Source of the DNA: an uncultured Burkholderiales bacterium
GTDB taxonomy: Bacteria > Pseudomonadota > Gammaproteobacteria > Burkholderiales > Burkholderiaceae_A
Direction: 5' to 3'
Length of the DNA stretch: 61,114 bases
Assembly: GCA_937864175.1 (NCBI GenBank)
Contig: CALMJH010000074.1
Span: forward strand, 1-61,114
The position numbers and the translations under genes are program-made. Positions 1 to 61,114 of this stretch are shown here, piece by piece. Each line of letters begins with the position of its first letter. The first letter of the stretch is position 1. The notes under the pieces were generated by a model. That model saw nothing but the letters and a program-made list of their open reading frames with translations, was not told the origin of the DNA and did no database searches.

Positions 1-204
1 GGCAGGCTTGGCTTTGGGCTGCACCTCTCCCCGCAGCTTGGCAATCGCCTTTTTGAGGGCGGCATCGGCCGGGCTGGCCTTGGCAGCCGCTGGCTTGGAC
101 GACTTGCCGACTGCTTTGGTGGGCTTCGCTGAGGCCTTGCTTGCTACGTGGGAGGCTGCTTTGGAGGCCACCTTGGTGGCTTTGGAGGGGGTCGCTTTGG
201 GCAT
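1..204 (-). CDS. rpoD: RNA polymerase sigma factor RpoD, N-terminal fragment
   Basis: Only the first 68 codons are present; the gene runs off the left edge. The ATG is at 204, and the visible part is a low-complexity Lys/Ala/Ser-rich tail followed by a short helical stretch (DAALKKAIAKLRGEV), as in the poorly conserved N-terminal extension of betaproteobacterial primary sigma factors. No conserved sigma region is inside the window, so the call rests mainly on position: the gene follows dnaG in the same direction, at the end of an rpsU-yqeY-dnaG run, where rpoD is expected. The product would be the housekeeping sigma subunit of RNA polymerase. A promoter-like sequence at 250-278 lies just upstream. 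A histone-like Lys/Ala-rich protein is the alternative, but is less likely here. Confidence 0.75.
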   Translation of the reverse strand, partial: MPKATPSKATKVASKAASHVASKASAKPTKAVGKSSKPAAAKASPADAALKKAIAKLRGEVQPKAKPA

Positions 205-249
205 AGGTCGTCCGGCTTAAATCTGGCTTGACAAAGAGTCGAACCTTTT

Positions 250-278
250 ATTTTAAGCGATTAGACCTGTTGCATCAA
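250..278 (-). promoter_or_regulatory. Predicted sigma-70 promoter for rpoD inside the dnaG 3' end
   Basis: On the minus strand a -35 hexamer TTGATG (278-273) and a -10 hexamer TAAAAT (255-250) are separated by exactly 17 bases. They match 4/6 and 5/6 of the sigma-70 consensus. Transcription would start near 243, about 40 bases before the rpoD ATG at 204. The promoter straddles the dnaG stop codon (261-263), which would let rpoD be expressed separately from the upstream operon, as is known for enterobacterial rpoD. Prediction by eye only. Confidence 0.45.
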
Positions 279-2171
279 CGATTGTTTCAATTCTGCGATT
301 TGGGCCTGCAGGTCGCGCAGTTCGGCCAGCCGCTGAGACTGTCCAGACCCAGACCCAAGCCCGGTGGGATCCTCGAGAGATTTGGCCAGGCTGCTGGCCC
401 TGGCCTGCAGCCCACGCAGCAGCAAACCAGTGACCGAACGGTCCCATTCCAACGAAATGGCTTCGGTCTGTTCGCTGGCCAGCAACTCATCGAGCGTGAC
501 CTCGGGGCGGGCATAGCGCTGAAACAGCGCGGCGGGGTGGCTATCCTGGCCCATCTGGCCTGCCTGGCCGGCCTGCGGCCCCAACGGCCCCGCGGCTGCT
601 AGCGCGGCCTCGTGGAGAGCGGCGAAGGACCGGCCGGACTGACCCCGGACCCAGTCGACCAGAGTCTGTTGCTCGGAAGACAGCATGGCCATGACCTCGG
701 GCTGAAGATCCGCTGCCCGCTGCGGCTGACGCACCAGAATCTGCAGCAGCCGGTCGGCCAGGGAAGGAATCGGCCGGCGAACCGGCCGGCGCTCCAGACG
801 CTCCCGCTGGCCAACGCCCGGCAGCGGCCCCGCCTCTCGACGGGCGGTGGCGCCTGGGTTTCGGGGGGTGGTCGCCCGGACCGTCAGGCCCAGGCCCGCC
901 AGATCTGTGTCCAGACGTTTTGCGCAGGCCTGACCGATCTGCAGTTGAAGCTCAGTGACGGGCATGAGGCCCAGAAGGCGCCGGGCCTCCACGCTTGCGG
1001 CCGCGCGGCCCTCTGGCGTTGCCAGGTCGTGGTCGGCCGTGGCCTGAGTCCAGAGAAAACTCGACAACGGAGGGGCGCTGGCCACGTGGTCGAGCAAGGC
1101 CTGAGCGCCTTGGGCCCGCACAAAGCTGTCGGGGTCGTGCTCGGCGGGCAGAAAGACAAATTTAAAGCCGGTCTTGGGCGTGGCAAAGGGCAAGGCGACC
1201 TCGAGGGCCTTGGCGGCGGCCCGCCGACCAGCCGCATCGCCGTCAAACATAAAGACGACCTGGTCTGCCATGCGAATCAGCAGGCGCAGGTGATGCTCGG
1301 TGGTCGCGGTGCCCAGGGTGGCGACCGCATGGCCCAGGCCGTGTTGGGCCAGGGCCACCACATCCATGTAGCCCTCGACCACCCAGACCTGACCGGCCTC
1401 TCGAATGGCCGTGCGGCCCTCGAAGAGTCCATAGAGGTTATGGCCCTTGGAAAAGAGTGGGGTCTCGGGCGAGTTGAGGTATTTGGGCTCGTCGGCCCCC
1501 ATGGTCCGCGCACCAAACCCCAAGACCTCGCCCCGGGCACTGAGGATGGGAAACATGAGGCGGTTGCGAAACCGGTCGTAACGCTTGGCCTTGCCGCCCT
1601 CGTCTTGGTTGGCGATGACCAGGCCCGCCTCCACCAGATCGGCCTGCTCGTAGTCTGCGAAGACCGACTGCAGTGGCTGCCAGCCCTCGGGGCTGTAGCC
1701 CAGGTGGTAGCGCTTGGCCACTTCGCCGCTAACCCCCCGCCCCTTGAGGTAATCGATAGCCAAAGGCGACTCCTTGAGCCGGCGCTGATAAAACTTGGCA
1801 GCCGCCAGGGTGCAGTCCAAAAGCCTGGTCCGCTGGTCTCGCTGGGCTGCCTGGGCGGCCTTGTCCTCGGGCCCCAGCTGGGTCTGCGGGACCTCGAGCC
1901 CCACCCGGCGGGCCAGGTCTTCGACCGCCTGAGGAAAGGACAGGCCCAGGTGCTCCATGAGAAAACCAACCGCAGTGCCATGGGCCCCGCAGCCAAAGCA
2001 GTGGTAGAACTGCTTGGTGGCGCTTACCGTAAACGAGGGGGACTTCTCGGTGTGAAAGGGGCAGAGACCGCTGTAGTTGATGCCGGCCTTCTTGAGTTGG
2101 ACATAGCTGCCCACCAATTCGACGATGTCGACCCTCTGCAAGAGGGTGTCAATGAAGGCCTGCGGAATCAT
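261..2171 (-). CDS. dnaG: DNA primase DnaG
   Basis: This 636-residue protein synthesises the RNA primers for DNA replication. An N-terminal CHC2 zinc finger is visible (C37, H40, C58, C61), followed by the RNA polymerase core and a TOPRIM domain with EGYMD (E266) and FDGD (D310, D312). The C-terminal part, which in the family binds DnaB helicase, is less conserved. The start is set at ATG 2171 (MIPQAFIDTLLQ), where the conserved family N-terminus begins; the frame stays open further upstream, but that stretch lies in the yqeY 3' end and is not primase-like. It sits between yqeY and rpoD in the classical macromolecular synthesis operon. Confidence 0.97.
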   Translation of the reverse strand: MIPQAFIDTLLQRVDIVELVGSYVQLKKAGINYSGLCPFHTEKSPSFTVSATKQFYHCFGCGAHGTAVGFLMEHLGLSFPQAVEDLARRVGLEVPQTQLGPEDKAAQAAQRDQRTRLLDCTLAAAKFYQRRLKESPLAIDYLKGRGVSGEVAKRYHLGYSPEGWQPLQSVFADYEQADLVEAGLVIANQDEGGKAKRYDRFRNRLMFPILSARGEVLGFGARTMGADEPKYLNSPETPLFSKGHNLYGLFEGRTAIREAGQVWVVEGYMDVVALAQHGLGHAVATLGTATTEHHLRLLIRMADQVVFMFDGDAAGRRAAAKALEVALPFATPKTGFKFVFLPAEHDPDSFVRAQGAQALLDHVASAPPLSSFLWTQATADHDLATPEGRAAASVEARRLLGLMPVTELQLQIGQACAKRLDTDLAGLGLTVRATTPRNPGATARREAGPLPGVGQRERLERRPVRRPIPSLADRLLQILVRQPQRAADLQPEVMAMLSSEQQTLVDWVRGQSGRSFAALHEAALAAAGPLGPQAGQAGQMGQDSHPAALFQRYARPEVTLDELLASEQTEAISLEWDRSVTGLLLRGLQARASSLAKSLEDPTGLGSGSGQSQRLAELRDLQAQIAELKQSLMQQV

Positions 2172-2208
2172 GGCCTGATTGTGGCACTGGAGCCGACCGG
2201 CCGGTCGA

Positions 2209-2664
2209 CTAAGAGAGTCTGTCTTTGATGAGGCGCGAGACCTGGCCCATGTCGGCCCGCCCCGCCAACTGAGGCTTGACCAGCCCCATGACCTTGCCCA
2301 TGGCTGCAGGCCCCGTAACACCCTGACCGGCTAGCTGTCCCACGGCCTGGTCAATGATGGCGGCAATCTCGGAGGCCGAGAGCTGGGCAGGCAAGTAGGC
2401 CGTCAGAATCTGGAGCTCAGCGGATTCTTTGTCCACCAGGTCTTGGCGGCCGCCGGCGGCAAACTGCTCAATGGCGTCTTTGCGCTGCTTGACCATTTTT
2501 TCGATGACCGCCACCACAGCGGCGTCATCGAGCTCGATGCGGTCGTCGACTTCTTTTTGTTTAATCGCCGCACTCACCAGCCGAAGGGTAGTGAGCTGCA
2601 GGGCGTCTTTGGCGCGCATGGCCGACTTGATGTCGTCGGCCAGCTGGAGTTTGATGCTGCTCAA
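2209..2664 (-). CDS. yqeY: GatB/YqeY domain protein
   Basis: This is a 151-residue YqeY-family protein, close to the usual length of about 150. It consists of a single helical domain related to the tail domain of the GatB amidotransferase subunit. Recognisable stretches are the N-terminal MRAKDALQLTTLRL and a C-terminal region with GPAAMGKVMGLVKPQLAGRAD. In the GatB family this domain contacts tRNA; the role of stand-alone YqeY is not settled. It lies 27 bases after rpsU and 37 bases before dnaG, a conserved position in many bacteria, so it is probably co-transcribed with them. Confidence 0.93.
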   Translation of the reverse strand: MSSIKLQLADDIKSAMRAKDALQLTTLRLVSAAIKQKEVDDRIELDDAAVVAVIEKMVKQRKDAIEQFAAGGRQDLVDKESAELQILTAYLPAQLSASEIAAIIDQAVGQLAGQGVTGPAAMGKVMGLVKPQLAGRADMGQVSRLIKDRLS

Positions 2665-2691
2665 GGGCTTGAGCGCAGGGGCGAGAGGGCC

Positions 2692-2904
2692 TTAGTACTT
2701 GCGAGCAGGCAGCATCTGGCTGCGAACACGCTTGTAATGACGCTTGACGGCAGCCGCTTTCTTGCGCTTGCGCTCGGCAGTGGGCTTCTCGTAGAACTCG
2801 CGAGCCCGCAGGTCGTTGAGCAGGCCAATCTTTTCGATGGTCCGCTTGAAGCGACGCATGGCGGCCTCGAAGGGCTCGTTTTCTTTAACGCGAACTAAAG
2901 GCAT
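2692..2904 (-). CDS. rpsU: 30S ribosomal protein S21
   Basis: This 70-residue, very basic protein begins [20 protein letters not shown], a textbook S21 sequence, and ends in a Lys/Arg-rich tail. S21 binds the small ribosomal subunit near the 3' end of 16S rRNA and helps translation initiation. The frame stays open far upstream into tsaD, but the conserved protein starts at ATG 2904. It is the first gene of the rpsU-yqeY-dnaG-rpoD operon and is divergent from tsaD, with only 42 bases between the two starts. Confidence 0.98.
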
Positions 2905-2943
2905 TGTGGGTATTCTTTCCAAATACTTTGCAAATAGCCGGAA

Positions 2944-2972
2944 ATTATGACCAGAGATCCCCAGTTTGGCAA
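2944..2972 (-). promoter_or_regulatory. Predicted sigma-70 promoter of the rpsU operon, overlapping the tsaD start
   Basis: On the minus strand a -35 hexamer TTGCCA (2972-2967) and a -10 hexamer CATAAT (2949-2944) are spaced exactly 17 bases apart; each matches 5/6 of consensus. Predicted initiation is near 2937, giving a leader of about 33 bases before the rpsU ATG at 2904. The -10 element contains the complement of the tsaD ATG (2947-2949), so the operon promoter lies on top of the tsaD start codon. Confidence 0.5.
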
Positions 2973-4089
2973 GCCTGTCCGCATTCTCGGCATCGAGACC
3001 TCCTGCGACGAGACCGGCCTGGCCCTGCTGGAGGTCAGCCCCCCGGGGCCGGAAGGCGGCTGGCCGGCGGCACGCATTCTGGGTCAGGCCCTTCACTCGC
3101 AGATTGACCTGCACCGCCTCTACGGCGGGGTGGTCCCCGAGCTCGCCTCCCGAGACCACCTGCTGCGGGCCCTTCCCTTGCTGAAGACCTGTCTTACAGA
3201 GGCCGACTGCGACCTGCAGGACCTCGACTGGATTGCCGTGACCGAGGGCCCGGGCCTGGCTGGCGCGCTGCTGGTGGGCGTAAGCCTGGCCCACGGCCTG
3301 GCTGCCGCTCTGAACAAGCCCCTGATGGGGCTTCACCACCTAGAGGGGCACCTACTCTCCCCCCTACTGGACCCTCACAGCTCGTCCCTGAGGTTCCCGT
3401 TTCTGGCCCTGCTGGTCTCGGGAGGGCACACCCAGATCCTGCAAGTCGACGGGGTGGGGCAATACCGTCTGTTGGGCGAGACCATTGACGATGCGGCCGG
3501 CGAGGCATTCGACAAATCGGCCCAGCTGCTGGGGCTTGGTTACCCCGGTGGACCGGCCATTGCGGACTGGGCGAGCAGAGGCCGGGCCGACCGATTCGAT
3601 TTTCCAAGGCCCTTGAAGCATCGGGCCAGCCTGGACTTTAGTTTTGCGGGGCTCAAGACCTCTGTGCTGACCCAAGTCCAAAAACTCTCGGCCGCATCGG
3701 GGCTGTCGAACCGGGGCGCAGACGCGACGGGCCGAGCCAGCCCCCTCAGCGACGAGGACCGGGCCGATGTGGCCGCAGGCGTTCAGGCCGCTATTGTCGA
3801 GGTGCTGGTGCACAAGTCCATGGCCGCCCTGGACCAGACGGGCCTGCGTCAGTTGGTGATCTCGGGCGGGGTCAGTGCCAACCAGGCGCTGCGTAGCGCA
3901 CTGCTCAAAGAGGCAGCCAGCCGGGGGGCCGAGGTCTTTTTCCCACCCCCGTCGCTCTGCACCGACAACGGCGTGATGATGGCCTGGGCAGCGGGTCTTC
4001 GGCTTTTCAGCCCTGAGACAACAGCCCCTCGCGCGGGGCGCATCGAGGCGCGGCCACGCTGGGATCTGGCGTCGCTAGCGGCCTTATAG
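2947..4089 (+). CDS. tsaD: tRNA N6-adenosine threonylcarbamoyltransferase TsaD
   Basis: TsaD transfers the threonylcarbamoyl group to A37 of ANN-reading tRNAs (t6A), working with TsaB and TsaE (TsaE is encoded at 7032). The 380-residue protein has the Kae1/TsaD signature GIETSCDET (15-23), the metal-binding HLEGH (H131, H135), LVSGGHTQI (157-165) and the C-terminal [11 protein letters not shown] motif. It is somewhat longer than the roughly 340-residue enterobacterial form because of insertions near residues 35-42 and in the 245-270 region. The divergent arrangement with rpsU is conserved across proteobacteria. Confidence 0.97.
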
Positions 4090-4132
4090 GCGTTATCAGC
4101 GTTATCGGCCCTATCGGCGTACGGCGTATCGG
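4089..4132 (+). repeat. Short degenerate repeats after tsaD
   Basis: Immediately after the tsaD stop there are imperfect copies of a roughly ten-base motif built on GTTATC/CTATCGGC (for example GCGTTATCAG, GCGTTATCGG, CCCTATCGGC, GCGTATCGG). The copies are too short and irregular to assign to a known repeat family. They lie in one of the few real intergenic gaps (4090-4183), upstream of a possible terminator. Confidence 0.4.
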
Positions 4133-4176
4133 ACCAGCAGGCGGCAGGTCCGCGGGCTCCAGGACTGCTGGGCTGC

Positions 4177-4205
4177 AAGCCCCCTAGCGCTTGGGCTTTT
4201 TCTTA
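4177..4205 (+). terminator. Possible Rho-independent terminator of tsaD
   Basis: AAGCCC (4177-4182) and GGGCTT (4193-4198) can pair across a ten-base loop and are followed by TTTCTT on the plus strand. The hairpin overlaps the 3' end of the convergent plsY gene, where it encodes the Lys/Pro/Arg tail. The stem is short, so this is a modest call. Confidence 0.4.
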
Positions 4206-4870
4206 AAAGCCGCCTCACGGCCGCTGGCAAGGCCCCGAATGTTGCGGTGGTGACGAATCAGCAGAAAGACGCTCATCCAGAAGACTGCACGCCAGATCGG
4301 CTGCTGCCACCAGCTCACCGGGTCCACCAGGCCGTCAGCCATCCGCGGCAGCCCAAATTCCAGCCAGGCCACGTAGACGGGCGCCATGATGGCGGCCACG
4401 AGGGCCGAGAGCGAGGAGATCTTGGTGAGCCCGAAGACCACCAGCCAGGTGGAGAGCGTGGCCAGTCCCAAGACAGGCGAGAGGCCAAGCAAGACCCCAA
4501 GGGCGGTAGCCACGCCTTTGCCACCCCGAAAACGAAAAAAGACCGGAAAGAGATGGCCCAGAAAGACAGCCAAGCCCCCGGCCGCCAGCATCTGCTGGGC
4601 CTGCTGACTGCCAATGTCGAGTTGCAGGCCGTCGATGGTCCACCGAACAAACCAGACTGCCAGCCAGCCCTTGGCCGCATCGCCCAGCAGCGTGAGCAAG
4701 GCAGCCATCTTGTCGCCACTGCGCATGATGTTGGTGGCACCGGGATTGCCCGAGCCATAACTGCGTGGGTCAGCGAGTCCGCGGACTCTGCTCACCACAA
4801 TGGCAAACGAGACTGAGCCCAGGAGGTAGGCCAGCAAGACCACCAGCCAGAAAACAATCGTGAGATCCAT
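4184..4870 (-). CDS. plsY: Glycerol-3-phosphate acyltransferase PlsY
   Basis: PlsY is an inner-membrane enzyme that transfers an acyl group from acyl-phosphate to glycerol-3-phosphate, the first step of phospholipid synthesis. The 228-residue protein has several hydrophobic segments and the three family motifs: GSGNPGATN (39-47), FRFRGGKGVAT (112-122) and HHRNI (207-211). The start is ambiguous: ATG 4870 gives MDLTIVFW, while ATG 4879 adds three residues and shares a base with the xerD stop (TAATG), suggesting translational coupling. The C-terminus is strongly basic (FKKKPKR). It is the last gene of the minus-strand run queG-xerD-plsY. Confidence 0.95.
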   Translation of the reverse strand: MDLTIVFWLVVLLAYLLGSVSFAIVVSRVRGLADPRSYGSGNPGATNIMRSGDKMAALLTLLGDAAKGWLAVWFVRWTIDGLQLDIGSQQAQQMLAAGGLAVFLGHLFPVFFRFRGGKGVATALGVLLGLSPVLGLATLSTWLVVFGLTKISSLSALVAAIMAPVYVAWLEFGLPRMADGLVDPVSWWQQPIWRAVFWMSVFLLIRHHRNIRGLASGREAAFKKKPKR

Positions 4871-4878
4871 GGCCGGCA

Positions 4879-5799
4879 TTATGCGCGCGGATGGTGCTGG
4901 GCATGGATGCGCTTGAGACGGTCTCGAGCGACGTGTGTATAGACCTGAGTGGTGGAGATGTCCGCATGGCCCAGCAACATCTGAACAGCCCGCAGGTCGG
5001 CCCCATGGTTGAGTAGGTGAGTGGCAAAGGCATGGCGAAGGCCATGTGGCGAGAGCTTGAAATCAATGCCCGCCGTCTTGGCATAGCGGCCCACCAACTG
5101 CCAGAAATACTGGCGGGTCATGGCCCCACCGTGTTGACCCACAAAGACTGCATCGGCCAGGCGCCCCGACAAAATCAGGGGCCGAGCCGTCTGGAGATAG
5201 CGGGCTAGCCAGTGGCCCGCCTCTTCGCCATAGGGCACTAGCCGCTCTTTGTCGCCCTTGCCAGTCACCCGCACCAGGCCATCGCTCAGGCTGAGATTGA
5301 CCATGCGCAGGCCGATGAGCTCAGAGACGCGCAGGCCGCTGGCGTAGAGGAGTTCGAGCATGGTCTTGTCGCGCAGGCCCAAGGGGGTCTCCAGCTTGGG
5401 GGCGGCCAGCAAGGCCTCGACCTGAGTCTCACTGGGGGCCTTGGGAAAACGGGCAGGCGCCCGGGCCATCTTGAGTTGGGCACAGGGGTCATCAAGGCGT
5501 CGGCCCTGCCGAAGCAGCCAGCCGAAGTAACGCCGAAGTGTGGAGAGTTTGCGGTTGAGGCTGGTGGCCCGAACCTGCATCAGACGCTCGCTGACGTAGC
5601 GGCTCATCTCAAGGGCGGTCAGTCCAGCCAGGTCTTCTGAGGCGGGCCCCTGACCCTGGATCGTCAGGCGCCAGCGGGCCAGGTCTTTTAAGTCTCGGCC
5701 GTAGGCCTCACGGGTGTTGGCCGAGAGGCCCTCTTCCAGCCAGAGGGCCTGCTCAAAGGCCTGGATGAGTTCAAGGTCGCGGGGGCTGATGTCCGTCAT
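4879..5799 (-). CDS. xerD: Tyrosine recombinase XerD
   Basis: XerD acts with XerC at the dif site to resolve chromosome dimers at cell division. The 306-residue protein has an N-terminal core-binding domain (about 10-100) and a C-terminal catalytic domain with R157, K181 (GKGDKERL), H252 and R255 (PHGLRHAFATHLL), H278 (LLGHADI) and the nucleophile Y287 (VYTHV), so all catalytic residues are present. Start ATG 5799 overlaps the queG stop by four bases (ATGA). An open extension upstream lies inside queG and is not family-like. A housekeeping recombinase is favoured over a mobile-element integrase because of the length and the housekeeping neighbours. Confidence 0.95.
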   Translation of the reverse strand: MTDISPRDLELIQAFEQALWLEEGLSANTREAYGRDLKDLARWRLTIQGQGPASEDLAGLTALEMSRYVSERLMQVRATSLNRKLSTLRRYFGWLLRQGRRLDDPCAQLKMARAPARFPKAPSETQVEALLAAPKLETPLGLRDKTMLELLYASGLRVSELIGLRMVNLSLSDGLVRVTGKGDKERLVPYGEEAGHWLARYLQTARPLILSGRLADAVFVGQHGGAMTRQYFWQLVGRYAKTAGIDFKLSPHGLRHAFATHLLNHGADLRAVQMLLGHADISTTQVYTHVARDRLKRIHAQHHPRA

Positions 5800-6992
5800 G
5801 GCGAAGGCTGGCCCGACTCCTGGGCCAGGGCCCAGTCCAGGTGACGGCCCACCATGGCCGACTCGGCTGCCGAGAGCTCGGTCTCGGACGACAACTGAGT
5901 GCGGCGGTCTTGAAGTCGTTGGCGAATCAAGCTGGCCAGGTCGGGGGGTTGTTGAACCAGAGACCGCAGGCCATTGCCCGCCACCACCGCCAGGTTGCGC
6001 AGCCATCGGGCATAGCCAATGCGCAGAACGGCGCTGCCCTGAAAGACCCGCTGGAAGTCCGCATGCCGCCAGGTGAGTAAGTCAGCCACCGTAGTCTGGT
6101 CAAGGCCATGACGAATCTGAAAATCTGGATGGCTGGCCAGCTGGGCGTATTTGTTCCAGGGGCAGACACGCTGGCAGTCATCACAGCCATAGAGCCGGTT
6201 GCCCAGAAGGGGCCGAATGGACTCCTCGAGGTCACCCGAGTGCTCAATCGTGAGATAAGAGATGCAGCGCCTTGCGTCGAGCTCGTAGGGGCCAACAAAA
6301 GCCTTGGTGGGACAGGCAGTCAGGCAGGCCGTGCAGCTGCCGCAGTGATGAGCCGCCGGCGCTCGAGTAAGCGGCGTCAGGGCCTCGATGGGCAGGTCCG
6401 TGAGCAAGACCCCCAGAAAAAACATCGAGCCTTGCTCTCGGTTGAGCAGCAAGGTGTTTTTGCCACGCCAGCCCAGTCCGGCTGCCTGGGCCAGGCTCAC
6501 CTCAAGCACTGGAGCCGAGTCCACACAGGCCCGGTACCCAAAGGGCCCCAGGTGTTCGCCCACCGCCTCGCCCAGCCGGGCCAGGGCTGCGCGGACCACC
6601 TTGTGATAGTCGCGCCCTCGGGCATAGACCGAGACAACTGCCCGACCAGGGTCTGCCAGGGCGGCGGCCTCGTGTGCCTGCCAGTCCGACTGGGACAGGT
6701 AGTTCAGAGTCACCACCAGCGCCGTCTTCGCTCCGGGCAGCAGGCCCTGGGGCTGGGCCCGAAGGCTCAGGTGCCGCTGCAAGTACGTCATGTCTCCCGC
6801 ATAGCCCTTGTCGATCCAGGCCGCAAGCTGATGCGTTGAGTGGGCCAACAAATCCGGGTCGAGACTCACCGCAGCCAGGTCCGCGAACCCAAGTCCTCGA
6901 GCCACCTGCTGAAGCGAGGCCAGCAGGCCAGACGGTAACTCTGACGGCTGGGCCAGCGCTGATCGCTGGGCGAGCGACGCCGGCTGGGCCAT
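5796..6992 (-). CDS. queG: Epoxyqueuosine reductase QueG
   Basis: QueG reduces epoxyqueuosine to queuosine at the wobble position of His, Asp, Asn and Tyr tRNAs, the last step of the pathway, using cobalamin and two 4Fe-4S clusters. The 398-residue protein has the proposed catalytic Asp in VDSAPVLE (D158) and ferredoxin-like clusters C217/C220/C223/C227 and C270/C273/C277 (GCDDCQRVCPWN). Start ATG 6992 (MAQPASLAQ) is the first that does not run into the divergent tsaE gene. The 3' end overlaps xerD by four bases. Confidence 0.96.
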   Translation of the reverse strand: MAQPASLAQRSALAQPSELPSGLLASLQQVARGLGFADLAAVSLDPDLLAHSTHQLAAWIDKGYAGDMTYLQRHLSLRAQPQGLLPGAKTALVVTLNYLSQSDWQAHEAAALADPGRAVVSVYARGRDYHKVVRAALARLGEAVGEHLGPFGYRACVDSAPVLEVSLAQAAGLGWRGKNTLLLNREQGSMFFLGVLLTDLPIEALTPLTRAPAAHHCGSCTACLTACPTKAFVGPYELDARRCISYLTIEHSGDLEESIRPLLGNRLYGCDDCQRVCPWNKYAQLASHPDFQIRHGLDQTTVADLLTWRHADFQRVFQGSAVLRIGYARWLRNLAVVAGNGLRSLVQQPPDLASLIRQRLQDRRTQLSSETELSAAESAMVGRHLDWALAQESGQPSP

Positions 6993-7031
6993 GGAAGTCA
7001 CGGTAGGATGGGGATTCAGATCTGACACACC

Positions 7032-9014
7032 ATGATTGTTGACCGCCAGACGATTCGATTCAATGCCATTGATCTTGCAGGCCTCGAGAAGTTGGGCACC
7101 TGCCTGGCTGAATTCGCGCGGGCCCATGGGCTGCGTCTGGTCTACCTCCAGGGTCAGCTGGGGGTCGGCAAGACCAGCCTAACCCGCAGCTGGCTAAAGG
7201 CCCTGGGCATTCAGGGCCGCATCAAGAGTCCGAGTTTTTCGGTGGTCGAGACCTATACCGTGGACGACCAGACCGAAATCACCCACTGCGACTTTTACCG
7301 ACTCAACGACCCCATGGCCTGGCAGGCCGCCGGCCTTCGTGATGCCTTGGCCAGCGACCTGGCCCTGGTGGAGTGGCCCGAGAAGGCCCAGGGACTGCCC
7401 AGCCCAGACCTGCTGATTCAGATGGACTGGAGCCAGCCGCAGGAGCCCGAGGGGCCCCGACAGATCGCCATTACCCTGGCCTCGCAGACCTCAGAGGCCA
7501 AGGCCGTTGCACACCTACAAGAGCTCTTCGACCGGGCTCAACAACAAGGCCTGTCTCCAAGCCCGCCATCCGTTGAGCGCAGCCGACTGACGGGAGTGGG
7601 CGGCCTGATGGGCCTAATGGGTCTGATGGGCGCAGCGGGCCACTCCACCGGCCTTCCCCTCTGGTCAACCGCGCAGGGCCTGGTGACCGGGCTGGTCTTT
7701 GGACTGATGCCTACGGACGCCCACGCCACGCGCGTCACCGCCGTGCGGGTCTGGCCATCAAAGGACTACACCCGTATCACCATCGAACACGACAACCCGC
7801 GGCTTGGCTTTTATACCCAGACCCTTCAGAACCCACCGCGGCTCTTTGTTGATGTCTCGGGCGTTCGCCTAAACGACCAGCTCAAGACCCTTCTGGCCAG
7901 CGTGAAGTCAGACGACCCCTACATCTCGCAGCTGCGAGTGGGCCAGCACAAGCCCGACGTCGTGCGCATTGTCTTTGACCTCCGAACCGAGACCAAGCCG
8001 CAGGTCTTTACCCTCAAGCCCGTGGGCCAGTACAGACATCGGCTGGTCATCGACCTCTACCCCCGCATTGCCCGAGACCCCCTTCAGGCCCTGCTTGAGC
8101 AGGTCGACGAGACCCGCCGCGACCCTGGTGAGGCTGCCCGCATTCAGGACATTCTGAATGGCCAGTCGGGGCCCCAGGCCTCTGCACCGCAGGCCTCTGC
8201 ACCCCAGGCCTCAGCCCAGCCCTCCGATCCACCTGCATCGCCGTCTCAGGCCCCCGCCACCCCCCGCGGTCAGCCCAAGGCCAGCCCCAAAGACCCACCG
8301 GTGAAGCGACTCATCACCATTGCGCTTGATCCCGGCCACGGCGGTGAAGACCCCGGGGCCATTGGCAAGCGGGGGACTCGCGAGAAAGACGTGGTGCTGC
8401 GCATTGCGCGCCAACTCAAACAAAAGATTGACCAGCAGCCCGGCCTGCGGGCCTACCTCACCCGGGACGGCGACTACTTTGTGCCGCTAGGACGGCGAGT
8501 CGCCAAAGCCCGTCGGGTCAATGCCGATCTCTTTGTCTCGATTCATGCCGATGCCTGGATCTCTCCGACTGCCAAGGGCTCCTCGATCTATGTCCTGTCT
8601 GAGCGTGGGGCCTCGAGCACCGCTGCGCGCTGGATGGCCCAGAAAGAAAACAGTGCTGACCAAATTGGTGGGGTGCGCATTGGCCATGCCGACGAGGACG
8701 TCGCCCAGGCCCTGCTCGACATGTCCACCACCGCCCAAATTCGTGACTCACTGCGGCTGGCCAAGCTGGTCCTCAACCAGGTCTCAAACGTGAATCGCCT
8801 GCACAAGGAGCAGGTGGAGCAGGCGGGCTTTGCAGTCCTGAAGGCGCCCGAGATTCCGTCGATCTTGGTGGAGACCGCCTTCATCAGTAACCCCGATGAA
8901 GAGCGGCGACTTCGAGACTCCGACTACCAAGACCGGCTTGCCGAGGCACTTCTGAAAGGCATCCAGCATTACATTGCCCAGAACCCTCCCCTGGCCAAGT
9001 CCAGGATGATGTGA
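7032..9014 (+). CDS. Fused TsaE (t6A ATPase) and N-acetylmuramoyl-L-alanine amidase
   Basis: One uninterrupted 660-codon frame joins two normally separate neighbours. Residues 1-170 are a complete TsaE: P-loop GQLGVGKT (41-48), KSPSFSVVETY, HCDFYRL (85-91) and EWPEK (114-118). TsaE is the cytoplasmic ATPase that supports TsaB/TsaD in t6A synthesis. A linker leads to a hydrophobic stretch (187-228) ending in an AxA-like site (DAHA, 229-232), then an AMIN domain (233-345), a Pro/Ala/Ser linker with three PQASA repeats (381-395), and an Amidase_3 domain with H436 (DPGHGGEDPGAIG), E451, H506 (SIHAD) and E614 (VETAFISNP). Amidases of this type act in the periplasm, so residues 187-232 look like a signal peptide buried in the fusion. 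Internal starts at GTG 7596 or ATG 7608, behind GGGAG, could produce a free pre-amidase. mutL follows after two bases. Confidence 0.9.
   Translation: MIVDRQTIRFNAIDLAGLEKLGTCLAEFARAHGLRLVYLQGQLGVGKTSLTRSWLKALGIQGRIKSPSFSVVETYTVDDQTEITHCDFYRLNDPMAWQAAGLRDALASDLALVEWPEKAQGLPSPDLLIQMDWSQPQEPEGPRQIAITLASQTSEAKAVAHLQELFDRAQQQGLSPSPPSVERSRLTGVGGLMGLMGLMGAAGHSTGLPLWSTAQGLVTGLVFGLMPTDAHATRVTAVRVWPSKDYTRITIEHDNPRLGFYTQTLQNPPRLFVDVSGVRLNDQLKTLLASVKSDDPYISQLRVGQHKPDVVRIVFDLRTETKPQVFTLKPVGQYRHRLVIDLYPRIARDPLQALLEQVDETRRDPGEAARIQDILNGQSGPQASAPQASAPQASAQPSDPPASPSQAPATPRGQPKASPKDPPVKRLITIALDPGHGGEDPGAIGKRGTREKDVVLRIARQLKQKIDQQPGLRAYLTRDGDYFVPLGRRVAKARRVNADLFVSIHADAWISPTAKGSSIYVLSERGASSTAARWMAQKENSADQIGGVRIGHADEDVAQALLDMSTTAQIRDSLRLAKLVLNQVSNVNRLHKEQVEQAGFAVLKAPEIPSILVETAFISNPDEERRLRDSDYQDRLAEALLKGIQHYIAQNPPLAKSRMM
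7599..7631 (+). repeat. GLM tripeptide repeat in the signal-like segment
   Basis: Residues 190-200 of the fused gene read GGLMGLMGLMG, encoded by near-identical nine-base units (GGCCTGATG, GGCCTAATG, GGTCTGATG). The repeat offers several in-frame ATG codons (7608, 7617, 7626) exactly where a free amidase precursor would begin. Confidence 0.7.
8172..8216 (+). repeat. Three 15-base tandem repeats (PQASA) in the amidase linker
   Basis: Three nearly identical 15-base units encode PQASA three times (residues 381-395) in the linker between the AMIN and Amidase_3 domains. Such units readily change in number by slippage and probably only set linker length. Confidence 0.8.
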
Positions 9015-9016
9015 CC

Positions 9017-10783
9017 ATGTCCAGCCGAATTGCCCTGCTGCCCGATGTCTTGATTAGCCAGATTGCCGCCGGCGAAGTCATCGAGCGGCCGGCCTCTGTG
9101 GTGAAGGAGCTGATTGAAAACGCCATTGATGCGGGCGCCATGAGCATTGGGCTGGGCCTGGAGGATGGCGGCATTGCCAGCATCCAGGTCCGTGACGACG
9201 GCCAGGGTCTGCACCCAGAGGACCTGCCCCTGGCCGTTGCAAGACATGCCACCAGCAAGATTCGCAGTCTGGAAGACCTGACGGTGGTGACCAGCCACGG
9301 CTTTCGGGGCGAGGCCTTGGCGGCCATTGCCTCGGTGGCAAGCCTCACCATTACCTCGCGACCGGCCGACCAGGCCCATGCCCAGCAATTAAGCAACCGC
9401 AGTGGCCAGTGGCAGCAAGGCCCAGCCGCTGGTGGGCTTGGGACCACCATCGAAGTAGAGCATCTCTTTCATGCAGTGCCCGCCCGTCGAAGGTTTTTGA
9501 AGACACCGGCCACAGAGCTCCAACACTGCAAGGAGGCCTTTGTTCGTCAGGCCTTGATTCGGCCAGCCATCGGCTGGCAGCTCAGCCACCAGGGCAGGGT
9601 CTTGCTGAAACTCAACCCAGCCAGCGCCCAAGACCGCGTAGCCCAGCTTCTGGAGCTGCCGATCGAGACCCAACGGCTGGTGGACCACCAACAGGGCCCG
9701 CTGGTGGTGCAGGCCTGGCTGCAGGCGCCGACCGCGGCCAGCCAGCGGACCGACCAGCAGTATTTCTATGTCAATGGACGTGCCGTCAAAGACCGGATGC
9801 TCGCCCATGCCCTGCGGTCCGCCTATGCCGATGTGCTGCACGGTGATCGTCAGCCCAAGTTTGTGGTCAGCCTGCAGATCGATCCCAGCCTGGTCGACGT
9901 GAACGTCCATCCCGCCAAGTCGGAGGTTCGGTTTCGAGATGGCCAGGCTGTCTATGGGGCAGTGGTTGCAGCCTGCCGAAAGGCCTTGGCCGATGCGACC
10001 CAGACCCAGGCGCCGCCGGTCTCTGCGGATGCAGGACCAGGCCCCATCCTGCAGCGGATGGCGGCAGCCAGCGCGCCTCTGCCCTGGACCCAAGTCGATA
10101 GCCCGGTGTCGCAGGGCTGGCCGGCTTTTGACCAGACAGGCCTCTTGGTCCAGGACCCAGCCGGCCCCTCCGCAGCCAGCGGGCTCAGCACGCCCGTTGA
10201 ACATCCACTGGGCTACGCCCTGGCCCAGCTGCATGGCGTTTTTATCCTGGCCCAAAACAACCTGGGGCTGGTCTTGGTCGACATGCATGCAGCCCACGAG
10301 CGCGTGGTCTACGAACGGCTGAAGGCCCAGCATGACCAGGGTGCCTGTGCCATGCAGACACTGCTGGCGCCGCTGTCGATGGCAGCCAGTGCGCTTGAAC
10401 AAGAGACCGCCGCACAACACCAGCAGACGCTTGAGCGCCTGGGCTTTGCCCTGAGCCCGCTGACGGAGACCAGCCTGGCCATTCGCGGACTGCCCACCAT
10501 GCTCAAGACCGCAGACCCTGTGGGCCTGGTCCGAGAGACCCTGGCCGAGCTGGCCCAGCATGGGGCTGCTCATCATCTGGAGCAGACCCGCAACCAGCTG
10601 CTCTCGACCATGGCCTGCCACGGAGCCGTCAGAGCCAACCGGTCTCTCACCCTTCCAGAGATGAACCAGCTGCTGCGCGACATGGAGGCCACCGACCGGG
10701 CTGACCAGTGCAACCATGGCCGGCCCACCTGGATCCAGATGGACCTGGCCATGCTGGACCGTCTGTTCATGCGGGGGCAGTAG
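9017..10783 (+). CDS. mutL: DNA mismatch repair protein MutL
   Basis: MutL couples MutS mismatch recognition to strand incision and removal. The 588-residue protein has a GHKL ATPase domain with NAIDAGA (35-41), DDGQG and GFRGEAL (about 95-101). The C-terminal domain carries the metal-binding endonuclease motif DMHAAHERVVYE (422-433), plus ACHGAVRA and CNHGRPT (from 565). The first motif fits the endonuclease-active MutL type of bacteria without MutH, with Met in place of the usual Gln, as in Neisseria and Pseudomonas. ATG 9017 is preferred; an in-frame GTG at 9011 overlaps the upstream stop. It lies in the common tsaE-amidase-mutL-miaA order. Confidence 0.97.
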   Translation: MSSRIALLPDVLISQIAAGEVIERPASVVKELIENAIDAGAMSIGLGLEDGGIASIQVRDDGQGLHPEDLPLAVARHATSKIRSLEDLTVVTSHGFRGEALAAIASVASLTITSRPADQAHAQQLSNRSGQWQQGPAAGGLGTTIEVEHLFHAVPARRRFLKTPATELQHCKEAFVRQALIRPAIGWQLSHQGRVLLKLNPASAQDRVAQLLELPIETQRLVDHQQGPLVVQAWLQAPTAASQRTDQQYFYVNGRAVKDRMLAHALRSAYADVLHGDRQPKFVVSLQIDPSLVDVNVHPAKSEVRFRDGQAVYGAVVAACRKALADATQTQAPPVSADAGPGPILQRMAAASAPLPWTQVDSPVSQGWPAFDQTGLLVQDPAGPSAASGLSTPVEHPLGYALAQLHGVFILAQNNLGLVLVDMHAAHERVVYERLKAQHDQGACAMQTLLAPLSMAASALEQETAAQHQQTLERLGFALSPLTETSLAIRGLPTMLKTADPVGLVRETLAELAQHGAAHHLEQTRNQLLSTMACHGAVRANRSLTLPEMNQLLRDMEATDRADQCNHGRPTWIQMDLAMLDRLFMRGQ

Positions 10784-10785
10784 GC

Positions 10786-11787
10786 TTGGCCGGGCACTTG
10801 CAGGGGCTGGCGCCCATCGCCTGCCTCATTGGCCCCACCGCAAGCGGCAAATCCAGTCTGGCCCTGCAGTGGGCCCTGCACCACCGTCAGGCTAGGGGAC
10901 AGGCCGTCGAGATCATCAGCCTGGACTCAACGCAGGTCTACCGAGGGCTCGACATTGGATCGGCCAAGCCCACCGCCCAGGAGCGGGCCCAGGTGGCCCA
11001 CCACCTCCTCGACTGCTGTGACCCAGAAGACTCCTACAGCGTGGCCCAGTGCCATGCCGACACGCTGCAGGCAGCTCTGGCCATTCAGGCCAGGGGCCAC
11101 CGGCCCCTGATCGTCGGCGGCACCATGCTCTATTTCAAGGCTCTCTGGCAGGGGCTGGATGACCTGCCCAGCACACCGGAGTCCATCCGTCAGGCCATTG
11201 GCCAGCAGGCCCAGGCTCTCGGCTGGCCCGCCCTGCATGCCCAACTCGCCCAGGTCGACCCACAGACCGCGGGACGACTCGACCCCAACGATGCCCAGCG
11301 CATCTCGCGGGCGCTGGAGGTCCATGCCCACACCGGCCAGAGCCTGAGCCACTGGATTGCCCAGAGTCAGCGGGAGGGTCGAGGCCTGCCGGCTTTGCCA
11401 CTGCGAGTGTTGGCCCTGCTGCCCAGTCGCCGGGACTGGCTGCACGAACGCATTGCGCGGCGTTTTGAGGCCATGGTGGCCGCTGGACTACTCGAAGAAG
11501 TCCGGCTGCTTCAGGCCCGTCCGGGGCTTCGGGCGGACCACCCCAGCATGCGCTCGGTGGGCTATCGCCAGGCCTGGGAGCACCTCAAGGGCCAGACCGA
11601 CCAGACCACCTTCCTACAAAAAGGCATTGAGGCCAGTCGACAGCTGGCCAAGCGGCAGATCACCTGGCTAAGAAGCTTTGAGCAGACCGCCCAGGTGGCC
11701 CAACTGGAATACCGCAGCGTCGACCCCTGCGAGTTGGATGAGCATCAGCTGATGACGGTCTGTGGGGAGTCCTTCGGCCGGTCTTGA
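10786..11787 (+). CDS. miaA: tRNA dimethylallyltransferase MiaA
   Basis: MiaA adds a dimethylallyl group to N6 of A37 in tRNAs reading UNN codons (i6A). The protein (about 333 residues) has the P-loop GPTASGKSS, the substrate motif [17 protein letters not shown] and the C-terminal [14 protein letters not shown]. The start is uncertain. TTG 10786, two bases after the mutL stop, gives a normal-length N-terminus; ATG 10708 would overlap mutL by 76 bases and add a non-conserved Pro/Gly-rich extension. The 3' end overlaps convergent purM by 43 bases. Confidence 0.94.
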
Positions 11788-12830
11788 ATCTGGCCGATGC
11801 GATAGACCCGCTCGCCGGCTGCGGTCAGCGTGGCCGCTACCTGCTCGGCCGCCTGAGCCTTGACCACCACCACCATGCCAATGCCGCAGTTAAAGACCCG
11901 GTGCATCTCGTCGGTCTGAATGCCGCCGGCCTCTTGAACCCACTGCATCACGGGTGGCAGAGGCCAGCTGCCCGCCTCGAGCTTGGCCATGAGACTGTCG
12001 GGCAGTACGCGTGGAATGTTGCCCACCAGGCCACCTCCGGTGATGTGGGCCATGGCCGCAATGTCAGTCCCGTGGGCCTTGAGGGCCGCCAGCATGGGCT
12101 TCACATACAGACGGGTGGGTGCCATGACCAGGTCAGCAAGTGGCAGCATCTGGCCAGAACCAGCACTGGCCTCTAGCGAGACCCCCTGCAGAGCCTGTGC
12201 ATTCACACCGCCCAGGGCCCGCTCCAAGACCTTGCGCACCAAGGAGTAGCCGTTGCTGTGAAAGCCACTGGAGGTCAGACCCAAGACCACATCACCTGCG
12301 GCCACTCGCTTGGCATCCAGTATCTGGTCGCGCTCGACCACCCCCACTGCAAAGCCTGCGAGGTCGTACTCGCCGTCGGGATACATGCCGGGCATCTCGG
12401 CAGTCTCGCCGCCAATCAGGGCGCAGCCCGAGAGCTCGCAGCCCTTTGCAATGCCGGCCACCACCGAGGCGGCTGCATCGACCGAGAGGCGGCCGCAGGC
12501 AAAGTAATCCAAGAAAAAGAGGGGCTCGGCCCCCTGGACCAGGATGTCGTTCACGCTCATGGCCACCAGGTCGATGCCCACCGTGTCGTGTCGGTCTAGG
12601 GCAAAGGCCAGCATGAGCTTGGTGCCCACCCCGTCGGTACCAGAGACCAGCACGGGGTCCTTCAGGCCTTTTGGCAGGCTGCAGAGGGCCCCGAAACCCC
12701 CAATTCCGGCCAGGACTTCCGGGCGCATGGTCCGCCGGGCCAGGGGTTTGATGCGGTCCACCAGGGCATCCCCCGCATCGATGTCAACGCCTGCGTCGCG
12801 GTAGGTAAGCCCGGTCTGTTTTTCGGTCAT
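11745..12830 (-). CDS. purM: Phosphoribosylformylglycinamidine cyclo-ligase
   Basis: PurM (AIR synthetase) performs the ATP-dependent ring closure of FGAM to AIR, the fifth step of purine synthesis. The 361-residue protein starts [20 protein letters not shown], with the family's YxxAGVDID motif, and contains [13 protein letters not shown] and [12 protein letters not shown]. The length is slightly above the usual 345 or so. The start lies close to hda on the opposite strand, so the two genes share a very short control region. The 3' end runs 43 bases into miaA. Confidence 0.97.
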
Positions 12831-12876
12831 GATGGCGATTGCTTCAAAAGTAAAGTCTCATTTTATGGGACAACCC

Positions 12877-13659
12877 ATGCCTCCAACGAAGACTGCCCCT
12901 CCCAGACCCCATCAGCTGCCGCTGGCCCTTCTGGCCGCGGCTGCGCCGCGGCTGGCCGATGGCATGGTGGGCCGAAACGAGGCCGCACTGGCCAGCCTGC
13001 GGCAGCTTGTGCAGCCCCAGCCGGGGCTGGCCCGCCCGGACGACCGTGAGCCCTGGTTGTTGCTGTGGGGCGAGCCAGGCGCAGGCAAGACCTTCTGGCT
13101 CCAGGCCTGGGCCCATGCGCTTGAGGACCAGCGGCCTGGCCTGCAGGTGCTGGGGTCTTCGGCAGGCACCCACGACTTTGCTCAGCAGGCCCAGGGACCA
13201 CTGCTGCTCATCGACGACATTGACCAGTGGGCTGGTCCTGCGCAGCAGGCCCTCTTTGCGCACCTGGCCCAGCAGGCCCATCTGCCCAAGGGACGCATGC
13301 AGCCTCTGGTTCTGACCAGCCAAGGCCCTGCAGCCCGCCTCCAGGGTCTGCGAGAAGACCTGCGAACACGCCTGGGTCTGGCCCTGAGCTTTGAGCTTCA
13401 CCGGCTGAGCGAACCCGATATGATCCAAGCCATGCGGCAACAGGCCCATGGCCTGGGATGGATGGCCCAGCCCCAACAGACCGATTACGACCGACTCTTT
13501 GAATACCTGGTGACGCGACTGCCGCGACACCTCGGACTGCTCAAGGCCTTGATGAAGAAAGTGGATGAACGTGCGCTCGCCGAAAAGCGCAGCATTACCC
13601 TGCCCCTGGTGCGCAGCCTCATGGACGAGCTGCTGAACCAGACTCAGGCCAGCCTCTAG
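12877..13659 (+). CDS. hda: DnaA regulatory inactivator Hda
   Basis: Hda is a DnaA-like AAA+ protein that, bound to the DNA-loaded sliding clamp, stimulates hydrolysis of DnaA-bound ATP and prevents re-initiation. The 260-residue protein carries an N-terminal clamp-binding motif QLPLAL (13-18), an intact Walker A GEPGAGKT (65-72) and an acidic LLIDDIDQW Walker B-like stretch; it lacks the DnaA DNA-binding domain. ATG 12877 has a GGGA element six bases upstream; ATG 12865 is the alternative. The position divergent from purM and upstream of a HAD phosphatase and pcnB is typical of Burkholderiales. Confidence 0.92.
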   Translation: MPPTKTAPPRPHQLPLALLAAAAPRLADGMVGRNEAALASLRQLVQPQPGLARPDDREPWLLLWGEPGAGKTFWLQAWAHALEDQRPGLQVLGSSAGTHDFAQQAQGPLLLIDDIDQWAGPAQQALFAHLAQQAHLPKGRMQPLVLTSQGPAARLQGLREDLRTRLGLALSFELHRLSEPDMIQAMRQQAHGLGWMAQPQQTDYDRLFEYLVTRLPRHLGLLKALMKKVDERALAEKRSITLPLVRSLMDELLNQTQASL

Positions 13660-13704
13660 AACAGCCCTGCCCCCTCAACCGATCACCAAGACGAGACCCC
13701 CCCT

Positions 13705-14394
13705 GTGCCCCACCAGCCTACCCCCAGACGACTGGCCCTCTTTGACCTCGACCACACCCTCATTCCCATCGACAGTGACGTCATGTGGGCAGAGCATCTG
13801 GTGGCCCTCGGCGTCGTCGATACCGCCTGGCATAGCCGACGCAACGACTACTTCTATGAGCAGTACAAGCAGGGCACCCTGGATATCGACGAGTTTCTGA
13901 GCTTTCAGCTGGCCCCCCTGGGGGCCCATCCACGGGCCACCCTGGAGAGCTGGCGAGAGGACTTTGTCAAGACCAAGGTGTTGCCACAACTCACCCAGTC
14001 GGCCAAAGACCTGGTGGCTCGGCACCAGGCAGCAGGCGACCTGGTGGCCATCGTCACCGCCACCAACCAGTTCATCACGCGGCCCATTGCCGACGCGTTT
14101 GGTGTCGAGCACCTGATTGCCACTCTGGTGGAGACGCGGCCCGACGGCGAATTCACAGGCCGACACACGGGCCTGCCCAGCTTTCGTGAGGGCAAGATTG
14201 TTCGGGTGGCCCAGTGGCTGGCTGAGCAACACGACTGCCTGCTGCAGGACTTTGAGGTCAGCACGTTTTACAGCGACTCCCTCAACGACCTCCCCCTGCT
14301 GGCCCAGGTCACCCACCCCGTGGCCACCAACCCAGACCCCACCCTGCTGGCCCATGCAGAGTCCCAGGGCTGGCCGGTGCTCAGGCTCTGGTAA
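13705..14394 (+). CDS. HAD-IB family phosphatase (SerB-like)
   Basis: This is a 229-residue haloacid dehalogenase superfamily hydrolase. Motif I is FDLDHTL (nucleophile D14, acid D16) and motif IV is YSDSLNDLPLL (around residue 190). The spacing and the helical cap match the phosphoserine-phosphatase-like IB subfamily. The substrate cannot be read from sequence; relatives dephosphorylate phosphoserine, histidinol phosphate or other small phosphomonoesters. It starts with GTG 13705, 45 bases after hda and 24 bases before pcnB, a neighbourhood conserved in Burkholderiales, so it is probably co-transcribed with them. Confidence 0.9.
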   Translation: MPHQPTPRRLALFDLDHTLIPIDSDVMWAEHLVALGVVDTAWHSRRNDYFYEQYKQGTLDIDEFLSFQLAPLGAHPRATLESWREDFVKTKVLPQLTQSAKDLVARHQAAGDLVAIVTATNQFITRPIADAFGVEHLIATLVETRPDGEFTGRHTGLPSFREGKIVRVAQWLAEQHDCLLQDFEVSTFYSDSLNDLPLLAQVTHPVATNPDPTLLAHAESQGWPVLRLW

Positions 14395-14418
14395 GGGTGG
14401 TCTGTTACCCTTTGCCCC

Positions 14419-15801
14419 GTGATTAAGAAGCTCCTTCGATCCCTGGCCAGACTGGCCCCTGGCCATGCGCATGGCCACGGCAAGGCCGGCGCCCACGACC
14501 CTCAGGTCTACAAGGCCAGCAAGGTGGGCATCGACCGACACAACGTCTCATCGGCGGCCAACCGGACCGTCGAGGGCCTTCAGAAGGCCGGCTACCGGGC
14601 CTTTATTGTGGGTGGTGCGGTCCGTGACCTGATGCTCGGCATGCGGCCCAAAGATTTTGATGTGGCCACCGACGCGACGCCCGAGCAGGTCCAGCGGGTC
14701 TTTCGGCGGGCCCGGGTCATTGGCCGACGCTTCAAGATTGTTCATGTGCTCTTTGGATCAGAGACCATTGAGGTCTCGACCTTTCGAGCCCTGTCGGCTG
14801 ACAACCAAGAGACCGACGCCCATGGGCGGGTGCTCAACGACAACACCTTTGGTGAGCAACACGAAGACGCCACCCGCCGTGACTTCACGATCAATGCCCT
14901 CTACTACGACCCCCTGAGCGACACCGTCCTGGACTACCACCAGGGCGTGAAAGACTTAAAAGCCCGACTCATTCGGATGATTGGCGAGCCCAGCCAGCGT
15001 TACCGAGAAGACCCGGTGCGCATGCTGCGCGTGGTTCGATTTGCAGCAAAGCTGGGCTTTGAAATTGATGGTGCTACGCGGGCCCCCATTGCCCATCTCG
15101 CCCGACTCATCACCAACGTGCCGGATGCACGGCTGTTTGATGAGATGGTGAAGCTCTTGCAAAGCGGTCAGGCCTACAAGGGCCTGGAAGGCCTGCGCGA
15201 GCATGGCCTTCACCATGGCTGCCTGCCGCTTGTAGATGCCGTCTTGGAACCCGAGGGATCGGACGAGGAACGCGAGAGTGCCCTGCGGTTCGTGCGGCTG
15301 GCCCTGGCCAGCACCGATGCTCGAGTCTTGGCGGGCAAGCCCCTGTCGGTGGGCTTTTTGTTTGCCACCATGCTCTGGCACCTGGTTCGCCATGCCTGGC
15401 ATCAGAAGGTGGCCCAGGGGGAGCGGCCCATCACAGCCCTGCAGACGGCCATTGATGAGGTCGTGGACCACCAGCTGGCCGACCTGGCCATTCAGAAGCG
15501 AATCGTGGCAGACATGCGCGAGATCTGGATGCTGCAGCCTCGGTTTGAAAAGCGCGTGGGCGGCACGCCGTTTCGGCTGCTCGACCACCTGCGGTTTCGG
15601 GCGGGCTACGATTTTCTCTTGCTACGCATCGAGGCAGGCCAGGCCGACGAGGCCCTGGGGCAGTGGTGGGATGAGTTTGCACAGGCCGACCATGAGGCCC
15701 GGCTTGAGATGATCAAGGCCGCCTCTAAGCTTCCTGGCCAGCCGGCCGCCAAGCGACGTCGCTGTCGCCGCACGCCCCGCCTTGAGCAGCCCAGCGAATA
15801 G
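14419..15801 (+). CDS. pcnB: Poly(A) polymerase PcnB
   Basis: PcnB adds 3' poly(A) tails that mark RNAs for decay. The 460-residue protein has a class II nucleotidyltransferase head with IVGGAVRDLMLG (63-74) and the metal-binding DFD (79-81), then a tRNA nucleotidyltransferase-like neck and body. The N-terminal extension and the very basic C-terminal tail (KRRRCRRTPR) favour poly(A) polymerase over CCA-adding enzyme, as do the length and the folK neighbour. The start is GTG 14419 (MIKKLLRSLAR). The 3' end overlaps the proposed folK start by 20 bases. Confidence 0.95.
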   Translation: MIKKLLRSLARLAPGHAHGHGKAGAHDPQVYKASKVGIDRHNVSSAANRTVEGLQKAGYRAFIVGGAVRDLMLGMRPKDFDVATDATPEQVQRVFRRARVIGRRFKIVHVLFGSETIEVSTFRALSADNQETDAHGRVLNDNTFGEQHEDATRRDFTINALYYDPLSDTVLDYHQGVKDLKARLIRMIGEPSQRYREDPVRMLRVVRFAAKLGFEIDGATRAPIAHLARLITNVPDARLFDEMVKLLQSGQAYKGLEGLREHGLHHGCLPLVDAVLEPEGSDEERESALRFVRLALASTDARVLAGKPLSVGFLFATMLWHLVRHAWHQKVAQGERPITALQTAIDEVVDHQLADLAIQKRIVADMREIWMLQPRFEKRVGGTPFRLLDHLRFRAGYDFLLLRIEAGQADEALGQWWDEFAQADHEARLEMIKAASKLPGQPAAKRRRCRRTPRLEQPSE

Positions 15802-16339
15802 TCTGACTGTGGTGGTGGCACTGGGGGCCAACCTGCCGTGGCAGGGTCAGCCCGCCACCCAGACCCTGGTCGATGCCGTCAGTCGTCTGCAGAGGTCGGG
15901 CCACTTTCAAGACCTGAGGGTCTCCTCCTTCTGGCGGTCCTCGCCTGTGCAGGCCCAGGGGCCCGACTTTGTCAATGGAGTGCTGGTGGCCCGCAGTGAG
16001 GTCACGCCCGAGCAACTTCTGGCCCTGCTGCTAGAGACCGAGCGGGCCTTTGGTCGAGACCGATCAGCCAGCCTGCTCACGACAGACAAGCCACTGGGTC
16101 TCTCGCCAGCCAGAACCCTCGACCTTGACTTGATTGCGGTGGGTGACCTGCATCGTCAGACGGCCGACCTCCGCCTGCCACATCCCCGCGCCACCGAGCG
16201 GGCCTTTGTCTTGGAGCCTCTTGCGGAGTTGGCACCCAGTCTGGTGTTGCAGCATCCATCGGGGGAGTCAGCCCGTGTCGCCGACTGGCTGGCTCGACTG
16301 CCCAGTGATGTCCGGGCCCAACTCCATCCGGTAGAGTAG
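15782..16339 (+). CDS. folK: 2-amino-4-hydroxy-6-hydroxymethyldihydropteridine pyrophosphokinase
   Basis: FolK (HPPK) transfers pyrophosphate from ATP to 6-hydroxymethyl-dihydropterin in folate synthesis. Motifs are VALGANL near the N-terminus, SSFWRSSPV, PDFVNGVLVA and RTLDLDLIAVGD with the metal-binding aspartates, then LPHPRATERAFVLEPL. The start is unclear: TTG 15782 overlaps pcnB by 20 bases, while GTG 15809 would leave only three residues before the conserved VALGAN. The arrangement pcnB-folK-deoxynucleoside kinase is common in betaproteobacteria. Confidence 0.94.
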   Translation: MSSPANSLTVVVALGANLPWQGQPATQTLVDAVSRLQRSGHFQDLRVSSFWRSSPVQAQGPDFVNGVLVARSEVTPEQLLALLLETERAFGRDRSASLLTTDKPLGLSPARTLDLDLIAVGDLHRQTADLRLPHPRATERAFVLEPLAELAPSLVLQHPSGESARVADWLARLPSDVRAQLHPVE

Positions 16340-16343
16340 AGCC

Positions 16344-17869
<1,526 letters not shown>

Positions 17870-17910
17870 TCAGGCCAGTCGAGACACAAAAAAGGCAGGG
17901 ACCGGACGCT

Positions 17911-18015
17911 CTAGCGAATGAGAACGGCGATGACAAAGGCCAGCAGAAAGACGACGGCCATGGTCTTGAGCAGGGTGCGGGAGGATTGCTTGGTCTCTTC
18001 GTGGTGGTCGTGCAT
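17911..18015 (-). CDS. Small single-span membrane protein, 34 residues
   Basis: I do not recognise this gene. An ATG at 18015 opens a 34-codon frame ending in TAG at 17911. It encodes a His/Glu-rich N-terminus (MHDHHEETKQSS), a short basic stretch, and one hydrophobic segment of about 15 residues (AVVFLLAFVIAVL) closing in Ile-Arg. A GAAGGA ribosome-binding site lies about ten bases upstream. The order of charges suggests a short bitopic inner-membrane peptide. It fills the only space between terC and panC on the same strand. It could be a chance frame, but the ribosome-binding site and the clean membrane segment argue for a real small protein. Confidence 0.6.
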   Translation of the reverse strand: MHDHHEETKQSSRTLLKTMAVVFLLAFVIAVLIR

Positions 18016-18060
18016 GGCGTCTGTGTCCTTCAGTGGTCGGGAAGTCTAGAGGGCTAGAGC

Positions 18061-18765
18061 CTAAGCCGAGGAGGCTGGCTTTTCCATGCGCCAGGTCAAC
18101 CACTTGCCAATTGCAATCACCAGCACCACCCCCACCCAGGCCAGAACATGGCTGGGCAGGCCAATCGACGTCCAGAGGGGCACGGCCACGGGGTCGGTCT
18201 GAATCATTTCGCCGGCCAGATAGCCCAGGAGTCCCCCACCCGCCACAACGATCCAGGGGAAGCGCCGCATGAGGCTAAGAACGATCTTCGAGCCCCAGAC
18301 AACCAGGGGAATGGAGAGGGCCAGGCCAAAGATGAGCAGGCCGAAGTGGCCCTTGGCTGCACCCGCAACACCAATGACGTTGTCGAGCGACATGGCGAAG
18401 TCTGCAATGACGATGGTCTTGATGGCGGCCAGCAGCTTGTCCTTGGCCTCGATGTCGTGGCCTTCTTCGTCGTGCTGTGGCAGGACCAGCTTCACGCCGA
18501 TGTAGAGCAGCAAGACTCCCCCGATAATTTTAAGAAAGGGAATCTGCAGCAGACTAACCGCAAAGGCGGTCAGGACCACCCGCAGGACGATGGCGGCCGT
18601 CACACCCCAGAAGATGCCCTGCCGGCGCTGGTGCTCGGGCAGGTTGCGACAGGCCAGGGCAATCACAATGGAGTTGTCACCCGAGAGCAGCAGATCGATC
18701 CAGACGATCTGCAGCAGGGCAATCATGAAGGCTGCGGAGCCAAACTCCAGGCTGGTGGGTTCCAT
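18061..18765 (-). CDS. TerC family integral membrane protein
   Basis: This is a 234-residue polytopic inner-membrane protein of the TerC/YjbE family, with about seven hydrophobic segments. Typical stretches are IVWIDLLLSGDNSIVIALACRNL near the N-terminus and IVIADFAMSLDNVIGVAGAA in the middle; the membrane-embedded aspartates are the family hallmark. Members are linked to tellurite resistance and to manganese or calcium export, sometimes loading exported metalloproteins; the ion cannot be told from sequence. A His/Glu-rich cytoplasmic loop (LPQHDEEGHD) may bind metal. It lies 17 bases downstream of sucD. Confidence 0.9.
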   Translation of the reverse strand: MEPTSLEFGSAAFMIALLQIVWIDLLLSGDNSIVIALACRNLPEHQRRQGIFWGVTAAIVLRVVLTAFAVSLLQIPFLKIIGGVLLLYIGVKLVLPQHDEEGHDIEAKDKLLAAIKTIVIADFAMSLDNVIGVAGAAKGHFGLLIFGLALSIPLVVWGSKIVLSLMRRFPWIVVAGGGLLGYLAGEMIQTDPVAVPLWTSIGLPSHVLAWVGVVLVIAIGKWLTWRMEKPASSA

Positions 18766-18782
18766 GATGAGGTGGGGTCCGG

Positions 18783-19664
18783 TTAGAGAACGCTCTTGAG
18801 GAGCTTGCCCATCTCAGATGGGTTCTTGGTGGTGCGGATACCGCAGGCCTCCATGATGTCGAGCTTGGCCTGGGCGGTGTCATCGCCACCCGAAATAAGG
18901 GCGCCGGCATGGCCCATACGCTTGCCTGCGGGGGCCGTGACCCCTGCGATAAATCCAACGACGGGCTTTTTCATGTTGTCTTTGGCCCACCGCGCGGCAT
19001 TGACCTCGTCAGGGCCACCGATCTCGCCAATCATGATGACGGCATCGGTCTCGGGGTCATTGTTGAAGGCCTGCAGGACGTCGATGTGCTTGAGGCCATT
19101 GATGGGGTCGCCTCCAATGCCAACGGCCGAGGACTGGCCCAGACCGAGCTCGGTGAGTTGGCCAACGGCCTCGTAGGTCAGGGTGCCGGAGCGCGAGACC
19201 ACACCGATGCGGCCCTTGCGATGGATGTGTCCGGGCATGATGCCGATTTTGATTTCGTCGGGCGTGATCAGGCCGGGGCAGTTCGGCCCCAACAGCAGGG
19301 TCTTGCTGCCGGCGGCCTTCATCTTGTTGCGAACCACCATCATGTCGCGAACCGGAATGCCCTCGGTGATGCAGATGACCAGGTCGAGCTCGGCCTGCAC
19401 AGCCTCCCAGATGGCGTCCGCAGCACCAGCAGGCGGCACGTAGATGACCGAGACGGTCGCGCCCGTGGACTGCTTGGCGTCCTTGACCGAGGCGTAGATG
19501 GGAATGCCCTCGAAGTCCTCGCCGGCCTTTTTGGGATTGACGCCTGCCACGAAGCAGTTGGCGCCATTGGCGTAGTCACGGCACATGCGGGTATGAAACT
19601 GACCCGTCTTGCCGGTGATGCCCTGGGTGATGACTTTGGTGTCTTTGTTAATGAGGATAGACAT
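18783..19664 (-). CDS. sucD: Succinyl-CoA synthetase alpha subunit
   Basis: SucD, with SucC, converts succinyl-CoA to succinate with ATP or GTP formation in the citric acid cycle. The 293-residue protein has the CoA-binding N-terminus (TQGITGKTGQFHT) and the active-site histidine that is phosphorylated in KRMGHAGALISGG (H252). It begins 12 bases after sucC, as part of a two-gene operon. Start ATG 19664 matches the family. Confidence 0.97.
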   Translation of the reverse strand: MSILINKDTKVITQGITGKTGQFHTRMCRDYANGANCFVAGVNPKKAGEDFEGIPIYASVKDAKQSTGATVSVIYVPPAGAADAIWEAVQAELDLVICITEGIPVRDMMVVRNKMKAAGSKTLLLGPNCPGLITPDEIKIGIMPGHIHRKGRIGVVSRSGTLTYEAVGQLTELGLGQSSAVGIGGDPINGLKHIDVLQAFNNDPETDAVIMIGEIGGPDEVNAARWAKDNMKKPVVGFIAGVTAPAGKRMGHAGALISGGDDTAQAKLDIMEACGIRTTKNPSEMGKLLKSVL

Positions 19665-19676
19665 GGTCTTGACTCC

Positions 19677-20846
19677 TTAGCGCTGGCCAGCAGCTGCGGC
19701 CACCACACGCTCGGCCGCCTCGGCCATGGTGTTGGCAGAAATGATGGGCAGGCCGGACTCAGCCAGGATCTTCTTGCCCAAGTCTTCGTTGGTGCCCTTC
19801 ATGCGGACCACCAGCGGCACCTTCAGGCCCACCGCCCGAGAGGCCGCCACCACGCCCTCGGCAATGACGTCACAGCGCATGATGCCGCCGAAGATGTTGA
19901 CCAGAATGGCCTGGACCTTGGGATTGGAGAGCATGATCTTGAAGGCCTCGGTCACCTTCTCGGTGGTGGCGCCGCCACCCACATCGAGGAAGTTGGCCGG
20001 CTCGCCGCCAAAGAGCTTGATGGTGTCCATGGTAGCCATGGCCAGGCCCGCGCCATTGACCAGGCAGCCAATGTTGCCGTCGAGTTGAATGTAGGCGAGG
20101 TCGAACTTCGAGGCCTCGATCTCGGCCGGGTCTTCTTCGTCGAGATCACGCATCTCGAGAATTTCGGGATGACGGAAGAGGGCGTTGGAATCGAAGTTCC
20201 ACTTGGCGTCGAGGGCGATGACCTTGCCATCGCCGGTCAGGATGAGGGGGTTGATTTCGGCCAGGGCAGCATCGGTCTCCCAGAAGGCCTGGTAGAGGCC
20301 CTTGAGAACTGCGCGGGCCTGGGGCAATGAGGCGGCGGGCACGCCAATTTTAGTGGCCAGTGCATCGGCATCGGCATCGGTGAGACCCGTGGCAGGGTCG
20401 ACAAAGACCTTATGAATTTTTTCGGGGTGACTGGCAGCCACCTCTTCGATGTCCATGCCGCCCTCGGAGGAGCCCATGACACAGACCTTCTGGCTGACGC
20501 GGTCGGTGACCACGGCCACATAGAGTTCTTTGCGAATGTCAGCGCCTTCTTCAATGAGCAGGCGACGGACCTTCTGGCCCGCAGGGCCGGTCTGGTGGGT
20601 CACCAGCTGCATGCCCATGATTTGGTTGGCGTAGCTACGGACCTCGTCCAGAGACTTGGCCACCTTGACACCACCGCCCTTGCCTCGACCACCAGCATGG
20701 ATCTGGGCCTTGACGACCCAGACAGGGCCCCCAAGTTTTTCGGCTGCTGCCACCGCCTCTTCGACGTTGTGACAGGCATGACCCCGTGGCACTGCAACAT
20801 GGTAGCGGCGAAGAATCTCTTTGCCTTGATACTCGTGGATTTTCAT
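19677..20846 (-). CDS. sucC: Succinyl-CoA synthetase beta subunit
   Basis: SucC is the nucleotide-binding subunit of the citric acid cycle succinyl-CoA synthetase. The 389-residue protein opens [15 protein letters not shown], has the ATP-grasp glycine-rich segment [12 protein letters not shown], and carries the [13 protein letters not shown] and [15 protein letters not shown] stretches of the ligase domain. A good ribosome-binding site (AGGGAG) precedes ATG 20846, and a possible extended -10 element lies at 20874-20882. It is the first gene of the sucC-sucD pair. Confidence 0.97.
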
Positions 20847-20873
20847 GGTCTTGGCTCCCTGAGATGCTCGCGG

Positions 20874-20882
20874 ATCTTAGCA
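20874..20882 (-). promoter_or_regulatory. Possible extended -10 element upstream of sucC
   Basis: In the 85-base gap between recX and sucC the minus strand reads TGCTAAGAT, an extended -10 (TGn) plus a 4/6 -10 hexamer, about 28 bases upstream of the sucC ATG. No convincing -35 is found at 17 bases. Low-confidence prediction. Confidence 0.25.
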
Positions 20883-20931
20883 CGCAGGGACGCCCCAAAC
20901 CCCACCGGGGCATGCCGGTTGCAGGCTGTGT

Positions 20932-21414
20932 TTATTCGTCTGGCGGCATAAAGCCGGCCGCTTCTAGCCTGCGCAGGGTGTCAGGGGAAAAGCCTCGAGA
21001 GACCAGAAAGCGGAATTGCCGGGCTTTCTCGGACAGGCTGGTGGGTGCCTGGCCAAACCGTTTGAGCCAGACCGCATGGGCCCGCTGAAGCTCACTGCCA
21101 GATTCGGCCAGTGCGTGGTCTAAGGCCTGGTCGACCAGAGACCGGTCGAGCTGGTGTTGGCCCAGGGTCTGCTCGATGCGGGCCCGACCATACCGAGCTG
21201 CCAGCCGGCGGGCGGTTGCCTGGGCAAACCGCTCGTCGGAGAGAAAGCCTTTTTGAGTCAGCTCGTCGAGCAGCCCCGCAATGGCCTGTTCGTCGGGCTC
21301 ATGGGTGGCCAGCTTGCGGGCGAGTTCGGCCCGGCTGTAATCGCGCCGGGCCAGGGCTGCGATGGCCCGGGACTTGAGGCTGCGTTGGCCCCGGGTGTCG
21401 GAGGGGTCAGTCAA
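20932..21414 (-). CDS. recX: Regulatory protein RecX
   Basis: RecX is a small modulator that binds and caps RecA filaments. The 160-residue, helix-rich protein has the tandem three-helix repeats of the family ([56 protein letters not shown]). It overlaps the recA 3' end by eight bases and is therefore translated from the recA transcript. ATG 21414 is the likely start. Confidence 0.94.
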
Positions 21415-22474
21415 CGTCGGCGGTCTGGGTCATCGCTGTTGAAGAGGCCCCCGCGCCACGAATGGCCACGCCGAATTTTTCACGAATCTTGTTTTCGATC
21501 TCGAGTGAAATGGCGGGATTGGCCTTGAGAAAATCGCGGGCGTTGTCGCGGCCCTGGCCGATTCGGTCGCCGTTGTAGCTGTACCAGGCCCCGGACTTCT
21601 CGACGATGTCGTTTTCGGACCCGATGTCGATAATCTCGCCCTCGCGAGAAATGCCGCTGCCGTACATGATGTCGAAGCCAGCCTGTTTGAAGGGGGGGGC
21701 AACCTTGTTCTTGACCACCTTGACCTTGGTCTCGGAGCCCACGACCTCGTCGCCTTTTTTGAGCGAGCCCACCCGGCGGATGTCGAGGCGAACCGAGGAG
21801 TAGAACTTGAGGGCATTGCCGCCCGTGGTGGTCTCGGGGCTGCCAAACATGACGCCGATTTTCATGCGGATCTGGTTGATAAAGATGACCAGGGTGTTGG
21901 TGCGGTTGATGGTGCCGGTGAGTTTGCGCAGGGCCTGCGACATGAGCCGGGCCTGAAGGCCTGGCAATGAGTCGCCCATGTCGCCTTCGATTTCGGCCTT
22001 AGGTGTGAGGGCTGCAACCGAGTCCACCACGATGAGGTCGACCGAGCCGGAACGAACCAGTGCATCGACGATCTCGAGGGCCTGCTCGCCGGTGTCGGGC
22101 TGGGAGATCAGGAGGTCTTGGAGGCTCACGCCGAGCTTCTGGGCGTACTGGGTGTCGAGGGCATGTTCGGCGTCGACAAACGCACAGACCCCGCCGAGTT
22201 TTTGCATCTCGGCGATGACCTGAAGAGTGAGTGTGGTTTTGCCGGAGGACTCAGGGCCGTAGATTTCGACGACCCGACCACGCGGCAGGCCGCCAACCCC
22301 CAGGGCCATGTCGAGCCCGAGCGAGCCGGTGGAGACCACCTGGATGTCGGGGGCGACGTCGTTTTCGCCCATGCGCATGATGGAGCCCTTGCCGAACTGC
22401 TTTTCGATTTGGGCGATGGCCGCCGCAAGGGCTTTGGCTCGTTCGGATTTGGTTTTGTCGTTTGCGTCGCTCAT
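21407..22474 (-). CDS. recA: Recombinase RecA
   Basis: RecA forms filaments on single-stranded DNA, drives homologous recombination and activates LexA self-cleavage. The 355-residue protein is highly conserved: Walker [10 protein letters not shown] (from 73), the VDSVAAL Walker B region, loop L1 around [12 protein letters not shown] and L2 around [15 protein letters not shown]. The start ATG 22474 is preceded by AAAGGA at a seven-base spacing, and the promoter carries a near-consensus LexA box at 22506-22525. recX follows with an eight-base overlap. Confidence 0.99.
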
Positions 22475-22501
22475 GTTGCATCCTTTGTAGAGGGTGTTAA
22501 A

Positions 22502-22530
22502 AATATACTGTATAAATGTTCAGTATTCAA
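22502..22530 (-). promoter_or_regulatory. recA sigma-70 promoter
   Basis: On the minus strand -35 TTGAAT (22530-22525) and -10 TATATT (22507-22502) are separated by exactly 17 bases. Transcription should start near 22495, giving a leader of about 20 bases with AAAGGA before the recA ATG. The LexA operator fills the spacer between the two hexamers. Confidence 0.75.
22506..22525 (-). promoter_or_regulatory. LexA-binding SOS box of recA
   Basis: The 20-base sequence TACTGTATAAATGTTCAGTA has CTGT and ACAG-like half sites (CTG and CAG at the conserved ten-base spacing) and matches the proteobacterial SOS consensus at about 17 of 20 positions. It sits between the -35 and -10 elements of recA, so LexA binding would block RNA polymerase. 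This is the classical arrangement for damage-inducible recA. Confidence 0.85.
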
Positions 22531-22575
22531 GGGGTTTTAGGACCCCGCACGCTAGGACCCCAGGCCATGGTCTGA

Positions 22576-23109
22576 CTATCGGCCTGACGAGCGAATCATC
22601 AAGCCGAACAAACCCGAGGCCGCCACCCTGGCGGCCTGGCGCTGAACCTGCCAGCGGTCCCCGGGCAGCCGCAGCCGGGCAACCAGGGCGGGCTGCCCCA
22701 CCAGCTGCCAGGCAAACCAGACCAGGCCAACGGGTTTTTCGGGGCTGCCCCCACCGGGGCCCGCAACGCCCGTAATGGCCACCCCTACCAGGCCCGCGGT
22801 CCCTGGCGCCAAGACTCCAGCCACCATGGCCCGGGCCACCGACTCGCTCACCGCGCCATGCTGAGCAAGAAGCTCGGGATTCACACCCAGCCAGCCCACC
22901 TTTCGGTCGTTGGCATACGACACCACCCCGCCCTCAAACCAGCGGCTTGAGCCCGACAGGCAGGTCAGCCAACTGGCGAGCAGCCCACCGGTGCAGGACT
23001 CGGCGGTGCGGACCCGAAGCGCGGCAGGAGACCTGGCAGCAGCCCAGGCCAGGGCCGTGGCGACCAGAAGCGGCTCCCGCAGGTCCTGGGTTCGTTGGTT
23101 TGGCCTCAC
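22576..23109 (-). CDS. pncC: Nicotinamide-nucleotide amidase (CinA C-terminal family)
   Basis: PncC deamidates nicotinamide mononucleotide to nicotinic acid mononucleotide in NAD recycling. The 177-residue protein consists of the CinA C-terminal domain alone: TAESCTGGLLASWL (35-48), GVVSYANDRK, VSESVARAMV and ITGVAGPGGGSPEKPVG. It lacks the N-terminal competence-damage domain of full-length CinA. The start ATG overlaps the pgpA stop by four bases, so it belongs to the upstream run thiL-pgpA-pncC. It is the last gene of the long minus-strand run that starts with tyrS. Confidence 0.93.
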   Translation of the reverse strand: MRPNQRTQDLREPLLVATALAWAAARSPAALRVRTAESCTGGLLASWLTCLSGSSRWFEGGVVSYANDRKVGWLGVNPELLAQHGAVSESVARAMVAGVLAPGTAGLVGVAITGVAGPGGGSPEKPVGLVWFAWQLVGQPALVARLRLPGDRWQVQRQAARVAASGLFGLMIRSSGR

Positions 23110-23663
23110 GAGACCAGCCTTGCGAAGACCGAGATCGAGAAGAGGGTCATGGCGGCGGCCAAGAGGTCGTCGGCCATGATGCCCAGACCCCCCTTGACCT
23201 TGGCATCGACCCAGCCAATGGGGGGTGGCTTGGCAATATCAAAAAACCGAAAGAGGACAAAGGCCAGGGCCTGCCACTGCCAGACAGACCAGCCCAGGGA
23301 CGTCATTAGAAAGGCTGGGTCGCCGGGGTTGGGCAAGATCAACAGGACCAACCAAAAGGCCACAATCTCGTCCCAGACGATGGCGCTGTGGTCCTCGACA
23401 CCCAGGGCCCGAGAGGTCCGCCCACAGACCCAGACGCCTGCCACCAGGCCCAGGCCCACCAAGATCCAGAGCAACCACTGCGGCCAGACCGCCGACATCA
23501 CCAGAAAAGTCAGCCAGGCCCAGAGGGTGCCAACCGTGCCGGGTCCCCGTCGGGCCAGACCACTGCCAAATCCAAAGGCAAAGACGTGGGCCGAATGCTG
23601 AAGCCAGATTTGTCGAGGCGTGACGGGGGGCGGGCTGGTGGAATTCACCAAGGCATCATCCAC
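23106..23663 (-). CDS. pgpA: Phosphatidylglycerophosphatase A
   Basis: PgpA dephosphorylates phosphatidylglycerophosphate to phosphatidylglycerol in the inner membrane. Conserved stretches are GPGTVGTLWAW, IVWDEIVAFW, FRFFDIAKPPPIGWVD and GGLGIMADD; four hydrophobic segments are visible. The start is uncertain: GTG 23663 overlaps the thiL stop by eight bases and gives 185 residues, GTG 23648 gives 180; both are near the usual length of about 170. The order thiL-pgpA-pncC is common in proteobacteria. Confidence 0.93.
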   Translation of the reverse strand: MDDALVNSTSPPPVTPRQIWLQHSAHVFAFGFGSGLARRGPGTVGTLWAWLTFLVMSAVWPQWLLWILVGLGLVAGVWVCGRTSRALGVEDHSAIVWDEIVAFWLVLLILPNPGDPAFLMTSLGWSVWQWQALAFVLFRFFDIAKPPPIGWVDAKVKGGLGIMADDLLAAAMTLFSISVFARLVS

Positions 23664-24759
23664 CAGAAACCTCTGCACGAAAATGGTCAAAGCCCCCGCT
23701 GGGGCACTGGTCTGTCGGCAGCGGCTGGTTATCTGGCCCCCACCAGACGAGCCGCGCCGAGGGCCCAGCCGCGGTGGCGGTGGCCGCGTCCGCACAGACC
23801 TCGCCGATACAGGTCAGCGGCAGTCCGAGGTCGGCTGACAAGGCCGCAAGCGCCGGCCCGGCCTGGGCGGGTGCAGAGAAGCAGAGCTCGTATTCGTCGC
23901 CACTGTCGGCCGCCTGGCGGCAGGCCTCGAGCAGGCCGGGCTCGCCTTGGTCCACTGCAGCCCGAATCGCAGGGCCCAGGCAGGCCTGCAAGGCGTCCAG
24001 GCGAACCTGCAGGACCAAGGACTGGCCAAGGCGACGGGCCGAGGCACGGCCCAGGTGAAGGAGCTCAGACGAGAGCCCGTCGGAGATGTCGATGGCTGCG
24101 TGGGCGAGGCCCCGCAGCCGCTCGCCAAGACCCAGACGTGGCACAGGCCAGCCCAGTCGCTGGTTGATCACCCGATGGCGAACCCCCCAGGCCCCATCCC
24201 CCAGATGCCCGGAGACCCAGAGCTGGTCACCCACCACCAGGCCATCGCGCCGCAGAGCATGGCCCACGGGGACGGTCCCCAAGACGGCCAGGCTGAAGGT
24301 CTCGGGCTGGTCATCGGGGAGCCCAACGGTATCGCCGCCCACCAGGGTACAGCCAGTCTCGTCCGCCAGACCGCGAAGCCCAGCGGCCAGCTCCACCAGC
24401 CAACGGGCCCGAGGGTCTTGTTCAGGGGCCGCGACGCGCGACCGACGAATCGCCATAGAGAGGGTATACGCCAGGGGCCGGGCACCCATGGCAGCCAGGT
24501 CAGAGAGGTTGACCGCTAGAAGCTTGTGGCCCAGCGAGCGGGGATCGACCTCGGGGAAGTAGTGACGGCCCTCCACCAGGAGGTCACTGGCAAAGACCAG
24601 CTGCTCACCGGCTGGCAGCGGCGCCAAGAGGGCTGCATCGTCTCCGATGCCCAGGGCAGCGGGATGCTGAAGTGCAGCCATACCGGGGGTTGCGGGCCCC
24701 GCCGTCTGCGGCTGACCAAACAGCCGCTCGATGAGGTCGAACTCAGGCCCGCAACTCAT
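23656..24759 (-). CDS. thiL: Thiamine-monophosphate kinase
   Basis: ThiL phosphorylates thiamine monophosphate to the active cofactor thiamine pyrophosphate. The 367-residue protein belongs to the AIR-synthetase-like fold, with GIGDDAALL (37-45), the metal-binding VNLSDLAAMGARP, LVGGDTVG and AIDISDGLSSEL. The start ATG 24759 ([14 protein letters not shown]) overlaps the nusB 3' end by 17 bases. A longer upstream reading exists, but it lies in nusB and lacks family similarity. The nusB-thiL-pgpA order is widely conserved. Confidence 0.96.
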   Translation of the reverse strand: MSCGPEFDLIERLFGQPQTAGPATPGMAALQHPAALGIGDDAALLAPLPAGEQLVFASDLLVEGRHYFPEVDPRSLGHKLLAVNLSDLAAMGARPLAYTLSMAIRRSRVAAPEQDPRARWLVELAAGLRGLADETGCTLVGGDTVGLPDDQPETFSLAVLGTVPVGHALRRDGLVVGDQLWVSGHLGDGAWGVRHRVINQRLGWPVPRLGLGERLRGLAHAAIDISDGLSSELLHLGRASARRLGQSLVLQVRLDALQACLGPAIRAAVDQGEPGLLEACRQAADSGDEYELCFSAPAQAGPALAALSADLGLPLTCIGEVCADAATATAAGPSARLVWWGPDNQPLPTDQCPSGGFDHFRAEVSGG

Positions 24760-25198
24760 CGGGCCGACACAGCGGTGCAAGCCGGTCCAACACGCCGTTG
24801 ATGTAGCGATGGCCCTCATTGCCCCCCAAGGCCTTGGCGAGTTCAACCGCCTCGTTGATGACGACGCGATACGGCACCTCGGGATGCTGAACCAGCTCAT
24901 AGCAGCCCAGCAGCAAAATGGCATGCTCGACGGGCGAGACCAGGCCCAGGTCGCGATCGAGTGCGGGCCTCATGCGTTGGCGCAGGTCTTCGGACTGGCG
25001 GACTACGCCATAAAAACAATCCTCGAAGTAGGTGCGGTCAGCCGATGCGTAGTCCTCGGACTCTCTTGCAAAGGCCTCGATGGCGCCGGGTTCTTCGGCG
25101 GAAAGCAGCCACTGGTAGGTGGACTGAACCGCCAAGAGCCTGGAAAGCCGCCTGGCCCCACGAGCCTTGGCATCTGGTCGGCCAGCCTTATCGGTCAT
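24743..25198 (-). CDS. nusB: Transcription antitermination protein NusB
   Basis: NusB, with NusE (S10), binds boxA RNA and supports antitermination of rRNA operons. The 151-residue, all-helical protein starts [20 protein letters not shown] and contains [30 protein letters not shown] and [18 protein letters not shown], the conserved C-terminal signature. ATG 25198 overlaps the ribH 3' end by 11 bases, and the 3' end overlaps thiL. The ribH-nusB-thiL linkage is typical. Confidence 0.96.
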
Positions 25199-25676
25199 CT
25201 TCAGTTCCGCCCAGTTGGTCATCGATGGCAAACAAGAGGTTGGCCATCTCGATGGCGGCCATTGCACAGTCGCGGCCCTTGTCCTCTGCTCGCGCCATGG
25301 CCTGGGCCTCGTCTTCGGTGGTGAGAATGCCATTGGCCACCGGCAGGTGAAACTCCAGGCCGACTCTGGAGACGCCCTGACAAGACTCGTTGGAGACGAC
25401 CTCGAAGTGATAGGTCTCTCCCCGAATCACCGCGCCCAAAGCAATGAGGGCATCAAACCGTCCGGTCTCGGCCAGCTGGGCCAGGGCCAGAGGAATTTCC
25501 AGCGCACCAGGCACCGAGACGAGCGTGATGTCGGCGGCTGCCACGCCGTTGTCCACGAGGGTGGCTAGGCAGGCGGCCTCTTCCTGCTCGGTAATCTCGG
25601 CATTGAACCGGGCAGTGACCACACCAATGCGAAGGCCCTCGCCATTGAAGTCGGACTCGATTCGGTTGATTGTCAT
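25188..25676 (-). CDS. ribH: 6,7-dimethyl-8-ribityllumazine synthase
   Basis: RibH condenses the pyrimidine product of RibD with dihydroxybutanone phosphate, the next-to-last step in riboflavin synthesis. The 162-residue protein has [22 protein letters not shown] and [17 protein letters not shown], with the catalytic His in the last motif. It forms an icosahedral capsid or pentamers in the family. The ATG overlaps the ribBX stop by four bases. Confidence 0.97.
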
Positions 25677-26821
25677 GCTGACTCTCCTGATTGCAGATAA
25701 CCGGTGACTTCAAGACCGAAGCCCATCATGCTGGGCATCTTCCGGGGCTGGGCAAGCAGCCGCATGCGTCCCACGCCGAGGTCTTTGAGAATGGCGGCCC
25801 CAAGGCCATAGTTGCGCAACGCCAGACTAGAGGCTGCGCCGTTCGAGCCCTGGACGGGCTGCGCAGCAGCCGTCTGCGAGCCCGTGAGTTGATCGAGCAG
25901 GACCTGGGCCTGACTGCCGCAGTTAAGAAAAACCAAGACACCGCAGCCGCGCTGGGCAATGGTCTGCATGGCCTTGGCCACAGGCCAGCTGTGCAGCGTC
26001 TGGTCAAGGCCCAGCAAGTCGAGCACGGTCAGCGGCTCATGCACGCGAACCAGGGTCTCGGTCTGTGGATTGGGTTGGCCCATGACCAGGGCCAGGTGGG
26101 CCTGACCCACCGCCTTGTCTTGGTAGGCCAGACAGCGCCAGCCCCGGTAGTGGTCTTGCAGCGGCCGCTCTACCAGCCGAGTCACCAGGCTCTCGTGGGC
26201 AGTGCGGTGGTGAATGAGGTCGGCGATGCTGCCGAGCTTCAGGCCATGGGTCTTGGCAAAGACGCGCAGGTCGGGCAGCCGGGCCATGCTGCCGTCTTCA
26301 TTGAGAATCTCGCAGATGACACCAGCGGGTCGACGGCCCGCCAGGGCGGCCAAATCGCAGCCCGCCTCGGTGTGGCCGGCCCGCGCCAAGACGCCTCCGG
26401 GCTGGGCCATCAGCGGAAAGATGTGGCCCGGCTGGACCAGGTCGTCGGCCCGGGCCCCATCGGCTACTGCCGTCGCAATGGTGTGGGCACGATCGGCCGC
26501 GCTGATACCCGTGGTGACCCCGGCAGCGGCCTCGATAGAGACCGTGAAGGCGGTGGTGTGGGTGGCCCGGTTGTCGAGGACCATGAGCGGTAGGTTGAGT
26601 TGCCGACAACGGTCTTGCGTCAGGGTGAGGCAGATGAGGCCTCGGCCATAGCGGGCCATGAAGTTGATGGCCTCTGGCGTGACTGCGTCGGCTGCCATCA
26701 CCAGGTCGCCCTCGTTCTCGCGGTCTTCGTCGTCGACCAGGACCACCATGCGGCCAGCCGCAATCTCGGCAATCAGGTCTTCGGTGGCATCAAGCCCGCT
26801 GGGTCGGCCGCTCTCAGGCAT
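25673..26821 (-). CDS. ribB: 3,4-dihydroxy-2-butanone-4-phosphate synthase with degenerate GTP cyclohydrolase II domain (RibBX type)
   Basis: The N-terminal half (about 1-210) is a full Rib[12 protein letters not shown] (30-40) and [11 protein letters not shown] (147-157) hold the catalytic acids and histidine. It makes dihydroxybutanone phosphate from ribulose-5-phosphate. The C-terminal half (about 211-382) aligns with GTP cyclohydrolase II, but the zinc-binding cysteine motif is gone: where RibA has an SLRCDCG-like stretch, this protein has [19 protein letters not shown]. It is therefore probably the RibBX variant known from proteobacteria, with no cyclohydrolase activity of its own, and a separate ribA is expected elsewhere. 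ATG 26821 overlaps the riboflavin synthase stop by eight bases. Confidence 0.92.
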
Positions 26822-27524
26822 CTTGAATGCCACGGGCCTGCAGCCGAGAAAGAATGCGGGCCACCTGACGGGCCATGCCATCGACCTCTAGATTCAGGTG
26901 GTCCCCCACTTTTTTAAGCGCCAAGGTGGTGGACTGCCAGGTGTGGGGAATCAGGTTGAGACTCACCACCGTCTCGCCGTGGGGGCCCGCCTGGTCCTCC
27001 AGGTCGTTGATGGTGAGGCTGACGCCGTCTAAGGCCACAGACCCTTTTTCAGTGACATAGGCCGAGAGCTGCGAAGGGATGGCCACGCGAAGCTGAATGG
27101 ACTCATTCTGGCGGGTGAGGCCCACAATGGCCGCAGTGGCATCAATGTGGCCAGAGACCAGGTGACCTCCCACCCGGTCGCTCAGCCGCATGGCCTTTTC
27201 AAGATTCACCGGCCCCGGCTGGTCTAGTCCGGTGGTGCGGTTGAGGCTCTCGCGAGAGATGTCTACCGCAAAGCCCTGCTCGTCAGGACGAACCACCGTC
27301 ATGCAGGCACCGTTCAAGGCGATCGAATCGCCCTCCCGAACATCGGAGGCCTCCAGGCCGCCCCAGTTGACCAGCAGCCGAAGCCCCTGGCCGTCTGTCC
27401 ACTGCGGGGCGCCCGGCTGGGGTATGTGAAGGGCCTGTTGTTCGGCCGTCTGAGGCCGAAAGACAGCAGACTGCGGCAAGACTGATTCGATGTGGCCGAT
27501 GGCCTGGACGATTCCCGTGAACAT
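26814..27524 (-). CDS. ribE: Riboflavin synthase, alpha chain
   Basis: This enzyme dismutates two molecules of 6,7-dimethyl-8-ribityllumazine to riboflavin. The 236-residue protein has two similar lumazine-binding barrels: the first opens [14 protein letters not shown], the second carries [15 protein letters not shown] and GVSLTINDL. It is slightly longer than the usual 200-220 because of an insertion near residues 25-50 (FRPQTAEQQ and following). It lies between ribD and ribBX in a rib gene cluster; the gene is called ribC in some species. No FMN riboswitch fits in the 18-base gap upstream. Confidence 0.95.
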
Positions 27525-27542
27525 GGCAAGAGTGTAGCGACT

Positions 27543-28694
27543 CTAGAACTGGTCAGCGCCAGGTCTCTGCAGGCGAATTCGTTGGCCATTCCCCATGGGC
27601 ACCGTCTCAATCATCTGCCAACGAGTGGCCTGATTGGGGTCCTCGAGCGGATCCGCATGGCCCGTCAGAGCCTGGAGGGGCTCGGCCATGGGCATGCCCT
27701 GCCCCAGAAAGATAGGAGCCTGGTAGACGAGCCACTCATCGACCAGACCCGCCTGCAGAAATGCGCCGGTCATGCGGGAGCCGGCCTCAAGGTGCAGCTC
27801 GTTCATGCCGCGTTCGGTAAGGAGCGCCACCAGCGCAGACAGCCGCAGCGGTCGGCCGGGCTCACCACAGGCCGATGGCAGTTGGACCAGCTCAACCCCC
27901 ATCTCCTGCAGGACCTGGGCCTTGGACCGGACTCTTGGGTCCTGGAGGTCCAGGGTGCAGACCACCATGGCCGGTGCCTCGTCATGGAAAAAAGGCAGGT
28001 CGGGCTCGGCCTCTAACCGTGCATCAATCACCACACGCAGAGGCTGACGCGGCGTCATCACCTCTCGGACTGTCAGCAGCGGCCGGTCTTTCAGAAAGGT
28101 GCCAATGCCCGTCATCACCGCGCAGGCCCGCGCCCGCCAGGCATGTCCATCGGCTCGGCAGGCTGCATCGGTGAGCCACTGACTCTGGCCATTGGGCAGG
28201 GCGATGAAGCCATCGAGGGAGATGGCTGATTTGGCCCGAACCCAGGCACGCCCCCGTCGCATGCGGGCAAAGAATCCAATGTTCAGGGCGATGGCCTCTT
28301 CGGCCAGCAGGCCACAACGAACCTCCACACCAGCCGCTCGCAGCTGGGCCAGTCCCTGTCCACGAACCCGGGGATTGGGATCCTCGGTGGCGGCCACCAC
28401 AGAGGCCACGCCCGCTTCGATCAGGGCTCGACTGCAGGGGCCGGTGCGGCCCGTATGTCCACAAGGCTCTAGGCTGACGTAGGCAGTTGCACCCCGGGCC
28501 AACTCACCGGCCTGGGCGAGCGCATGGATCTCTGCATGGGGCTCGCCCGCACGGACATGCCAGCCCTGCCCCACCACACGGCCCTCACGCACGAGGACGC
28601 AGCCCACCCTTGGGTTGGGAGTCGTGGTGGTGAGCCCCTTGTGCGCCAGGGCCAGAGCCTGGCGCATCCATTCCACATCTTGGTCGCTGAACAT
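27543..28694 (-). CDS. ribD: Bifunctional riboflavin deaminase/reductase RibD
   Basis: RibD performs two consecutive steps on the pyrimidine intermediate: deamination (N-terminal) and NADPH reduction of the ribosyl group (C-terminal). The deaminase zinc site is visible as HAEIHAL (H53, E55) and PCGHTGRTGPC (C78, C87). The reductase domain begins near residue 155 with AKSAISLDGFIALPNG. The 383-residue length is normal. It lies 17 bases after nrdR and 18 before riboflavin synthase, in the order nrdR-ribD-ribE-ribBX-ribH-nusB. Confidence 0.97.
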   Translation of the reverse strand: MFSDQDVEWMRQALALAHKGLTTTTPNPRVGCVLVREGRVVGQGWHVRAGEPHAEIHALAQAGELARGATAYVSLEPCGHTGRTGPCSRALIEAGVASVVAATEDPNPRVRGQGLAQLRAAGVEVRCGLLAEEAIALNIGFFARMRRGRAWVRAKSAISLDGFIALPNGQSQWLTDAACRADGHAWRARACAVMTGIGTFLKDRPLLTVREVMTPRQPLRVVIDARLEAEPDLPFFHDEAPAMVVCTLDLQDPRVRSKAQVLQEMGVELVQLPSACGEPGRPLRLSALVALLTERGMNELHLEAGSRMTGAFLQAGLVDEWLVYQAPIFLGQGMPMAEPLQALTGHADPLEDPNQATRWQMIETVPMGNGQRIRLQRPGADQF

Positions 28695-28711
28695 GGGCTG
28701 GGCCGACTGGG

Positions 28712-29185
28712 TTATTTTCGGGCCGCTGCTCTGCGCCGAGGACCGACCTCGGCAAGCAGTTCTTGAAACTCGGCGATGTCCTCAAAGCTTCGGTAGACCG
28801 AAGCAAACCGGACATAGGCCACCTTGTCCAGACGCTTGAGCTCTTTCATGACCAGCTCGCCGATGCGTTGGGTGCTGACCTCACGCTCGCCCGAGGCTGC
28901 AATTCGCTCCTCAATCTGACGAACCGCTGAATCCAAGACATCGGCCGAGACCGGCCGCTTGCGCAGCGCCAGGGCCATGCTGGCCCGAAGCTTGTTGGGG
29001 TCGAAGTCGATGCGAGAGCCATCTTTTTTCACCACGCTAGGCAGCGTGAGCTCAATGCGTTCGATGGTCTTGAAGCGACGGTCGCAGGCCGCACATTTGC
29101 GGCGCCGACGAATCTCATTGCCGTCCTCGGAGATGCGCGTGTCGGTCACCTGGGTGTCGGGTGATCCGCAGGAGGGACAGCGCAT
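28712..29185 (-). CDS. nrdR: Transcriptional repressor NrdR
   Basis: NrdR represses ribonucleotide reductase genes in response to dATP/ATP. The 157-residue protein has a zinc ribbon (C3, C6, C31, C34) followed by an ATP-cone domain, with [18 protein letters not shown] and [18 protein letters not shown]. Its target NrdR boxes are not seen in this window. The glyA-nrdR-ribD order is common in betaproteobacteria. Confidence 0.97.
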
Positions 29186-29203
29186 CGGCCGGAACTTGCT
29201 GGT

Positions 29204-30448
29204 CTATCGGTAGACCGGGAACCGAGCCGTCAGGGCCTCGACCTGGCTGCGGACCTTGGCAATAGAGGCCGCGTCTTCCGGGGCCTCGAGGACGTCGGCA
29301 ATGAGATTGCCCACCAGGGTCATCTCGGTCGGACCAAAGCCGCGGGTGGTGCAGGCCGGTGTGCCCAGGCGAATGCCACTGGTCACAAAGGGCTTCTCGG
29401 GATCGTTGGGAATGGCGTTTTTGTTAACCGTGATGTGGGCCTGGCCCAGGGCTGCCTCGGCCGCCTTGCCGGTGATGTTCTTGGCCCGAAGGTCGACGAG
29501 CATAACGTGGCTCTCGGTGCGGCCCGAGACAATTCGAAGGCCCCGATTGACCAGTGACTGGGCCAGGGCCTGGGCATTGTCGAGAATCTGCTGGCCATAG
29601 ACCTTGAACTCGGGCTTGAGGGCCTCGCCGAAGGCCACGGCCTTGGCCGCAATGACGTGCATGAGCGGGCCACCTTGGATGCCGGGGAAGATGGCGCTGT
29701 TGATGGCCTTTTCGTGCTCGGCCTTCATGAGGATGATGCCGCCACGCGGGCCACGAAGACTCTTGTGGGTCGTGGAGGTGACGATGTCCGCATGGGGCAC
29801 GGGGCTGGGATAGACCCCGGCTGCAATCAGGCCGGAGTAATGGGCCATGTCGACCATGAAGATAGCGCCGATTTCTTTGGCCACCTTGGCAAAGCGGGCC
29901 CAGTCGGTCTTGAGCGAATAGGCCGAGGCCCCCGCAATGAGGAGCTTGGGCTTGTGCTCGCGGGCCAGGGCCTCCATGCGGTCGTAGTCAATCTCTTCTT
30001 TGTCGTTCAAGCCATAGGGCACGACCTTGAACCACTTGCCCGAGAGGTTCAGAGGCATGCCATGGGTCAGGTGTCCGCCCTCGGCCAGCGAGAGACCCAT
30101 GATGGTGTCGCCCGGATTTAGAAAGGCCAGAAAGACGGCCGTGTTGGCCTGGGCGCCAGAGTGGGCCTGGACGTTGGCGGCCTCACAGCCATAGAGCTGC
30201 TTGAGTCGATCGATGGCCAGCTGCTCCACCACGTCGACATGCTCGCAGCCACCGTAGTACCGCTTGCCTGGATAGCCCTCGGCGTACTTGTTGGTGAGCT
30301 GTGAGCCCTGAGCCGCCATGACCGCAGGGCTTGCGTAATTCTCGGAAGCGATCAGCTCGATGTGGGCTTCTTGACGGCGGTTTTCCGCTGCAACGGCAGC
30401 CGCCACATCGGGGTCAATCTGGGCAAGGGCAATGGAACGATCAAACAT
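29204..30448 (-). CDS. glyA: Serine hydroxymethyltransferase
   Basis: GlyA interconverts serine and glycine, charging tetrahydrofolate with a one-carbon unit. The 414-residue protein has the PLP-binding lysine in [15 protein letters not shown] (K229), [13 protein letters not shown] near the N-terminus and the conserved [13 protein letters not shown] (57-69). The ATG 30448 lies inside the 3' end of ctaA, with its AAGGAAG ribosome-binding site in ctaA coding sequence. nrdR follows after 18 bases. Confidence 0.98.
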
Positions 30449-31424
30449 GTAACTTCCTTTGGGGTTGAAGACTGGCTACCGAGAGGGTAGCCCATAAAAA
30501 CCAGATGGCACCAAAAATGAGGTGGGCCGCCAGCAGGTGAACGGGCTGGGCCACCAGCGGAAAGCCCAGGTGATTGAGGGCCCCACCCAGGAGCATCTCG
30601 AAGACCACCAGGCCCACCAGCACCTTCAGAATTTTACCGACGATGGTGGGCCCCAAGGCACTCTTGACGGCCCGCCAGAAGAGCCAGCCCGCCAAGGCCA
30701 GAATGACCCACGAGAACGACCGGTGAAAATAAAAGATCAGGGGCATGAGTTCCACCCACTGGTCGCGGTCTGCTGCATTGGCCGCACGAGAGATGAGGTC
30801 GACACTCTCGCGAATTTGAATGCCCATGAAGATCTGAACCACCAGGGCCACCAGGGCCACCAGCGCCCACCGGCGGTAGCTCACCGGCAGGGCCTGCACC
30901 AGATGAACCAAGGCGGCCCGGCGACTGCGGACCAGGGCGTAGATCAGCAGCATCTGGACAAAAAAGGCGCCAATCATGTGGGCCGAGATCATGACAGGCC
31001 GCAGATTGGTGGCCACCACCATGGAGCCCACCCAGCCGTTAAAGCCCACCATGACCGCCGCCCCGAACGAGGCCCAGAAGACCGGGGGGTCTGTCCGAAG
31101 GAATCGACGGGCCAGCCCGGCTGTGGTGAGAACCAACAGGCCAATGACCGCGCCCAACAGCCGGTTGAGGTATTCGGTCCAGGTCTTGACCGCATCGAAG
31201 GGGGCATCCGCATAGCCTCGGTGGCTGTAGATCTCGCGCCAATTGGAGGGCAGCTGAGACTCGTCGGTTGGCGGAATGAGTTGGCCAAAGCAAAGCGGCC
31301 AGTCGGGGCAGCCCATTCCGGCGCCGGTGGCACGGACGGTGCCTCCCACCAGAATCAGCCCATAGACAGCCACGACCGTGACCAGCCCCACCCAGAAAAA
31401 CCAGCGGCTCTCGGCGGTCTTCAT
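30441..31424 (-). CDS. ctaA: COX15/CtaA family heme A synthase
   Basis: CtaA oxidises the heme O methyl group to a formyl group, making heme A for aa3-type cytochrome oxidases. The 327-residue protein has about eight transmembrane segments, the extracytoplasmic cysteine pair in [12 protein letters not shown] (C39, C45), and membrane histidines H149 (ISAHMIGA), H234 (FYFHRSFSW), H296 and H301 (VHLLAAHL). The helix position often written EYxHR reads EYLNR here (N87). Its presence implies an aa3-type terminal oxidase elsewhere. It starts in a four-base overlap with tyrS and its 3' end overlaps glyA; it is unusual company for these genes. Confidence 0.9.
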
Positions 31425-32710
31425 GCGATGACCACCTTGGCAAACCGACGCTTGCCCACCTGAATCACATACTCGCCTGCTGAGAGCTGAAGTCCACGGT
31501 CGGCCACCTTCTGGCCGTCAATGCGAACGCCGCCCTGGTCGATGTTGCGGCCGGCCTCGGAGGTAGAGGGCACCAGGCCGGCCTGCTTGAGGACCGCCAC
31601 CACAGACAGTGGCCCAGCCCCCACCTGCACCAGCGGCAGATCGGCCGGGACCTCACCCTGCTTGAAGCGGGCCTCGAAATTGGCCAGGGCCTGCTCAGCA
31701 GCCGCCCGAGAATGAAAGCGGGTGACGATCTCCTGGGCCAGCTCCACCTTGATGTCCCGTGGGTTTCGACCCTCGGCCGCCTGCTGCTGCAGGCTGGCCA
31801 GTTCGGCCAGAGGCCTAAATGACAGCAGGGTGAAGTACTTCCACATGAGGGTGTCGGAGATGGACATGAGCTTGCCAAACATCTCGTCTGGGGCCTCGGC
31901 AATGCCGACGTAGTTGCCCTTGCTCTTGCTCATTTTCTCAATGCCATCGAGGCCTTCGAGCAGGGGCATGGTCAGAACGCACTGGGGTGACTGGCCCGCA
32001 TCGCGCTGGAGTTCGCGGCCCATGAGCAGGTTGAATTTCTGATCGGTGCCGCCAAGTTCGAGATCGGCCCTCAGGGCCACCGAGTCGTGACCCTGCAAGA
32101 GGGGGTAGAGGAATTCGTGGACCGAGATGGGCGTGCCGGCCTTGTAGCGCTTGGTGAAGTCGTCTCGCTCGAGCATTCGGGCGACGGTGGCCTGGGCCGC
32201 CAGCCGGATCATGCCTCTGGCCCCAAGGCCCTCGCACCACTCGGAGTTGCGGCGAATTTCAGTGCGGCTGGCATCAAGGACCAGGCTGGCCTGCTGGAAG
32301 TAGGTCTTGGCATTGGCCGAGATCTCCTCGGGCGTCAGGGGCGGGCGCGTGGTGTTGCGTCCGGTGGGGTCACCGATAAGGGCGGTGAAGTCCCCAATGA
32401 GAAAGATGACCTGATGGCCCAAGTTCTGAAGGGCCCGAAGCTTGTTTAAGACCACTGTGTGGCCCAGGTGGAGGTCGGGGGCCGTGGGGTCGAGCCCAAG
32501 CTTGATGCGAAGGGGCTGGCCGGTCCTCTCAGAGTCGGCCAGTTTCTGGGCCATTTCCGCGGCCACCAGCAGTTCATCCACCCCCCGGCTGATCTCGGCC
32601 ATGGCGTCATGGACCCCCTGGGACCACTGGCCTGCCGGCCACTGCGGGGCGGCGGGACTGGCCGCCGGAGCTAAGAGGGACTGTGGCGAGGCGCTAGAGG
32701 AGGACGTCAT
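31421..32710 (-). CDS. tyrS: Tyrosyl-tRNA synthetase
   Basis: TyrS charges tRNA-Tyr. The 429-residue class I synthetase has the HIGH-type motif HLGH (81-84), KMSKS (259-263) and a C-terminal S4 RNA-binding domain. The start is set at ATG 32710 ([11 protein letters not shown]); ATG 32740 is ten codons upstream. Either gives an unusually long Ala/Pro/Ser-rich N-terminal extension before the conserved core. It is the apparent first gene of the long co-directional run that ends at pncC. Confidence 0.95.
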
Positions 32711-32772
32711 GGGCGGGTCTGTTTGGGGGAAGTGGGGCACAGAGGCCCGTAAAAGTTAGAATTTTACTTGTC

Positions 32773-34110
32773 ATGACCCCTCGCGCGCTGAAAACCTGGA
32801 TCTTTGCCCCCGCGGCCTTTGGGCTCTTCATGAGCGCCCTCACGGCGCTTGGCCTTGCACCGGTCTCGGAGGCCGAGTCCCGCATCTTGGATGCGCCAGT
32901 CCGAACGACGATTGCCGTGCCAAGTCTGGGGCCCCAGCTGCAGGCACTGGCGGCCCATGGCCTGGAACTCTCTCGGGAGGACGAGGTACGCCCCGGGGAC
33001 AGCTTTCAGAGGCTTCTGGGTCGCATGGGCATTGAAGACCATCAGGCTGAGAAGGCCCTGCAGAACCGTCATTTCTCCAAGGTCCTCTCGGGCGCGCAGG
33101 GCCGCGTGGCGGTGGTTCAGACAGACCTCAACAACCGACTGCTGCGGCTTCAACTGCTGCGTGGGGGCGAGGCCTGGATCTTTGAGCGGGTGGGCGAGGG
33201 ACAGTTCGAGGCCCGTAGCGCCCAGCTGCTGGTTGAGACCCGAACCGAGCACCGCAGTGTGGAGGTGGGTGAATCCTTCTTCGGCGCAATGGACCAGGCC
33301 AATGTCCCCGCCGAGGTCACCGACGAGATCGTGACCCTCTTTGAATCCGACCTCGACTTTCGTCGGCAGGTGCGGCCCGGTGACAAGGTGCGAGTCATCT
33401 ACCAGACCAAGCAGGTCGATGGCCGAGACCTGGGCGAGTACCGGCTGCTGGCCGTGCGGTTTGAGGCCTCGGGCACGACCCACGAGGCCCTCTACTTTGA
33501 GTCTCAGGCCACCAACCGGGGCAACTTCTACGATGCCGAAGGCAAGTCGGTGAAGCGTGGCTTTCTGGCCGCACCACTGCGCTTTACCCGGGTGACCTCC
33601 AGCTTCTCCCGCTACCGACTTCATCCGCTGTTTGGCGACCCAAGGGCCCACCAAGGGGTGGACTACGCCGCACCCATTGGTACCCCGGTACGGGCGGTAG
33701 CCGACGGCGAAATTACTGCTGTGGGCTTTAACGGCGGCTATGGCAATGCGGTGGGCATCCAGCACAACCAGCGCTACAGCACCTATTACGCCCACCTCTC
33801 TCGGTATGCCCCCGGCCTTAAAAAAGGCCGCCCCGTGCGAATGGGCGAAGTCATTGGCTATGTGGGCACCACTGGCTGGGCCACAGGACCACACCTGCAC
33901 TACGAATTCCGAGTCCAGGGTCGGTCCATTGACCCCGTCAAGATCGCCAACGAGAACCCCCAGGTGCCTAGCCTGGCCGGCCCCGACCTGACGCAATTCA
34001 CTGCCGTGGCGGCAGACCTGCGCAAGCGGCTCTCGCTGCTCGACAGCGTCAACACGGCCGCTGGGCCCAGCCTGCCTGCCCCCAAGTCGGCGCAGGCCAG
34101 CAGGCCCTGA
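32773..34110 (+). CDS. M23 family peptidoglycan endopeptidase (MepM-like)
   Basis: This is a 445-residue LytM-type zinc metallopeptidase that cleaves peptidoglycan cross-bridges outside the inner membrane. A hydrophobic N-terminal segment (about 9-29) serves as signal peptide or anchor. A long linker region with OapA/LysM-like features (RPGDSFQRLL at 73-82; RPGDKVRVIY at 201-210) precedes the peptidase domain with HxxxD (H293, D297), H341 and the HxH motif PHLHYEF (H374, H376). All zinc-site residues are present, so it should be catalytically active rather than an activator of the EnvC type. The last codon overlaps anmK by one base (TGATG). The stop-start coupling and position next to anmK are usual in betaproteobacteria. 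Confidence 0.93.
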   Translation: MTPRALKTWIFAPAAFGLFMSALTALGLAPVSEAESRILDAPVRTTIAVPSLGPQLQALAAHGLELSREDEVRPGDSFQRLLGRMGIEDHQAEKALQNRHFSKVLSGAQGRVAVVQTDLNNRLLRLQLLRGGEAWIFERVGEGQFEARSAQLLVETRTEHRSVEVGESFFGAMDQANVPAEVTDEIVTLFESDLDFRRQVRPGDKVRVIYQTKQVDGRDLGEYRLLAVRFEASGTTHEALYFESQATNRGNFYDAEGKSVKRGFLAAPLRFTRVTSSFSRYRLHPLFGDPRAHQGVDYAAPIGTPVRAVADGEITAVGFNGGYGNAVGIQHNQRYSTYYAHLSRYAPGLKKGRPVRMGEVIGYVGTTGWATGPHLHYEFRVQGRSIDPVKIANENPQVPSLAGPDLTQFTAVAADLRKRLSLLDSVNTAAGPSLPAPKSAQASRP

Positions 34111-35285
34111 TGCAGTCGGCTGGTCCCGCCGCATCGCAGGCAGAGTCCTCCCCGGTGAGTTGGCTTGGTGTCATGACCGGCACCAGCATGGATGGCATCG
34201 ATGTCTGTCTGATCAACTGCGAGAACGATGACCCCAGCCGGCCACGTCTCCTGGACTTCGCCTCCACTCCAATGCCGCCGGCCTTGGTCAAGCGACTGCA
34301 GGCTCTGCAGACGATGGGCAGCTTTGGGGAGGGCCCGGGGGCGGGCCAAGCAGCCCACCAAGACCCCCTGGATGCCGCAGCCCAGGCCGGTCTGGAACTG
34401 GCCCAGGCCATTGGTCAGGCGGTAGTCCAGATGCAGGCCAGACACCCAGGCCAGCGCATTGCTGCGGTTGGGGTCCACGGCCAGACCGTTCGTCATCGAC
34501 CTGAGCGAGGCTACAGCCTTCAGCTGTTGCATGCGCCCACCGTAGCTGAGCAGACAGGGCTGCCGGTCGTCTACGACTTCCGAAACCGAGACATCGCGGC
34601 CGGTGGGCAGGGTGCACCACTGGTGCCGGCCTTTCATGCGGCCCTGCTGTCTGGCAAGAAGCCGGCCGCCCTCCTGAACCTGGGTGGCCTGGCCAACCTC
34701 AGCCTGGTGAACCCAGACGAGGTGTTGGGCTTTGACACCGGGCCTGGCAACACCCTGCTGGATGCCTGGGCCCATGAGCAGACAGGCCAGGCCCTTGATC
34801 TAGACGGTCGGCTGGCGGCGTCTGGAGAGGTCCATCCTGGTCTGCTGAAGGCCTGCCTCTCAGACCCCTACTTTGCCGCACCCGCCCCCAAGAGCACGGG
34901 CCGCGATGCCTTCCACCTGGGCTGGCTTGCGGCCAAGGCGCAGGCGGCAGGCCTGTCGCTTGCTGCACTTCCCCCCGAAGATGTCCAGCGGACCCTGGTG
35001 GCACTGACGGCCCAGACCATTGCCCAGCAGTGCCCGCCTGGCTTTCAGAGGCTCTATGTCTGCGGTGGCGGGGTGCATAACCCGGTGCTCATGACTGCCT
35101 TGTCGGAGGCGCTGCCAGCTGTGTCGATCGAGAAGACTGAGGCCCTGGGCTGGCCCACTCAGGCGATTGAGGCTGCCGCCTTCGCCTGGCTTGCGCGCGC
35201 CTGTCTGCGGCAAGAGCCGGGAAACCGGCCCTCGGTAACCGGTGCCCGAGGCCCAAGGATTCTGGGCAGCATCTGTCCCGCCTAG
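34110..35285 (+). CDS. anmK: Anhydro-N-acetylmuramic acid kinase
   Basis: AnmK hydrolyses and phosphorylates anhydro-MurNAc from cell-wall turnover to MurNAc-6-phosphate. The 391-residue sugar kinase has the N-terminal phosphate-binding GVMTGTSMDGIDVCL (about 20-34), AAVGVHGQTVRHRP, LLNLGGLANLSLV and GFDTGPGNTLLDAW. The ATG shares its first base with the upstream stop, suggesting translational coupling to the M23 peptidase. With mpl (60489) it points to active peptidoglycan recycling. Confidence 0.96.
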   Translation: MQSAGPAASQAESSPVSWLGVMTGTSMDGIDVCLINCENDDPSRPRLLDFASTPMPPALVKRLQALQTMGSFGEGPGAGQAAHQDPLDAAAQAGLELAQAIGQAVVQMQARHPGQRIAAVGVHGQTVRHRPERGYSLQLLHAPTVAEQTGLPVVYDFRNRDIAAGGQGAPLVPAFHAALLSGKKPAALLNLGGLANLSLVNPDEVLGFDTGPGNTLLDAWAHEQTGQALDLDGRLAASGEVHPGLLKACLSDPYFAAPAPKSTGRDAFHLGWLAAKAQAAGLSLAALPPEDVQRTLVALTAQTIAQQCPPGFQRLYVCGGGVHNPVLMTALSEALPAVSIEKTEALGWPTQAIEAAAFAWLARACLRQEPGNRPSVTGARGPRILGSICPA

Positions 35286-35310
35286 CGGACTCTAAATGGG
35301 GTGACGGAGG

Positions 35311-36561
35311 CTACTGAACGGCGTTGAGCCGGGCGTCAAGCCACTCGAGCCAATGGCGAACGGGCACAGACGTGCCCGACTCGAGGTGGGTGATGCAGCC
35401 CACGTTGGCCGAGAGAATCATCTCGGGCCGGTGGGCCGTGAGGGCCTGAACCTTTCGCGATTTAAGTTCGGTGGCCAGGCCAGGCTGCAGCACCGAGTAG
35501 GTGCCCGCCGATCCACAGCAGAGGTGAGCATCTGCCACCGGCAGGCACTCCGCGCCGAGTCCCTGGAGAAGCCGCTCGACCGTGCCCCGAATCTTCAGGC
35601 CATGCTGCTGAGTGCAGGGTGGGTGATAGGCCAGGCGCCGAGGCGAACGGGCTCCTGCCTGGGTCTGTGACAGCAGGGCCTGGAGCTGCGGAAGGTGAGA
35701 CTCCAAGAGCTCGACCGGGTCGATGGCCAGTTCTGCGACCCGCTTGGCCTTCTGGGCATAGGCTGGGTCGTCGGCCAAGAGGTGGCCATAGTCTTTCACC
35801 ATGACGCCACAGCCCGAGGCATTCACGACGACTGCCTCAACCCCACCGGCGTCTACCAGCGGCCACCAGGCGTCGATGTTTCTTCGGGCATCGTCTCGGG
35901 CGCCCTCTGGATCGGCCAGGTGCTGACGAAGCGCACCACAACAGCCGCCCTGCGAGGGCGTCACCACGCCAATGCCCAGGCGGTCCAAGATCCGAATCAT
36001 GGCAGCGTCGATGGTGGGAATCATGGTGGGCTGAACGCAGCCCTTTAGGGCCAGGACCTGACGCTTGTGGTGGGCGGTCTGCGGAAGCGGGCCGGCCGGT
36101 CGCACGAGCGGCAGCTTGCTGGCCAAGACTCTGGGCAGAACTCCACGGACCAGCTGGCCAAGCCGAAAGGCCGGTGCAAACCAGGGCGAGGTCAGGCCCT
36201 CGCGCAGCAGGCTGCGAACCAGACGCTGCGGCCAGGGCCGAGAGACACGTTGCTCCACCACCTCACGGCCAATGTCCACCAGACGGCCGTACTGAACGCC
36301 CGAGGGACAGGTGGTCTCGCAGTTGCGACAGGTGAGGCACTGGTCCAGGTGCTTCATGGTCTCGCGGCTGGTGGGGGCCCCCTCGAGCATCTGCTTCATG
36401 AGGTAGATGCGGCCACGGGGGCCATCGAGTTCATCGCCCAGGACCTGGTAGGTGGGACAGGTGGCCGTGCAGAAGCCACAGTGGACGCAGCGCCGAAGAA
36501 TCTCCTCAGCCTCACGACCCTGGGCAGTCCCCGCAATGAAATCGGCCAGTTTGGTTTCCAT
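35311..36561 (-). CDS. glcF: Glycolate oxidase iron-sulfur subunit GlcF
   Basis: GlcF is the electron-transfer subunit of the membrane-associated glycolate oxidase GlcDEF. The 416-residue protein carries two 4Fe-4S sites: CVHCGFCTATC (C25, C28, C31, C35) and CLTCRNCETTC (C75, C78, C81, C85). Two CCG-type domains follow, visible as GGCCGALRQH and HLCCGSAGTYS. The order is glcD-glcE-glcF on the minus strand. The convergent anmK ends 25 bases away, with no clear terminator between. Confidence 0.96.
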   Translation of the reverse strand: METKLADFIAGTAQGREAEEILRRCVHCGFCTATCPTYQVLGDELDGPRGRIYLMKQMLEGAPTSRETMKHLDQCLTCRNCETTCPSGVQYGRLVDIGREVVEQRVSRPWPQRLVRSLLREGLTSPWFAPAFRLGQLVRGVLPRVLASKLPLVRPAGPLPQTAHHKRQVLALKGCVQPTMIPTIDAAMIRILDRLGIGVVTPSQGGCCGALRQHLADPEGARDDARRNIDAWWPLVDAGGVEAVVVNASGCGVMVKDYGHLLADDPAYAQKAKRVAELAIDPVELLESHLPQLQALLSQTQAGARSPRRLAYHPPCTQQHGLKIRGTVERLLQGLGAECLPVADAHLCCGSAGTYSVLQPGLATELKSRKVQALTAHRPEMILSANVGCITHLESGTSVPVRHWLEWLDARLNAVQ

Positions 36562-36575
36562 GGTGGGTTCGCGAA

Positions 36576-37709
36576 CTAGAGTTGAGGACCGAGACGTCCA
36601 GGGTTAAAGAGGCGGGCGGCATCGAGTTCGTCTTTCAGACGTTGATGCAGTTGGGCCAGCACCGGCGACAAGGGCGAGAAGACTGACCGCATTGGTTGTT
36701 CGGAGCCAACGGCCCGCCCCCTGCGCCAGCAGGTGGCGTGGCCTCCCACCGCCGAGGCTCGTTCAAAAAGAGCCTGGGCAGGTTCAGTCGACCAGACCCA
36801 CCGCTGACCGCCTGCCCACTCCGTCAGGACCGCGGCATCCGAGAGGACCGGGGTGGTGGTGGGCACAGACAGGCGCCAGAGGCTGTGGTGGTCTGACGGT
36901 GACTGAAAGGCCGGGTGCGTCTGGTCCCGCAGGCTAATCCAGAAGTCGTTGGCCTGGTCGGGTTGGATGGAGGCTGCTGAATGACGATCGGCAAAGAGGG
37001 CCTGGGCTGAACGCACCGCAGCCTGGGCCCCTGCGAGCTGAATGAAGAGCCGGCCCGAGGCCGCCTCGTAGGCAGTGGCCACAATGGGCAGGGGCTGGGC
37101 CAGGCTCTGGTTGGCCAGCAAGAGGGCCTCTGACTCGGAGACCGTCATGGCCACCGTGGCCGTGGCTGCAGGCCTGGGCAAGACTTTCAACGAGACATCG
37201 AGCACAAGCCCAAGGCTGCCCAATCCACCCGTATGCAGCCGGGCCATGTCATAGCCCGCCACATTCTTCATGACCGTGCCACCGTAGCGCAGGAGTTCTC
37301 CATCGGCCCCCAAGACGGTCAGGCCCAAGACATAGTCTCGACAGGCCCCGGCCTGCAGGCGCCTGGGGCCAGAGAGGCCCGTGGCCACCAGTCCACCAAC
37401 CGTCCCTCGGCCTCTTGGGCCCTGGAATTGGGGCGGATCGAAGGCCAGCATCTGCTGGTGCTCGGCCAGAGCAGATTCCAGGACCGAGATGGGTGTACCG
37501 GCGCGCACCACGACCACCAGCTCGGTGGGGTCATAACTGACCAGACCAGCATAGTCCAGGGTCGACAGCGGCTGCGCCGGTCGGTCGAGGCTGTTGCCAT
37601 AGAAGGCCTTGCTGCCATGGCCTTGGAGGTCGAGAGACAGGCCCTGAGACCTGGCCTGCTCAAGGGTTTTCTGGGCCTGTTCAACCCAAGCGGCGGGATC
37701 CATAGACAT
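36576..37709 (-). CDS. glcE: Glycolate oxidase FAD-binding subunit GlcE
   Basis: GlcE is the second FAD-binding subunit of glycolate oxidase. The 377-residue protein starts MSMDPAAWVEQAQ, has a PCMH-type FAD domain (VSYDPTELVVVVRAGTPIS; GRGTVGGLVATGLSGPRR; GGTVMKNVAGYDMARLHTG) and a C-terminal FAD-linked oxidase part. It is shorter than GlcD, as normal for the family. A second ATG two codons in (MDPAAW) is possible. It starts 11 bases after glcD and ends 14 before glcF, forming one operon. Confidence 0.95.
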   Translation of the reverse strand: MSMDPAAWVEQAQKTLEQARSQGLSLDLQGHGSKAFYGNSLDRPAQPLSTLDYAGLVSYDPTELVVVVRAGTPISVLESALAEHQQMLAFDPPQFQGPRGRGTVGGLVATGLSGPRRLQAGACRDYVLGLTVLGADGELLRYGGTVMKNVAGYDMARLHTGGLGSLGLVLDVSLKVLPRPAATATVAMTVSESEALLLANQSLAQPLPIVATAYEAASGRLFIQLAGAQAAVRSAQALFADRHSAASIQPDQANDFWISLRDQTHPAFQSPSDHHSLWRLSVPTTTPVLSDAAVLTEWAGGQRWVWSTEPAQALFERASAVGGHATCWRRGRAVGSEQPMRSVFSPLSPVLAQLHQRLKDELDAARLFNPGRLGPQL

Positions 37710-37720
37710 GACGCCGTCTG

Positions 37721-39253
37721 TTAGAAGCGAGGCAGCTCGGGGAACCGCAGTGCACCCTTGTGGACATGCATGCGGCCATACTCCGCGCAGCGACGAAGGG
37801 TTGGGATGGCCTTGCCCGGATTGAGCAGGCCCTGCGGATCGAAAGCACGTTTGACGGCAAAGAAGGAGAGTCGCTCCGAGGGCGAGAACTGCACACACAT
37901 GGAGTTGACCTTCTCGAGTCCCACGCCGTGCTCGCCCGTGACCGTGCCACCGTATTCCACGCAGATTTCTAGAATCTCTGCTCCAAACCGCTCAGTAGTC
38001 TCAAACTCGCCGGGGTTGGCCGCATTAAACAAGATGAGGGGGTGGAGGTTGCCGTCGCCGGCATGAAAGACGTTGAGACAACGAAGGCCGTATTTCTTTT
38101 CGAGGTCTGCAATTCGCTTGAGCATGTCCCCGAGCCGGCGGCGTGGGATGGTGCCATCGATGCAGTAGTAGTCAGGCGAGATGCGACCAGAGGCGGGGAA
38201 GGCATTTTTTCGGCCAGACCAGAAGCGCAGGCGCTCGGCCTCGGACTGGCTGACGCTCAGGCCGGTGGCCCCGCTGGCCGAAAGCACGGCCTTCATGCGG
38301 CCAATCTCCTCGGCCACCTCTTCGGGCGTGCCGTCGGATTCACAGAGCAAGATGGCCTGGGCCTTGGTGTCGTAGCCCGCATGGACGAATTCTTCAACGG
38401 CCTCGGTCATGCCCTGGTCCATCATCTCGAGACCTGCAGGGATGATGCCCGCTGCGATGAGGTCGGCCACCGCATGGGCCGCCTTCTCGACATCGTCAAA
38501 GGAGGCCATGATGACCTGGGCCAGAGCCGGCTTGGGCACAAGCTTAACCGTGACCTCGGTGGTGACGGCCAGCATGCCCTCAGAGCCAATCACCAGGGCC
38601 AGCAGGTCCAGACCAGCCGAATCCAAGGCCTCAGACCCAAACTCCACCACCTCCCCGTCGATGGTTAGCCCACGAACCCGCAGGACATTGTGGACCGTCA
38701 GACCGTATTTCAGGCAGTGGACGCCCCCGGAGTTTTCGGCCACGTTGCCGCCGATGGTGCAGGCAATCTGGGAGGACGGGTCGGGCGCATAGTAGAGCTG
38801 GTGTGGGGCGGCCGCCTCGCTAATGGCGAGGTTGCGAACGCCGGGCTGAACCCGTGCAAGCCGGGCCACTGGATCGATCGAGAGAATCTGGTTGAACCGG
38901 GCCAGGGACAAGACCACACCGCCTCGGTGGGGTGTGGCGCCGCCAGACAGGCCGGTACCAGCGCCACGCGCCACAACCGGGACCTCCCAGTCGCGACAGA
39001 GCCGAAGCACCTGTGCGGCCTGCTCTTCTGTGCGGGGCAGGACGACGGCTGCAGGGAGTTGTCGATAGCCGGAAAGACCATCGCATTCGTAGGGCCGAAG
39101 GCCCTCGGGCTCGGTGATGAGTCCGTCGTCTGGCAAGACCTGCGCCAAGGCAGCCACCACGGCTAGCCGCTTGGTCTCGTCCATGGGCTGGGTGAAGTCT
39201 GCAAATCGCAGTTCGCCCAGCTGGAGTCGTGCTGTCTCGGTAGGAGCGTTCAT
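37721..39253 (-). CDS. glcD: Glycolate oxidase subunit GlcD (FAD-linked oxidase)
   Basis: GlcD oxidises glycolate to glyoxylate, passing electrons to the respiratory chain with GlcE and GlcF. The 510-residue protein has the FAD-binding region PVVARGAGTGLSGGATP, TIGGNVAENSGGVHCLKYG, and the C-terminal HAGDGNLHPL and GEHGVGLEKVN. Start ATG 39253 (MNAPTETARL) is just upstream of the conserved sequence. A TACAAT -10-like element (39265-39260) lies so close that a transcript could begin at or next to the ATG, but there is no good -35. Glycolate use is common in bacteria living with phytoplankton. Confidence 0.95.
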   Translation of the reverse strand: MNAPTETARLQLGELRFADFTQPMDETKRLAVVAALAQVLPDDGLITEPEGLRPYECDGLSGYRQLPAAVVLPRTEEQAAQVLRLCRDWEVPVVARGAGTGLSGGATPHRGGVVLSLARFNQILSIDPVARLARVQPGVRNLAISEAAAPHQLYYAPDPSSQIACTIGGNVAENSGGVHCLKYGLTVHNVLRVRGLTIDGEVVEFGSEALDSAGLDLLALVIGSEGMLAVTTEVTVKLVPKPALAQVIMASFDDVEKAAHAVADLIAAGIIPAGLEMMDQGMTEAVEEFVHAGYDTKAQAILLCESDGTPEEVAEEIGRMKAVLSASGATGLSVSQSEAERLRFWSGRKNAFPASGRISPDYYCIDGTIPRRRLGDMLKRIADLEKKYGLRCLNVFHAGDGNLHPLILFNAANPGEFETTERFGAEILEICVEYGGTVTGEHGVGLEKVNSMCVQFSPSERLSFFAVKRAFDPQGLLNPGKAIPTLRRCAEYGRMHVHKGALRFPELPRF

Positions 39254-39277
39254 GGGCCTATTGTAGACTGCGTCCTC

Positions 39278-39856
39278 ATGGGCCATCGCCTTTCTTCCAT
39301 CACCACCCGCACCGGCGACGACGGCACTTCGGGCCTGGCCGACGGCACACGGCTGCCAAAAGACCATGCTCGCTTCCATGCAATGGGAGACGTCGATGAA
39401 CTCAACAGCCAGATCGGCCTGCTCAGGGCCCTGCTGCGGGCCGAGGCCGCCTCGGCGGACTTTCAGTCAGTGGATGAAAAACTCCGGGCCGTACAAAACG
39501 ACCTCTTTGATCTGGGTGGACAGATCAGCTGCCCGGGTCTGGTCTTGCTCAAGACCGAGCGACTCCAACAACTCGATGAGTGGGTGGCGCAAGACAATTC
39601 CGATCTGCCCAGACTGCAGGAATTCATTCTGCCTGGCGGGTCGATACCGGCTGCCCAGGGTCATGTGGTGAGAACCTTGGCCCGACGGGCCGAGCGCAGC
39701 CTCACTGCCCTGGGCCATGCCCTCGAAGACGGCGAGGCCCAGACCGCCGTCTTGCGGCAGTACCTGAACCGGCTATCGGACTGGCTCTTTATCTTGTCTC
39801 GTCGGCTTAACCGAGCCCTGGGGCAAGACGATGTGCTCTGGCAGCGAGACGAGTGA
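39278..39856 (+). CDS. Cob(I)alamin adenosyltransferase, PduO type
   Basis: This is a 192-residue ATP:corrinoid adenosyltransferase of the PduO/MMAB family that makes adenosylcobalamin. Conserved stretches are TRTGDDGTSGLADGTRLPKD near the N-terminus (the ATP site), GDVDELNSQIGLLRALL, FILPGG and RTLARRAER. It is divergent from glcD, with only 24 bases between the starts. It indicates cobalamin use, in line with QueG. Its client enzyme is not in the window. The stop is five bases from the aroG stop. Confidence 0.95.
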   Translation: MGHRLSSITTRTGDDGTSGLADGTRLPKDHARFHAMGDVDELNSQIGLLRALLRAEAASADFQSVDEKLRAVQNDLFDLGGQISCPGLVLLKTERLQQLDEWVAQDNSDLPRLQEFILPGGSIPAAQGHVVRTLARRAERSLTALGHALEDGEAQTAVLRQYLNRLSDWLFILSRRLNRALGQDDVLWQRDE

Positions 39857-39861
39857 CGAAA

Positions 39862-40941
39862 CTAGGCCGCCTGCTGGGCGGCCTTGATGCGGCGATCGCG
39901 CACACCCTGCGCCAGGTTTTCCAAAATAGACAGACTGTCTTCCCAGCCGATACAGCCATCGGTGATGCTCTGACCGTAGGTGAGGTCGGCAAGCGTCATG
40001 CCGTCTTTAAGGTCCTGACGGCCAAAGACCAGGTGGCTCTCGACCATCACGCCAAAGATTCGCGCATCACCACCGGCGACCTGGTCTGCAATGACTCGTG
40101 AGACGGGCAGCTGATTCTCGGGCTTCTTGCTGGAGTTGCCATGGCTCATGTCAATCATGAGTCGACAGGCCATGTTGGCGGATGCGGCCTCCTGGCAGGC
40201 GGCCTGAACACTGGCGGCATCGAAGTTGGGCTGCTTGCCGCCCCGCAGAATGACGTGACAGTCTTCGTTGCCGCGGGTCGAGACAATAGCGGTCCGGCCC
40301 TCGCTGGTGACCGATAGGAAATGGTGGGGATGGGAGGCGGCCTTCACGGCGTCATAGGCGATCTTGAGGTTGCCGTCGGTGCCGTTTTTAAAGCCGACGG
40401 GGCAAGACAGGCCCGAAGCGAGTTCGCGGTGAACCTGAGACTCGGTCGTGCGGGCCCCAATGGCTCCCCAGGCAACGAGGTCGGCAATGTACTGCGGCGA
40501 GATGACGTCGAGAAATTCGACGCCAGCGGGCAGGCCCATGGCGTTGATCTTGGAGAGCACCTCGCGACCGCGACGCAGGCCGGTATTGATGTCAAAGGAG
40601 CCATCGAGGTGGGGGTCGTTGATTAGACCCTTCCAGCCCACGGTGGTCCGCGGCTTCTCGAAGTAGACCCGCATGACGATCTCAAGGTCTTTGGCATACC
40701 GCTTGCGCTGCTCCAAGAGCCGCTGGGCATACTCCAGGCCGGCCTTGGGGTCGTGAATCGAGCAGGGACCCATCACCACCAACAGACGGTCGTCCATCTC
40801 GTGGAGGATGCGGTGGATGGCCTGACGTGAGGCCGTGACCACGTCGGCCACAGCCTCGGTGAGGGGGATTTCGGCGACCAGCTCGTCTGGCGTCACCAGA
40901 GGCTTGATGGCCTCAATACGGAGGTTTGATGTTTTTCCCAT
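39862..40941 (-). CDS. aroG: 3-deoxy-7-phosphoheptulonate synthase, type I alpha
   Basis: DAHP synthase condenses phosphoenolpyruvate and erythrose-4-phosphate, the entry to aromatic amino-acid synthesis. The 359-residue protein has MGPCSIHDPKAGLEYA (57-72, with metal-binding Cys), YFEKPRTTVGWKGLINDP and MIDMSHGNSSKKP. It is of the AroF/AroG/AroH type, and its feedback specificity cannot be told. It lies downstream of tldD, a position seen in many Burkholderiales. Confidence 0.96.
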   Translation of the reverse strand: MGKTSNLRIEAIKPLVTPDELVAEIPLTEAVADVVTASRQAIHRILHEMDDRLLVVMGPCSIHDPKAGLEYAQRLLEQRKRYAKDLEIVMRVYFEKPRTTVGWKGLINDPHLDGSFDINTGLRRGREVLSKINAMGLPAGVEFLDVISPQYIADLVAWGAIGARTTESQVHRELASGLSCPVGFKNGTDGNLKIAYDAVKAASHPHHFLSVTSEGRTAIVSTRGNEDCHVILRGGKQPNFDAASVQAACQEAASANMACRLMIDMSHGNSSKKPENQLPVSRVIADQVAGGDARIFGVMVESHLVFGRQDLKDGMTLADLTYGQSITDGCIGWEDSLSILENLAQGVRDRRIKAAQQAA

Positions 40942-40973
40942 GGCCTATTCTACAAAAACGCCTGTCGAGGGAC

Positions 40974-42461
40974 TTAGGCGGTGCCACCAACCGTGAGTCC
41001 CTCGATGCGCAGGGTGGGCTGGCCAACGCCCACCGGCAGGCTCTGGCCCTCTTTGCCGCAGGTGCCGATGCCTGAGTCCAAGGCCAGGTCGTTGCCAATC
41101 ATGGTGACCCGGGTGAGGGCATCGGGGCCATTGCCAATGATGGTCGCCCCCTTGACGGGATACTGGATCTTGCCGCCCTCGACCCAGTAGGCCTCGGAGG
41201 CGGAGAAGACAAACTTGCCGCTGGTGATGTCGACCTGGCCACCTCCAAAGTTGACGGCATAGAGTCCACGGTCAAGCGAGGCGACGATTTCTGCAGGGTC
41301 ACGGTCACCCGCCAGCATAAAGGTGTTGGTCATGCGCGGCATGGTGAGGTGGGCATAGGACTCACGCCGGCCATTGCCGGTGACGGGTACCCCCATGAGT
41401 CGAGCGTTCAGGCCATCTTGGAGATAGCCACAGAGCACGCCGTCTTCGATGAGAACGTTGCGGGCTGTGGGGTTGCCCTCGTCGTCCATGTGCAACGACC
41501 CGCGTCGGTCAGGCAGTCCGCCATCGTCAATCACCGTAACCCCCTTGGCAGCAACCCGTTGGCCGATGCGTCCGGCGAAGGCCGAGGAGCCTTTGCGGTT
41601 GAAGTCGCCTTCTAGACCATGGCCAACGGCCTCGTGGAGCAAGACACCAGGCCAGCCCGGACCCAGGACGACCGGCAAGACACCTGCCGGGGCTGGACGG
41701 GACTCGAGATTGACCAGGGCCTGACGGACGGCCTCGGTGGCATAGTCCGAGAGGCGCTCGGTTGTGAAGGCCTGAAGGTCGTGACGGCCACCACCACCGC
41801 TAGACCCCTGCTCGCGTCGGCCATTGGATTCGACAATCACACTCACTGAGAGCCTAACCAGCGGACGGATGTCTGCGGCCAGCAGGCCATCGCTGCGCAT
41901 CACGAGAACCACGTCGAATTCTCCGGCGAGAGAGGCCATGACCTGGGTCACTCGGGGGTCTTGGGCCCGAGCAATGCGCTCGACTTCCATGAGCAGGGCC
42001 ACCTTGTCCTGGGCCTGCATGGAGGCCAGGGGATTTTGTCCAGCGTAGAGGGCCAGTCGGGGCTGGGCCAGTTGCCGACGGCTGACGAGCTGCTGCTGGG
42101 CCTGGCCCACGCGAACCCGCGCCTGGGCCCCGCGGGTTGCAATGCTGCGAGTGGTCTGGGCGGCCTCGAGAAGGGCGGCGGGGCTGAGGGTGTCGCTGTA
42201 GGCAAAGGCTGTCTTCTCGCCACTGATCGCGCGAACTCCCACTCCTTGGTCAATAGAAAAACTACCCGACTTCACAATGCCCTCGTCAAGGCTCCACGAC
42301 TCGGCCATGGTGTACTGGAAATAGAGGTCGGCGTAATCCACTCGATGGGCCGCAATCTCAGCCAGAGCCCGATGGAGATCGGCTTCGGTTAGGCCATGGG
42401 GCTCGAGCAGGAGCTTGTGAGCACAGCCCAGTGCAGAAATGGCAAGGTCGGCGGGCGTCAT
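40974..42461 (-). CDS. tldD: Metalloprotease TldD
   Basis: TldD, with TldE, forms a zinc-dependent protease that degrades unstructured peptides and acts in microcin and CcdA turnover. The 495-residue protein has the HEXXXH zinc motif HEAVGH (276-281) and the C-terminal GTCGKEGQSLPVGVGQPTLR signature. The partner tldE (pmbA) is not in this window. It follows the nitrilase gene after nine bases, in the order yhdP-nit-tldD. Confidence 0.96.
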   Translation of the reverse strand: MTPADLAISALGCAHKLLLEPHGLTEADLHRALAEIAAHRVDYADLYFQYTMAESWSLDEGIVKSGSFSIDQGVGVRAISGEKTAFAYSDTLSPAALLEAAQTTRSIATRGAQARVRVGQAQQQLVSRRQLAQPRLALYAGQNPLASMQAQDKVALLMEVERIARAQDPRVTQVMASLAGEFDVVLVMRSDGLLAADIRPLVRLSVSVIVESNGRREQGSSGGGGRHDLQAFTTERLSDYATEAVRQALVNLESRPAPAGVLPVVLGPGWPGVLLHEAVGHGLEGDFNRKGSSAFAGRIGQRVAAKGVTVIDDGGLPDRRGSLHMDDEGNPTARNVLIEDGVLCGYLQDGLNARLMGVPVTGNGRRESYAHLTMPRMTNTFMLAGDRDPAEIVASLDRGLYAVNFGGGQVDITSGKFVFSASEAYWVEGGKIQYPVKGATIIGNGPDALTRVTMIGNDLALDSGIGTCGKEGQSLPVGVGQPTLRIEGLTVGGTA

Positions 42462-42470
42462 AGTAGGTCC

Positions 42471-43403
42471 TTAGGCAAGCACACGATGCTGGTGGGCCGG
42501 TAAGTTTAGGCGAACCTGGCGGGTTCGATGGGGATCGACCACGCCACAGACCAGGCCTTCGCCCTGCATCTGTTGCTGGACAATCTGGCCCCAGGGGTCG
42601 ATGAGCAGAGACTGGCCCCAGGTCTTACGGCCGTTGGCATGGTCGCCCCCCTGGGCGCTGGCCAGCAGCCAGCATTGATTCTCGATGGCCCGAGCCCTGA
42701 GCAGAATCTCCCAGTGGGCCCGGCCGGTGGTCCAGGTAAAGGCAGCCGTCACCACAATCAGGTCGAGCGGCTGCTCGTGACTCAGCAGACGGTAAAACTC
42801 CGGAAAACGAATGTCATAGCAGACCGAGGACCCCAGTCGCAATTCGGCCTCGGGCCAGTCCACGCCCCCCAAAGCCAGTTCGTCGCGGCCCAGCCGACAG
42901 ACCGTAGGGGCCTGACCATGAAGAATCGAACGGGACTCGTCGTAGGTCTCCTGACCATTGGAAAAAGCAAAGAGGTGGAGTTTGTCGTAGCGGTGCACCA
43001 CCCGGCCACTGGGCCCATAGGTCAGGCAGGTGTTCAGGACACGACTTGGGTCGGGGCTGGCGAGCGGAATGGACCCCCCAACGAGCCAGAGACCATGGAT
43101 CTGGGCCCACCGGGCCAGCCGCGTCTGGATCGGGCACTGGTCTTGGACCGCAGCCGAGGCCTCGAGGGGTGCGGGCAGATAGGCTTCGGCCAAGGCCAGC
43201 TTGTCATGGTCTTGCCGGCCCATCAGGCAGAAGTACTCCGGCAGGGCAACCAGCCTGGCCCCGCCAGAGGCGGCCTGCAGCACCAGTTCTTCGGCACGAT
43301 CGAGGTTCTGCTGAAGGTCGGCGCCCGAGACCATCTGAATGGCGGCCACAGGCAGGCCCACGGAGCGGTCAGCCAGGCCTTGCGGCTGGGCAACGCTGGT
43401 CAT
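42471..43403 (-). CDS. Nitrilase-family amidase (Nit1-like)
   Basis: This 310-residue carbon-nitrogen hydrolase has the Glu-Lys-Cys triad E56 (ALPEYFCLMG), K141 (RYDKLHLFAF) and C195 (GSSVCYDIRFPEFYR). The sequence around the triad fits the NitFhit/Nit1 branch, whose members hydrolyse deaminated glutathione, a metabolite-repair role. The exact substrate is inferred. The ATG overlaps the yhdP stop by four bases, and tldD follows; this gene order is standard in betaproteobacteria. Confidence 0.93.
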   Translation of the reverse strand: MTSVAQPQGLADRSVGLPVAAIQMVSGADLQQNLDRAEELVLQAASGGARLVALPEYFCLMGRQDHDKLALAEAYLPAPLEASAAVQDQCPIQTRLARWAQIHGLWLVGGSIPLASPDPSRVLNTCLTYGPSGRVVHRYDKLHLFAFSNGQETYDESRSILHGQAPTVCRLGRDELALGGVDWPEAELRLGSSVCYDIRFPEFYRLLSHEQPLDLIVVTAAFTWTTGRAHWEILLRARAIENQCWLLASAQGGDHANGRKTWGQSLLIDPWGQIVQQQMQGEGLVCGVVDPHRTRQVRLNLPAHQHRVLA

Positions 43404-46400
43404 TGGCCAGCCGCCTTGCTGCCAGAGGCCTCGACTCCTCGGTCGGCCTCGAGTTCACGCGAGGCATCTCGCCGGCTGACCTCCTTGACCATGGGGTCGG
43501 CCCAGGGACCAGAGAGCTGGTACTCGTAGGCGAGAATTTTTCGCAGAGGGTCTCGCAGCACGTACTGGGCCAAGAAGCTTCCCAGACCAATGGCTGGGTT
43601 GACCAGGGCATAGCCCAGCGAGGCCAGCCCCGCATTCAATTCGGGCAGGACCAGGACACGCGTGTTCTGAGTCTCGGCCAGCAGGTCGGCCTGGCCATCA
43701 ATGAAGACTGAGGCCTGAACGCCAACGATTCGAAGGTTGGTCGTGACCGCCTGTCCGTTGCCAAAGGCCACATCGCCTCGAACCCGCTCGTAAGCAAAGC
43801 CCTGGGAGAAGATGTCTCGAAAGTCGAGGCTGATGCGCTTGGGCAAGGACTGCAGGTTCACCACGCTGATCAGTTTGGAGAGCCCGGGCTCGGCCTTCAG
43901 GAACTGACCAGACTTGAGGTCCAGGCCGATCTGTCCCGCCATGGTCTGGACCCGAAAGTCGGTGGGGGAGCCTCGCCAGCGCAACTCACCCCGAAGCTCT
44001 CCCGGAGTCGCTCGCAGCAGGCCTGCGTAACCCAATCGAGAGAGCAGCCCCTCGGAACTGTTAATCGAGAGTTGAACGGCCAGCCTGGTCTCGGAGGCCC
44101 GGGAGGGTCCGCCCTTGACGGCCTCCCATGATCCATTGGCCTTGAAGACCGCATCGGGGCTTGAGACTTCAAGCGAAGAGATGATCCAGCGGTCTGCAGA
44201 CGGGTCGGGGGAGGCATCCAAAGCGAGACGCCCAAACCGTTTTTCACCCCGACGAAAATCCTCGGCTACCAGGTCAATAGAAGGCCAGCGTCGGGCCTCG
44301 GAAATCGAAGTCAGGCTGCGCTCAATCTCTCGCTCGGTCTCGGGCGTCTGCCGCTCCTCCGATGGCGCGGTCAGCCAGAGACGGGAGAGTCGGGCAATCA
44401 TCTTGCCGCGGCCACGCCGGTCGGTCTGCCAGAGGATTCGACCCGCCGAGGCCTGGGATTGCAGATCAATCGACCAGACACCAGACTGCGGGGCGGCCTG
44501 GACCTCAACTCCTTTCAGGGCATGTTCTCCAATCGTCATGTGAGGCGTCTTGACCTCGACGCGGGTCAGCGCCAGGCCGGGCTTGGCGGCCGAGGACTCG
44601 GCCGCTGGCGCGAGTTGGATGCGGTTTTCGAGTGCCGAGAGCCACTGGTCCAGGCTGACCTTTGGGGCCCCAAGACGAACCACCAGTCCCTGCGTCTTGG
44701 GAAGCTCTTCGGAGGGGCGACCGGTTGCTGCAGAGCCGATGCGCATGAGGCCCCGGGCCTGTTCCACCTGGCCGGCTCGAATCAGCTGCTCCGCCACCAC
44801 GGCAAGACGCTGCTGGTCTGTCGAGAGCCGCCAGGTCTGTCGCTGTGAGGTCCGTGCGCGGGAGGGCCCAGCCTCGGGCTGCTGGGTCATGGAGAGTTGG
44901 AGGGGCCATCGATCCTCGGCCCGCTTGGCCAGCGGGTCAGGCAGTTGGATCGACAGGCCGCGAAGGTCCGAAGTGGTCGTCAGCCGAACCTCCTGACGCC
45001 GAGCCGAGAGGTCGACCTGGTAGTCCGTGCGGCCCACCAGCACGTCCTTGAGCGAGACGCCAAGGCTCTGAGCCATCCAGGCCGAGAGGCCTGGGCCGCT
45101 GAGTTGGCCTTTGGCCGTTAGCCTGGTCTGGCGCCGATCTGGCATCGGCTGATGGGCGAGGCTCACGGGTCCACCCAGGGCCTCGGCCTGCAGCCCAAGG
45201 CTCTCAAGGCCCTCCTCACTAAACCGCAGTCCACCACTGAGTTGCCGAAAGGGTGGGATGCCCCCAGTCAGCAACAACTCATTGCCCTGCAGCTTCAACT
45301 CACCCTGAACCTTAGTTCGGTCGGTGTCGTTTAAGGGAATAGACAAAGAGAGCCCCAGTGTGGCCGAGCCTTTGGCCACAGCCCCCTCGGTGAGACCAGC
45401 CAGGAGGTCGCGGACCGGCGAGGCATTGACGGTCTCGAGCATGGACTGCAGCCCGGTCTGGAACTGGCCCTGCAGAGTCAAGACAGGGTCATCGGCCAGA
45501 AGGTCCTCGATGCGGGCAGTGACCTCGGCGATGGGCGTGTTGGCCAGTCGGGCCTGGCGGCTGGTGACCTGAAGGCTTGCGCGATCGAAGACCACCTCTG
45601 CAAAGATGCCCTGCATCTTAGGCCAGTCAGGCGCAAAGGCCAGTTGCTGGTCCTCCACCTTGAGCCGAACCCGAAACTCACCGGGCTGGTCCTTGGCAAA
45701 AGGAAACTGGCTCGGGTCACCCTGGAGCGTAAAGTCCCCCGACACCAGGCGGCCCGTGCCCAGGGCGGTTCGGACCCATGCGCGAGCATCCTGCCCCACC
45801 TCTGTGGGCAGGTAGGTTGCCACACGCTGAGGATTCAGTCCGCCAATACTGCCGCTGACGGCCACCCGACGCTCACCGGCCTTGACCTGCTCGTAGCGTC
45901 CTTTGAAATCGAGCCGGAGGTCTTGGTTCTGCAGCGAGGCCTGGCCCACCTCGAGGCGCCAGGCCTGGTCAAAGGCCTTGGGATCTGGTGCCAGGGCCAG
46001 CTCGCCACGAAGCTGCAGACGGTCAAACTGAAATTCGTCTGACTGAAAGACCGTCGGCATGGACAGCGCCACGGCTTCGGAGTCGAGGTCGAAAACCAGG
46101 CGGTCACCACGCCACTGAATTCGGCCTGAGAGGCCCTGCAGTCGACGAAGCGGGCCCATTTGGGGAAGACCCAACTGCTGGACCTCGCCAGCAAGTTGGA
46201 GGTCCGAGAGGACTGACCAGTCAAGGACTCCCTCAGAGAGTCGGGTCAGCGGCGCATCGAGTTCTGCAGAGACTCTGGTCCACTCGCCCGTCAGACCCTG
46301 GAGCTCTGGCCGGCTGGTAGCCAGCCATTGCGCAACCGGGCCCAGGGCGATGCGGCCGATGGTGAGTTGATTGCCCAGGCGGCCAAATCGGGCCCCGACG

Positions 46401-47026
46401 GTTGTCGCGGCCAGTTCGCCTTGCTGACCCGAGGCCTGATCCTGCCACTGGACCTGCAGCTGACCCAGGGACAGCGGGCCCTGCTGAGTGAGCCAGTCGA
46501 CCAGGTTGGGCGGCAGGCCCGCCGCGCCCCCGGGCTCAATCGGCAGGCCCAGCAGACGCAGTCGCCCGTTGGCCTCACGCTGCAGGTCGAGTTGGACCCG
46601 CTCCAGCGTCAGCTTGGAGAAGACAGGCTCTCCGGTAAAAACCGCCAGCAGCGAGCGCAAGCCGAGGTGGGCCTGGAGCTGGTCCATGGCCAGCAGCGTG
46701 CGGCCCGACTGGGTCAGCCGGACCTGATCGATGGTAATGCCCGGCGTCCACCAATTGATGAAGGCTCCTCGGGCCCCCGACATCTGAAACTCAAAAGGCC
46801 TCTGAAGGCCACGGTCGACCAGGGCCTGGTCGACCAGCTGCTGGAGGGCCTGGGTGTCGTTGAGTTTCTCAGCGACGCGAGGCCAGACCCAGAATCGCAG
46901 GCCCAGGCCCGCCAGGACCAGAACGGTCAGGACCACTGCGGCAGTTCGCATCACCCAGATTCGCCAGCCAGTCCTCGGGCTTGGCAGGTCGGCCTGAGGC
47001 TCGCGGGTGACGTCTGGTGGTGGCAT
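43400..47026 (-). CDS. YhdP family AsmA-like membrane protein
   Basis: This very large (1208-residue) protein has one N-terminal membrane anchor (about 24-46) followed by a periplasmic region rich in short beta strands, ending in an AsmA-like C-terminal domain (for example ATPGELRGELRWRGSP and TTNLRIVGVQASVFIDGQAD). It belongs to the YhdP/TIGR02099 group. In E. coli YhdP and its paralogues carry phospholipids to the outer membrane as bridge-like lipid transport proteins. ATG 47026 (MPPPDVTREPQ) is favoured because upstream codons run into the divergent glnE region. The flanking order glnE/yhdP-nit-tldD is typical of Burkholderiales. Confidence 0.92.
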   Translation of the reverse strand: MPPPDVTREPQADLPSPRTGWRIWVMRTAAVVLTVLVLAGLGLRFWVWPRVAEKLNDTQALQQLVDQALVDRGLQRPFEFQMSGARGAFINWWTPGITIDQVRLTQSGRTLLAMDQLQAHLGLRSLLAVFTGEPVFSKLTLERVQLDLQREANGRLRLLGLPIEPGGAAGLPPNLVDWLTQQGPLSLGQLQVQWQDQASGQQGELAATTVGARFGRLGNQLTIGRIALGPVAQWLATSRPELQGLTGEWTRVSAELDAPLTRLSEGVLDWSVLSDLQLAGEVQQLGLPQMGPLRRLQGLSGRIQWRGDRLVFDLDSEAVALSMPTVFQSDEFQFDRLQLRGELALAPDPKAFDQAWRLEVGQASLQNQDLRLDFKGRYEQVKAGERRVAVSGSIGGLNPQRVATYLPTEVGQDARAWVRTALGTGRLVSGDFTLQGDPSQFPFAKDQPGEFRVRLKVEDQQLAFAPDWPKMQGIFAEVVFDRASLQVTSRQARLANTPIAEVTARIEDLLADDPVLTLQGQFQTGLQSMLETVNASPVRDLLAGLTEGAVAKGSATLGLSLSIPLNDTDRTKVQGELKLQGNELLLTGGIPPFRQLSGGLRFSEEGLESLGLQAEALGGPVSLAHQPMPDRRQTRLTAKGQLSGPGLSAWMAQSLGVSLKDVLVGRTDYQVDLSARRQEVRLTTTSDLRGLSIQLPDPLAKRAEDRWPLQLSMTQQPEAGPSRARTSQRQTWRLSTDQQRLAVVAEQLIRAGQVEQARGLMRIGSAATGRPSEELPKTQGLVVRLGAPKVSLDQWLSALENRIQLAPAAESSAAKPGLALTRVEVKTPHMTIGEHALKGVEVQAAPQSGVWSIDLQSQASAGRILWQTDRRGRGKMIARLSRLWLTAPSEERQTPETEREIERSLTSISEARRWPSIDLVAEDFRRGEKRFGRLALDASPDPSADRWIISSLEVSSPDAVFKANGSWEAVKGGPSRASETRLAVQLSINSSEGLLSRLGYAGLLRATPGELRGELRWRGSPTDFRVQTMAGQIGLDLKSGQFLKAEPGLSKLISVVNLQSLPKRISLDFRDIFSQGFAYERVRGDVAFGNGQAVTTNLRIVGVQASVFIDGQADLLAETQNTRVLVLPELNAGLASLGYALVNPAIGLGSFLAQYVLRDPLRKILAYEYQLSGPWADPMVKEVSRRDASRELEADRGVEASGSKAAGQ

Positions 47027-47075
47027 GATCAAATTCTTGCACAGCCTGGGGTTAAAGCCCATTTCATCGCACTCC

Positions 47076-49868
47076 ATGCAGACCACCGCGACACCAGACC
47101 AGCCAAGCCCCAGGCCAGACGGCGGGCCGGATTCTTATCCAGACGCCTACGCACTGGCCACAACCCACTCGGGCTTTGCACGCCGGTGGGTGCCGAGGCT
47201 GATCGAACGCGGGCTGCTGATGCCCACCCAGACTCCGATCACCGAGACGGTCCTTCAAGACTGGCGAAAGACCCATTGGCCCGGCTTGTCAGAGCCCGAA
47301 GCCCTGCCCGAGGGGGTCATGCCAGGGCTGCGCTGGTTTCGAAATGCCAGCCTGCTGGCCATCATGGCCCGCGACTATGCGGGCCTGGCCGACCTGGACG
47401 AGAACCTCGCCTCCATTACTTCGCTGGCAGACCTCTGCACCAACCTGGCCTACCGGGCGGCGGCCTTAGAGACCGCAGCCCGGCATGGCCAGCCAAGAGA
47501 CCCAGAGGGTCGGCCCACCGACCTCCTGGTGCTGGGCATGGGCAAACTCGGTGGTGGGGAGCTCAATGCCTCCTCGGACATCGACCTCATCTACGTGAGC
47601 GACGAGGATGGCCAGACCACCGGCCGGCCCGATGGCAGCGGCCAGGTGGACAACCAGACGTTTTTCACGAAACTCGGGCGACGAATGGCCCAACTGCTTG
47701 GCGAGCAGACGGCCGATGGCTTTGTGTTTCGGGTGGACCTGCGGCTTCGACCCCATGGCGAGGATGGGCCGGTGGTCTGCAGCCTGGGAATGCTCGAGGA
47801 CTACCTGATGATCCAAGGCCGCGAGTGGGAGCGCTATGCCTGGGTGAAGGCCAGGGTCGTGAATCAGCCGGTCTTCTCGCATCCAGAGGACTACGACCGC
47901 CTGGTCCTGGCCCTAGAGGAGTTGCGCCGACCCTTTGTCTACCGACGCTACCTGGACTTCAATGCCTTGGGGGCTCTGCGAGACCTCCATCAACAGATTC
48001 GCGAAGAGGCCCAGCGCCGCGGCCAGCGGCGTGAGTCACGGATGGCCGGTGAGTTCGAGCCCGTGGACATCAAGCTCGGGCCCGGCGGGATCCGAGAGGT
48101 GGAGTTTGTCGCCCAACTCTTTCAGCTGATTCGGGGTGGACGAGACGAGAGCCTGCAGGCCCGGGGCACGCGAGAGATCCTGAGACTGCTGGGCCAACAG
48201 AATCGGCTGGCACCCACCGAGGTGGAACAGCTGCTGGCGGCCTACCAATTCTGGCGACGGATTGAGCACCGCCTGCAGTACGAGGAGGATGCCCAGACCC
48301 ATGTCCTGCCAGGGTCGTTGGCGGCCTGCAGCCGAATAGCCAGCGCACTCGGGCTCGAAGATGCGCAGGCCCTGGCCCGGGCCATTGACCATCACCGCAG
48401 CCAGGTGGTCGTGCTTTTTGATCGCCTCTTTCGTCGCGAAGACTCCGAGGTCTCCGCAGACGATGCGGGCGGTGCGCCTCAGCCCAGACGAACCGACCGG
48501 ACCAGCCGCCTGGCGCGCCTGGAGCTCCGAATCCAGGCCCTAGCCACTGAGTCCAGCCAGCCGGACCGTGTCCGGCAGGGCCTGGAGCACCTGATCTCGA
48601 CCCTCAGTCGCCGATCCGCCTATCTCGCCCTCTTCGATGAATACCCGGAAGCGCTCGGACGGGTTGCCCGAGTCCTGGAGGCCTCAAGCTGGGCAGGCCA
48701 CTACCTCACGCGCCATCCCATCGTGCTCGATGAGTTGCTGGACCACCGAAGCCTTTTAGAGGCACCGGACTTTGAGGCCTTTGCCAGAGATCTGGAAGCC
48801 AATCTCGCCTCTGCAACCCGGCAGGGTGAGCCGGACGTTGAGCGACAGATGGACCTGCTGCGAGAGGCCCACCATGCCCTAGTCTTTCGTCTACTGGTGC
48901 AAGACCTCGAGGGCATCTGGACGGTTGAGAGGCTCTCGGACCAGCTCTCGGCCTTGGCCGACAAGGTCCTGCAGGCCACGCTGACCAGAGCCTGGGCGGT
49001 AGGGCGAAAAATTCACCGGCCCGACCCACAATTTGCTGTGGTCGCCTACGGCAAGCTGGGCGGCAAGGAGCTGGGCTATGCCTCTGACCTCGACCTCATC
49101 TTCCTCTACGACGACCCTGATGAGGCGGCCCAAGAGCAGTACGCCAAGCTGGCCCAGCGGATGAACGTCTGGCTCACCACCAACACCGGGGCCGGACAAC
49201 TCTTTGAGATTGACCTCCGGCTGCGGCCGAATGGCAATGCCGGCCTGATGGTCTCGGACCTTCAAGGCTTTGTGGACTACCAGACCCGGCAAGCCTGGAC
49301 CTGGGAGCACCAGGCGCTGACCCGGGCCCGATGGTGCGCAGGAGACCCGCGCATCGGAGAGGCCTTTGAAGAGGCCCGGCGGACGATCCTCTGCCTAGAG
49401 CGCGAACCTGTGGCACTACTTGAAGAGATTCTGGCCATGCGGCAACGCATGCATCAGGGCCATCCCAACCCCAGCGGGCACTTCGATCTCAAGCATGACC
49501 AAGGCGGCATGGTCGACATCGAATTCATGGTCCAGGCCCTGGTCTTGCGCTTCAGCCACGAGCATCCAAGTCTTACCGACAACCTCGGCAACATCGCCTT
49601 GCTTCGTCGATCCGCAGACCTCTCTCTCATTTCTGCTCCACTGGCCGAGTCGGTTGCCCAGGCCTATCGGGACCTGCGTCGAGAGCAGCATCGACTGCGG
49701 CTGCAGGGGGCCGCCTCGGCTCGGGTAGACCTGGCGGCCGTTCCGGCACTGGCCATGGCTCGGCAGGCGGTGGTCGATCTCTGGGCCGAGATTTTTGCCC
49801 AGGCCCCAGCGGTCATCAGGCCCCTGTCGGACTTAAGAGGCAGCGAGACACCCTCGCCCCTTGGCTAG
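47076..49868 (+). CDS. glnE: Bifunctional glutamine synthetase adenylyltransferase/deadenylase
   Basis: GlnE adenylylates and deadenylylates glutamine synthetase under PII control. The 930-residue protein has two nucleotidyltransferase domains: LGMGKLGGGELNASSDIDLI (starting near 152) for deadenylylation, and VAYGKLGGKELGYASDLDLI (starting near 655) for adenylylation. Both retain the GS-DxD-type metal site, so both activities should be present. ATG 47076 (MQTTATPDQPS) is chosen; the frame is open for 23 more codons, but that stretch overlaps the yhdP start. The 3' end overlaps azlD by four bases. Confidence 0.97.
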   Translation: MQTTATPDQPSPRPDGGPDSYPDAYALATTHSGFARRWVPRLIERGLLMPTQTPITETVLQDWRKTHWPGLSEPEALPEGVMPGLRWFRNASLLAIMARDYAGLADLDENLASITSLADLCTNLAYRAAALETAARHGQPRDPEGRPTDLLVLGMGKLGGGELNASSDIDLIYVSDEDGQTTGRPDGSGQVDNQTFFTKLGRRMAQLLGEQTADGFVFRVDLRLRPHGEDGPVVCSLGMLEDYLMIQGREWERYAWVKARVVNQPVFSHPEDYDRLVLALEELRRPFVYRRYLDFNALGALRDLHQQIREEAQRRGQRRESRMAGEFEPVDIKLGPGGIREVEFVAQLFQLIRGGRDESLQARGTREILRLLGQQNRLAPTEVEQLLAAYQFWRRIEHRLQYEEDAQTHVLPGSLAACSRIASALGLEDAQALARAIDHHRSQVVVLFDRLFRREDSEVSADDAGGAPQPRRTDRTSRLARLELRIQALATESSQPDRVRQGLEHLISTLSRRSAYLALFDEYPEALGRVARVLEASSWAGHYLTRHPIVLDELLDHRSLLEAPDFEAFARDLEANLASATRQGEPDVERQMDLLREAHHALVFRLLVQDLEGIWTVERLSDQLSALADKVLQATLTRAWAVGRKIHRPDPQFAVVAYGKLGGKELGYASDLDLIFLYDDPDEAAQEQYAKLAQRMNVWLTTNTGAGQLFEIDLRLRPNGNAGLMVSDLQGFVDYQTRQAWTWEHQALTRARWCAGDPRIGEAFEEARRTILCLEREPVALLEEILAMRQRMHQGHPNPSGHFDLKHDQGGMVDIEFMVQALVLRFSHEHPSLTDNLGNIALLRRSADLSLISAPLAESVAQAYRDLRREQHRLRLQGAASARVDLAAVPALAMARQAVVDLWAEIFAQAPAVIRPLSDLRGSETPSPLG

Positions 49869-50191
49869 GCAAGCCACCAGCCAAGTACAAAAAACGTGCA
49901 GGCTCCCATGGCCAGCACCGCCAAGAGGTCACGCCAGATCCACCAGGCCAGAAGACCCGCAAGACCGGCCATCCACCGGGGGTTGTCCAGGCCCAGCAGG
50001 AGCTCGCCCTGAGGCGCCAGAAATTGCGGCGTGATAACAGCCGCGAGTGCTGCCATGGGGGCATACCGCAGTCCCACCAAGACCCAGTTGGGCAGACGGA
50101 AGTGATGGGGCAGAAAGAGGGCTGAGGTTCGGGAGAAGACCGAACAGAGGCCAAGCCCCAGCAGGGTGATCCAGATCTCCAGCTCAGTCAT
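49865..50191 (-). CDS. azlD: AzlD family branched-chain amino acid exporter subunit
   Basis: This 108-residue, strongly hydrophobic protein has about four membrane segments. It is the small partner of AzlC in a branched-chain amino acid exporter (LIV-E family). Typical stretches are ITLLGLGLCSVFSRTSAL and VLVGLRYAPMAALAAVITPQ. ATG 50191 overlaps the azlC 3' end by eight bases. The gene lies tail to tail with glnE. Confidence 0.9.
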   Translation of the reverse strand: MTELEIWITLLGLGLCSVFSRTSALFLPHHFRLPNWVLVGLRYAPMAALAAVITPQFLAPQGELLLGLDNPRWMAGLAGLLAWWIWRDLLAVLAMGACTFFVLGWWLA

Positions 50192-50930
50192 CGGAGAGAC
50201 CTTCTTTCTGGCCCTGGCCTTCGGTCTCCCAGCGTCGTACGAAGACCGCAGCAAGCAGGCCCACGACAATGGCCAACAACAGGCCAAGCCGCAGCGGGAG
50301 CGGCTGACCGATCAGCGCGGTAAGGCCCGCCGCCACCACGCAGGCCAGGCCCGCCCGGTCTCGCACCATGGGCAGGAGCAGGGCCAGAATTGCCAGGGCC
50401 GCCAGAAAGGCCAGGCCCAAGTCCTTGGGCAGTTGGCCCGCCAGCCAGATGCCCAGCACCGAAGAGGTCTGCCAGGACGTCCAGCTCATCAGGCTGCCCA
50501 TGCGGAAATAGGCGACTGGGTCAAAGTTGGCAGGCGGATCGGCAAGTCGACGGTTGACGCTGGCCGCCACAATGTCGGTGGTAACCGCGCCATGAACCAG
50601 CCGAGACGCTGGAGGGAGTCGACCCAGCCAGTCGCGCTGGCCCAGTGCATAGATCACGAACCGCAGGTTGATGACCAGGGCACTGAGCCAGATCAGCCAG
50701 AGTGGCGAGGCCACGGCAATGAGCGGCAGTGAGGCGAGCTGCGCGGTGCCCGCAAAGACAATGAAAGTCATGCCCACGGCCTGCCAGGTGGTGAGGCCTG
50801 ACTCCACCATGGCGACGCCGGTCACGCAGCCCCAGGCGGCCATGGCGAGCATGCCCGTGGAGAGGTCGGAGACCGCCAGTCGGGCGCTAGGCTGTGAGAG
50901 GCTGGCAAGCAGGCGGGGCAAATGGGTCAA
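50184..50930 (-). CDS. azlC: AzlC family branched-chain amino acid exporter subunit
   Basis: AzlC is the large subunit of the AzlCD exporter. The 248-residue inner-membrane protein has six or more hydrophobic segments, including MTFIVFAGTAQLASLPLIA and VINLRFVIYALGQRDWL, and the conserved FAGTAQL signature. It is divergent from ilvE with 66 bases between starts; as ilvE makes or uses branched-chain amino acids, shared control of overflow export is plausible but not shown. Substrate range is inferred from the family. Confidence 0.93.
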   Translation of the reverse strand: MTHLPRLLASLSQPSARLAVSDLSTGMLAMAAWGCVTGVAMVESGLTTWQAVGMTFIVFAGTAQLASLPLIAVASPLWLIWLSALVINLRFVIYALGQRDWLGRLPPASRLVHGAVTTDIVAASVNRRLADPPANFDPVAYFRMGSLMSWTSWQTSSVLGIWLAGQLPKDLGLAFLAALAILALLLPMVRDRAGLACVVAAGLTALIGQPLPLRLGLLLAIVVGLLAAVFVRRWETEGQGQKEGLSDD

Positions 50931-50996
50931 GACTGGTCTCGGGCGGGCTTCGTTAGAATGCGAAGATACCCTTTTCGTTTTGCTTTGGAGACCAAG

Positions 50997-51917
50997 ATGT
51001 CGATGTCAGACCGGGATGGCTGGATTTGGATGGATGGCGATATGGTGCCGTGGCGGGAGGCCCAGGTCCATGTGCTCACCCACACTCTGCACTACGGCAT
51101 GGGGGTCTTTGAAGGCATTCGCGCCTACGAGACCCAGACGGGCAGCGCCATCTTCCGGCTGGCCGAGCATACCCAGCGGTTTCTGAACTCGGCCAAGATC
51201 TTTCAGATGAAGGTGGGCTTTGATGCCCAGACGCTTGCTGAGGCCACCAAAGAGGTGGTTCGCCGCAACCAGCTGAAGTCCTGCTACATCCGTCCAATTG
51301 CTTGGATTGGCTCAGAGAAGCTGGGCATCGCAGCAGCCAACAACAAGATTCATGTGGCCATCGCTGCCTGGCCGTGGGGCGCCTACCTGGGCGAGGACGG
51401 CCTGAACAAGGGCATCCGCGTCAAGACCTCCTCCTTCAGCCGTCACCACGTGAACGTCTCACTGGTGCGAGCCAAGGCCTGTGGCTATTACATCAACTCC
51501 ATCCTGGCCCACCAGGAAGTCGCTGCCATGGGCTACGACGAAGCCCTACTGCTAGACACCGACGGCTATGCCTCTGAGGGTTCCGGTGAAAACCTCTTCG
51601 TGATTCGCCGTGGACGTCTCTACACACCAGACTTGGCCTCGTGTCTTGATGGCATCACCCGTGATGCCGTCATCACCATGGCCCAAGACCTGGGCATCGA
51701 AGTCGTCGAAAAGCGCATCACCCGTGATGAGATCTACTGTGCCGACGAGGCCTTTTTCACTGGCACCGCAGCCGAGGTCACCCCCATTCGGGAGCTCGAT
51801 GACCGCATCATTGGCAATGGGGGCCGCGGCCCCATTACCCAGAAAATTCAAGACCTCTTTTTCAATGTGGTCAGTGGCAAGGCTCCGGCCTATCAACACT
51901 GGCTTGCACCCCTCTAA
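50997..51917 (+). CDS. ilvE: Branched-chain amino acid aminotransferase
   Basis: IlvE performs the last step of valine, leucine and isoleucine synthesis. The 306-residue PLP enzyme has HYGMGVFEGIRAYE, the PLP lysine in SLVRAKACGYYINS (K160), EGSGENLFVI and FFTGTAAEVTPI. ATG 50997 has a GGAG ribosome-binding site seven bases upstream; earlier in-frame starts lie in the shared region with azlC. It heads the plus-strand set ilvE-zinc finger-waaF-purU. Confidence 0.97.
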   Translation: MSMSDRDGWIWMDGDMVPWREAQVHVLTHTLHYGMGVFEGIRAYETQTGSAIFRLAEHTQRFLNSAKIFQMKVGFDAQTLAEATKEVVRRNQLKSCYIRPIAWIGSEKLGIAAANNKIHVAIAAWPWGAYLGEDGLNKGIRVKTSSFSRHHVNVSLVRAKACGYYINSILAHQEVAAMGYDEALLLDTDGYASEGSGENLFVIRRGRLYTPDLASCLDGITRDAVITMAQDLGIEVVEKRITRDEIYCADEAFFTGTAAEVTPIRELDDRIIGNGGRGPITQKIQDLFFNVVSGKAPAYQHWLAPL

Positions 51918-51938
51918 CCCCACCGGAGTCTCAGACAG

Positions 51939-52139
51939 ATGACCCGTGAGCATGCACCCCAGACCGTCGTCCTCCAGGCGGACCAACTGCCGGCGGTCTG
52001 CCCCAATCCGGCCATGCCCCTCTGGAGCAGTCACCCCAAGGTCCGACTCGACCTCTCGACCGGCCAGGCGACCTGCCCCTACTGCGGTACCCATTATCAG
52101 CTGAGCGATGAGGCCCGGGCTGCAGCCCAGTCCCACTAA
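51939..52139 (+). CDS. Zinc-finger protein (zf-CHCC type)
   Basis: This 66-residue protein has a CHCC zinc site: C21 (VCPNPAMPLW), H32 (SSHPKVRLDL), and C46/C49 (TCPYCGTHYQL). The fold resembles the zinc finger of the mitochondrial NDUFS6 subunit; the bacterial function is not known. It sits 21 bases after ilvE and overlaps waaF by 32 bases. This ilvE-zinc finger-waaF order is regular in Burkholderiales. Confidence 0.92.
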   Translation: MTREHAPQTVVLQADQLPAVCPNPAMPLWSSHPKVRLDLSTGQATCPYCGTHYQLSDEARAAAQSH

Positions 52140-53178
52140 AAGCCGGTTGGTCATCGCGCCCCAATGGGTGGGCGATGCGGTCATGGCAAGCCCCATGATC
52201 GCCAGCCTGTCCGAGGCTGGGCCTGTTGATGTGGCCTGCCTGCCCGGCCTTACTGACTTGTTCGCTGCCATGCCCGCTGTTCGCCAGGTCATGCCCCTGG
52301 CCTTCGAGCGTGGCCAACTGCAATGGGGCCTGCGTCGTGCGCTTGGCCGGTCCCTACAGGGCCGTCACTACAGCCAGGCCATCGTCTGTCCCAACAGCTG
52401 GAAGGCGGCTCTCCTGCCGTGGTTTGCTCAGATTCCCCAGCGAACGGGCCTGCTTGGCGAGTGGCGATTTGGACTGGTCAACGACCGTCGCGAGGCCCGC
52501 CCTTCTGCAGACGGTCAGCAGGCTAGCCAGCCCGCGCAGTACGACGCCCTGGCAGATCAGCCAGACCAGGCCCAGGCCCAGCGCAAGTCTCACCGGCCGC
52601 TGCTTGTTGCGACAGGCCATGAAGTCCCCAGCCCCCAGAGGCCTCGGCTCGCTCTGTGTCCGGGTGCAGCCTATGGGCCTGCCAAGCAATGGCCCACCGC
52701 ATCCTTCGCGGCCCTTGCCGCTCAGTGGATTGGTCATGGCGGCGAGGTGGTGCTCTTGGGAGGGCCTGGCGATCGGCCAGTGAGCGGGGCCATTGCCCAG
52801 GCCATCGCAGCAGAACAGCCCACCGGGCCCTCGGCCCAGGCGGCTCTGGTCGTGGAGAAGACCGGCCAGACCAGCCTGGGCCAGGCGATGGCCTGGCTTG
52901 CCAGCAGCCAGGTGGTGGTCTCAAATGATTCGGGCCTGATGCACCTGGCCGCCGCCCTTGGTCGGCCCTGCATTGGTCTCTACGGCTCGAGCAGCGAGCA
53001 GCAGACCCCTGCCTTTGGTCCTCACTGGCTTGCGGTCTCGCTCGACCTGCCCTGTCGTCCCTGCTTTGACCGGACCTGCCGACTGGGGACTACGGCCTGT
53101 CTGAGAGACCTGGAAGTTGGCCAGGTGGTCAGCCTGCTGCAGTCCAGGGGCTGGTGGCCGGACCGGTTAGACTGCTGA
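52108..53178 (+). CDS. waaF: Lipopolysaccharide heptosyltransferase II
   Basis: WaaF adds the second heptose of the LPS inner core, in the cytoplasm at the inner membrane. The 356-residue GT-9 glycosyltransferase has VIAPQWVGDAVMASPM near the N-terminus, LCPGAAYGPAKQWP, and the C-terminal VSNDSGLMHLAAALG and CRPCFDRTCRLGTTACL. A short insert of low-complexity Gln/Ala residues lies around 135-165. The ATG 52108 overlaps the zinc-finger gene by 32 bases and leaves about 12 residues before the conserved part, so a later start is possible. Confidence 0.93.
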   Translation: MRPGLQPSPTKSRLVIAPQWVGDAVMASPMIASLSEAGPVDVACLPGLTDLFAAMPAVRQVMPLAFERGQLQWGLRRALGRSLQGRHYSQAIVCPNSWKAALLPWFAQIPQRTGLLGEWRFGLVNDRREARPSADGQQASQPAQYDALADQPDQAQAQRKSHRPLLVATGHEVPSPQRPRLALCPGAAYGPAKQWPTASFAALAAQWIGHGGEVVLLGGPGDRPVSGAIAQAIAAEQPTGPSAQAALVVEKTGQTSLGQAMAWLASSQVVVSNDSGLMHLAAALGRPCIGLYGSSSEQQTPAFGPHWLAVSLDLPCRPCFDRTCRLGTTACLRDLEVGQVVSLLQSRGWWPDRLDC

Positions 53179-53179
53179 G

Positions 53180-54040
53180 ATGCCGGTTCTTCATCACGAC
53201 TTCATCCTGACCCTCTCCTGTCCCGACGCCAAAGGCGTGGTCTATCGGGTCTCGGAATTCTTGTATGCCCACCAGTGCAACATCCTGGACTCAGCCCAGT
53301 TTGGGGACGACGAGAGCCAGCTGTTTTTTATGCGCGTCCATTTTGATGCGCCCGTTCAGACCACTCCAGACGAACTGGCCAAGGCCTTCTCGGTCGTCGC
53401 CAGTCCGCTGCAGATGCGGTGGTCGATCGACTTGGCCCAGAGAAAAGCCAAAACGCTCATCCTGGTCTCACAGCATGGCCAATGCCTCAACGACTTGCTT
53501 TTTCGAACTGCCAACGGCGCGTTGCCTATCGAGATTGTGGCCGTAGCCTCCAACCACACAGACTTCCAAGGACTGGTGGAGCACCACGGGCTGGCCTTTC
53601 ATCACCTTCCCGTCACCAACGAGACGCGATCGGCCCAGGAGTCGGCCCTCTTGGCCCTGGCCCGCGACCACCAGGTGGACTTGGTGGTCTTGGCGCGTTA
53701 CATGCAGATTCTCTCCCCCAGCCTCTGCGAGGCCTGGTCGGGTCGGGCCATCAACATTCACCACTCTTTTCTGCCGAGCTTCAAGGGCGCCAAGCCTTAT
53801 GCCCAGGCCTACGCCCGTGGCGTCAAAATCATCGGTGCGACGTCTCACTACGTGACGACCGATCTGGACGAAGGCCCCATCATTGAGCAAGACATCGAAC
53901 GCGTTGACCACACCCTGAATGCAACTGAGCTGGCCCGCATTGGCGGCGACATTGAGTCCAGGGTCTTGGCCCGTGCGGTCCTCTGGCATGCCGAGCGTCG
54001 CATCCTGCTCAATGGCAACAAGACGGTGGTCTTCCGCTAG
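53180..54040 (+). CDS. purU: Formyltetrahydrofolate deformylase
   Basis: PurU hydrolyses 10-formyl-THF to formate and THF, balancing one-carbon pools. The 286-residue protein has an N-terminal ACT domain (about 5-85, DFILTLSCPDAKGVVYRVS) and a C-terminal formyl-transferase domain with ARYMQILSP, NIHHSFLPSFKGAKPY and GATSHYVTTDLDEGPII, holding the catalytic Asn-His-Asp set. It starts one base after the waaF stop. Confidence 0.97.
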   Translation: MPVLHHDFILTLSCPDAKGVVYRVSEFLYAHQCNILDSAQFGDDESQLFFMRVHFDAPVQTTPDELAKAFSVVASPLQMRWSIDLAQRKAKTLILVSQHGQCLNDLLFRTANGALPIEIVAVASNHTDFQGLVEHHGLAFHHLPVTNETRSAQESALLALARDHQVDLVVLARYMQILSPSLCEAWSGRAINIHHSFLPSFKGAKPYAQAYARGVKIIGATSHYVTTDLDEGPIIEQDIERVDHTLNATELARIGGDIESRVLARAVLWHAERRILLNGNKTVVFR

Positions 54041-54057
54041 ACAGCCCTGAGCGTCCA

Positions 54058-55644
54058 CTAGGGTCGGGCGTTGGCCTTGGCCTCCTGGAGTTGACGACGA
54101 AGACCGGTGAGCCGGGCATCAATCTTTGAGAGCAAGACGAAATCTGCCCCGCCTGCACGGCGGGCCATTTCGAGTTGCTCGATGGCGGCCGACCAGGCGC
54201 CAGAGAGGGCGTAGAGCTCAGCACTGGCCGCATGGGCTGCCGCCACCTGTCGCAGTTCTCCATGAACCACCGCCAGCAGCCGCCAAGCCTCGCGGTCTTG
54301 GGGCCATCGACTCACCACCAGCCGAAGTTGCTGCAAGGCCTGCTCAAGGCTGCCGGTCCCAGGCCCCCGCATCCAGGCCTTGGCAGAGAGCCGCAGTCCT
54401 GCCCGCAGGGAGATGGAGCGGTCGTGCTGGTCAGCCAGCTGTTGACCCAGGGCAACCACCTTTTGGTCTGCGCCCTGGGCCCAGGCGATGGCCTGCTCCA
54501 GGTGCAGCAAGAGGGCTGTGGCCCATTGAGCCTGCCCAGCCTGCTGCGCCATTCGTCGCGCCTCTTGCAGGCTGTCCATGGCGGAGAGCGGGTCTCTGCG
54601 GGCCAGATGGGCCCATGCCATGCCGTACTGCAGGGCGGCCGCCTCGGTCGGTTTGGCCTGAACTAGCCCCTCGCGCAGGAGGCCGACTGCTCGGTTAAGG
54701 CCGTCGACCGAGGGGTCGGCCTGGGCCAGGAGTCGCGCCCGAATCCAGCCAAACTCCAGGCTGTCGGTGACCAGGGCCCCGGGCCTTGGATCGAGCAGAC
54801 CCAGTCGGCCCCGCATGTCAGCCACCCGTTCGCTGGTGAGCGGGTGCGTCCGGAGCCAGGTAGGCGCCTGTGAGGTCTCATAAAACCGGCCAGCCTGCAT
54901 GAGCTTTTCAAAGAGCCCCACCATGCCCCGCCCATCGAAGCCTGCGCCGGTCAGCAGTGAAAATCCCACCCGGTCGGCCTCTCGCTCCGCATTCTGGGAG
55001 AAGGCCAGTTGCTGACGAACGGCGACGGTCTGCCCTAGGGACAAGACGCCAGCGGCCGCATCGGGACTCTGCGAGGCGGCTGCGGCAGCCAGGACGGCCG
55101 CGGCAATCATCCAGGCCGAGGACTGCCGCTGTTCGCCAAACATCCGGGCGATGTGTCGTTGGGTGACGTGGCCAATCTCGTGGGCCACCACTGACATCAG
55201 CTCAGACTCGGTCTTGGCCGCGGTGACCAGTCCCGTGTGTATGCCAATCCAACCGCCGGGCAGTGCAAAGGCATTGATGCTGGAATCCTTGACCGGAAAG
55301 AAAAAAAACTCCTGGGCCGAGAGGGCAGCAGCACTGCTGCCGGGCCGGTCGGTGAGGGAGCCTTGGGCCACGGCAATGCGCAGCAGCCGCCAGGCCTGAG
55401 CCTGAAGATAGTCCTGGAGTTCTGGATCGTCGTGGACCGCGCCGGCTCGGACGAGTTCATGAAAGACCGCCTGGCCCAGGCGTCGCTCGGCTGCCAGCGA
55501 GAGTTCATCCACCGCCGCCTCCCCAAGGGCGGGCAGGCCTGTCTGGGCCCGGGCCACTGGAAGCAGGCCATGGCCCAAGGGGCCTAGCAGGCAGGCGGCA
55601 AGGCAAATCCTCGCTATGATGCGCAGATGAATTCTTTGACCCAT
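54058..55644 (-). CDS. M48 family metalloprotease, BepA-like
   Basis: This protein of about 528 residues has a signal peptide (1-33, ending PVARA), an M48 zinc protease domain with HEIGH (155-159) and the third ligand in NAEREAD (E220, D224), and a C-terminal region of TPR-like helices. This layout matches BepA (YfgC), a periplasmic protease and chaperone that helps assemble LptD and other outer-membrane proteins. ATG 55644 provides the signal peptide; it lies inside the divergent moaC gene, giving an 18-base head-to-head overlap. No later start keeps an intact signal peptide. Confidence 0.92.
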
Positions 55645-56115
55645 TTCAATGATCAGGGCAATGCCCACATGGTCGATGTCTCTGCCAAGTCTGACACGGA
55701 ACGTCAGGCCACTGCCACGGGACGAATTCGCATGAAGCCAGAGACCCTCGCGGTCATTTCGGCCGGTCAGGCCAAGAAGGGCGACGTCCTGGCCGTGGCC
55801 AGGATCGCGGCGATCACAGCGGCCAAAAAGACCAGTGACCTGATTCCTCTCTGCCACCCCCTGATGCTCACCAAGATCACGGTAGAGCTGGCCTGTCACC
55901 CCGAGGACCAGTCCGTCTCCTGCACCGCCACAGTCGGACTGACCGGCAAGACGGGTGTGGAGATGGAGGCGCTCACCGCTGTGAGCGTCGGGCTTCTAAC
56001 GGTCTACGACATGGTGAAGGCAATCGACCGCGGCATGGTGATTGAGCGCATTCAGTTGCTTGAAAAAGCCGGAGGCCGCTCGGGCCACTGGCAGGCAAGC
56101 GAGTCACAGGCCTAG
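55627..56115 (+). CDS. moaC: Cyclic pyranopterin monophosphate synthase MoaC
   Basis: MoaC, after MoaA, converts the cyclised GTP derivative to cyclic pyranopterin monophosphate, the first intermediate of molybdenum cofactor. The 162-residue protein matches the family from its first residue: [32 protein letters not shown] and [23 protein letters not shown] 55627 is 17 bases inside the overlap with the divergent BepA-like gene. The 3' end overlaps mgtE by four bases. No other moa gene is in the window. Confidence 0.97.
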
Positions 56116-57602
56116 AAAAAGAGCGTTGCGAGGCCGAGGAAAATAAAAAATCCCATGGAGTCGGTGCTGAAAGTCAGCAGGACCGACGAGCCCATGGCAG
56201 GGTCACGACCAAAACGCTCCAGAACAAGCGGCACCAGAATTGCAATCAGGGCCGCGATCAGCAGGTTGAGCACGATGGCCAGCATCATGGTGAGGCCCAG
56301 CATGGCCCCCTGGCTGGTGTCTGAATAAAGCCACCAGGCAAAGGCGCCGGCAATCGAGCCCCAGACCAGTCCATTGAGCAATGCAATGACCAACTCCTTC
56401 TGAAAGAGTCGCTGCGCGTTGCTGGCATTCATTTGGCCCAGGGCCAGAGACCGAATAAACAGCGTCATTGTCTGGTTGCCCGAGTTGCCTGCGAGGCCCG
56501 CCACAATGGGCATTAGGGCCGCCAGGGCCACGACCTTCTCAATGGTTCCCTCGAAGGCCCCAATCACCCGAGAGGCAAAAAACGCTGTGCAGAGGTTGAG
56601 GGCCAGCCAGAGCCAACGGTTGCGGGCCGAGTCCCAGACCGAGGCAAAGAGGTCCTCTTCTTCCCGCAGACCGGCCTGGGCCAGCACATCGGAGTCGCTC
56701 TCTTCTTGAATGACATCGACGGCCTCTGAGACGGTGAGACGGCCGATGAGACGGCCGGCCTCGTCGACCACCGGGGCCGAGACCAGGTCGTAGCGTTGGA
56801 AGGCCTGGGCTGCATCAATGGCCTCGTCGAGTGGTCGAAGGGAGACCACATCACGCCGCATCACGTCGGAGACTGTGGTCTCTGGCTCGTTGATGAGGAG
56901 TTGGCCAATGGGCAGGGCCCCCAGAAGACTCTCCTTCCGATCCACCACAAAGACCTGGTCGGTGTGGTCGGGAAGCTCATCAAAGCGTCGCAGGTAACGC
57001 AAGACCACCTCAAGGGTGACGTCGTCCCGAATGGTGATCATGTCGAAATCCATCCGGGCGCCTACGCTCTGCTCGGGATAAGACATAGCAGCCCTGAGCT
57101 GCTCACGTTCCTCGACCGAGAGGCCCTGGCGGACCCGCTCGACCACATCGAGCGGAAGCTCATCGGCCAGGGCGGCCAGGTCGTCGGGGTCGAGGGTCTG
57201 GGCCATCCGCAGAAGGGCCTCGCGGCTCATCGCCTCGATCAGGGGTTCCCGAACGGCCGAGGCTAGCTCGAGCATGACTTCGCCCCTGAGGCTGTCGGGC
57301 ACCAGCGGCCAGATCAGCTCACGCTGGTGACGAGGAAGGCCTTCTAGGACATAGGCAATGTCAGCGACGTGCAGACCCTGAATTTTCGGGGCCAGGGCAG
57401 CGGTCTGCTGCTTGACCACCAGCTGCTCCACCAGACTGCGCCGACTCTCATCGCCGGCCACCTGCTCGCGAGAGACCAGATCGGACTCCACCTCAAAGCG
57501 GTGCAAGAGCTCTTGAATCTCATTGAGTGCCCGCTGGCCAGACTCGGCATCGCGCAGGATGCCCGTCGATGGTGTCTCCGGAGCAAGAGTGGTGATGGTC
57601 AT
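56112..57602 (-). CDS. mgtE: Magnesium transporter MgtE
   Basis: MgtE is a dimeric Mg2+ channel gated by internal magnesium. The 496-residue protein has the N-terminal superhelical domain (about 55-190), two CBS domains (about 195-320) and five membrane segments (from about 333) with the signature [22 protein letters not shown]. It begins three bases after the RNB-AroE gene's stop. The 3' end is embedded in the convergent moaC gene by four bases. No magnesium riboswitch can fit upstream. Confidence 0.95.
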
Positions 57603-57605
57603 GGC

Positions 57606-60485
57606 CTACTCTAACTCAGGCGACTCAGGCCGAGCGATGCCCTGACGACAGGCCTGCAGGACGCTGAGTGTCTCGGGACAGAGTCCGCGCCAGAGTTGGA
57701 AGGCTGCAGCCGCCTGCTCCACCAGCATTCCCAGACCATCGATGACACGGGGCGCGCCGGCTGCCTGGGCCGTGCGCATGAAGTCGGTGGGCTCGGGCCC
57801 ATACATCATGTCGACCACAAGCTGGGCTGCCGCCAGGAGTCGGGGGTCAACCGAGAGGGCCTGGCCTTGGAGGCTGGCGCTGCTGGCATTGATGATGAGG
57901 TCGAAGGTGTCGACCGGCAGGCCAGTGGCCTGCTCGACCTCGGGCAGGCTCACGGCTGTCCACTGCACCTGCGGAAAGGCCACGCCAAACCGGTCCACCA
58001 GCGCCTGTGCCTTGTCGAGTGTTCGATTGGCAATCACCACTGACGAGAGCCCCGCAGCCGCCAGGGGCCCCAAGACCCCGGCCGAGGCTCCACCAGCCCC
58101 CAGCAGCAAAAGCCGCAGGCCCGAGAGGTCGGTTCGCTCCAGGCTGCGCTTCACATCGGCCAGCAGGCCAAGGCCATCGGTGTTGTCACCTCGCCAACCC
58201 GTCTCGGTGCGAATCAAGGTGTTGAGGGCGCCGGCCAACTGCCCAGCCTCTGAGATGGGCCATCCACTGGACCGCGCCAGTTCGTAGGCCAGTTGTTTGT
58301 GGGGAACAGTCAGGTTGAGACCACCGTAGCCCTGCTGGTGCAGGACCCGAAGCTGTGACTCGAGTGCGTCGGGTGGGACCTGAAGGGCCTCGTAAGTCAT
58401 GGCCACCTCAAGCTGTTGGGCAAAGGCTTGGTGAATCCAGGGCGACTTGCTGTGGGCAATAGGGTCCCCCAGGACTGCGTAGCGGTCTAGCTTGGCGGTC
58501 TGAATGACGCGAACCAGCCGGCCCTGGAGCGCAATCTCCAGCGGATCGAAACCCGTGACCGCGACTTCGAGCTCCGTCCCCGGCGGCAGGCTGGACAGGG
58601 GCAGGCGCAAAATGGCGGGAGCCTCCCGAAGCCTTACGACGGACTCCGTCCGCGTGGCCACGGCCAGCATGGTGTTGGACTCATCGGCCGCAGGCCGTTG
58701 CCAGGCCTCTTGGTCCAGGCCTAGCCGCTGCCCAAACCAGCGTCCAGTCCAATAACGCTCCAGGCTGGATTGAAACTCGGCGTAGCGGTCGTAGACCCCA
58801 TCGAAATGGGCGACATCCGCATAGAGGCCCGAATCCCCTGACTTAAAGACCGGTCGGCCATGTCCCAAAAGCCCCAGCAGCTGCCACTGGTTGACCAGGT
58901 CTGCATACCGACGCAGAGGCGACGTGGACCAGGCGTAATGCGAGACGCCAAGGCCCTGATGAGGCCCGGGCTGCGTCTGCATTCGGACTTTGCCCATGGA
59001 CTGGCAACGGTAGACACCGGGTAGCTGGCCAAGGGCCAGCGTCTCTCCCCAGGTGACATTGGTGAGGATCATGAACTCGGAGACCACCAGATCCAGCGGC
59101 GATCCTCGCTCCCGGGCTTGTAACTCCACGTCGGCCAGCCCGAGCTCTCGGGCCTCTGGATGGTCTCGCCACTGCAGGCGGATACCCCAGTCCAATCTCG
59201 CCGCCGGCTCGGGACGGCCACGGGCCTGCTCCCGACGAGCCCGACAGGCCAGAGCCAGTTCGTGCAGGATGGTCAGGGCCGGCCAGGGAAGTCTGGCCCT
59301 GGCCTCTTGCCGCTCGGAGTCCGACGCGGAGGCGTCAACGGCCCATGCGAAGTCGGCTTCCCAGTCCCCATGTCGAAGGTTGCGAGCAATCTCCACCATC
59401 TCGGGCCGCGTGAACTGCTGACGCCGCTCACCCTGTGCATCGAAATCAACATAGAGCGAGACCGCCGGGCGCCAGCCCGCCTCGTCCAGGGAAGCCATAG
59501 CAATGAGCTCCGCCGGCAACATGGTGATTTTCTCGCCGGGGTAGTAGACCGTTGAGGCACGGTCGCGTGCCTGCTGGGCCATGGGCGTGCCGTGGCCGAT
59601 CAGGGCGCCGGGGGCCGCGATGTGAATGCCGACGCGCCAGCCCCCCTCGGGTAGTGGTTCGCAGGAGAAGGCATCGTCCACTTCGGTCGTGGACTCGTCA
59701 TCAATCGAGTAGGCCGGTTGGCTGGCCCGGGGCCAGGCGGCGGAGAGGGCTGTCAGGGTCTGGGCATAAGCCTGCCGGTCTTCATCGGACAGGCTCTGCT
59801 CGGCACCGGATGGAAAGCACTCGGCCATGAATCTGGCCCGGTGTAGCGCATAGGCGGACCCCACTGCACCGAGGCGCATCAGCAAGGCGGCCGGACTGGT
59901 CTGCTGTGCATGGGCTGCGGCGGCTACGGCCTTGTAGGCCACCGACTGCTTGTCTGGCTTGATGAGAAGCTGCATGGCCTGGCCAGCGATCTCTGGCGGC
60001 AGACTGCCCCCAAGAAGTTCGGAGGTCCAGGCGGCCTCCTGTTCGGCCAGTTGGGCTCGCCGAGCCGCCCCTGCCAGTGCCGCCTGAAGGGCCTCTGGGG
60101 GAGCGGGCCTAAACTGGCCCTTGCCCTTTCGGTAGAAGTACATCGGCGCCTGCTGCAGGGCCAGGGCAAGCCCAATGAGCTGCTCGGCCTGAGGCTTGCT
60201 GCCAAAGACCTCCGCGCCAAACGTCTCGAGGTGAAGGACCTCCTCTTGTGGCGCGCACTGCCAGAGGAAGTCGGGGTCAAGCTCTTCGCTCAGGGCCTGG
60301 GCCCTCTGCAGCAACGCCTCGACAGCTGCCTCGTCTTGGGCGGCAAACCGAACCAAGACCTGATTGGCCTTGACCTTCAGGCGCCGACCAGTGGTCAGGC
60401 TGACCTGGTCTGCGCCCGATGCGCTGCTCAAGACCAGCCCAGCCTTCAGCCCGCCAGACTCCTCGAAAAAAACCCCGCCTGACAC
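57606..60485 (-). CDS. Fused RNB-domain exoribonuclease and shikimate dehydrogenase (AroE)
   Basis: One 959-codon frame without interruption encodes two unrelated enzymes. Residues 1-660 are an RNase II-type 3'-5' exoribonuclease. The catalytic motif is YSIDDESTTEVDDAFS (D262, D270, D271), with Glu268 where E. coli RNase II has Asp207; later motifs are STVYYPGEKITMLP, TSPLRRYADLVNQ and a short S1-like end. Residues 667-959 are a full AroE: YAVLGDPIAHSKSP, NLTVPHK (catalytic K730), GALNT (N755), GDNTDG (D770), GAGGASAG (796-803) and the NADPH signature NRT (820-822). AroE reduces 3-dehydroshikimate in the shikimate pathway. At the junction the usual aroE start Met is replaced by CTA (58490-58488), a Leu codon, and no other start codon is nearby, so AroE can only be made as part of the fusion. 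Start codon GTG 60485; it is three bases after mpl. Confidence 0.92.
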   Translation of the reverse strand: MSGGVFFEESGGLKAGLVLSSASGADQVSLTTGRRLKVKANQVLVRFAAQDEAAVEALLQRAQALSEELDPDFLWQCAPQEEVLHLETFGAEVFGSKPQAEQLIGLALALQQAPMYFYRKGKGQFRPAPPEALQAALAGAARRAQLAEQEAAWTSELLGGSLPPEIAGQAMQLLIKPDKQSVAYKAVAAAAHAQQTSPAALLMRLGAVGSAYALHRARFMAECFPSGAEQSLSDEDRQAYAQTLTALSAAWPRASQPAYSIDDESTTEVDDAFSCEPLPEGGWRVGIHIAAPGALIGHGTPMAQQARDRASTVYYPGEKITMLPAELIAMASLDEAGWRPAVSLYVDFDAQGERRQQFTRPEMVEIARNLRHGDWEADFAWAVDASASDSERQEARARLPWPALTILHELALACRARREQARGRPEPAARLDWGIRLQWRDHPEARELGLADVELQARERGSPLDLVVSEFMILTNVTWGETLALGQLPGVYRCQSMGKVRMQTQPGPHQGLGVSHYAWSTSPLRRYADLVNQWQLLGLLGHGRPVFKSGDSGLYADVAHFDGVYDRYAEFQSSLERYWTGRWFGQRLGLDQEAWQRPAADESNTMLAVATRTESVVRLREAPAILRLPLSSLPPGTELEVAVTGFDPLEIALQGRLVRVIQTAKLDRYAVLGDPIAHSKSPWIHQAFAQQLEVAMTYEALQVPPDALESQLRVLHQQGYGGLNLTVPHKQLAYELARSSGWPISEAGQLAGALNTLIRTETGWRGDNTDGLGLLADVKRSLERTDLSGLRLLLLGAGGASAGVLGPLAAAGLSSVVIANRTLDKAQALVDRFGVAFPQVQWTAVSLPEVEQATGLPVDTFDLIINASSASLQGQALSVDPRLLAAAQLVVDMMYGPEPTDFMRTAQAAGAPRVIDGLGMLVEQAAAAFQLWRGLCPETLSVLQACRQGIARPESPELE

Positions 60486-60488
60486 GCC

Positions 60489-61114
60489 CTACTGCTCCGC
60501 CAGGCGCGCCAAGAGGCGCTCATGGAGGCCGCCAAATCCACCGTTGCTCATCACCAGCACCTGATCACCGGGCCGAGCGGCCGCGCCAATGGCCTCGATG
60601 AGCGCTGGAAGCTCCGCTGAGACTTGGGCCTTTACGCCCAGCGGTGCCAGAGTTTCGTCAAGTGGCCAGTCGAGGCCCCCGGCGTAGCCAAAGACCAAGT
60701 CCGCCTCTGCGAGGGCAGAGGGCAGCTGACCACGCATGACCCCCATCTTCATGGTGTTCGAGCGCGGCTCGATGACCGCCAGAATGCGCTGCCCAGGTTC
60801 CAGCTGACGGGCCAGACCGGCCACGGTGGTCTGGATGGCGGTGGGGTGGTGGGCGAAGTCGTCCCAGACCGTAATGCCCTTGACCTGGCCACGCCGCTGC
60901 ATGCGACGCTTCACACCGGAGAAGGTCTCAAGACTGGCAAGGGCCTGCTTTGCAGAGACGCCCAATGCCATGGCGGCGCCCATAGCGGCCAGAGCGTTGG
61001 ACCGATTGTGTGCACCCCAGAGCGGACTGGCGACCTCACCCTGAAGGGTTGACCCCTGGTAGACGGCAAAGGACTCGCGGCCAGCAGTTGCGGGACCGGT
61101 AGTTGCGGGACCGG
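60489..61114 (-). CDS. mpl: UDP-N-acetylmuramate:L-alanyl-gamma-D-glutamyl-meso-diaminopimelate ligase, C-terminal part
   Basis: The gene enters from the right edge; about 208 C-terminal residues are visible. Mpl re-attaches the recycled tripeptide to UDP-MurNAc. The stretches SPLWGAHNRSNALAAMGAA, WDDFAHHPTAI, EPRSNTMKMGVM and VMSNGGFGG match Mpl better than MurC. The visible start region contains a short tandem repeat (GPATTGPATAG) next to the window edge. With anmK it indicates peptidoglycan recycling. The stop lies three bases before the RNB-AroE start. Confidence 0.94.
   Translation of the reverse strand, partial: GPATTGPATAGRESFAVYQGSTLQGEVASPLWGAHNRSNALAAMGAAMALGVSAKQALASLETFSGVKRRMQRRGQVKGITVWDDFAHHPTAIQTTVAGLARQLEPGQRILAVIEPRSNTMKMGVMRGQLPSALAEADLVFGYAGGLDWPLDETLAPLGVKAQVSAELPALIEAIGAAARPGDQVLVMSNGGFGGLHERLLARLAEQ
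61086..61114 (-). repeat. Two copies of a 15-base tandem repeat at the window edge
   Basis: AGTTGCGGGACCGGT is repeated back to back at 61086-61100 and 61101-61114 (second copy cut by the edge). In mpl it encodes GPATTGPATAG, an insertion just before the C-terminal domain. More copies may lie outside the window. Confidence 0.75.

Follow-up and report, generated by a model that had tools for sequence, protein, structure and literature searches.

Shikimate dehydrogenase (AroE) is found on the same chain as another enzyme in the AROM polypeptide, the bifunctional DHQ dehydratase/SDH and the Clostridium chorismate mutase/SDH (5swv, 2gpt, 3fbt), and in these proteins the partner belongs to the shikimate pathway or acts on chorismate. 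In the protein described here AroE likewise shares its chain, whereas its partner is an enzyme of RNA decay, a ribonuclease of the RNB family related to E. coli RNase II (2id0) and to the D. radiodurans protein 2r7d. The fusion lies in a 61,114-nucleotide stretch of DNA (the window) that comes from a small aquatic Burkholderiales bacterium, most of whose relatives encode the two enzymes separately. The reading in the initial annotation of a single 959-codon frame joining RNB and AroE was confirmed: the frame is free of stops, and both domains are recognized by Pfam models, AroE also by NCBIfam (Table 1). In the literature searched, no titles or opening lines of abstracts describe an RNB-AroE fusion.

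Table 1. The RNB-AroE fusion and its neighbors, in nucleotide positions of the window (g1, the genus of the window; g2, its sister genus).
Feature	Position	Strand	Remarks
RNB-AroE fusion gene	57606..60485	-	959 aa; GTG start at 60485; open junction in 18/18 g1 and g2 genomes
RNB catalytic region	58863..59723	-	about residues 255-541, end approximate; Pfam RNB, alignment to 2id0 and 2r7d
Motif SIDDESTTEVDD	59711-59673	-	residues 259-271 of the RNB region; Glu268 at 59684-59682
SPLRRY motif	RNB catalytic region, within 58863..59723	-	alignment to 2id0/2r7d
Beta-rich, putatively S1-like region, end of RNB part	58500..58688	-	about residues 600-662; strands in the AlphaFold2 model
Junction	58476..58499	-	about residues 663-670; CTA at 58490-58488; ATG, GTG and TTG absent nearby
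AroE part	57606..58490	-	residues 666-959; NF001310, 4omu, 3pgj_A fold match
AroE catalytic codons	58298-58296 (K730), 58223-58221 (N755), 58178-58176 (D770)	-	
mgtE, next downstream gene	56112..57602	-	Pfam MgtE, MgtE_N, CBS; three bases past the fusion stop
Mur ligase C-terminal part (mpl-like), next upstream gene	60489..60983	-	Pfam Mur_ligase_C; frame runs on to the contig end

The AroE part is complete, as the initial annotation held. Pfam places Shikimate_dh_N at residues 671-757, Shikimate_DH at 786-870 and SDH_C at 917-935; the shikimate dehydrogenase model NF001310 scores 297.7 bits (cut-off 221) over residues 666-950, spanning positions 2-276 of its 279, and TIGR00507 scores 222 bits (cut-off 200.2). 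This part of the AlphaFold2 model superimposes on the AroE structure 3pgj_A with a TM of 0.93 by target length. The catalytic residues K730, N755 and D770 that had been singled out are invariant across 17 aligned fused proteins, as are the columns G796-A797-G798-G799-A800, N820 and R821; the catalytic Lys and Asp presumably correspond to K65 and D102 of E. coli AroE. The part covers the entire domain and resembles free-standing AroE (NF001310; 4omu, 3o8q, 1nyt) in its fold and its conserved catalytic residues; it differs in lacking a separate start codon and in sitting C-terminal to a ribonuclease. The loss of that start codon, also previously proposed, is borne out: the CTA codon at the junction aligns with residue 1 (Met) of the Pseudomonas AroE 4omu (E 3.1e-57), and no in-frame ATG, GTG or TTG occurs in the 45 codons preceding the AroE landmark G-x-P-I-x-H-S in the window's genome. 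A second AroE was not found in the source genome, where the other weak matches were read by eye as other proteins (a short-chain-dehydrogenase-like and a glutamyl-tRNA-reductase-like protein) and rejected. The genome also has aroA, aroB, aroC and aroK. As judged from its sequence, the fusion carries the only shikimate dehydrogenase detected in the cell.

The ribonuclease part fits its first description, a full RNase II-type enzyme, less well. Pfam RNB (PF00773) matches in two stretches with 151.6 bits against a gathering threshold of 29.3, the best being residues 255-495. The RNase II and RNase R models NF003455, TIGR00358, TIGR02062 and TIGR02063 reach only 80.7-91.2 bits against cut-offs of 368.6-641.9 (NF003455, 91.2 against 542; TIGR02062, 83.1 against 641.9; TIGR02063, 80.7 against 597.85), and by these curated models the part is a member of the RNB family that is neither RNase II nor RNase R. 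It shares with 2id0 and 2r7d an SPxRRY-like motif and the motifs that surround the catalytic Asp residues, and differs from both in the sub-cut-off scores, the C-terminal AroE and a Glu at the position of Asp207. Aligned to RNase II, whose catalytic acidic residues we take to be D201, D207, D209 and D210, it keeps three of the four Asp and SPLRRY, with Glu268 at the Asp207 position of 2id0. Because a Glu stands there in 164 of 166 RNB frames, fused or not (duplicate loci included; the other two were unmatched by the motif pattern), the exchange characterizes the whole subfamily. With Glu in place of one catalytic Asp of RNase II, the ribonuclease activity of the fusion is not certain. The nearest solved relative by sequence, 2r7d, matches the AlphaFold2 model with a TM of 0.75 by target length. 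That model was built from 17 sequences and has a pTM of 0.59, with residues 493-524 below pLDDT 50, and its domain packing is not firm. Its strands suggest that the region at the end of the RNB part is S1-like; Pfam S1 gave no match in the fusion protein at E 0.01.

The window derives from a draft genome of 1.63 Mb in 88 contigs (93.6% complete), and in such an assembly an error might join two genes into one frame. We regard this as vanishingly improbable here, since the frame is open over the junction in all 18 genomes of two genera covered by the search of the family, 11/11 of g1 and 7/7 of g2, among them an isolate, and also in eight genomes of two other lineages; neither a frameshift nor a stop interrupts the junction in the 18 assembled genomes. 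The recurrence of the same open frame in 18/18 g1 and g2 genomes excludes chance or sequencing error as its source and rules out an assembly artefact. Three of the 18 genomes are partial (G010, G017, G004): in G010 a contig end cuts inside AroE, and the frame is visible only up to the AroE start, and G017 lacks the N-terminus near a contig end. In G004 the N-terminus of the fusion (G004:C6:375269-375643) lies in a different frame, through a frameshift or a sequencing error. The isolate is LSUCC0115 (G002), of the MWH-UniPo clade of Burkholderiales, whose genome of 1,835,506 bp is 98.78% complete, with 105x coverage and 95.49% coding density (PMC6952679); it provides a cultured organism that carries the fusion. 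In the alignment of 17 proteins, the 16 fused relatives are 48-70% identical to the protein of the window. Eight pairs were compared for dN/dS, and in six of them the value for one part or both was saturated or could not be calculated; the two with unsaturated dS gave 0.048 and 0.088 in the RNB part and 0.053 and 0.154 in the AroE part.

The order RNB then Shikimate_dh, sought across Burkholderiales, recurs outside the g1 and g2 genomes (clade A) in two lineages, clade B and clade C. Clade B came to light through G197 (family f4), which in an order sample of 399 genomes was the only full-length match outside the window's family among the matches listed. In its genus, g103, six of seven sampled genomes are fused (G197, G457, G484, G506, G525 and G542, the last seen over the junction only), and G313 has two genes. 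Clade C comprises L058 (Betaproteobacteria bacterium WB5_2B_315), which surfaced in a scan of named loci, and its 98% identical relative G553; another relative, G552, has an AroE fragment only, and in the more distant relatives that were translated (L167-L174, L176-L178, L180) no single frame holds both parts. L058 and its relatives appear to belong to family f10. Trees of RNB (51 rows) and AroE (48 rows), built with 11 of the 18 clade A and five of the six clade B genomes, each need three changes of state. A single origin was rejected: constraining the RNB tree to unite its 17 fused rows lowers the log-likelihood by 155 (p-AU 1.1e-10), in a test where the group is defined by the trait and clade C is one row per tree. 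Branch supports, given as SH-aLRT only, are 81-94 for clade A, 100 for clade B, and 96 (RNB tree) and 89 (AroE tree) for the clade C row within the f10 group. The placement of g3, a third genus of the window's family, is unsure because its rows evolve fast and form a long branch in trees rooted at the midpoint. These data suggest that the same fusion arose at least three times among the sampled genomes, and further fused lineages may exist. Outside Burkholderiales, no fusion was seen among the matches listed for a class sample of 229 genomes, 226 of them outside the order. Several seeming fusions were discarded when translation showed no frame with both parts (G043, G089, G370, G160, G294, G236, G388; G413, G461, G445, G367, G431, G515; G530, G572, G567, G580, G586, G554; and G256, whose stretch stops at a contig end).

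The separate genes of other Burkholderiales are the same two, in the same order and on the same strand as in the fusion, and differ from it in occupying distinct frames and in what lies between them. The initial annotation was right in deriving the fusion from neighboring genes; it took RNB and aroE to be often neighbors in betaproteobacteria, and they are not usually direct neighbors. In 61 of the 80 best named loci, out of 589 found, they are separated by a TonB-like gene (the query, from L023, is TonB_2 by Pfam); the rest are adjacent (6), fused (7) or without AroE downstream in the stretch examined (6). This frequency indicates that the intervening gene was probably lost before the fusion. 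Elsewhere the stop and start of RNB and aroE overlap as ATGA, in G313, G515, Caballeronia L067 and Burkholderia guangdongensis L114. In G043 (L133) and G089 (L127) of family f19 the two lie in the same frame with one TAA between them, a single stop away from fusion; the open frame of G043 was listed as 997 aa, yet a stop is present within it.

Close relatives with two genes and identical flanks did not turn up. The nearest two-gene relatives are two of the eight g3 genomes (G025, G024), which belong to another genus, at 32% identity, and keep RNB and aroE unfused beside the same neighbors, in G025 as RNB-TAATAA-AroE. A homologue of the upstream Mur ligase gene, presumably mpl, stands upstream of RNB or aroE in relatives too. 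No RNB orthologue was found in the other six g3 genomes, where single absences are weak evidence since these genomes are 70-87% complete: G014, G018, G012, G016 and G022 have AroE alone, plus RNase R-like matches in some, and G020 has an RNase R-like match only. In 4/4 further g3 stretches (G014, G018, G012, G022), the mpl-like gene is immediately followed by aroE and RNB is missing between the two, an order read at loci L135, L136, L137 and L138; this is positive evidence of RNB absence there, and these small genomes can apparently do without the ribonuclease.

Living relatives thus hold likely intermediates: a gene between the two, then adjacency or overlap, then a fusion with an inner start, and lastly a fusion without a start near AroE. 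A path along these states would begin with loss of the TonB-like gene, after which RNB and aroE would have abutted or overlapped; the ribonuclease stop would then have been lost in frame, leaving an AroE start inside the fused frame that may have stayed usable for a time, as the g2 sequences suggest, until it was lost in the window's genome.

At the boundary with AroE, all seven g2 frames still have an ATG or TTG in frame, and its anti-SD energy is -8.3 to -12.1 kcal/mol, a strength that only 27 of 1279 other in-frame starts in 26 fused frames attain (-8.3 kcal/mol). A boundary site as strong as those of g2 is kept in 0/11 g1 genomes. Middling sites occur near the boundary in G008 (GTG, -6.8), LSUCC0115 (ATG, -6.3) and G009 (GTG, -5.6), a strong site (-10.6) precedes a GTG of G007 further upstream than the boundary, and in the window's genome and G001 a start codon is absent from the stretch scanned around it. 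Clades B and C have no inner site stronger than -5.6 kcal/mol. Among 14 unfused AroE ATGs, ten lie at -5.6 or lower and four have no site (0.3 kcal/mol or weaker), so that initiation inside the frame may occur even where the ribosome site is weak, and the sites in G007, G008, LSUCC0115 and G009 mean that g1 genomes other than the window's may have inner starts. Judged by these sites, g2 probably makes both the fusion and free AroE. In the window's organism, whose inner start is gone, the fusion is probably the only form in which AroE is made. The 1:1 ratio of the two enzymes that the initial annotation considered forced accordingly fits the window's genome and probably not g2, given inner starts in 7/7 frames.

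The spacing of the parts bears on what the cell makes and on why the genes fused. Measured by eye from the last RNB strand to the first AroE strand, the linker has about 8 residues in the window's protein and about 17 in that of g2 (G011). In clade B its length ranges from 17 to 49 residues, and in clade C from about 32 to 36. An acidic composition marks most of the linkers in these two clades, much as it does the tails at the C-terminus of many RNB proteins that are not fused. Such long, acidic linkers, together with the strong ribosome site and start in g2 and the four of 14 unfused AroE genes that do without a site, could mean that the frame is fused in the DNA while the cell makes two proteins, through linker cutting or inner initiation. 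We think this improbable for the window's organism, whose linker is only about 8 residues and whose junction has no ATG, GTG or TTG nearby. A selected functional link, whereby the ribonuclease responds to the state of AroE (shikimate, NADPH) or AroE is brought close to ribosomes by the RNA-bound part, is also unlikely, if by a shade less so. That one pair of genes fused three times might reflect selection on the link as such, and to that extent counts against compaction; the fusion is kept in 18/18 g1 and g2 genomes, beside a g3 in which an RNB orthologue was not found in 6/8 genomes (70-87% complete), and several unfused relatives overlap the two genes by ATGA. Against this, linker length and composition differ between and within clades, a pTM of 0.59 lends no support to a fixed interface, and the strong inner start of g2 should yield free AroE as well. 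We also know of no biochemical link between RNA decay and aromatic synthesis, and evidence for a metabolic connection was not found. A specific form of this idea, that AroE senses its cofactor or substrate and so sets the activity or place of the ribonuclease, would explain both the fusions (at least three) and the retention of RNB, and would join RNA decay to aromatic synthesis; we hold it to be a long shot.

Two independent enzymes on one polypeptide, brought together by compaction of a conserved gene neighborhood, is to our minds the very probable account, in keeping with the cause first thought likeliest. Tethering by operon compaction is favored over a link between RNA decay and the shikimate pathway because linkers range from about 8 to 49 residues and the ribonuclease is missing from several relatives. 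We infer from sequence how the steps were ordered, that the cell produces the protein and keeps it intact, that each part is an active enzyme, and that tethering and shared dosage, not chemistry, link the two. Enzymes of unrelated pathways would thus have fused repeatedly, with candidate steps surviving in living relatives, a case that cautions against taking every gene fusion as proof of shared function.

Two smaller observations were made along the way. In other gammaproteobacterial families (G732, G833, G812, G756, G647), AroE matches fall in open frames of 646-701 aa, which may be further AroE fusions or no more than long open frames. Within the window, at 55627-55899, a MoaC gene (+) overlaps the 5' end of an M48 peptidase frame (-) when the latter is taken from its first GTG, and the peptidase start probably lies further inside its frame.
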